A stretch of 32,903 nt of DNA, taken from NCBI GenBank assembly GCA_029567195.1, contig JAKQLJ010000031.1, forward strand, positions 1 through 32,903, in the 5' to 3' direction. Below the pieces are notes generated by a model, which saw nothing but the letters and a program-made list of their open reading frames with translations, was not told the DNA's origin and made no database searches. Below, one piece after another: positions 1 to 32,903 of the stretch. The position numbers and the translations under genes are program-made. Source of the DNA: a bacterium. GTDB lineage: Bacteria > Patescibacteriota > Minisyncoccia > Moranbacterales > UBA2206. Within the stretch, counting starts at the first letter, position 1. Every line of letters starts with the position of its first letter.

Positions 1-484
1 GCATCACCACATGAACAATCTCCCGCCAGTCCAAGATCTGATCTTTTATTTTTTTCAATTTTTTGACTTCTTTCAGATACTCTTCCCTGTCTTTTATTTC
101 TTTTTTTAATATTTTTATCTCTTTTCTGGTCATTTTTTCCCTGACCTTAAGGCTTCTCTTCATTTGGATGATCTTTTCCGCCAATAAGGCCTCATATTTT
201 TCAGGATCAGAAATATTCTGGCATCTTTCCCACCAATCAATTCCTTTTCCTTTTCTCAGTTTTCGATAGCCCACTACCGAGTAATAAGCGATAAAAATGG
301 TGCGATATATCCAATAAATATCAAAAGCAATAATAAAAACTGCCACCCAAATCGGTACCAAAAAAGACAAAATAAACATGCCCAAGATAGTCGCCCAAGT
401 GAGTATTCCCGGAATAACCTCCAGAATTCTTTGCACTCGGCGCTCCCGAGGATCGGTGGTTTTAGGATTAGGAAAAGTAAACAT
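1..484 (-). CDS. Glycosyltransferase (GT2-like) N-terminal part, truncated by window edge
   Basis: Minus-strand frame open from ATG at 484 to the window edge: MFTFPNPKTTDPRERRVQRILEVIPGILTWATILGMFILSFLVPIWVAVFIIAFDIYWIYRTIF...DWREIVHVVM; two TM segments then a start resembling the GT-A strand. Not in the ORF track because it has no stop inside the window. Confidence 0.6.
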   Translation of the reverse strand, partial: MFTFPNPKTTDPRERRVQRILEVIPGILTWATILGMFILSFLVPIWVAVFIIAFDIYWIYRTIFIAYYSVVGYRKLRKGKGIDWWERCQNISDPEKYEALLAEKIIQMKRSLKVREKMTRKEIKILKKEIKDREEYLKEVKKLKKIKDQILDWREIVHVVM

Positions 485-610
485 AAATGCGATAAAAATT
501 TATGAATTACATACGAACCTGCACATATTCAAATTCGGATACTATCCCCGCAAAAGCCATGCCTGTTGGCAGACAGGCGGGAATCTGGTTTCGCATTCTG
601 GCTTATTCAC

Positions 611-637
611 TGGATTCCCGATCAAGCCGGGAATGAC
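611..637. repeat. REP-like palindrome
   Basis: TGGATTCCCGATCAAGCCGGGAATGAC. Confidence 0.7.
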
Positions 638-661
638 AAAAAAAGCCAATATTGAATCATT

Positions 662-1075
662 TTAATAGTTTATGATTATAACACCTAGAGCCGCAATTAG
701 CAAGGACGTTTGCGCCATAAAAGTTGCCGCCAGAAGAATGTAGCTGGCCACTTTTTCTTTGTTAAAATAAAAATATCGGGACAATAAAAAATTAATGGCG
801 AATATTACCAGTCCTATTGCCGGTAGCAACAGGGTTTGTTTCCAGTTGCCAATCATATCCACCCCGAAATAAACATTGTAATGAAGAATGATATTGGAAG
901 TCGAAGTCCGAAGAAAAATCACCAGAACCGCCCAATTTATCAGATCTGCCAGCAAACTCAAAAACAAAAGCCAGGAATTGGTTTTGTTCTGAAAATACTC
1001 GTTTTTAAAAAAAAGCTTGATCTTGTCTTTCAAGCTTTTATTGCTGTTCTTGGATTTTTCATCTGGATTTATCAT
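662..1075 (-). CDS. Hypothetical membrane protein (137 aa, several TM segments)
   Basis: ORF with hydrophobic segments, collinear with the neighbouring minus-strand genes. Confidence 0.65.
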   Translation of the reverse strand: MINPDEKSKNSNKSLKDKIKLFFKNEYFQNKTNSWLLFLSLLADLINWAVLVIFLRTSTSNIILHYNVYFGVDMIGNWKQTLLLPAIGLVIFAINFLLSRYFYFNKEKVASYILLAATFMAQTSLLIAALGVIIINY

Positions 1076-1087
1076 AATTTTTTGATC

Positions 1088-2224
1088 CTATTCCTCCGCT
1101 CTTGGTTTTTCCACATCCACAGTTTCAATCAGCTCCCTCTCAACCCCGCCTATTTTTACTACATCTTTGTCTATTTTTTGAAATTCTTTGCGGGCATTTT
1201 CATAAGCGCCAACGGTCGTTCCCAAATTATTCCCCAATTTTGACATATAAACCCCGTATTTTTCCAAATGCGTGCCAAGGTTTTGCACCCTCTTTATGAT
1301 TTCCTGAGTTGATTTCTGCACTTGCATTTGTTTCAGGCCCAATAAAATTGTCTGCAGAAACGCATAAAAAGAGTTTGGCGAAACGATCTGCACTTTTTTT
1401 CTGTTGGCATATTCGATGAGATCCATCGCATTGACGCCGGCATCCCCGACTTTGTTTATTAGCAAATCATAATAAATGGCTTCCGACGGTATGAACATAA
1501 AAGCGAACTCCATGGTGTTATATTTCGACTGGATGTATTTCGATGTCTCATCAATTCTGTTTTTGAGATCCTGCTTGAATATTTTTTCCAATTTGTCTCG
1601 TTCAAGCTTGTCAACGCACTCCAAAATTTTATTATAATTTTCCAAAGAAAATTTGGAATCTATCGGGATGATCCTTTTGTCGCCAAGAATAATAGCCGCG
1701 TCAACGATGAGGTCTTTTCCGTTTTCGTCCTTTCCTAATTTATACTGCATTTGGTAGAGCGCCGGGGGCAAAACATTCTTAAGGGTTGATTCTAAAAAAT
1801 ATTCCCCCAGCACCCCCCTTTGTTTTGGATTTTTCAATATATCCTGAAGATTCTGAAGCTGCGCTGAAAAATTGACCACCTGCTTGTTGGTTTCCCTCAG
1901 CTCGGTCAGACCCGCAACAACATCCGCTATCTGCTTGGCCGATTGGCCGCTTATTCCCTGCACCGTCCTCATGGTCTGACCCATTTGTTCCTGAGTAGTC
2001 TTATGCGTTTCCGAAAGCTTGGCATCAACAGTCCGCCTCAGATCGTGATTTTGCTGCATCAAATTATTGTTCTGCTCCGAAAGGACGGCTAATCTTTCGA
2101 TAATCGTGGTTATTTTTTCCCTATCCTCCTTGTTGTCCATCTTTTTCTTCATATCAAAAAAGAGCCATACCAGGGCCGAGAAAGTCGCAATAAGCAGGGC
2201 AATGATTATATAAAGCATAGTCAA
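1088..2224 (-). CDS. rmuC: DNA recombination protein RmuC family
   Basis: N-terminal TM, coiled coil, then KQRGVLGEYFLESTLKNVLPP / IIPIDSKFSLENYNK / EFAFMFIPSEAIYYDLL / VSPNSFYAFLQTILLGLKQMQ, typical of RmuC. Confidence 0.93.
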   Translation of the reverse strand: MTMLYIIIALLIATFSALVWLFFDMKKKMDNKEDREKITTIIERLAVLSEQNNNLMQQNHDLRRTVDAKLSETHKTTQEQMGQTMRTVQGISGQSAKQIADVVAGLTELRETNKQVVNFSAQLQNLQDILKNPKQRGVLGEYFLESTLKNVLPPALYQMQYKLGKDENGKDLIVDAAIILGDKRIIPIDSKFSLENYNKILECVDKLERDKLEKIFKQDLKNRIDETSKYIQSKYNTMEFAFMFIPSEAIYYDLLINKVGDAGVNAMDLIEYANRKKVQIVSPNSFYAFLQTILLGLKQMQVQKSTQEIIKRVQNLGTHLEKYGVYMSKLGNNLGTTVGAYENARKEFQKIDKDVVKIGGVERELIETVDVEKPRAEE

Positions 2225-2228
2225 AAAA

Positions 2229-2885
2229 TTACTTTCGATTGGCTATAAATTGTTTGAGTCCCGGAACTTTATTGATAATTTCTTCATGCGGACCTTCCAA
2301 AAATTCCAATACGAACTTATCCAGCATATTAAGGCGATATTTGAATTCTTCCATAGTCATCAGCACAAAGCTTATTTCCTTTCCTATTTCCGCTTCCAGA
2401 TTGTCCATCAAATTTTTGAGACGCGCCTTGCTGATGCCGTCTCCCACTAAAATCATATCCGCCTTGCTTTTTTGATAGTTGATAAAAACACCGCTGATAA
2501 CCGCCAGTTTCATATTGCCAATTTTGGAAATTTTTCCCAGGCTTCCGCACTGGGGATAAACGTTCGATTTGGCAATTAAATTTTTCAGCTCCGGATAAAA
2601 ATTGAATTCCTGGTTAAGCTGGTAGAAGTTTTTTCCCTGCCTTGTCCTTTTGATGGCAAATTTCATTTTTATAAGATTCAAAAGTTCCCGTCTGGCTTTT
2701 GAGCTTTTGAGCATATTTTTTTTTACGATTTCCGAAAACTCATAAGTTTGCTCCGGATTTTGGAGAAAAAACCTCAGAAGCCTTGCCCTCTCCCTCGATC
2801 CGAAAAGATTTTCTAAAATTTCAGACATGCCAATTTTGTCTGCGAGTTTTGTGGGTAGCGGAAAAATTTCCACGTCCCGCATCAA
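2229..2885 (-). CDS. Winged-helix / degenerate nucleotidyltransferase-like transcriptional regulator
   Basis: ENLFGSRERARLLRFFLQNPEQTYEFSEIVKK wHTH followed by KLAVISGVFINYQKSKADMILVGDGI, an NTase-like region; start may be internal at MSEILENLFGS. Confidence 0.65.
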   Translation of the reverse strand: MMRDVEIFPLPTKLADKIGMSEILENLFGSRERARLLRFFLQNPEQTYEFSEIVKKNMLKSSKARRELLNLIKMKFAIKRTRQGKNFYQLNQEFNFYPELKNLIAKSNVYPQCGSLGKISKIGNMKLAVISGVFINYQKSKADMILVGDGISKARLKNLMDNLEAEIGKEISFVLMTMEEFKYRLNMLDKFVLEFLEGPHEEIINKVPGLKQFIANRK

Positions 2886-3048
2886 TTCACAGAATATATT
2901 TTCAACTGTTTATTAATTATTTCACAACCCGCTTTTATGGGATAAATAAAACTTTCACCTAAGAATTGGGCGGGATACAATTTTTACGCTGTTTCTAGTA
3001 TAATATCGCCTAAACAAAAAGTAAACCCCGCAGAAAATCCAAAAGAAA

Positions 3049-3077
3049 TTGACAAAATCAGGATAATATGCTAAAAA
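3049..3077 (+). promoter_or_regulatory. Candidate sigma70-type promoter for the 3141 gene
   Basis: TTGACA (3049-3054), 17-bp spacer, TGC-TAAAAA (3072-3077). A second TATAAT lies at 2999-3004. Confidence 0.4.
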
Positions 3078-3140
3078 CAAGCGAGAAAATAAGGGGGATG
3101 TTATTTAAAAAATAAATGATTCCAAAAAAAGGAGAGTCGT

Positions 3141-4442
3141 ATGGCCAGAGATTTCCTGCTGTTGTCCGAAAGCTATGGTGAAAAAGGAGGAAAGTCATTA
3201 CAATCACTCCACACCAAATTGGCGGTTGTTAAGCTTCTTGATGAGTCTTATCAAGTCAGAAACTTTTCAGCCAATGAAATTGCCAAGGAACTGGAAAAAA
3301 GAGGCATCGTCATAGGAAAAACAGGGATATATAAAATTTCAACCCTATATAAAACAGTCTTTAATTTCCTAAGCGCAAAACCGGAAACTGTTGAGGAAAT
3401 AAAAGGCTGGATAATAAATGGAAAATTAGCAACCAGCAACCAAAGATCGATACTGTCTATCATAGATTGTTTTACAAAAGACGGCATTCGGACCTGGCAA
3501 GACGTCAAAAAATTATGGGAAGAAGAAGACAGAAAGCGGCAAAAAGACAGAAAATTGCCTGAGAAAAAACCGGAAGAAATTCCCGAAGTTATCTTTTCAT
3601 CTCAATTGCCGGAAACTCCCGATGATATAAGAAAATTGGCCGAAGAATTTCAAAAAGGAATAGACCGGTGTTACCACCAAAGTTCCGAACATCTGAATTC
3701 TCTTTGCGAATTATATTTCAAAGCGTTGTCTGATTTAAAAAAGGAATTTGCGGAATTAGCTGACGACTATCAGCAAATTTCAAAAAAATGCGCCAAACAA
3801 GAAGAATTTACCGACAGGGTAAAAAGAAAGATACCGGAAACCTGTCAAAAACTGCTGGCAGAGATTCGGAAATCAAAAAATAAAAACGAATATCTTGAAA
3901 CCGCCCTCAAGGAAAAGGAAGTGGGACTGAAAAAGGCCAAGGAAGATATGGAAGCTTACGAAGCCCTTCTTTCAGAACTTCAACAGAAAATTTCCACACT
4001 TCAAGGGAAGAATCAAGGATTAGAAAAAGCCCTTCTGGTAATAAGAAATCAATTTTCTGAAAAAATGGAAGGCTTTTTGAAAGAAATATTCAACGTAAAT
4101 GACTCGGCCGAAAAGGCAAGCCCTCCAGATAAGACAGAACTCTCCGATCTGAGTCTACCTTTGATTTGTCTCGGCAATAATGGCCAGCCAGATATGGAAA
4201 TTGTTTACTCAGACGAATCTCAAAAATACTTCTTAAGCCTTCCGGTAGAGATCCAAGAAAGAATGATCGAAAAAATTCCCCATATTCTTTTTCAGGGAAA
4301 ATCGGGAAACAGAACGAAAAAACATGAGACAAAAGGAGAACGATATTTTCATTCCAGAATAAATGATTCTTTCCGGATTGAGTGGAAATTCGAAAACGGA
4401 AAGGTTTTTATTTCGAGAATCTATCACAAAAAAGACGTATGA
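3141..4442 (+). CDS. Coiled-coil protein with HTH-like N-terminus and RelE/ParE-like C-terminal domain
   Basis: AGGAG ribosome-binding site before ATG; long heptad-like centre; C-terminal 83 aa (4191-4442) IVYSDESQKYFLSLPVEIQERMIEKI...RYFHSRINDSFRIEWKFENGKVFISRIYHKKDV matches the RelE/ParE pattern. Confidence 0.75.
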   Translation: MARDFLLLSESYGEKGGKSLQSLHTKLAVVKLLDESYQVRNFSANEIAKELEKRGIVIGKTGIYKISTLYKTVFNFLSAKPETVEEIKGWIINGKLATSNQRSILSIIDCFTKDGIRTWQDVKKLWEEEDRKRQKDRKLPEKKPEEIPEVIFSSQLPETPDDIRKLAEEFQKGIDRCYHQSSEHLNSLCELYFKALSDLKKEFAELADDYQQISKKCAKQEEFTDRVKRKIPETCQKLLAEIRKSKNKNEYLETALKEKEVGLKKAKEDMEAYEALLSELQQKISTLQGKNQGLEKALLVIRNQFSEKMEGFLKEIFNVNDSAEKASPPDKTELSDLSLPLICLGNNGQPDMEIVYSDESQKYFLSLPVEIQERMIEKIPHILFQGKSGNRTKKHETKGERYFHSRINDSFRIEWKFENGKVFISRIYHKKDV

Positions 4443-4449
4443 AAAATGA

Positions 4450-4483
4450 AACCCTGCTTTCGCGTTGAAGGCAGGGATTTTTA
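4450..4483 (+). terminator. Intrinsic terminator of the 3141 gene
   Basis: CCCTGC-tttcgcgttgaag-GCAGGG followed by ATTTTTAATTTT. Confidence 0.7.
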
Positions 4484-4496
4484 ATTTTCGACAAAA

Positions 4497-4523
4497 AAAA
4501 GACACCCGAAGGTGCCGTGTTGC
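4497..4523 (-). terminator. Intrinsic terminator of the 4543 gene
   Basis: Minus strand GGCACC-TTCG-GGTGTC followed by TTTTTTTT. Confidence 0.6.
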
Positions 4524-4542
4524 AAGTTTTAAACGTTTCTCA

Positions 4543-4767
4543 TTAAGAAGAACCGCCTGCCGTATACTGACCATAGAATGGAGGAACCATGATCGGTTCT
4601 CCGTTGGCCATTTTTTTGGCGCACTCTATGGCATAGCCCCCGTTAACAGGAACAAGGCTATTAATCCTATTGCTACTGAAATCAGCAATATTTTTTTCCT
4701 TTCTTCTACCGCTCAGATAAAAATAAAGAGTAGCCGCCAAAACCAACAAAACCAATGCGGTTGTCAT
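4543..4767 (-). CDS. Small single-TM hypothetical protein (74 aa)
   Basis: AAGGAGA upstream of the start; N-terminal TM; terminator directly downstream. Confidence 0.55.
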   Translation of the reverse strand: MTTALVLLVLAATLYFYLSGRRKEKNIADFSSNRINSLVPVNGGYAIECAKKMANGEPIMVPPFYGQYTAGGSS

Positions 4768-4888
4768 AAAAATCTCCTTTTCTTTAAAATGCTATCATTA
4801 AGCCAATTTTAACCTGCTTCATTTCTAAGGAACGATTTTATATTATACACCCTTTTTGAGAAAAAGTCAAGTCAGAATTTTCCGGACA

Positions 4889-6211
4889 TTAAACTTCCCG
4901 CCAGGGCTTATTTTTCCATTTTTTGTCTTGCCGGCACAGATATTCAGCCGCTCTGTTTGGTTCTGACATCACTTCTTCCACCACTTTTTCCATCCGCATT
5001 CCCTGCGATCCTTTGACCAAAATTATATCTCCTTCTTCCATAACCTCCTGAAGTTTCCTTCCGGCCGACATCGGATCGTCAAAAACTATAATTCTTTTTT
5101 CATCCGTATTATGTTTTGTCAATTCATCCACCGCATATTTCATTCTTCTACCTACCGCTATCAACATATCTCCTTTTATTTCCAAAAATTTTCTGGCTAT
5201 TTCCCGATGCCCTTCTTCCGTGTCCGGCCCCAACTCCAACATATCTCCGAGAACGGCAATTTTTCTTTTTCCTTTGATTTCTCCCAAAACTTTTAAAGCC
5301 GCTATGGCCGAAATAGGAGAAGAATTATAAGTATCGTCGATAATGGCACTGTTTTTTATTCCCGGAATAAGATTCATCCGTCCATAAGGCAAGACAAAAC
5401 TTTCCAAAGCCGCTCCGATTTCCACCAAATTCAACCCCATTTCCAATCCCACTGCCACTCCGGCCAGCGCCGCATAAATATTATGTTCCGCTAAAATGTT
5501 ATTGAGCCGCATAGGAATGGTCGTGCCCTTGTAATTAAGTTTGAAACTGATGCCTCTAATTTCTGCATCGTTGGGATTGGCAGTATCCAGATAATTATAA
5601 TGAACATCGGTAGCCCGGACATCGGCTTCTTCGGAAAAACCAAAAGTGATGTTTTTCGCCTTTGTTTGATTTTTTATTTTTTTGATTTGAGGATTATCAA
5701 TATTGAGTATGGCCGTTCCCTTTTCACCCAGGTTTTTAACCAGCTCCCCTTTTTCCCGCGTTATACCTTCAAGATTTTTAAAAAATTCCATATGACTTCC
5801 GGAAATGTCAGTCAAAATTCCCATTTGAGGTTTTATAAAATCTACCAAATATTTCATATCTCCCGGCCTGTCAGCCGCCATTTCCAAAACTAAAACTTCC
5901 GGATATTCCAAAGGAAAAAGGATTGTCCCCAGCCACTTAAGCGAAACCTTGGTCCAGCCCCAGAAAGATTTTCCTCCGCTTTCCGATCCGATAACAGTGA
6001 GCGGCAGGCCAATTTCATTATTATAGTTTTTTTCGTTTTTTCGTGTCCGATAATGGGTAGCTAGAACTGTAAAAACCGCTTCTTTGGTGGAACTTTTTCC
6101 TACTGATCCGGTAATACCAATGATTTTAGGACCATATTTTTTGAGCACCAAGATCGCCATCAATTTTAGAATTCTTTCCAGATAAAGCAGTTTTTTTGAT
6201 TTATAGTTCAT
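4889..6211 (-). CDS. murF: UDP-N-acetylmuramoyl-tripeptide--D-alanyl-D-alanine ligase
   Basis: GITGSVGKSSTKEAV P-loop, EMAADRPGDMKYLVDFIKPQMGILTDI, IIDDTYNSSPISAIAAL, AVLGDMLELG, ILVKGSQGMRMEKVVEEV. Confidence 0.93.
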   Translation of the reverse strand: MNYKSKKLLYLERILKLMAILVLKKYGPKIIGITGSVGKSSTKEAVFTVLATHYRTRKNEKNYNNEIGLPLTVIGSESGGKSFWGWTKVSLKWLGTILFPLEYPEVLVLEMAADRPGDMKYLVDFIKPQMGILTDISGSHMEFFKNLEGITREKGELVKNLGEKGTAILNIDNPQIKKIKNQTKAKNITFGFSEEADVRATDVHYNYLDTANPNDAEIRGISFKLNYKGTTIPMRLNNILAEHNIYAALAGVAVGLEMGLNLVEIGAALESFVLPYGRMNLIPGIKNSAIIDDTYNSSPISAIAALKVLGEIKGKRKIAVLGDMLELGPDTEEGHREIARKFLEIKGDMLIAVGRRMKYAVDELTKHNTDEKRIIVFDDPMSAGRKLQEVMEEGDIILVKGSQGMRMEKVVEEVMSEPNRAAEYLCRQDKKWKNKPWREV

Positions 6212-6239
6212 ATGAAAAACTTAATTTTTTTAATTAATA

Positions 6240-8132
6240 TTATTCATTGTCTTTTTTCGATTCGTTATTATCTTTGTCCTCATCTTCTTTTTTAATAAAG
6301 AAATCTTTTAAGGTATGCGTGGCATTAAAAGTGTCTATATCCTTTTGGGTATATTTTTCTGTCGGTTCCACATTGCCATATTCTAACAAAAATTTCATCA
6401 ATTCTCCAAAAGCTGGCGCGGCGCTTGATTCCGCCCATTCAACATCTTTTGGATCGTCAATCCTGACCAAAACAGTAAATTTAGGATTATCCACTGGAGC
6501 AAAACCGGCAAATGATCCGATGGTTTTTCCTTCTTCATAGCCCCGGGAATTGGAACTGGCCACCTGGGCGGTTCCTGTTTTTCCGCCCACCAGATATCCC
6601 GGGACGCCCGCTCTTTTTCCGTGGCCTTCAACCACCACACTTTTAAGCATTTGCTTCGCTTGGTAAGCAGTTTGAGCGGAAATGACCCTTCTGATTTCCA
6701 TCGGATTTGTTACCTCCTCGCTTCCATCGCTATGAATAATCTTTTCCACTGTTTGCGGTTTCAAAAGAACTCCTCCGTTAGCAATGACATTATAACCGGA
6801 AATCAGCTGAATGGGAGTGGTTGTTATTCCCTGTCCGAAAGCAGAAGTAAAAAATTGGATGTCACTTTTAAGATTTTTCAAATTATTGATGTTTCCAGCG
6901 GCTTCCCCGAAAAGATCCACTCCTGTCGGTTCTCCAAAACCAAAACGTTTGACATAATCGGCAAAATTTCTGTTCCCCAATTGCTTTTCGGCAAAAATCA
7001 CTCCGGTATTTAAAGATTTTTCCAAAACTTGGGTCATCGTCTGGACACCATACGATTTAAGGTCGGAATTTTTCATGGTATAGCCGGCTTCTTTCACTAC
7101 TCCGGTGTCAGTGTAAGTGGTGTTTGGTGTTATCTTTCCCGCATCGATAGCCGAAGCCAGAGTAAAGGTTTTAAAGATGCTTCCCGGTTCATACGCATCG
7201 CTCACCGCTAAATTTCTGAATGTTTCCATGTTTTCCACACTGGCATAATCGTTGGGGTTAAAATTGGGATAGCTGGCCAGTGCCAAAATTTTTCCGCTGT
7301 TTGATTCCATTACGATAATCGTTCCCTTGTCCGCCTGATGTTTTTCCACCGCGCTTTTTATAATTTTTTCCGTTTCATATTGAATGATATGATCGATTGT
7401 CAAAACAAGGGTGTCTCCATCGCGAGCATAACTTATCTCTTTTTCTTTAAACGTTATCCACCTTCCGGAATTGTCTTTTTGATGAAAAAGGTTTCCTTCC
7501 TGCCCCTTGAGCTTGTCTTCAAAAAAAAGTTCCAGCCCGTATCTTCCGCCAAATATTTCATCCTTCCAGCCGACAAAACCCAGAACATGGGAAGCCAACT
7601 CTCCGGCCGGATAATATCGGTATGTTTCGTCAGCCAGATGAATTCCCTTAAGTTTGGATTGATTTATTTTATCCGTCTCTTCATCGCTCAATCGATGCTT
7701 TAGGACTTCATACATATCTTCGGGTCTGGATAATTTTTCGTATAACTCCCCCCGATCAAGCCCCAGAGTTTCCGCCACCACATAGGAAGTTTTTTCCGCA
7801 TCTTCCACTTCTTTGGGAACGGCATAGGCCATTTTCACTTCGCGATTGACTGCTACCGGATAAAGACCTTCCCTGTCGCGTAAAAATATTTCTCCTCTTT
7901 TGGGGATTAATTTTTTAAACAAAGAATGCTGTTCTTCAGCCAGAGCTTTATATTGGCTGTGGGAAATTACCTGCAAAAAATATAATTTAAAAAAAATGGC
8001 CGCCGCTATCGCTAAAACGAAAAAAGTCAAAAAATATATCCTTGCATCACCAAGATTTTCATCAGTTTTTTGAGCCAGATTACAACGGCTGCCAATTTTG
8101 TATTTCCTGTTTTTTGTAGTTTCAGCCATCAC
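6240..8132 (-). CDS. ftsI: Division-type penicillin-binding protein transpeptidase (FtsI/PBP2 family)
   Basis: PKRGEIFLRDREG, EPGSIFKTFTLASAI (SxxK), KSLNTG (SxN), GGKTGTAQVA (KTG). Confidence 0.92.
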   Translation of the reverse strand: MMAETTKNRKYKIGSRCNLAQKTDENLGDARIYFLTFFVLAIAAAIFFKLYFLQVISHSQYKALAEEQHSLFKKLIPKRGEIFLRDREGLYPVAVNREVKMAYAVPKEVEDAEKTSYVVAETLGLDRGELYEKLSRPEDMYEVLKHRLSDEETDKINQSKLKGIHLADETYRYYPAGELASHVLGFVGWKDEIFGGRYGLELFFEDKLKGQEGNLFHQKDNSGRWITFKEKEISYARDGDTLVLTIDHIIQYETEKIIKSAVEKHQADKGTIIVMESNSGKILALASYPNFNPNDYASVENMETFRNLAVSDAYEPGSIFKTFTLASAIDAGKITPNTTYTDTGVVKEAGYTMKNSDLKSYGVQTMTQVLEKSLNTGVIFAEKQLGNRNFADYVKRFGFGEPTGVDLFGEAAGNINNLKNLKSDIQFFTSAFGQGITTTPIQLISGYNVIANGGVLLKPQTVEKIIHSDGSEEVTNPMEIRRVISAQTAYQAKQMLKSVVVEGHGKRAGVPGYLVGGKTGTAQVASSNSRGYEEGKTIGSFAGFAPVDNPKFTVLVRIDDPKDVEWAESSAAPAFGELMKFLLEYGNVEPTEKYTQKDIDTFNATHTLKDFFIKKEDEDKDNNESKKDNE

Positions 8133-8142
8133 CTATAAAATT

Positions 8143-8179
8143 AAAAGGTAAAAGTTTTTTGCCGTTTCTTTTACCTTTT
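8143..8179. repeat. 12-bp perfect inverted repeat between ftsL-like and ftsI genes
   Basis: AAAAGGTAAAAG (8143-8154) / CTTTTACCTTTT (8168-8179), 13-nt loop. Confidence 0.7.
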
Positions 8180-8206
8180 TCTTTATTAAGTTCAACTTTT
8201 CCTCTT

Positions 8207-8638
8207 TTATTTCATAGCCACCGGACTTTCCATTTCCACATAACTTACATTGACGGCATTTACTAAATCCAGATTTTCAGTTGCCTTTTCTATGTTATAC
8301 ATTGACCGAAGTTCCACTTCCCTGATTCTCATTTTTTTGCTTTCTTTCTCCAAACCTTGGATCTGGTTTTCAATTTCTCTCATTTCGTATCCCTGAGTAG
8401 CCAAATCATTGACTTGATATAGATAAAAAGCGCCGGAAGCAATCACTGATGCGACTAACATAAAACATGCGCTCACCAATCCCAGCTTGGCGCTTCCTTT
8501 AACTTTTGATTCTCTTGTTGAGGATTTTTTTTCTCTCATAGACAAGACCTTACCTTTTATGGATGATCTTCCAGCTATGGCCGCAGAATTTCCAAAAGAG
8601 GAAAAATTCTGGCTATAAAATCCCAATACCCTTGACAT
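8207..8638 (-). CDS. ftsL: FtsL-like septum protein
   Basis: Single TM then a short coiled coil (REIENQIQGLEKESKKMRIREVELRSM); position between rsmH and ftsI. Confidence 0.65.
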   Translation of the reverse strand: MSRVLGFYSQNFSSFGNSAAIAGRSSIKGKVLSMREKKSSTRESKVKGSAKLGLVSACFMLVASVIASGAFYLYQVNDLATQGYEMREIENQIQGLEKESKKMRIREVELRSMYNIEKATENLDLVNAVNVSYVEMESPVAMK

Positions 8639-8709
8639 TAATTTTCAGTCCCCCTGAAAATCAATAGCTAATTAAAATTTTCGTGTTTATTTTTATTTTT
8701 CCCTGCACG

Positions 8710-9696
8710 CTACACTTTCTCCGCCACCCTCAACTTTGCGCTTCGCGAGCGCGGATTCGATAATATTTCTTTCTCGGACGGTAAAATCGGCTTTTTTGTA
8801 ATAGCTTTTATCTTCGGTCGGCACGACTTTCTTCCATAAAGAAATTCGTCGGCTGACAGACCCGTCCGCAGTGCTTCGCCTGACGATGCGGATGAGGAAA
8901 TGCATCCCCCTGCATTTTCCCTCAATATTTTTTTAACTATCCTGTCTTCTAATGAATGGAATGAGATGATGCCCAGCCTTCCTTTCGGCAGGAGCGCTTC
9001 TATCGCTTGAGGTATGAATTTCTTGAGATTTTCCAATTCTCCGTTTACTTCTATCCTTAACGCCTGAAAGGTTCTGGTTGCCGGATTAATTTTCCCGTGC
9101 CGGTATCTTTCCGGCACAGCTTTTGTTATAATTTCCGCCAGTTCTGCCGTAGTTTCAATATTTTTATTTTTTCTTTCTCCAACTATCTTTTTGGCAATAT
9201 TTTTATAAAATTTTTCTTCTCCGTATTCCCGAATTATTCTCTCCAAATTATCCTGGCCATATTCGTTGACTATTTTTTTGGCCGTCAATTCCTGTTTCCG
9301 GTCATAGCGCATATCCAGCTCGGCCTCTTTTTGAAAACTCATGCCGTATTCCGGATTATTTATCTGATCGGATGACCATCCCAAATCAGCCAATATCGCA
9401 TTTACTTTTTCTATTTTTAATTCTTTCAATATGTCCGACAAATTCGCAAAGTTGCCATTGACTGCTATCATCCTTTCTTCCGATTTAGATTTTAGATTTT
9501 TGATTTTTGATTTGAATCTTTCTATGGCATTTAAATCCAAATCAATCGCGACTAATTTACCTCCGTTTCCTATTTTTCCCAATATCGCTTCACTGTGTCC
9601 GCCTCCCCCCAGAGTGGCGTCCACTACAATATCGCCTTTTTTCAAATTCAATTGATCTATGGCCTCCTCAAGTAATACTGTCTTATGAATAGTCAT
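8710..9696 (-). CDS. rsmH: 16S rRNA (cytosine(1402)-N(4))-methyltransferase
   Basis: HKTVLLEEAIDQLNLKKGDIVVDATLGGGGHSEAIL, ILADLGWSSDQ, NPATRTFQALRIEVNGEL, GRLGIISFHSLEDRIVK, NPRSRSAKLRVAEKV; start placed at MTIHKTVLLEE rather than the ORF-track ATG at 9708. Confidence 0.95.
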   Translation of the reverse strand: MTIHKTVLLEEAIDQLNLKKGDIVVDATLGGGGHSEAILGKIGNGGKLVAIDLDLNAIERFKSKIKNLKSKSEERMIAVNGNFANLSDILKELKIEKVNAILADLGWSSDQINNPEYGMSFQKEAELDMRYDRKQELTAKKIVNEYGQDNLERIIREYGEEKFYKNIAKKIVGERKNKNIETTAELAEIITKAVPERYRHGKINPATRTFQALRIEVNGELENLKKFIPQAIEALLPKGRLGIISFHSLEDRIVKKILRENAGGCISSSASSGEALRTGLSADEFLYGRKSCRPKIKAITKKPILPSEKEILSNPRSRSAKLRVAEKV

Positions 9697-9698
9697 AT

Positions 9699-9770
9699 CA
9701 ATGAACAATGATCAGTGATCAATGAACAATATTTTTCAGTCGCTTTTTGTTCATTGTTCTTTGTTCATTG
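9699..9770. repeat. Four copies of the 10-mer CAATGAACAA (two direct, two inverted)
   Basis: CAATGAACAA at 9699-9708 and 9720-9729; TTGTTCATTG at 9747-9756 and 9761-9770. Confidence 0.85.
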
Positions 9771-9771
9771 T

Positions 9772-10206
9772 TTAATATACTCCGAGCTTTCCCAATTGTT
9801 CGGCAATTTCGTCAGAATTCTTTTCGGCATTTTTCTTGTATTCGTTCCATTTCTTTTCGTCCCAAATTTCCAAACGGTTATAAACTCCGGCAACGATGGC
9901 ATTCTTTCCAATTCCCGCGTAACTTCTCAAAAAATCCGGAATTAAAATTCTTCCTTGCTTGTCTATTTCGCAATCAATCGCTCCTGCCAACATTAAACGG
10001 ATAAAGCTTCTGGTGGCTGATTCTCCTACCGGCAATGTTCCTAATTTTCCCGCCAACTCTTCCCACACTTTCATCGGATAAATGAAAAGGCATTTGTCCA
10101 AACCTCTCGTCACTACCACTTTGTTTTTAAGTTCAGCGCGAAATTTGCTCGGCAGGGCCAATCTTTTTTTGGGATCTATGGAATGCTGGTATTCGCCGAT
10201 GAACAT
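9772..10206 (-). CDS. mraZ: Transcriptional regulator MraZ
   Basis: MFIGEYQHSIDPKKRLALPSKFRAEL...TRGLDKCLFIYPMKVWEEL...DKQGRILIPDFLRSYAGI. Confidence 0.96.
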   Translation of the reverse strand: MFIGEYQHSIDPKKRLALPSKFRAELKNKVVVTRGLDKCLFIYPMKVWEELAGKLGTLPVGESATRSFIRLMLAGAIDCEIDKQGRILIPDFLRSYAGIGKNAIVAGVYNRLEIWDEKKWNEYKKNAEKNSDEIAEQLGKLGVY

Positions 10207-10243
10207 GTGATATCTCTACTAAATTACGAACTCACAAAATATG

Positions 10244-10317
10244 CGAATTACGAATAGCTCAGTGGCTTCAACAGACATCATTCACATTAGTATATTCATT
10301 CAAAGATTCGTAATTCG
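10244..10317. repeat. 12-bp inverted repeat in mraZ leader
   Basis: CGAATTACGAAT (10244-10255) and ATTCGTAATTCG (10306-10317). Confidence 0.75.
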
Positions 10318-10340
10318 TAGAGAAAGTCTCGTAGAGACGT

Positions 10341-10405
10341 TCCCCACTTTAAACCACTTTTATTTACTACCTCTCTATTTTATCCCACCGGAATACATCG
10401 GTCAA
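10341..10405 (-). promoter_or_regulatory. mraZ promoter with putative MraZ-box repeats
   Basis: Minus strand TTGACC (10405-10400), 17-bp spacer, TAAAAT (10382-10377); tandem 10-bp units AAAGTGGTTT/AAAGTGGGGA (10360-10341) and GGTGGGA in the spacer. Confidence 0.65.
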
Positions 10406-10500
10406 CACTTTTATTTTTTGTTCATTGAAACAAAAAAATGGCTTGTATAAGCCAATTGAATAAAAGTTATACACAGTTTTTACACTTGAAACTAAAAAAT

Positions 10501-10532
10501 AAAAAAACTCGGGCATTTTGGCCGAATTTTTT
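10501..10532 (-). terminator. Intrinsic terminator downstream of typA
   Basis: AAAAAACTCGG-gcattttgg-CCGAATTTTTT, 11-bp stem with one mismatch, T-rich on the minus strand. Confidence 0.55.
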
Positions 10533-10575
10533 AATTATTTTTTCATTTCGCTTTGATTTATATTTCGCGACTTTT

Positions 10576-12360
10576 CTATTTTTTTCTTCCTGCTCTGATT
10601 CTTTCATTTTCTGTCAGATATTGTTTTCTGAGACGCACGGAGGATGGAGTGATTTCCAAATATTCATCTTCATTCATTATCTCCAGTCCTCTTTCGATTG
10701 TGATGATCATTGGCGGAGTAAGGTGAATGGCGGCATCAGCTCCGGAAGAACGCATATTGCTCATTTGCTTTCCCTTGATGGGATTGACTGACATTTCATT
10801 TCCTTTGGTCACATTTCCAATTACCATTCCTTCATAAACTTCTGTCGCCGCATCGATATAAAGAGTGCCCCGTTCCTGAAGATTGGCCAGAGAAAATCCC
10901 AAGGCCTTGCCGGAAGCCATGGAAATCATCGAACCGACATCTTTTCTTTTAATTTCTCCGACAAAGGGGCGAAAACCGATTACCCGAGAACAAAGAATTC
11001 CTTCCCCTTTGGTTTCCACCATAAACTGGCCGCGATATCCCAAAAGTCCCCGCGTAGGAGCTTCAAAAATTATCCTGGTCTGACTTCCCCGAGTTTCCAT
11101 ATTGGTCATGATGCCTTTTCTTGTTCCCAACGCCTCAATCACTGCGCCGCTGACGGAACTGGGCACATCGATAGTCACTTCTTCAAACGGTTCGTGTTTT
11201 TTTCCGTCTATTTCTTTTATAATCACTTTTGGTTGCGATACTTGAATTTCATATCCCTCGCGCCGCATATTTTCCAATAAGATGGCGATATGCAATTCTC
11301 CCCGGCCGGAAACCGTGAAATATTCAGAAGAAGAAAAATCGACTTTCAGCCCGACATTTATTTCCAATTCTTTTTCCAATCTTTCCTTAATCTGTTGTCC
11401 GGTCACAAATTTTCCTTCCCGTCCGGCAAACGGAGAATCATTGACTAAAAATCTCAAAGTAATTGTCGGCTCATCAATGGAAATTGCCGGAAGAGCTTCT
11501 TGAGAAGCATCATTACAAATAGTTTCACCGATTTCAATATTCGGAAACCCGGCAATCATTGCGATATCCCCTGCTACTGCTTCTTCTACTTCCTTTTTTT
11601 CAATGCCGTGAAAACTGTAAATTTTTGTTACCCGTCCTGATTCCACACTGCCGTCCATTTTTTTTATTGTCAGACTCTCCCCCATTTTTATCCTTCCTTC
11701 ATAAATCCGCGACACCGCCAATCTTCCTAAGAAATTATCATAACCAAGATTAAAAGGCTGCGCTCTCAGCGGCATTTCGCTGTTATCCGGAGCAGGCGCT
11801 ACTTTTTCCAATATTGTATCCAGAAGCGGAGTAAGATCCGAAGATTCATCATCAAGATGCATCTTGGCAATCCCCTGTTTGGCAATAGCGTAAACAGTGG
11901 TGAAATCAAGCTGCTCATCGTTTCCGCCGAGATCCAAAAAAAGTTCAAAAACTTTTTCCTGCACCATATCCGGATCGGCCGCCGGTTTATCTATTTTATT
12001 GATGACCACAATCGGCTTGAGACCCAATTCCAATGATTTTTTGAGCACAAATCGAGTTTGCGGCATCGGCCCCTCTTGAGCATCCACAACCAGAACCACC
12101 GAATCGATTGATCGCAAAACCCGTTCCACTTCTGATCCGAAATCAGCATGCCCCGGCGTGTCCACAATATTTATTTTCGTGTCTTTGTAGAATATCGAGG
12201 TATTTTTGGCATAAATGGTAATTCCCCGCTCTTTTTCTAGAGCGTTGGAATCCATGGTCGCACCCTCCTTGGAAATGCCGGTCTGTTTCATTATGGCATC
12301 GGTAAGAGTGGTTTTTCCATGGTCAACATGGGCAATAATAGCAATATTTCTTATATCCAT
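10576..12360 (-). CDS. typA: GTP-binding protein TypA/BipA
   Basis: MDIRNIAIIAHVDHGKTTLTDAIMKQTG, ERGITIYAKNTSI, DTPGHADFGSEVERVL, INKIDKPAADP; start trimmed to MDIRN at 12360. Confidence 0.97.
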   Translation of the reverse strand: MDIRNIAIIAHVDHGKTTLTDAIMKQTGISKEGATMDSNALEKERGITIYAKNTSIFYKDTKINIVDTPGHADFGSEVERVLRSIDSVVLVVDAQEGPMPQTRFVLKKSLELGLKPIVVINKIDKPAADPDMVQEKVFELFLDLGGNDEQLDFTTVYAIAKQGIAKMHLDDESSDLTPLLDTILEKVAPAPDNSEMPLRAQPFNLGYDNFLGRLAVSRIYEGRIKMGESLTIKKMDGSVESGRVTKIYSFHGIEKKEVEEAVAGDIAMIAGFPNIEIGETICNDASQEALPAISIDEPTITLRFLVNDSPFAGREGKFVTGQQIKERLEKELEINVGLKVDFSSSEYFTVSGRGELHIAILLENMRREGYEIQVSQPKVIIKEIDGKKHEPFEEVTIDVPSSVSGAVIEALGTRKGIMTNMETRGSQTRIIFEAPTRGLLGYRGQFMVETKGEGILCSRVIGFRPFVGEIKRKDVGSMISMASGKALGFSLANLQERGTLYIDAATEVYEGMVIGNVTKGNEMSVNPIKGKQMSNMRSSGADAAIHLTPPMIITIERGLEIMNEDEYLEITPSSVRLRKQYLTENERIRAGRKK

Positions 12361-12379
12361 AGACGTAAAGTTATCGTTT

Positions 12380-12471
12380 CTGCCGTATCCTAATATACAA
12401 CGGCAGATTATTTCATATTTCGCTTTTTCATGGTTCGCAAAAAAATAAAAAGTCTGCTGGCAAACAGCAGA
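12380..12471 (-). promoter_or_regulatory. typA leader with terminator-like hairpin and second hairpin
   Basis: TCTGCTG/CAGCAGA stem (12453-12471) followed on the minus strand by ACTTTTTATTTTTTT; second stem CTGCCGT/ACGGCAG (12380-12406). Confidence 0.5.
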
Positions 12472-12496
12472 AAACCACAAAGCTGGACTGAAGTTA

Positions 12497-12525
12497 AAAA
12501 TATCATCAAAAAATCATTTTGTCAA
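12497..12525 (-). promoter_or_regulatory. Candidate typA promoter
   Basis: Minus strand TTGACA (12525-12520), 17-bp spacer, TATTTT (12502-12497). Confidence 0.5.
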
Positions 12526-12578
12526 CTTTTCCTTTTTTTTCTGTGCTATAATTAAAGTATAACAATTAAAAGAAAAAA

Positions 12579-13169
12579 ATGAAAAAAGCAACTATGCTAT
12601 TCGTTATGCTGGCCGGACTGGTTCTTTCCGGATGCGGCCAAAAAACTCCGTCTGAAATTCAAGTGCCGGACACTCAAAAAGAAAGTGTAACTCCGGAAAG
12701 TAACAATGACACCGGCATTGTTACTTCCATAAAAGATGCTATGGGTCTCAACCGCACTATGGAATGCACCTATTCAATAAAGAACGAAATGGAAGCTAAG
12801 TCCTATGTTCAAGGCAATAAAATCAAATCTTTTACTGATATCGGAGGAGTAAAAAACATCACTCTCTTTGACGGAGAGACTTTCTATATGTGGATAGAAA
12901 ACAAAAGCGAAGGAACAAAAATGACCAAGACTTGTATGGAAGAAATGGCCAAGGACTTGCCCAAGCCTAGTGGCGAAAACACCGCCTCGCCTGCCGACCT
13001 TAAAGATATTCAGGAAGGATATAAAGACGCTATGAATGTAAAATGCCAGAGCGCTTCCGATGTTGATTTTTCCGTTCCAAGCAATATCGTGTTTGCCGAC
13101 CAATGCGAAATGATGAAAGCAATGATGAAAGGACTGAGCAATATGAAACTCCCCAATGCTCCCCAATAA
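12579..13169 (+). CDS. Putative lipoprotein (196 aa)
   Basis: Signal peptide with lipobox LVLSGC; extended -10 TGCTATAAT at 12547-12552; terminator downstream. Confidence 0.75.
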   Translation: MKKATMLFVMLAGLVLSGCGQKTPSEIQVPDTQKESVTPESNNDTGIVTSIKDAMGLNRTMECTYSIKNEMEAKSYVQGNKIKSFTDIGGVKNITLFDGETFYMWIENKSEGTKMTKTCMEEMAKDLPKPSGENTASPADLKDIQEGYKDAMNVKCQSASDVDFSVPSNIVFADQCEMMKAMMKGLSNMKLPNAPQ

Positions 13170-13181
13170 AACAGCTAAGCA

Positions 13182-13220
13182 AAAAAACGCTCCGATATAT
13201 CGGGGCGTTTTTGTTTTTTC
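13182..13220 (+). terminator. Intrinsic terminator
   Basis: AACGCtCCGATATATCGGgGCGTTTTTG stem with T-tract. Confidence 0.8.
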
Positions 13221-13338
13221 GCTTTTAACAATTCAACCGGGATTAATTTCATTTTCCGCATATTTTATATTTATCAGCAATATTTCCGCCTCTTTTAGCG
13301 TATAAGAAACAATAAGCACTTATACACAATCGCCAACC

Positions 13339-13367
13339 TTGCCATATGAACAAGATAATTATATAAT
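13339..13367 (+). promoter_or_regulatory. Candidate promoter for the 13428 gene
   Basis: TTGCCA (13339-13344), 17-bp spacer, TATAAT (13362-13367). Confidence 0.55.
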
Positions 13368-13427
13368 TTAAATATAATATCAATACAAAAACAAATTCAT
13401 AAGGCTGGGAAAGCCACTCAAACAAAA

Positions 13428-14138
13428 ATGGAGGACAAGAACCATGAAAAAATTCAATCTCTTCGAGAAATGATTTATAATGCCGAGAAGACTCTTCAGG
13501 GAGCAAAGGCTATGCTTCTTCAACTGGAAGGAAAAAAGAAAGTGGGCCGAAAGAAAAAATCCACTGAAGAAACAGATGAGGGAAGAATAGTTGAAGGAAC
13601 ATTTGACGGACAAATTATGATAGGTGCGGACGGGAAGCAATATCCTGTTCCGGCCAATTATGCTTCGAAATCAAAACTAGTCGAGGGAGACATGCTAAAA
13701 CTTACCATCACCCCTGATGGCTCTTTCGTTTATAAACAAATCGGGCCGGTAGAAAGAAAAAGAGTGATCGGACTGGTCAGCCAGGACGCGGACGGCAACT
13801 ATTTTGTCGCCGCCGAAGGCAAGGCCTATAAAGTTCTTCTGGCTTCCATTACCTACTTTAAAGTGGAACCGGGAGATGAAGTAACACTCGTCATTTCCAG
13901 AGATATTGATTCCGATTGGGGATCAATTGAAAATATTTTGCAAAAATCAAGGGACAAAAAAGGAAAAAATTACGATTCGCTTCCCAAGGATATTGATGAA
14001 ATTTTTGGAGAAAAAAAACCGGAAAAAAATGAAGAGAAAAAAGAAAGCAAGAAGGACAAACTGTCCATCATAGACGAATGGACGCCGGATCTGGACGATC
14101 TCAAGAAAGAATTGGAAAATAATGAGGAAACAAAATAA
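13428..14138 (+). CDS. Hypothetical protein, beta-rich core with charged tails (236 aa)
   Basis: Long ORF with promoter; coiled N-term, core EGTFDGQIMIGADGKQYPVPANYASKSKLVEGDMLKLTI..., acidic/lysine C-term. Confidence 0.75.
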   Translation: MEDKNHEKIQSLREMIYNAEKTLQGAKAMLLQLEGKKKVGRKKKSTEETDEGRIVEGTFDGQIMIGADGKQYPVPANYASKSKLVEGDMLKLTITPDGSFVYKQIGPVERKRVIGLVSQDADGNYFVAAEGKAYKVLLASITYFKVEPGDEVTLVISRDIDSDWGSIENILQKSRDKKGKNYDSLPKDIDEIFGEKKPEKNEEKKESKKDKLSIIDEWTPDLDDLKKELENNEETK

Positions 14139-14217
14139 AATTGTTTATTTTAAAAAATAAGGAAAAAAGTTAAATTTTCCGTTGTTTTTTGGTTGAAAAA
14201 GTAACGGAAGAAAAAAA

Positions 14218-14874
14218 ATGGAAAATACCACACAGCCAATGCTAAAAAAAGATTATTATCTTTCATTCCTCGCCGGCCTTCTTATCGGCCTTTTATTTTT
14301 GCCCATCCTGAACGCCGCCAAGCCGGAACTTTACGGGAAAATATCCTGGTTTATCATCCCCATCTTCTTTATCGGCGCCCCTTTTGGTTTGGCTATATGC
14401 CATATTCTCAGCCGAAAAATTCCCGTCCTTTGGCAATTGGGAAAATTTGCCGTTACCGGAGTACTCAACGTTTGCGTGGATTTGGGAACCCTTTCTCTCC
14501 TTACTTTTATTTTTGCCAATTATTTAGGCATCTCTGCCAAAAATCTGGTTGTTACCGGAGTTTCTTTTTTGACTTTTTATTCTCTCTTCAAGGCTGCTTC
14601 TTTTATTGTTGCCAACATCAACAGTTATTTTTGGAACAAGCATTGGACATTCCACCAGGAAGAGGATAAAAAAACGGAATTTTTCCAATTTTTCATCGTC
14701 AGCGTTGTGGGATTTTTCATTAACGTCTTTTTTGCTTCCGTTGTTTTCAAATATGTTTCTCCTGTTGCCGGTCTTAATTTGGACCAATGGGGACTGATAG
14801 GCGCAATCATCGGCTCTCTCGCCGGACTAATTTGGAATTTTCTAGGTTATAAATTTATAGTTTTTAAAAAATAA
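14218..14874 (+). CDS. GtrA-like family membrane protein
   Basis: GKFAVTGVLNVCVDLGTLSLLTF...NSYFWNKHWTF...FFQFFIVSVVGFFINVFF...WNFLGYKFIVFKK. Confidence 0.85.
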   Translation: MENTTQPMLKKDYYLSFLAGLLIGLLFLPILNAAKPELYGKISWFIIPIFFIGAPFGLAICHILSRKIPVLWQLGKFAVTGVLNVCVDLGTLSLLTFIFANYLGISAKNLVVTGVSFLTFYSLFKAASFIVANINSYFWNKHWTFHQEEDKKTEFFQFFIVSVVGFFINVFFASVVFKYVSPVAGLNLDQWGLIGAIIGSLAGLIWNFLGYKFIVFKK

Positions 14875-14888
14875 ACCAGTTTTTCAAT

Positions 14889-14919
14889 AAAAAGGCGGAT
14901 CTTGTGTCCGTCTTTTTTA
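14889..14919 (+). terminator. Intrinsic terminator
   Basis: AAAAAGGCGGA-tcttgtg-TCCGTCTTTTTT. Confidence 0.75.
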
Positions 14920-14977
14920 AATTGTATAATAAGAAAAAGGGGTGCCAGCTATGGCGCTCTTAGCTTTATTTAACCCT

Positions 14978-16552
14978 ATGGCAGAAACATTATATCGAAA
15001 ATACAGGCCGAAGAATTTTTCGGAAATTATCGGACAAACGCATATCGTCCGCACTCTTGGTAATGCCGTTTCTTCCGATCGCATCGGCCAGGCTTATCTT
15101 TTCACCGGTCCCCGAGGAACGGGAAAAACTTCCATTGCCCGGATTCTGGCTAAGACCGTCAACTGTCCGGATCAAAAGAAATCAATTCCTTGCGAAAAAT
15201 GCCCGTCATGTAAAACGATAAATGAAGGAAGATCTCTCGATATCATAGAAATTGATGCCGCTTCCAATACCGGTGTGGATAATATTCGGGAACTAAAGGA
15301 AACAGTCGCCCTTCCGCCAACATCCTTGAAATTCAAAGTATACATCATAGACGAAGTGCATATGCTTTCTACCGGCGCTTTTAATGCCCTCTTGAAAACC
15401 TTGGAGGAACCGCCGACTCACGTAATTTTTATTCTGGCCACCACTGAAATTCACAAAGTTCCCGATACCATCATTTCCCGTTGCCAGCGCTTTGATTTCA
15501 CAAGACTTCCTCTCCAAAATATTATCGAAAAACTTTCCCTGATTGCCAAAGAAGAAAAGGTGAAAATAGGAAAGGAGGCTCTGGAAATGATCGCTTTGGC
15601 ATCGGAAGGTGGAATGCGCGATGCCGAATCGCTTTTTTCTCAAATTATAACGCTGGAAGACAAAAACATTACCACCAAAGAAGTGGAAGAAATTTTAGGT
15701 TCCACCGACAGAAAAGTTGTCCACGAGATAGCCGAAATGATTTTGGAAAATGATTCAACCGGCGCTATTTCCAAAGTAAACGGCCTTTTGGATGACGGGT
15801 ATGACCTGGCTGTTTTTAACAAGTCCCTTGTCAATTATCTTAGGCAAGTGATGCTTCTTAAGATAAACGAAAAATTGAGCCGCCATTTTTCTTATGAAAT
15901 GACCAAGGAACAACTGGAAAAAACCCTAAAATTAGTTCAAAAAGCGGAGTTGTTCCGAATTATTGATATCATTAATCTCTTTCTTAAAGCGCAAACAAAA
16001 ATTTCTTCTTTTATTCTTCCTCAGTTGCCGCTAGAAATTGCTATCATAAAAGCAACAAACACTTTTCCCGTGCATTTGGATAATAAAATAGAAATCAATA
16101 ATCAGAAGCCTATAAGTATAAATCAAAAAATAGAAATAAAAGAGCGGGAAACGGAAAAAGAAACAGCTGACGCTCCGAAAAAAAATGAAAGCGTGGATAT
16201 GGACACTATCAGAGCCAATTGGAATAAGCTTCTGGTTGAAATTAGGCCATTTAATCATTCTCTAAATGCCCTCCTTTTTAATTGCCAGGTTTTGAAAGTA
16301 AAAGGCAATGAAATAACTCTGGGCACACCTTATGAATTTTATCGGGAAAGATTGGCGGAAAACAGCAACAGATTGACAATCGAAGAGGTGTTTAGTAAAA
16401 TTTTAGGATTGAAAGTGACGATAACAACAGTCATCGATAAGAGTTTAGCCAAGAAAACAACGCCGGAAGAAATTGTAGAAGAAAAAAATTCTACCCAGGA
16501 TCCCCTGCTCGATTCAGCTTTGGAAATTATGGGCGGGAAAGTGGTGGAATAA
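14978..16552 (+). CDS. dnaX: DNA polymerase III subunit gamma/tau
   Basis: MAETLYRKYRPKNFSEIIGQTHIVRTL, GPRGTGKTSIARILAK, CPSCKTI zinc motif, IDEVHMLSTGAFNALLKTLEEPP; start trimmed to 14978. Confidence 0.95.
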   Translation: MAETLYRKYRPKNFSEIIGQTHIVRTLGNAVSSDRIGQAYLFTGPRGTGKTSIARILAKTVNCPDQKKSIPCEKCPSCKTINEGRSLDIIEIDAASNTGVDNIRELKETVALPPTSLKFKVYIIDEVHMLSTGAFNALLKTLEEPPTHVIFILATTEIHKVPDTIISRCQRFDFTRLPLQNIIEKLSLIAKEEKVKIGKEALEMIALASEGGMRDAESLFSQIITLEDKNITTKEVEEILGSTDRKVVHEIAEMILENDSTGAISKVNGLLDDGYDLAVFNKSLVNYLRQVMLLKINEKLSRHFSYEMTKEQLEKTLKLVQKAELFRIIDIINLFLKAQTKISSFILPQLPLEIAIIKATNTFPVHLDNKIEINNQKPISINQKIEIKERETEKETADAPKKNESVDMDTIRANWNKLLVEIRPFNHSLNALLFNCQVLKVKGNEITLGTPYEFYRERLAENSNRLTIEEVFSKILGLKVTITTVIDKSLAKKTTPEEIVEEKNSTQDPLLDSALEIMGGKVVE

Positions 16553-16555
16553 TGA

Positions 16556-16577
16556 TGGGGTGTAGCCAAGCGGTAAG
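16556..16577 (+). repeat. 22-bp exact duplicate of tRNA-Gln 5' end (truncated tRNA)
   Basis: TGGGGTGTAGCCAAGCGGTAAG, identical to 16885-16906. Confidence 0.9.
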
Positions 16578-16624
16578 TCGCCTCTTCGGCGACCCGCCGA
16601 TGAGGCGGGGCAAAAACAAAAAAT

Positions 16625-16894
16625 ATGTATTACGTATATGTATTAGAAAGCTTAAAAAACAAACGTATATATACAGGCTTCACAAATAATTTAAAAAGGA
16701 GATTTATAGAGCATAACACTCGTAAAGGCGGTCATTATTCAAGCAGAAATGCTCCATTTAAATTATTATTCTATGAAGCTTTTATAAACAAGAGAGATGC
16801 TGAAAAATCTGAAAAGTTTTTTAAGACTGGATATGGTCGAGAAGTTTTAAAGGATAAGTTGAAATTTTATTTTAAAAATAGTATTGGGGTGTAG
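16625..16894 (+). CDS. GIY-YIG nuclease domain protein (89 aa, URI-type)
   Basis: MYYVYVLESLKNKRIYTGFTNNLKRRFIEHN...SSRNAPFKLLFYEAFINKRDAEKSEKFFKTGYGREVLK; stop codon lies inside the tRNA-Gln 5' end. Confidence 0.9.
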   Translation: MYYVYVLESLKNKRIYTGFTNNLKRRFIEHNTRKGGHYSSRNAPFKLLFYEAFINKRDAEKSEKFFKTGYGREVLKDKLKFYFKNSIGV

Positions 16895-16956
16895 CCAAGC
16901 GGTAAGGCAGGGGCCTTTGAAGCCCCCATGCGTAGGTTCGAATCCTACCGCCCCAA
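16885..16956 (+). tRNA. tRNA-Gln (anticodon TTG)
   Basis: Acceptor TGGGGTG/CGCCCCA, D-arm GCC..GGC, anticodon arm GGGGC-CTTTGAA-GCCCC, T-arm GTAGG-TTCGAAT-CCTAC; no encoded CCA. Confidence 0.95.
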
Positions 16957-16970
16957 CATTTCAGTATAAG

Positions 16971-16998
16971 CAGGCGCACCAACGCCTGTTTTCATTTT
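16971..16998 (+). terminator. Terminator after tRNA-Gln
   Basis: CAGGCG-caccaa-CGCCTG then TTTTCATTTT. Confidence 0.6.
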
Positions 16999-17159
16999 AT
17001 TCAAAGTATTATTTGAAGATTTAGAGATAATTGTAAATTAGTGAGGATAAAAATTTAATCTTATGCAATACTGAAGTCATAATCCTTAAATAAATGGAAA
17101 GCGTAAGATTGTTTCTAGATTTTGATTGATAAAAGCTAGATGTCGCTTTTTTAAAAAAC

Positions 17160-17192
17160 CACCCTTCGGGCATCCATTATCCGCGAAGGGTG
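17160..17192 (-). terminator. Terminator of the 17234 gene
   Basis: CACCCTTCG/CGAAGGGTG 9-bp stem with GTTTTTT following on the minus strand. Confidence 0.6.
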
Positions 17193-17233
17193 TGTTCAAG
17201 TGTCCGAATAAGAAACATAAAAAACAAGGAGAA

Positions 17234-17494
17234 CTAGACAAATTTTCGTACAATAGCAAAGACAACACTAGTGGCTGCTATCCCCTCGCAGCAGTCTTTT
17301 TGGATAAGCTCAATTCTCATTCCCCATGCTCCATTCACTATTTCAGAAACACATTCCTCCAGGATTCCCAAGTCTTCTGGCGTAAGTGCTTCAAGAAATG
17401 GTTTTATGGACGCATAGTAATCCCAATCCGAAAGCATATCGTTTACATGACCATCTGTTAACGCCTTGAGCAACTTCCTAATCTCTGGTTTCAT
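17234..17494 (-). CDS. Hypothetical protein (86 aa)
   Basis: Strong GGAGG upstream of ATG on the minus strand; terminator downstream. Confidence 0.65.
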   Translation of the reverse strand: MKPEIRKLLKALTDGHVNDMLSDWDYYASIKPFLEALTPEDLGILEECVSEIVNGAWGMRIELIQKDCCEGIAATSVVFAIVRKFV

Positions 17495-17582
17495 CTCGTC
17501 CTCCGAGCTCTTAAGATTAATTTCGCTTTGTCATTCATGGCTTGACCAAGAATCCAGTAAATAAGCCAAGTTATGAAACTAA

Positions 17583-17605
17583 ATCCCCGCCTTCGCGGTG
17601 ATGAC
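17583..17605. repeat. REP-like palindrome
   Basis: ATCCCCGCCTTCGCGGTGATGAC, shares the ATGAC end with copies at 611, 29012 and 30563. Confidence 0.5.
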
Positions 17606-17790
17606 AACAAAGAACAGTATTATTGAGTCTCAGAGTATATCTAAATTAGTAAAAAGTCAAGTGAAACACGCGTTGGCTCTCTTTCTTTTTCAATAATTTC
17701 TTTACCTCCCCCTCAACTCCCTCTCTCTTTCCACTTCGCTTCAAAAATCCCCCATTTTTCCAAAATCCCTCATTCTGTTAAAATAAAATT

Positions 17791-17905
17791 AGCTTAAATC
17801 CGGCACATAAACATACTGATTCATCTCACGAAACAAGGTTCTAACATTGTCCACGATGGTCAACAAACAATAAAAACCACTGGCGTTTAGCTGGTGGTTT
17901 TGATT
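17791..17905 (+). ncRNA. Candidate small RNA with own promoter and terminator
   Basis: TTTCCA-16-TAAAAT (17757-17784) and hairpin AAAACCAC-tggcgtttagctg-GTGGTTTT (17873-17901); no convincing ORF. Confidence 0.3.
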
Positions 17906-17977
17906 TGTTTCAAAAAATTATACTCTGAAACAAAATAATTTCTTTATTTTAACCGGCTTTTTTGCTAGAATTTAGCC

Positions 17978-19582
17978 ATGGAAGAGTTTTTGCCAAAAAT
18001 CATAAAAGCTAAAAAATGGCTGGAGCATAACCTCTTTTTTATTATCGTCATTCTTTTTCTCATCATCTGGTGCGATATGTTTTTACTGCGTGAGATAAAC
18101 CTTGTTTCCGCCGACCTTGGAAGACATATTGAAAACGGAAAATTATTTTTAAAAGACTCCACCATCCCCCACACCAACCTTTTTTCCTACACCCATCCCG
18201 ATTTCCCTTTTATCGCCCATCATTGGGGTTCGGGAGTCATTTTTTTTGCCACAGAACGGTTTTTCGGCATGAATGGCCTGTCTTTTTTCTATGTCGCCCT
18301 GAATATTTTGACTTTTTTCATATTTTTCCGAGTAGCCCAAAAATGCTCCAATTTTTATATCGCCACCGCTTTTTCATTTTTGGTTATTCCCCTGATCGGC
18401 GAACGGACAGAAATCCGGCCGGAAGTTTTCAGTTTTCTTTTTTCCGGAATCTTTTTCTGGATTTTATGGAAATTTAAAAAAAACGAGCTGTCCTGGAAAT
18501 GGCTTCTCTTTTTGCCTATTCTTGAAATGATATGGATAAATCTCCACGTTTATTTTTTTCTGGGCATTGCCATTACGGGCGTATTTTTCCTGGAAGAGCT
18601 GGTCAAATTTTTTATCTTCAAAAAAATAGGCTATGAGACGGAAAGTACAAAAATAAAAGCGCTGTTATTGGTGATAATTTTTAATTTTTTATTTTCTTTC
18701 ATTAATCCTTTCGGCGCCAAAGGAGTTTTCTATCCCTTGAATATCTTCCAAAACTACGGCTATATGGTGTTGGAAAACCAATCCGTCTGGTTTTTGGAAA
18801 ATTTGGGCTTTATTCAAAATCCTAATTTTCTTCTTTATAAAATTGTCATCCTGGCCATTATTGCCAGCTTCATCTTCCTGATCTTTATAAATCGCCAGAA
18901 ATTTTCCCTCTCCCTTTTCATTTTTGCCGTTTCTTTCGGCACTATCGGCGGTCTGGCTATCAGAAACCTGTCTTTATTCGGCTTTTTTGCCCTGCCGATT
19001 CTTTCCTATAACACCTGGGAAATAATCAAAAAAAAGTTTCCCGAAAAAAAAGAGACGTTGAAACTTCCTATTTTTGTCCTGGCTATCGCCATTTTCGCCG
19101 TTACTTTTTTTACCCATAAGACTAAATTTAATTCCAGCCCCCGAGGCGGTCTTTATTCCAAAATCAACGCCTCGGCTGAATTTTTCAAAAAAGAAAATAT
19201 TCAGGGACCGATTTTTAACGATTACGACATCGGCAGTTATTTAATTTATCATCTTTATCCGGAAGAAAAAGTTTTTGTCGACAATCGGCCGGAAGCCTAC
19301 CCCGCTTCTTTCTTTGAGGATGTTTATATTCCCGTTCAGGAAGATAACAACAAATGGAAAGAAACTGACGGAAAATATAATTTCAACGCCATATTTTTCT
19401 ATGTTAATGATGCCACTCCCTGGGGACAAAAATTTCTCATTGAGCGCGTTTCCGATCCTAATTGGGCACCGGTTTATGTTGACAGTTTTGCCATTATATT
19501 TCTAAAAAGAAACGAAAAAAACGGTGATCTTATTGGTCGCTTTGAAATTCCAAGCGGCCGTTTCAGCGTAAAAAATAAATAA
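17978..19582 (+). CDS. Polytopic membrane protein, GT-C-like
   Basis: Many TM segments, N-terminal LVSADLGRHIENGKLFL and C-terminal VDNRPEAYPASFF; precedes a GT2 gene. Confidence 0.75.
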   Translation: MEEFLPKIIKAKKWLEHNLFFIIVILFLIIWCDMFLLREINLVSADLGRHIENGKLFLKDSTIPHTNLFSYTHPDFPFIAHHWGSGVIFFATERFFGMNGLSFFYVALNILTFFIFFRVAQKCSNFYIATAFSFLVIPLIGERTEIRPEVFSFLFSGIFFWILWKFKKNELSWKWLLFLPILEMIWINLHVYFFLGIAITGVFFLEELVKFFIFKKIGYETESTKIKALLLVIIFNFLFSFINPFGAKGVFYPLNIFQNYGYMVLENQSVWFLENLGFIQNPNFLLYKIVILAIIASFIFLIFINRQKFSLSLFIFAVSFGTIGGLAIRNLSLFGFFALPILSYNTWEIIKKKFPEKKETLKLPIFVLAIAIFAVTFFTHKTKFNSSPRGGLYSKINASAEFFKKENIQGPIFNDYDIGSYLIYHLYPEEKVFVDNRPEAYPASFFEDVYIPVQEDNNKWKETDGKYNFNAIFFYVNDATPWGQKFLIERVSDPNWAPVYVDSFAIIFLKRNEKNGDLIGRFEIPSGRFSVKNK

Positions 19583-19587
19583 AAAAT

Positions 19588-20289
19588 ATGAACATAGAAA
19601 AATTGTCCATAATTATTCCGGTTTTTAACGAAGAAAAAACTATCCAGAAAACCATCGAGCGCGTTTTTAGGGCGGACACGGACGGCATAAGAAGAGAAAT
19701 AATCGTTATAAATGACGGCTCCACTGATAATTCTTATAATATCCTGAAAGATTTGATGAACAAATTCAGCTTTGTTTTTATCAGTCATCCTAAAAATTTA
19801 GGCAAAGGTTCTGCTCTAAGAACCGGTTTCCAAAGGACTTCCGGCGATATAATTATTGTTCAAGACGCTGACTTGGAATATAACCCCAGCGATTTTTCAA
19901 AGATCCTGAGGGCATTTGAGAATAAAAAAGTTATGGTTGTTTACGGCTCAAGAAACATCCATCCCAAAAAGCGCGGCTATCCCCATTATGTTTTGGGCGC
20001 CTGGTTTTTAACCTTTCTCATCAATCGCCTTTTCAAATCCCGCCTCACCGACAGCTACACCTGTTATAAGGCTTTCCGTCGGGAAGTGATAAAAAGCTTA
20101 GAATTGGATTCCACCGGTTTTGAAATTGAAGCGGAGATAACCGCAAAAATTCTCAAAAAAAGAATACGCATAAAGGAAGTGCCCATCAGTTATTCCCCTC
20201 GAAAATTCAAGGAAGGCAAAAAAATAGGACTAAAAGACGCCTTCAAAGGAATGTCGGTGATTTTTAAAAATTATTTTTCCAATAATTAG
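19588..20289 (+). CDS. Glycosyltransferase family 2 (dolichyl-phosphate mannosyltransferase-like)
   Basis: LSIIIPVFNEEKTI, IVINDGSTDNS, NLGKGSALRTGF, VQDADLEYNP, DSYTCYKAFRREV. Confidence 0.93.
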   Translation: MNIEKLSIIIPVFNEEKTIQKTIERVFRADTDGIRREIIVINDGSTDNSYNILKDLMNKFSFVFISHPKNLGKGSALRTGFQRTSGDIIIVQDADLEYNPSDFSKILRAFENKKVMVVYGSRNIHPKKRGYPHYVLGAWFLTFLINRLFKSRLTDSYTCYKAFRREVIKSLELDSTGFEIEAEITAKILKKRIRIKEVPISYSPRKFKEGKKIGLKDAFKGMSVIFKNYFSNN

Positions 20290-20297
20290 CAAGATGC

Positions 20298-20327
20298 AAA
20301 AAGCCCCCGCTTAAGCGGGGGCTTTTG
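20298..20327. terminator. Bidirectional terminator between GT2 and rplL
   Basis: AAAAGCCCCCGCTTAAGCGGGGGCTTTT perfect palindrome. Confidence 0.85.
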
Positions 20328-20348
20328 TGATATCCAAAAAATCAGATA

Positions 20349-20768
20349 TTATTTCAATGCTGCGGTAGCGCCAGCTTCTTCCAATTTCTTTTTCATTGCT
20401 TCTGCTTCTGCCTTGGCTACTTTTTCCTTGATTACTTTTGGAGCGGCATCAACCAAATCCTTGGCGTCCTTCAATCCGAGGCCGGTCAGTTCGCGAACAA
20501 CTTTAATAACGTTGATTTTAGATGCGCCAGCGCTGGTTACTTCAACGTCAAATTCGCTCTTTTCTTCAACTGCAGCGCCTTCAGCACCAGCCGCAGGAGC
20601 GGCACCCGCCATCATCATAGGAGCGGCGGCTGACACGCCAAATTTTTCTTCGAGAACCTTTACCAGCTCGGAAAGTTCCAAAACGCTCATCTTCTCTATT
20701 TCAGAGACCAGCTTTTGAAATTTTTCCGGAACTTCCACTGCCTTTTTTTCCTTTTTTTCTTCGGTCAT
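20349..20768 (-). CDS. rplL: 50S ribosomal protein L7/L12
   Basis: [20 protein letters not shown]...[48 protein letters not shown]. Confidence 0.97.
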
Positions 20769-20847
20769 AAATTTTAGTTAATTGGTCAATTGGCATATTG
20801 GTTTATTATTGGCCGACATACCACTGAACCTATATTGAATTAATAAA

Positions 20848-21366
20848 TTATTGTTTATTATCAGCTACTGCTTTTAAAACTTGGACTAAGCTTCTTAAAT
20901 TTCCAGCCAAGACATTGACAAACCCAGAAACCGGAGCGTTGATTGATCCGACAAATTTAGCCAGAAGCTCTTCCTTGGATGGCAATTTGGAAAGAGCCAT
21001 CACTTCTTCTTTGGTGATGTTCTTCGTTCCCAGAATTCCTCCCAAAATTTTCAGATTTTCATTGGTTTTTGATGCGGTCGCGATAATTTTCGCCGCCTGG
21101 ACTTCATCCTGATTGGAAACGGCAATGGCCAGCTGGCCTTCCATTTCCTTAACATCATTTTCCAACTTTGCCTCTTTAAGAGCGATGTTTATGAGGGTTT
21201 TTTTGATTACTTTGAAATCAATCCCTTCGGCACGAAGCTCCCGTCTGAGCCTGGTCATATCTTTTACACCCAGCCCTTTGAAATCGGAAAACACCACCGC
21301 CTTGGAATTTTTAAGTTTTTCCACCAAGTCTTGAACAATAACTTTTTTTTGTTGTTTAGTTTGCAT
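20848..21366 (-). CDS. rplJ: 50S ribosomal protein L10
   Basis: KKVIVQDLVEKLKNSKAVVFSDFKGLGVKDMTRLRRELRAEGIDFKVIKKTL. Confidence 0.96.
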   Translation of the reverse strand: MQTKQQKKVIVQDLVEKLKNSKAVVFSDFKGLGVKDMTRLRRELRAEGIDFKVIKKTLINIALKEAKLENDVKEMEGQLAIAVSNQDEVQAAKIIATASKTNENLKILGGILGTKNITKEEVMALSKLPSKEELLAKFVGSINAPVSGFVNVLAGNLRSLVQVLKAVADNKQ

Positions 21367-21404
21367 GAATTTCCTTACTAATTACAAATTAAAAAAATAT
21401 AAAT

Positions 21405-21512
21405 TTACAAAATAAAAAGCGGAATGTAATCCGCAGTTAAAGTAAATAATCTTATAAATAAGATTGATTTCCTCGGCGAGACTTATTTTAGCGCTCGCTG
21501 TCTGCGGAATTT
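21405..21512 (-). promoter_or_regulatory. Ribosomal protein L10 leader with terminator hairpin
   Basis: Minus strand TTCCGCAGACAGCGAGCGC...CTCGCCGAGGAAATC, then GCGGA/TCCGC hairpin with TTTTTATTTT. Confidence 0.7.
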
Positions 21513-21522
21513 CTATATTAAA

Positions 21523-21897
21523 TTATTTTTCTTCCTCTTTCTTTTCTTCCGGCTTTTCAGCGCTTTCTTCCTTTTTCTCTTCTGCTGGCTTTTCCGAAAT
21601 TTCTTTGGCTTCTTCTTTTACCGGCTCTTCTTTTTTAGGCAATTTTACCGATCTTTTTTTATCAGAAATGACATTCTTGGAAACTAGCAAATTATGGACT
21701 GTATCGGAAACTTTCGCCCCTTTTTCCAGCCAATATTTTATTCTTTCTTCCTTCAAAACAGCAACTTTTGAATGAGGATCGTAGGAACCTAAAATTTCCA
21801 CATGCCTTCCTCCCGGTGCCACGGTATGTTCCTGGAGAGTTATCTTAAATTGCGCCTTATTTCTTTTTCCTACTCTTGAAAATCTAATAGTCAGCAT
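21523..21897 (-). CDS. rpsP: 30S ribosomal protein S16 with long K/E-rich C-terminal tail
   Basis: MLTIRFSRVGKRNKAQFKITLQEHTVAPGGRHVEILGSYDPHSK...RIKYWLEKGAKVSDTVHNLL. Confidence 0.95.
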   Translation of the reverse strand: MLTIRFSRVGKRNKAQFKITLQEHTVAPGGRHVEILGSYDPHSKVAVLKEERIKYWLEKGAKVSDTVHNLLVSKNVISDKKRSVKLPKKEEPVKEEAKEISEKPAEEKKEESAEKPEEKKEEEK

Positions 21898-21967
21898 TTT
21901 AGTATTTAAAACCCAGGCATAAACGTTACAGTTATACCCGTAATATCTTGAAATTAATTACTAATTC

Positions 21968-21996
21968 AGTTTATCCGAATGTCCATCATTTGTCAA
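21968..21996 (-). promoter_or_regulatory. Promoter for rpsP-rplJ-rplL
   Basis: Minus strand TTGACA (21996-21991), 17-bp spacer, TAAACT (21973-21968). Confidence 0.55.
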
Positions 21997-23663
21997 GGGT
22001 TTTGGCTCATCACCCAAAAAGTGTATTTTCCGTTGTCAAAATTATACCTTTTTGCCTTTAAGTCCGGACATTTTTCTCGATATTGGTCCCTCAGCCATTG
22101 GTCAGATTCCTGAAAAACCAGTTGCGGGTCAATGCAGGAAATCTCCGATTTTCCGTCCATTGGCCTGTAAAAAATATAGTTTTTAATCTTCGGGTAGCTT
22201 ATATATTCCGTCGTTTTGAGACTTGATTGTTTTCTGTCGGAAGTGATAAAGGCGTTAAAGGCGGTAATGAGGTAATTATTTTCGTGAACTGGCAAGTCGT
22301 GCACCAATAGCCCCAAGTTAAAGAGCTTTCTTTCATAGGCGCCCAACGTTCCCACCTCCTTGGGCCAGTTATAAAAATAAATAAAAACCTGGGAAAATCC
22401 GCCAAAAATTACCATTATTATAAGACCGAGGAAAATGGTTGTAAATTTATTGCTCCATAATTTTTTTTGAAAAATTTCGTTGTTTTTAACATTTTTCCAA
22501 AAACTTTGGATATATTCAATAGGCAATGTGCAAAGTATGAATACGGCCGGAATGGCACCAATAATCCGGAGGGAATGAGGAACACCCTCGGCGCTAAGAA
22601 CTCCTGGAAGAAGCATAATCCAAAAAGTAGCTTGGGATAAAACGGAAACATAAAACCATTGGTTGTCTTCTGCGTCACCCTTTTCTTTTTTTAGCGAACT
22701 GAATAATTTTTTACCAATTTCTTTTACGCTGATGATAAATCCGATAGCAAATAAAACCGACCAGGCAGCCGGCAGGAGCGGCTGGGAATTGAAATTGTGG
22801 CGCGGATTTCTGTCTCCTGAAACAAAGAAAGCCCACAGATGATTGCCGATACTTTTGGAAAAAGCTTGGATAAAAGTTGTATTCGGGGTATTGAAAACGG
22901 AAACAGAGCTGGAACGATAAAGAAACTCTTGAAAATGACTGGAAAAATAAAGAAAAAGAGGGAGAGCGGACAAAAAAGATGCGGCAACAAAAACAAGAAT
23001 GCTTGTTTTATGTCGAGCAAAAAAACCTTTTTTAGTTAAGACAAATGAAATCCCCAAAATAACTAAAATTAATGGGGCCACCCTGAAAGCAATATAGGTG
23101 TGGAATCCCAGCCCCAGAAGCAGACCGGAAACGGCAAAATATATCAAACTTTTTCTTTTCTCGCCTTTTTCCTGACTATCTTTTTGGAAAGAAACATTTA
23201 TCGCTTTCCAGAAAAAATAAAAAGTCCAAACCAAAATTAAGGGGACCATGATAGCCCGATATGCTGTTCGGGAAAAAACCAGATGCCAAAAAGAAGTGGC
23301 TATCATAAAAGTTCCGATAGCCATTGAAAGACGAGAAAACCTCAATTCTTTTAAGAGAAAAAAGAAACCTATAACAGTGAGAGAGCCCCAAATAGCATTG
23401 GCCAGGCGCAGTCCCCAATTATTATTGCCTAAAAGATTGATAAAAAAGGCAATAACATTTATATGAAATCCCTCTCGACCGGTGTTATCGGAATAAAATA
23501 TCTTATAATCCCCCGTTTCATTGGCAGTAAGAGCGTCTATGCCGTTATAGGCTTCGTCATAATGAACGCCGGGAGGAATATTGCCCAGATTCCAAAAACG
23601 GATGAAAATACCAAAAAAAATAATGGCAATAATAAGAGAGGAAAACCAATATTTTTTACGCAT
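21993..23663 (-). CDS. GT39/ArnT-like membrane glycosyltransferase
   Basis: IRFWNLGNIPPGVHYDEAYNGIDA...GREGFHINVIAFFINLLGNNNWGLRLANAIWGSLTV; start placed at MRKKYWF just after the smc stop. Confidence 0.85.
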   Translation of the reverse strand: MRKKYWFSSLIIAIIFFGIFIRFWNLGNIPPGVHYDEAYNGIDALTANETGDYKIFYSDNTGREGFHINVIAFFINLLGNNNWGLRLANAIWGSLTVIGFFFLLKELRFSRLSMAIGTFMIATSFWHLVFSRTAYRAIMVPLILVWTFYFFWKAINVSFQKDSQEKGEKRKSLIYFAVSGLLLGLGFHTYIAFRVAPLILVILGISFVLTKKGFFARHKTSILVFVAASFLSALPLFLYFSSHFQEFLYRSSSVSVFNTPNTTFIQAFSKSIGNHLWAFFVSGDRNPRHNFNSQPLLPAAWSVLFAIGFIISVKEIGKKLFSSLKKEKGDAEDNQWFYVSVLSQATFWIMLLPGVLSAEGVPHSLRIIGAIPAVFILCTLPIEYIQSFWKNVKNNEIFQKKLWSNKFTTIFLGLIIMVIFGGFSQVFIYFYNWPKEVGTLGAYERKLFNLGLLVHDLPVHENNYLITAFNAFITSDRKQSSLKTTEYISYPKIKNYIFYRPMDGKSEISCIDPQLVFQESDQWLRDQYREKCPDLKAKRYNFDNGKYTFWVMSQNP

Positions 23664-23667
23664 AAAT

Positions 23668-26001
23668 TTAATTGATAATTCTTCCCCCTTGCCCAATCTG
23701 GTCCAACTTTACCGACAAGAGTTTGGAAATTCCGTCTTCACCCATAGTTACTCCATAAAGAAGCGAGGCTTGTCTCATAGTTTCCCGATTATGGGATATA
23801 ATGACAAATTGGGTATTGGAAGAAAGTTCCAAAATGATTCGCCCGAATCTCTTGGAATTGGCCTCGTCAAGAGCCGCTTCCACTTCATCAAGAACAGAAA
23901 AAGGAGGCGGGTTATGGGAAATGACGGCAAAAAGAAGGGCAAGGGAAGTAAGCGATCTTTCCCCGCCGGAAAGCATAGCCAAAGAAGAAATCTTTTTCCC
24001 CGGAGGACAGGCAAAAATATCGATGCCCGTTTCTTCTTCCTCTTCTTTTTCTTTTTCCTCCAATTCTTCTTCTAAGTTTTCTTCCAGTTTTTCTCCTTCT
24101 GTTCTCTTAACTCTTCCCCTTTGGCTTTTCACTTTTATTTTTGCCAGATGAGCGTTTCCGCCGCCAAAAATTATTCTAAAATATTTGGTAAATTCCCTGT
24201 TGATTTCTGAAAAAGCCGATTCAAATTCTTTATTAATTTTTTGCTCCATTTCCTTTATGACTTCTCTGAGGGAAGTTATCGCCTTTTCCAAATCCTCCGA
24301 TTCGCCGCTTAAAAAGTCAAATCTCTTTTGAGTTTCTTCGTATTCGTCAATGATCAGCGGATCAATTCCGCCGATTTGCTCAAATTGGATTTTGAGGCGG
24401 GAAATTTCCCTCTCCAATTCTGCCTCGTTTATATTCTCTATCTTTTTTTCCAAATCCTCCGCATTGATTTTTAGCTCGTCTTTCACTTCATTTTTGAGAT
24501 CTTCTTCCCGCACTTCCACCTTGGCCAGAGCAATTTTGGAATCATTAAATTCGTCTTTCAGCTTGTTCAATTCATCCTGTTTGATTCTCATTTTCCTTTC
24601 AACCTCAAAAAAATTCCTTCTTTTCTCCCGGTCCAACTGAATTTCTTTTTCAATTTTTTCCTCTATTTCTTTTATTTCCGCTTCGACTCTTTTTATTTCC
24701 TCTCTGATTTTAACTGATCTTTCTTTAAGTTCGATCAATGCCTTTGATTCTTCTGGTTCTGTTTTTTCCGTTTTTATTTCCCGTTGGTTGTCTATCTTTT
24801 CTTCTTTTTTTCCTTTTTCTATATCTGCTTTCAGGTCGTGAAGCCTTTGGCTTATGACTCGGGCAAATTCTTTAATATCCTGCAGATCTTCCAATTTTTC
24901 GGCCGAATTTATCCTTCGTATCAGTTCTTCCTGCTGACGTTTTATTTCTTCGATATTATCGCGAACATAAGAAAGATCCACCGGAATACTGCGTATTTTT
25001 ATCTCTTCTATGATTTCCCGATTTTTTTCTTTTTCTTTTTCAATTTCTATTCTTCCCTCGGTAATAATAAGATCTCTCTCCAATTGACTGAGTTTGTTTT
25101 TCATTTCTCGCCCGGTTCTGTCCAGCTCGGAAAGTTTTAACCCTCCTTTTTCTTCCTTTTCTTCCCTGCTTATTTCATCCGCCAGTTTGTCCACTTCTCG
25201 TTGCACATTCATCATCAAACGGCCCATTTCTTCTTTCTCTTCATTCAATTTTCCCCTTTCATTTTGAAAACTGTTCCAAAGATAAGTGAATAGCTGGGTT
25301 TGTTTTTCCTTTAATTTTTTGGAAACTTCCGCGCCTTTGGCCGCTTTCTCCGATTGTCTTTTGAGCATTCTAAGATGTGGCTGAATTTCCTCGACCAGCC
25401 CTTTGACACGAGTAAGATTTTCCCGAGTCGAATCTAATTTTCTGATAGATCTGTCCTTTTTGATTTGATATTGCTTGACTCCGGCTGCATCTTCAATGAG
25501 CAGTCTCCTTTCCAACGGCGTGGAATTCAAAATAGCATCTGCCATTCCCTGGTTGATGATGGCATAGCTTTCCTTCCCCACTCCCGCTTTTGCCAATAAA
25601 TCGACAATGTCCTGGAGACGCACCCGGGAACCGTTGATGGAATATTCCCCTTCTCCCGAACGATGAACTTTTCGGGTAATAGCCACTTCGGAAAAATCCA
25701 ACGGAATTTTTTTGTCGCTGTTATCAAGATAAAGAGTCACTCTGGCGCTTCCCAGACGGGCCTTCTTTCCACTGCCGGCAAAAATGACATCTTCCGATTT
25801 TTTGCCTCTGAGATTTTTCATCGACTGTTCGCCCATTACCCAGCGCATGGCATCCGCCACATTGGATTTTCCGCTGCCATTAGGTCCGACAATCGCTGTA
25901 ATGCCATGGGTTTTATGGTTTTTTTGGTCAATTAAAAAATCCAAAGTGGTTTTGGTAGCAAAAGATTTGAATCCGTTAATTTCCAGTTTTTTTAAAAACA
26001 T
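23668..26001 (-). CDS. smc: Chromosome segregation protein SMC, short form (777 aa)
   Basis: GPNGSGKSNVADAMRWVMGEQS, INGSRVRLQDIVDLL, LSGGERSLTSLALLFAV, FSVLDEVEAALDEAN. Confidence 0.92.
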   Translation of the reverse strand: MFLKKLEINGFKSFATKTTLDFLIDQKNHKTHGITAIVGPNGSGKSNVADAMRWVMGEQSMKNLRGKKSEDVIFAGSGKKARLGSARVTLYLDNSDKKIPLDFSEVAITRKVHRSGEGEYSINGSRVRLQDIVDLLAKAGVGKESYAIINQGMADAILNSTPLERRLLIEDAAGVKQYQIKKDRSIRKLDSTRENLTRVKGLVEEIQPHLRMLKRQSEKAAKGAEVSKKLKEKQTQLFTYLWNSFQNERGKLNEEKEEMGRLMMNVQREVDKLADEISREEKEEKGGLKLSELDRTGREMKNKLSQLERDLIITEGRIEIEKEKEKNREIIEEIKIRSIPVDLSYVRDNIEEIKRQQEELIRRINSAEKLEDLQDIKEFARVISQRLHDLKADIEKGKKEEKIDNQREIKTEKTEPEESKALIELKERSVKIREEIKRVEAEIKEIEEKIEKEIQLDREKRRNFFEVERKMRIKQDELNKLKDEFNDSKIALAKVEVREEDLKNEVKDELKINAEDLEKKIENINEAELEREISRLKIQFEQIGGIDPLIIDEYEETQKRFDFLSGESEDLEKAITSLREVIKEMEQKINKEFESAFSEINREFTKYFRIIFGGGNAHLAKIKVKSQRGRVKRTEGEKLEENLEEELEEKEKEEEEETGIDIFACPPGKKISSLAMLSGGERSLTSLALLFAVISHNPPPFSVLDEVEAALDEANSKRFGRIILELSSNTQFVIISHNRETMRQASLLYGVTMGEDGISKLLSVKLDQIGQGGRIIN

Positions 26002-26096
26002 TATTCGCGCAAAATAAAATAACTAACATAAAACAAAATGTATGTTTTATGCTCCGTAACTTTATGATTATTATACTATATTTTTGGAAAAAAATA

Positions 26097-26118
26097 AATC
26101 CCATTTAATGGGATTTAT
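26097..26118 (-). terminator. Terminator downstream of rnc
   Basis: AAATCCCATTTAATGGGATTT palindrome followed on the minus strand by ATTTTTTT. Confidence 0.65.
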
Positions 26119-26151
26119 CTGCTCTATTTTCTATATTATACGCTTTATCTT

Positions 26152-26841
26152 TTACCAGCCCCTGACTTCCAGTCCTTTTTCCGCCGCTTTTCTTTGCGCT
26201 TCCTGCTTGGACTGCCCTTCTCCTTGCGCCACCATTTCTTCTCCTAAAAAGACTCCTACAATAAATTTCTTGTCGTGATCCGGACCGGATTCTTCCAATA
26301 CTCTATAACCGGGAGTAATGCCCTCCTTGTCTTGCGCCTCTTCCTGGAAACGGCTTTTTGGATCAAGATAAGTTTTGTTTTCGATAATTTCCGATAAATT
26401 AACTATGATATATTTATGAATAAATTCCCCGGCCTTTTCATATCCCTTTTCTTTTTGATCCAAATAAATGGCGCCGATGATCGCCTCCATAGCGTTAGCC
26501 AGAAGATATTGCCTGGCACGTCCCGTATCCTTTGATTCCCCACGACTCATAAGAAGATGGTCTTCTACTCCCAGTTTTTTAGAAATTTTTGCCAACATTT
26601 CTCCGTTGACCAATGCCGCCCGCCAATTAGTCAGTTCGCCCTCCGGATTCTTGTAATTTTTATATAAATATTCCGTTACCACCAATTCCAAAACAGCGTC
26701 CCCTAAAAATTCCAGACGCTCATTATGATCCAGTTTATAACTCCGATGCTCATTAAGATAGGACCGATGCGTCAGAGCTTGTTTGAGAATATCGGGATTA
26801 TTAAACTTTACTCCTATTTTTTTAGTAAGTTCTTCTAACAC
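26152..26841 (-). CDS. rnc: Ribonuclease III
   Basis: ALTHRSYLNEH, NERLEFLGDAVLELVVTEYLY, AMEAIIGAIYLD, dsRBD GEGQSKQEAQRKAAEKGL. Confidence 0.96.
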   Translation of the reverse strand: MLEELTKKIGVKFNNPDILKQALTHRSYLNEHRSYKLDHNERLEFLGDAVLELVVTEYLYKNYKNPEGELTNWRAALVNGEMLAKISKKLGVEDHLLMSRGESKDTGRARQYLLANAMEAIIGAIYLDQKEKGYEKAGEFIHKYIIVNLSEIIENKTYLDPKSRFQEEAQDKEGITPGYRVLEESGPDHDKKFIVGVFLGEEMVAQGEGQSKQEAQRKAAEKGLEVRGW

Positions 26842-26859
26842 AAATTGACAATTATAAAA

Positions 26860-27366
26860 TTAATTATTTTTTTTCTTATCTTTGGCTTCTTTTTTCTCAA
26901 TTTTTTTCTCATTATCTTTCCTCTTGGAAGTATCGTCCTTCATTGGTTCTCCCAACTCTCGATAAATTGTTCCCAGGACTCCATTCACGAACCGTCCGGA
27001 ACTTTCTCCCCCGAAAGATTTAGCCAATTCTATCGCTTCATTTATGGCTACTTTTGGAGGCACTTCTTCATAGTTGCCGAAAAGAAGCTCATAAATTCCC
27101 AGACGCAAAATATTTCGGTCAACAATAGTCACCTGATCCAGCGGCCATTCCGGGGCGCATTTTTCAATCAGCGGATCAATTTTTTCCTGGTTGGCAATGG
27201 TATTTTCGACTAAGCTTTCCACAAAAGAAGTATCTTCAAGCCCGGGCCCAAACTCCTGAATATTTTTTTTTATTATATCCTCAATTTTTGATTTATCGCG
27301 TCCTTTAAAATCCCATTCATAGAGGGATTGCATAGCAATTGAACGTGAGAGATGACGATTTGCCAT
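26860..27366 (-). CDS. nusB: Transcription antitermination factor NusB
   Basis: [20 protein letters not shown]...[50 protein letters not shown]; start trimmed. Confidence 0.95.
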
Positions 27367-27412
27367 AATATTATAAATCTCCAATTAACACTAATAAATT
27401 CCCTAATTATCC

Positions 27413-27790
27413 CTAATTTCCTTTTAATATTCTTTTATAAATTAAACCGTTTTTTCCAAAGCAGGCCAATATTCCCAAATCTAAATTCTTAGCTTTTAAA
27501 TACCCCAAGACTTGTTTTATATCTTTAGGATAAAATTTCGATGCACATTTCAACTCCAAAACAATTTTATTTTCTACTATAAAATCAAAATAATATGCCC
27601 CTAATTTATCTCCTTTATAGTATAAAGTTACCGGAGCTTGCTCTGTAAACTTAATATCATTTTCTAAAAACTCTTTCTTTACAGCTCTCTGATAATGCTT
27701 TTCCTGATATCCGCTGCCAATAGCATTATAAACCCCAAACAATATACCCACTATTTTATAACTTAGATCTGGGTAAATTAATTTTGGCAT
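27413..27790 (-). CDS. GxxExxY protein (PD-(D/E)XK family)
   Basis: GSGYQEKHYQRAV, YFDFIVENKIVLELKC, QVLGYLKAKNLDLGILACFG. Confidence 0.88.
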   Translation of the reverse strand: MPKLIYPDLSYKIVGILFGVYNAIGSGYQEKHYQRAVKKEFLENDIKFTEQAPVTLYYKGDKLGAYYFDFIVENKIVLELKCASKFYPKDIKQVLGYLKAKNLDLGILACFGKNGLIYKRILKGN

Positions 27791-27846
27791 TATATCATTT
27801 TTGAGATTATTTGGGAAAAATTCGCGTCAATTGGCGACTTAAATCC

Positions 27847-28050
27847 TTATTTCTTTGCCTTCTTATTCACTTTCTTCATAGTGTTCACCACTTCCTTTTT
27901 CTTGTAATATCCGCATTTGGGACAAGTGGTGTGGGAAACTATTTTTGCTCCGCAATTGGAACAAGCAGAAAGTTTTTTAGTTTTAAGCTTTAGAAACACT
28001 CTCGCCCTGTCTCTTCTGGCTTTGGTGTGTCTTTGTCTTGCTACTGGCAT
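27847..28050 (-). CDS. rpmF: 50S ribosomal protein L32
   Basis: MPVARQRHTKARRDRARVFLKLKTKKLSACSNCGAKIVSHTTCPKCGYYKKKEVV. Confidence 0.93.
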   Translation of the reverse strand: MPVARQRHTKARRDRARVFLKLKTKKLSACSNCGAKIVSHTTCPKCGYYKKKEVVNTMKKVNKKAKK

Positions 28051-28169
28051 ATTTTTTATTTATCTACTGATTAATTATAACACAAAGTAGATTATCATTA
28101 AACAGATGATTTGGCAAGAAAAGTCAATAAATTAAAAATAAATCGGATAATTTTATGTGTCATTTTGCA

Positions 28170-29000
28170 TTAAAATTCATATTCGACGTTTCCCGCCTCA
28201 TCCGTCCTTTTGATGGTCACATTATATAACTTTATTCTTTCCAAAGTTTCAGCCGCCGGATGCCCAAAGCGATTATTCTTACCGACTGATATTACGACTT
28301 CTTTCGGCTTCACAGCCTCCAAAAATTCCTTGCTGGTTGAATATTTTGATCCATGATGCCCCACTTTTAAAAATCGGGACTCCAGATTGACTTTTTTATC
28401 AGTTAAGTTCTTTTCGCCTTCCATTGTTAAATCTCCGACAAGCAAAAAAGAGTTTTCACCCACAGTGAGACGCGAAACGATGCTGGAAATATTAGTATCT
28501 TTTGGATGATTTTTTTCCTGGCTGCCATCGGGAGACAAAATATTCAAATTAATATTTTCGCTTATTTTTATTTCCATATCCGCTTTTCCTTCTGAATAAT
28601 TGATACTCTTTCTCTCTCTTGCTTCCCTATACTTTTTATAAACCTGGGTTTCCGTTTCCACTCCGTTATCAATCAGCTGGCCGATTTGATAATTATTCAT
28701 TACATCAATAAGCCCGTCGATGTGGTCCTCGTCCGGATGGGTAGCAATTACCAATTCGATGTTCCTATCCCAAAAAGGAATTTCCTCGCCCAGTTTTTCC
28801 AGAATTTTTTGCCCGTCCGGCCCGCCATCGATAAGAATCTGTTTACTGCCCTGTTCAATGAGAATCGCATCGCCCTGTCCGACATCAAAAAAGACCACTT
28901 TTATTTCCCGACTTCTCTCATAATAAATAATTCCGGCTAAAATTACCGCCAGTAAAGTCAAGAAAAGAAGGATGGAATATAGAGCTTTTCTGTTGGGCAT
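28170..29000 (-). CDS. MBL-fold hydrolase, ComEC C-terminal-domain-like
   Basis: VVFFDVGQGDAILIEQGSKQILIDGGPDG, ATHPDEDHIDGL, FLLVGDLTMEGEK, KVGHHGSKYSTS. Confidence 0.92.
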   Translation of the reverse strand: MPNRKALYSILLFLTLLAVILAGIIYYERSREIKVVFFDVGQGDAILIEQGSKQILIDGGPDGQKILEKLGEEIPFWDRNIELVIATHPDEDHIDGLIDVMNNYQIGQLIDNGVETETQVYKKYREARERKSINYSEGKADMEIKISENINLNILSPDGSQEKNHPKDTNISSIVSRLTVGENSFLLVGDLTMEGEKNLTDKKVNLESRFLKVGHHGSKYSTSKEFLEAVKPKEVVISVGKNNRFGHPAAETLERIKLYNVTIKRTDEAGNVEYEF

Positions 29001-29011
29001 AGCTTATTTAT

Positions 29012-29046
29012 GTCATTGCGAGGAAGTCTTCGACCGAAGCAATCTC
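29012..29046. repeat. REP-like element between the two ComEC-domain genes
   Basis: GTCATTGCGAGGAAGTCTTCGACCGAAGCAATCTC. Confidence 0.6.
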
Positions 29047-29055
29047 TTTCTAATT

Positions 29056-30567
29056 TTAATTATCTTTATCTAAGGATGACGATTCTTTTTTTATTTTTTT
29101 CTTGAACAAAAAAATTCCTCCTAATAAAATTATATACCACAAAACCACTACCCACCATGGAAAAGATTCTATCTTGAGAGAAGCATATTTTAGACTAGCC
29201 ATATATCTTATCAGCTCCGTTTCATATTTTAACGGCAAGAATGCCAACCAGAAGAAAACCTGCCCGAAAGGCGGAAAAACAAAAGAAAAAGCTACTGCCA
29301 AAAAACCAAGAAGCATAGTAAGAGGAATTATCGGCAAAACTAGAATATTAGCCAGCGGCGAAACCAGGGATAATTTTTCAAAATTAATAAATATAACCGG
29401 CAAAACAAAAATTTGGGCGGAAATTGTCAGCATCAGGATTTCCGTTATTCCAAATGCTTTATATTTTTTGACCAGATAGTTCTGAAACAGCGGATAGATA
29501 TAGATTATGCCAAGAGTCGCCAAAAACGAAAGTTGAAAACCGATATCCCAACGCAAAAGAAGCGGGTTTATGAAAAGCATAACGACAGCCGAAGCTAAAA
29601 TGGCATTTTGGGAATTGGCCAGCCGGCCGTTTTTTATTCCCCACAAAAGAAGTCCGCCCATAATTCCGGCCCGCACCGCCGATGAGGGAAAGCCAATCAT
29701 AAAAATGAAGAGAAAAATTCCTAAAATTGCCAGCCAAAACGCTTGACGCCGCCAAAGTCCCAAAAAAATTCCCAGCGCCATAAGATATTCGGCAATAATG
29801 GTGACATTATAACCGGAAACAGCCACAATATGAGTCATGCCAGTAATGGAAAAAGCTTCCTGATAATTTTTGCTCATCTGGTCATCTCCGCCCAAAAGAA
29901 GACCGGATAGAAGCCCCGACTGAGGAGCAGGAAGAAAAGCAGCTATTTTAGAATCAACTTTATTTCTTAAATTAAGAACAAAGACATAAATTTTATTTCC
30001 CCCGTTTGCCTTTCCTTCAGCCGGCGGACTTTCTATTTTTGGACTTTTGCATTCCCAAAAAATACCATCTTTGGCCAGATACATCCGGTAATCAAAATTG
30101 CTTTCTTTGTTGTTTTTGGGAATTTCCAGCCGGCAATTTATTTTTAAAATATCCCCGTACCGGTATTCCGGAAATATTCCGGTTCTCGCGATGAATTTCC
30201 CGCCCTTGGACACTGGATGTCCAAGTAAGGGTGTAATTTTTAAATTTTGGTATCCATTTTTTAATTCCGGTTCTCTGATTACCATAACCTCCCCGGAAAA
30301 ATCCTTACCTTGAGCGTTTTTTAGACTATCAAGATTTTTCTCCGTCAAATGTATTCCAAAAATGAAAAATAAAATAAAAAATCCGGCAATAAGCGCCGGT
30401 CTGTTTTTGTAAAAAATGACAATGACAACCAGAGAAATTATGAGAGGAAAAAACAAAAGAAAACTATCGAAATTGCGCGGATACCAAAAAGAGGCGCCAA
30501 AAACGCCTCCGATGAAAGCTAAGGATAAAATGAAGAATATTTTAGATTTAGTCACTTGCGTTGTCAT
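29056..30567 (-). CDS. comEC: ComEC/Rec2 family competence membrane protein
   Basis: GLLSGLLLGGDDQMSKNYQEAFSITGMTHIVAVSGYNVTIIA, GFPSSAVRAGIMGGLLL, RWDIGFQLSFLATLGIIY. Confidence 0.93.
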   Translation of the reverse strand: MTTQVTKSKIFFILSLAFIGGVFGASFWYPRNFDSFLLFFPLIISLVVIVIFYKNRPALIAGFFILFFIFGIHLTEKNLDSLKNAQGKDFSGEVMVIREPELKNGYQNLKITPLLGHPVSKGGKFIARTGIFPEYRYGDILKINCRLEIPKNNKESNFDYRMYLAKDGIFWECKSPKIESPPAEGKANGGNKIYVFVLNLRNKVDSKIAAFLPAPQSGLLSGLLLGGDDQMSKNYQEAFSITGMTHIVAVSGYNVTIIAEYLMALGIFLGLWRRQAFWLAILGIFLFIFMIGFPSSAVRAGIMGGLLLWGIKNGRLANSQNAILASAVVMLFINPLLLRWDIGFQLSFLATLGIIYIYPLFQNYLVKKYKAFGITEILMLTISAQIFVLPVIFINFEKLSLVSPLANILVLPIIPLTMLLGFLAVAFSFVFPPFGQVFFWLAFLPLKYETELIRYMASLKYASLKIESFPWWVVVLWYIILLGGIFLFKKKIKKESSSLDKDN

Positions 30568-30591
30568 TCCCGCGAAAGCGGGAATCTAGTG
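30563..30591. repeat. REP-like palindrome overlapping comEC start
   Basis: GTCATTCCCGCGAAAGCGGGAATCTAGTG. Confidence 0.75.
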
Positions 30592-30637
30592 AAGCAACTT
30601 AAATTAATAACGGGTTCTGGGTTAAGTCAGGGAAATA

Positions 30638-30859
30638 TTATAAAATTATATCAACTATTTTAGTCTTGGCGCTTTTTCCGCCCACAATTTCCACGTTCGA
30701 TTTGGAAACATTAAAATAACCTGCCAGAATTTCAATGAGGGCCTTGTTGGCCTTTCCCTCCACCGGCGGCGCCGTTAATTTCACCCTGTATTCCCCTTCG
30801 GAAATTTTTATTATTTCATTTCGGGAAGACCGGGGAATGACTTTCACATAAATTCGCAT
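30638..30859 (-). CDS. DUF167 / YggU family protein
   Basis: MRIYVKVIPRSSRNEI...YRVKLTAPPVEGKANKALIEILAGYFNVSKSNVEIVGGKSAKTKIV. Confidence 0.92.
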   Translation of the reverse strand: MRIYVKVIPRSSRNEIIKISEGEYRVKLTAPPVEGKANKALIEILAGYFNVSKSNVEIVGGKSAKTKIVDIIL

Positions 30860-30890
30860 AGAAAAATAATTTCCTATTTTTAAAATTAAA

Positions 30891-31592
30891 TCACCCTCTT
30901 ATTCCTGATTTTTCAAAATTTTTTTCAATTTTTTTAAGTATTTTTTCCAAATCCAGCTTTTTACCCTTGGTTTTTTTCTTGATATTCGGATCGAGCGTCT
31001 TTTTTTCCCGATATCTTTGAAGCCAATAAGATTGCGCGCCCTTTATCCACTTGGCAATGGCCAAAAAATCTTTTTCTTCGTGGATTCCCGGCACTGCCGT
31101 TGTCCGAAACTCATATGGAATGCGGCTGTTCATAATGAGATTGACGCTCAATTCAATTCTCTTTATATCAAATTTAACCCCTGAGGCTTTATCGTATTTT
31201 TTAATCTGATTTTTGATATCCATAGCGATAAAATCCACCAATTTTTCGCTTATCACTTTTCTTAAGACGTCCGGCCGAGTGCCGTTAGTGTCCAGCTTCA
31301 CAGCGTATCCCAATTTTTTAATTTTTTTGATGAAATTGATGATGTCCGGCTGGACAGTCGGCTCTCCGCCTGTGATGCATATTCCGTCCAATTTTCCTTT
31401 TCTTGTTTTAAGAAAATCCAAAAATTCTTTTTCCGTATTTTTTATGCCGGATATATTATACATACCGCCCCCCACTAATTCCGGATTATGGCAAAATGGA
31501 CAGCGAAAACTGCAGCCCACAGTAAAAACCGTAGCGGCAATTTTTCCCGGATAATCGATAAGCGTCAGTTTTTGAAAACCGGCAATGTTCAT
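30891..31592 (-). CDS. nrdG: Anaerobic ribonucleoside-triphosphate reductase activating protein (radical SAM)
   Basis: GFQKLTLIDYPGKIAATVFTVGCSFRCPFCHNPELV (CxxxxxCxxC), CITGGEPTVQPDI. Confidence 0.93.
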   Translation of the reverse strand: MNIAGFQKLTLIDYPGKIAATVFTVGCSFRCPFCHNPELVGGGMYNISGIKNTEKEFLDFLKTRKGKLDGICITGGEPTVQPDIINFIKKIKKLGYAVKLDTNGTRPDVLRKVISEKLVDFIAMDIKNQIKKYDKASGVKFDIKRIELSVNLIMNSRIPYEFRTTAVPGIHEEKDFLAIAKWIKGAQSYWLQRYREKKTLDPNIKKKTKGKKLDLEKILKKIEKNFEKSGIRG

Positions 31593-31662
31593 TATTTAGT
31601 ATAAATCGGGGCGATTCCAAATAAATGAAATCACCCCGCTATCTTCTAATATTTTTTATATC

Positions 31663-31920
31663 TCAACAATAAGATTTATTTAGGGAATATTCCTTTCTGT
31701 CTTTGAATTCCTCGCTCTTTCCGGCATTCCACTGAGCGACTGGACGGATATAACCGACGATTCGGGAATAGACTTCCGTTTTTTGGAAATTACGCAGAAC
31801 CGGATCAATTTTATGGCAACTTTTGCATTTTATGAACAATCCGCTTGCTGTTTCGTAAGACATAAATTCTTCATTTTTTTGAAGTGTTTTTCCGCAATCA
31901 TGGCAAATATATTTTTCCAT
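31663..31920 (-). CDS. Standalone Zn-finger plus glycyl-radical-loop protein, paralogous to the NrdD C-terminus (85 aa)
   Basis: MEKYICHDCGKTLQKNEEFMSYETASGLFIKCKSCHKIDPVLRNFQKTEVYSRIVGYIRPVAQWNAGKSEEFKDRKEYSLNKSYC; start trimmed from the ORF-track ATG at 32067, which lies inside nrdD. Confidence 0.8.
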   Translation of the reverse strand: MEKYICHDCGKTLQKNEEFMSYETASGLFIKCKSCHKIDPVLRNFQKTEVYSRIVGYIRPVAQWNAGKSEEFKDRKEYSLNKSYC

Positions 31921-31949
31921 ATTTTTGTTTTTATTTATATAATTAATTT

Positions 31950-32903
31950 TTATTTTTTGCTCTTTTGCACCACAAATTCTTTTCTGTCCTTGAATTCCTG
32001 GCTCTTTCCGGCGTTCCACTGAGCGACTGGACGGATATAGCCGACGATTCGGGAATAGACTTCGCATTTCTGCTCAATCACGCATTTGGGACAAGTTTCG
32101 TGTTCCCCTTCGATGTAACCGTGAGCCGGGCAAATGCTAAAAGTCGGCGAAAGAGTAAAGTATGGAAGGGTAAAATTTTCAGCTATTTTCTTTACCAGTC
32201 TTTTGGTGGTGTCGATGTCATATATTCTCTCTCCCAAAAATCCGTGAAGTACCGTTCCGCCGGTATATTTGGTCTGTAATTTGTCTTGGAGTTCCAGCGC
32301 TTCAAAAAGATCGTCCGTATACCCGACAGGAAGCTGGGAAGAGTTGGTATAATACGGCTGGGCACCTTTTTCCACCGCCCCATTGTTGGCAAAAATCATC
32401 TTGGGAAATCTTTTTTTGTCCTTAATGGCCAGCCTATAGCTTGTTCCTTCGGCCGGAGTGGCTTCCAAATTATAAAGGTTGCCGGTTTCCTTTTGATATT
32501 TTATCATCCTATCTCTCATATGTTCCAAAATTTCTTCCGCCAGCGCTATTCCTTTTTTGGTCGAAGTTCCTTCGCCTATAAAATTAACCAGCGCTTCATT
32601 CATGCCAACCAAACCAATGGTGGAAAAATGATTTCCCCAATAAGATCCTCTTCTTTTGAAAATATTGTCCAGATAAAATTTGGAATATGGATAAAGCCCT
32701 TTGACAGTATAATTTTCAATTATTTTTCTTTTAATCTCCAGACTTATTTGCGCTAAGTCCATAAGAGCATCCAAACGCTTGAAAAAGTCTGCTTTGTTTT
32801 TCGCCAAATAACCAATCCGGGGCATATTGATGGTAACCACTCCGACAGATCCGGTTAGCGGGGCTGCGCCAAAAAGCCCGCCCATTCTTTTGTGAAGCTC
32901 CCT
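31950..32903 (-). CDS. nrdD: Anaerobic ribonucleoside-triphosphate reductase, C-terminal part (truncated by window edge)
   Basis: RELHKRMGGLFGAAPLTGSVGVVTINMPRIGYLAKNK...CPAHGYIEGEHETCPKCVIEQKCEVYSRIVGYIRPVAQWNAGKSQEFKDRKEF. Confidence 0.95.
   Translation of the reverse strand, partial: RELHKRMGGLFGAAPLTGSVGVVTINMPRIGYLAKNKADFFKRLDALMDLAQISLEIKRKIIENYTVKGLYPYSKFYLDNIFKRRGSYWGNHFSTIGLVGMNEALVNFIGEGTSTKKGIALAEEILEHMRDRMIKYQKETGNLYNLEATPAEGTSYRLAIKDKKRFPKMIFANNGAVEKGAQPYYTNSSQLPVGYTDDLFEALELQDKLQTKYTGGTVLHGFLGERIYDIDTTKRLVKKIAENFTLPYFTLSPTFSICPAHGYIEGEHETCPKCVIEQKCEVYSRIVGYIRPVAQWNAGKSQEFKDRKEFVVQKSKK

Follow-up and report, generated by a model that had tools for sequence, protein, structure and literature searches.

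Small GIY-YIG nuclease elements recur beside intact tRNA genes in Patescibacteria, together with a broken, hairpin-bearing tRNA copy

The window analysed here is a 32,903-nt stretch of DNA from a Patescibacteria genome (829 kb, 54 contigs). Its centre of interest is flanked on the left by dnaX (DNA polymerase III gamma/tau; 14942–16552, + strand, from the list of open reading frames (ORFs)), a conserved neighbour of tRNA-Gln. Three nucleotides past the dnaX stop begins a truncated copy of the tRNA-Gln 5′ end (R1; tRNA nt 1–22, 16556–16577, +), which repeats exactly the start (16885–16906) of an intact tRNA-Gln(TTG) gene (16885–16957, +; ARAGORN, and Rfam RF00005 with 67.8 bits). An exact search found no third copy of this 22-mer (TGGGGTGTAGCCAAGCGGTAAG) in the window, and about 1e-4 such repeats are expected by chance over its whole length. 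The copies are spaced 329 bp apart and enclose an 89-amino-acid GIY-YIG nuclease ORF (16625–16894, +; ORF list and Pfam PF01541) with a TAG stop codon (16892–16894) inside the tRNA gene—an arrangement that the original prediction had described in each of these respects. The stop coincides with tRNA nt 8–10 (U8-A9-G10); a conserved tRNA triplet thus doubles as the stop codon of the nuclease gene.

The tRNA fragment and the ORF are joined by two adjacent GC-rich palindromes (16578–16609), a feature absent from the original prediction. The first hairpin (TCGCCTCTTCGGCGA; 16578–16592, +) interrupts R1 at the 3′ end of the D-loop/first base of the 3′ D-stem, and near-identical hairpins are present at L057, L151 and L154 and beside alaS at L011; the core of the second (CCCGCCGATGAGGCGGG; 16593–16609, +) is approximately the reverse complement of the first. 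In predicted folds the two hairpin halves pair and the D-stem of the R1 fragment closes around the palindromes, with a folding energy that is only modestly below that of shuffled sequences (z −1.8). Directly downstream, GCA (16610–16612, +; tRNA nt 23–25) continues the interrupted tRNA copy as far as the D-stem base. This match is weak alone (3 nt) but fits the family pattern, as 5 to 20 nt of homologous tRNA resume after the hairpin in most relatives. An A-rich spacer (16613–16624, +) precedes the ATG, and comparable short spacers occur at other loci. The exact 22-bp repeat is thus only one part of the structure, as the double hairpin and the tRNA bases that follow it also belong to the element. 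Elsewhere in the window, a ribosomal protein L10 leader (RF00557, above the gathering score) lies on the − strand at 21404–21525.

The 89-amino-acid protein belongs to the GIY-YIG superfamily (PF01541, E = 2.8e-16, 60 bits), with conserved catalytic residues; Y5, Y16, G18, R26, H30 and E63 are invariant in an alignment of 11 relatives. Its nearest solved structures are the UPF0213 proteins BH0048 (1zg2) and EF2693 (1ywl), followed by SLX1, only marginally, and NCBIfam gave no match. Searches of PHROGs, viral contigs and phage records returned no relatives, and a phage origin was rejected on these grounds. Nucleases of the family are 80–95 amino acids long and have no separate DNA-binding domain, unlike the well-studied GIY-YIG homing enzymes.

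Comparison with related genomes revealed that dnaX is followed by tRNA-Gln in 29 of 30 family loci, the window's included; the remaining locus runs off a contig end. The original prediction held that tRNA-Gln once sat directly after dnaX and that relatives with an empty site might be found, and six genomes carry one, with 4, 4, 6, 8, 12 and 25 bp between the dnaX stop and tRNA-Gln (L027, L045, L043, L032, L041 and L040, respectively). Other relatives have filled intervals. A GIY-YIG unit occupies the interval in the window, L028, L036, L049 and L053, degraded or partial units remain in L037 (G030) and L047, and ORF-less tRNA-like relics with a hairpin replacing the anticodon arm are found in L046 and L050. 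A further five relatives (L029, L033, L038, L044 and L052) contain a different element of ~740 bp. The variety of occupants indicates that the interval is a repeatedly used insertion site. Given that the ORF lies outside any intron recognized by Rfam and that element-free alleles with 4–25 bp exist, the unit fits a free-standing homing element in its arrangement (an ORF outside introns and inteins, with element-free alleles), whereas site-specific cleavage and biased transfer are inferred. As a separate observation, the ~740-bp element encodes a protein of 220–230 amino acids of unknown family (weak HTH_23 match below the cut-off), and its ORF is preceded by a conserved ACTACGGATATAT-like motif in the five relatives.

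The same design—a tRNA 5′ copy carrying a hairpin pair at one point, a spacer, a GIY-YIG ORF and an intact, co-oriented tRNA—recurs at other tRNA genes. The source genome alone contains nine GIY-YIG relatives; at L007 the design is repeated at tRNA-Met, where two arms of the broken copy carry hairpins, and degraded copies lie beside tRNA-Pro (L003) and tmRNA (L002). Among 78 family GIY-YIG ORFs, 24 have a tRNA start within −30 to +40 nt of their stop, where about 0.1 would be expected, and for 14 of these 24 the sequence upstream of the ORF scores higher against the adjacent tRNA than against all other isotypes. A phylum-wide sample gave a tRNA within −30 to +60 nt for 33 of 96 GIY-YIG ORFs (a few from overlapping regions), all co-oriented and none opposed. 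At 32 Patescibacteria loci in total, the ORF is clearly preceded by a copy of the tRNA beside it, at tRNAs for Gln, Pro, Ser, Asp, Asn, Tyr, Trp, Thr, Cys, Lys, Val, Leu and Gly. GIY-YIG ORFs, whatever their location, were found in 138 of 240 sampled Patescibacteria genomes. A search for other GIY-YIG ORFs flanked by tRNA 5′ fragments, suggested with the original prediction, thus yielded a common arrangement; the outcome that would have spoken against that prediction, namely relatives with neither empty sites nor any tRNA association, did not materialize.

The design extends beyond Patescibacteria: Omnitrophota carry it at tRNA-Pro (L277, a perfect copy of nt 1–27) and tRNA-Glu (L293 and L294), and a Flavobacteriaceae metagenome-assembled genome (MAG) has a threefold tandem of exactly 310-bp units (98% identity) at tRNA-Arg, with the intact tRNA at its end (L287). 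A tandem-type junction is also present at L211, where the end of the ORF meets R1 at the start of a contig, and L151 carries two different elements in series. Next to tmRNA or inside 23S rRNA genes, a small number of sister copies were seen as well. In a Synergistetes MAG, a GIY-YIG ORF is located within the 23S rRNA gene (L290, 2331–2600). Partial copies of other kinds were also seen. At a tRNA-Arg(TCT) gene of G000 (L124, 1379–1500), an ORF-less copy of tRNA nt 1–63, 100% identical and with a hairpin at nt 21/22, lies 36 nt upstream of the intact tRNA, and in mirror cases (L127, L134, L079 and L223) hairpin-bearing copies of the tRNA 3′ part lie downstream of the intact tRNA, two of them (L079 and L223) with a GIY-YIG ORF.

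Broken copies are ordered as tRNA[1..p], hairpin(s), tRNA[p+1..q], spacer and ATG. The insertion point p was mapped on ARAGORN cloverleaves in 22 mappable cases, leaving out the window given that only three bases resume there. In 18 of the 22 cases it falls within a D, anticodon or T loop or on a loop edge (P about 1e-5, against 35% of junctions in loops and at their edges; the 35% is an estimate, and the counting of edges is a matter of judgement). An identical T-loop site (TT^CG^A) is used in L095, L169, L183, L188 and L191, across three isotypes; p lies in the anticodon loop in L060, L157, L211, L229 and L238, and in the D-loop or at its edge in many other loci. Insertions into stems (L077 and L101; Asn) are exceptions. 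The point q mostly falls inside the 3′ strand of that arm or where this strand ends, with several D-loop cases extending further.

The loop that is used follows the phylogeny of the nuclease. On a tree of 169 sequences (84 columns, with many forks unresolved), the hairpin-bearing arm changes 9 times (15.4 in label shuffles), the tRNA isotype 35 times (42 in shuffles) and tRNA adjacency 28 times (46.9 in shuffles), none of which was reached in 300 shuffles. The clade of the window spans Gln(TTG), Gln(CTG) and Pro tRNAs in three bacterial families, with a D-loop insertion wherever the copy is readable and nearly the same hairpin pair (L057, L151 and L154); the hairpin pair therefore moves along with the nuclease lineage. 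The distribution over arms may also mirror which insertions survive. A stand-alone double hairpin, 94% identical to that of the window, was found directly after the alaS stop at L011 (~1501–1535; G000 C10:71614–71648), followed by a diverged copy of the C-terminal codons of alaS.

We consider it probable that the ~330-bp unit of the window belongs to a large family of minimal homing-type elements, which enter tRNA genes but keep the tRNA intact. Its architecture, the empty sites, the recurrence, the loop preference, the lineage-specific arm and hairpin, and the decayed and tandem copies are directly observed, and cleavage, copying by repair and movement are inferred. The recurrent mobile-element architecture is real and its logic is close to that of known homing endonuclease elements. 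The only gene of a family element is the 80–95-amino-acid GIY-YIG nuclease, and tRNA genes are its home. In the proposed mechanism, the nuclease would cut an element-free tRNA gene at p, the loop that holds the hairpin in R1. The left broken end (flank plus tRNA[1..p]) would match R1 of a donor up to the hairpin, and repair, in which R1 would serve as left arm and the intact tRNA as right arm, would copy the hairpin, the ORF and the tRNA 5′ part before rejoining in the tRNA body, so that the element is installed and the tRNA is whole. The hairpin would break the nuclease target within R1, and re-cutting of the intact tRNA followed by repair from R1 could generate tandem arrays. The scattered presence of the elements and their tandem and decayed copies are compatible with biased transfer into element-free alleles, although transfer itself is an inference. 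Against this reading stand the lack of any cleavage, mobility or expression data and the missing separate DNA-binding domain of these proteins. Moreover, the D-arm of the intact tRNA-Gln in the window is the same as that of the empty site L027; the intact tRNA keeps the presumed target, so self-cutting must be rare or harmless, and it may have left the tandem arrays as a trace. Cleavage of its own host would still be expected of a D-arm cutter unless the reaction is inefficient or requires upstream sequence or an extruded structure.

The origin of the two tRNA copies is a second difficulty for simple repair after a cut at p. Such repair predicts a native broken copy and an intact tRNA with an imported 5′ part, whereas four loci look like the reverse. 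At L188, the R1 acceptor strand reads GGTCCGG and that of the resident tRNA CCAGGGA, resembling its relatives (CCAG/CCGG); the broken copy at L191 matches an acceptor from another bacterial family; at L046, the intact tRNA is identical to that of L048, a near relative without a broken copy, and the broken copy differs; and at L050, the intact tRNA resembles that of the empty relative L027, and again the broken copy differs. These comparisons suggest, from sequence alone, that R1 may be the imported copy, and they contradict a purely local target-site duplication at all four loci. The original prediction that an element entered at tRNA-Gln and left the tRNA intact is supported by the empty sites and the recurrence; its further proposal, that the intact tRNA owes its 5′ segment to the element, cannot be read from the window, where the copies are identical, and the four loci point instead to an imported broken copy.

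A foreign-looking R1 at these loci raises the possibility that the element carries its own tRNA fragment and inserts at the tRNA 5′ edge. In this alternative, a self-contained unit with R1 (a foreign tRNA 5′ fragment plus hairpins) would be placed precisely at the 5′ edge of a resident tRNA, which stays unaltered, by an unknown structure- or sequence-guided reaction (for example, through single-stranded or circular intermediates). We regard it as somewhat unlikely, although it accounts for a foreign-looking R1 beside a native-looking resident at L188, L191, L046 and L050 and for a right boundary that is always near tRNA nt 1, and the junction of ORF end and R1 at the contig start of L211 is compatible with a circle. 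No recombinase is encoded, however. In 17 of 26 loci the R1 acceptor strand is identical to that of the resident, and in three further loci it still pairs with the 3′ strand of the resident, as local copies would show; identity as such is neutral on which copy is native.

The loop preference of the insertion points can also be read as transposition directed to hairpin loops, in which a structure-specific GIY-YIG nuclease (UPF0213/SLX1-like) would act on extruded hairpins, and tRNA-type and inverted-repeat sister copies alike would move through DNA hairpins. This explanation, which we judge unlikely, draws on the solved structures nearest to the protein (UPF0213, with SLX1 marginal), on the inverted repeats around sister ORFs (seen at 41 of 169 loci but in only 0.5% of mismatched flank pairs) and on rRNA-gene insertions in CPR bacteria, which are located at the top or base of stem-loops (PMC11270868). 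Its weak points are that the structure-specific activity is without measurement, that the hairpins may be regulatory or protective and that a few insertions (L077 and L101) are in a stem. In a further alternative, which is very improbable, replication slippage would have duplicated tRNA genes in tandem, a GIY-YIG gene would have been picked up accidentally and R1 would have decayed to a pseudogene with a hairpin. ORF-less partial copies such as that at tRNA-Arg(TCT) in L124 do exist, but slippage would not account for a nuclease at many isotypes in the same orientation and order, a lineage-specific hairpin and arm, or the same design in distant phyla. tRNA genes are the usual targets of both integrase-type islands and group I/II introns, but we can practically rule out a remnant of either in tRNA-Gln, as there is no integrase, only the GIY-YIG ORF lies between the repeats, the 5′ end is the duplicated one, tRNA-Gln is uninterrupted according to ARAGORN and Rfam detected no intron and no other RNA in the interval. 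Recurrence of the design at different tRNAs in many assemblies led us to reject an assembly artefact.

The homing reading favoured above has partial precedents. SegB, a free-standing GIY-YIG homing enzyme of T-even phages with its gene between tRNA genes (PMC2988022, PMC13096335), cuts inside tRNA genes at a motif (RAWTSGAAC) that matches the T-arm complement (PMC13096335) and drives tandem amplification of the tRNA–segB segment (PMC2988022, PMC13096335). The window family shares with SegB a small, tRNA-associated GIY-YIG gene outside introns, but differs in a nuclease of only 80–95 amino acids, a broken tRNA 5′ copy with a double hairpin, many isotypes and a location in cellular genomes. For the fungal mitochondrial mORFs (Allomyces atp6; Glomus atp6, atp9, cox2 and nad3), an endonuclease gene inserts in such a way that the target is restored, and a partial, relic copy of the gene end persists on its far side; these are protein genes affected at the 3′ end, with a native relic and a foreign functional end (PMC3630166). 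In the window, too, an endonuclease ORF separates an intact gene from a partial copy of it; the family, however, is found at tRNA genes, usually affects their 5′ end, carries a hairpin within the relic and, at four loci, has a relic that looks foreign. Mitochondrial double-hairpin elements consist of two adjacent short GC-rich stem-loops and are dispersed. In form they resemble the two adjacent palindromes of the window and the one close copy at alaS, but the hairpin pair of the window is tied to a lineage of nucleases and sits within a tRNA arm. Tyrosine-integrase islands also leave the tRNA intact after insertion, and differ in encoding an integrase and in duplicating the 3′ rather than the 5′ tRNA end. 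Finally, GIY-YIG ORFs have been reported in rRNA-gene insertions of CPR bacteria that match neither group I nor group II introns and are thought to lie outside homing; unlike the window family, these are in rRNA genes only, and the accessible part of that report does not describe tRNA copies or hairpins (PMC11270868).

Beyond these precedents, the combination of a tRNA 5′ copy, a double hairpin, a very small GIY-YIG enzyme, loop-specific placement and many isotypes and phyla was not found in the literature searched; coverage of subscription journals was partial, and an earlier description is not excluded. A wider proposal, which we put forward only tentatively and with the balance leaning against it, is that these units form an undescribed, phylum-crossing class of elements. 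Their sole enzyme would be a structure-reading GIY-YIG nuclease of 80–95 amino acids that recognizes hairpin loops of RNA genes (tRNA, tmRNA and rRNA), and each element would insert with its own double hairpin and regenerate its target from a portable partial copy; together with inverted-repeat sisters and ORF-less mini-copies, the class would amount to a transposon-like superfamily. More generally, elements of the kind inferred here would explain why GIY-YIG ORFs are abundant in Patescibacteria, whose reduced genomes would carry a swarm of near-minimal selfish elements that live on tRNA genes yet spare them. With a partial copy of its target on board, a homing element would not need flanking homology and could move between species and between tRNA genes. 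The idea that hairpin loops of tRNA genes are insertion targets becomes testable, and the family offers biochemists a ready-made collection of very small nucleases associated with tRNA genes.

The sister GIY-YIG ORFs enclosed by terminal inverted repeats (score ≥ 12, the score that 0.5% of mismatched flank pairs reach) are not beside tRNAs; these 41 loci include L061, L063, L064, L070, L087, L090, L099, L105, L117, L120 and L123. With repeats such as TTCACCCTATTAAATAA...TTAATAGGGTGAA and TTCATCCCCCACCAC...GTGGTGGGGGATGAA, they look like tiny insertion sequences. Comparison of L090 with L087 revealed an ORF-less insertion of ~45 nt with the same inverted repeat (CTGCCCTATTAAAT...ATTTAACAGGGTG) in an AbrB-like gene of G016—a MITE-like mini-copy—and the same gene in G023 is without the insertion.
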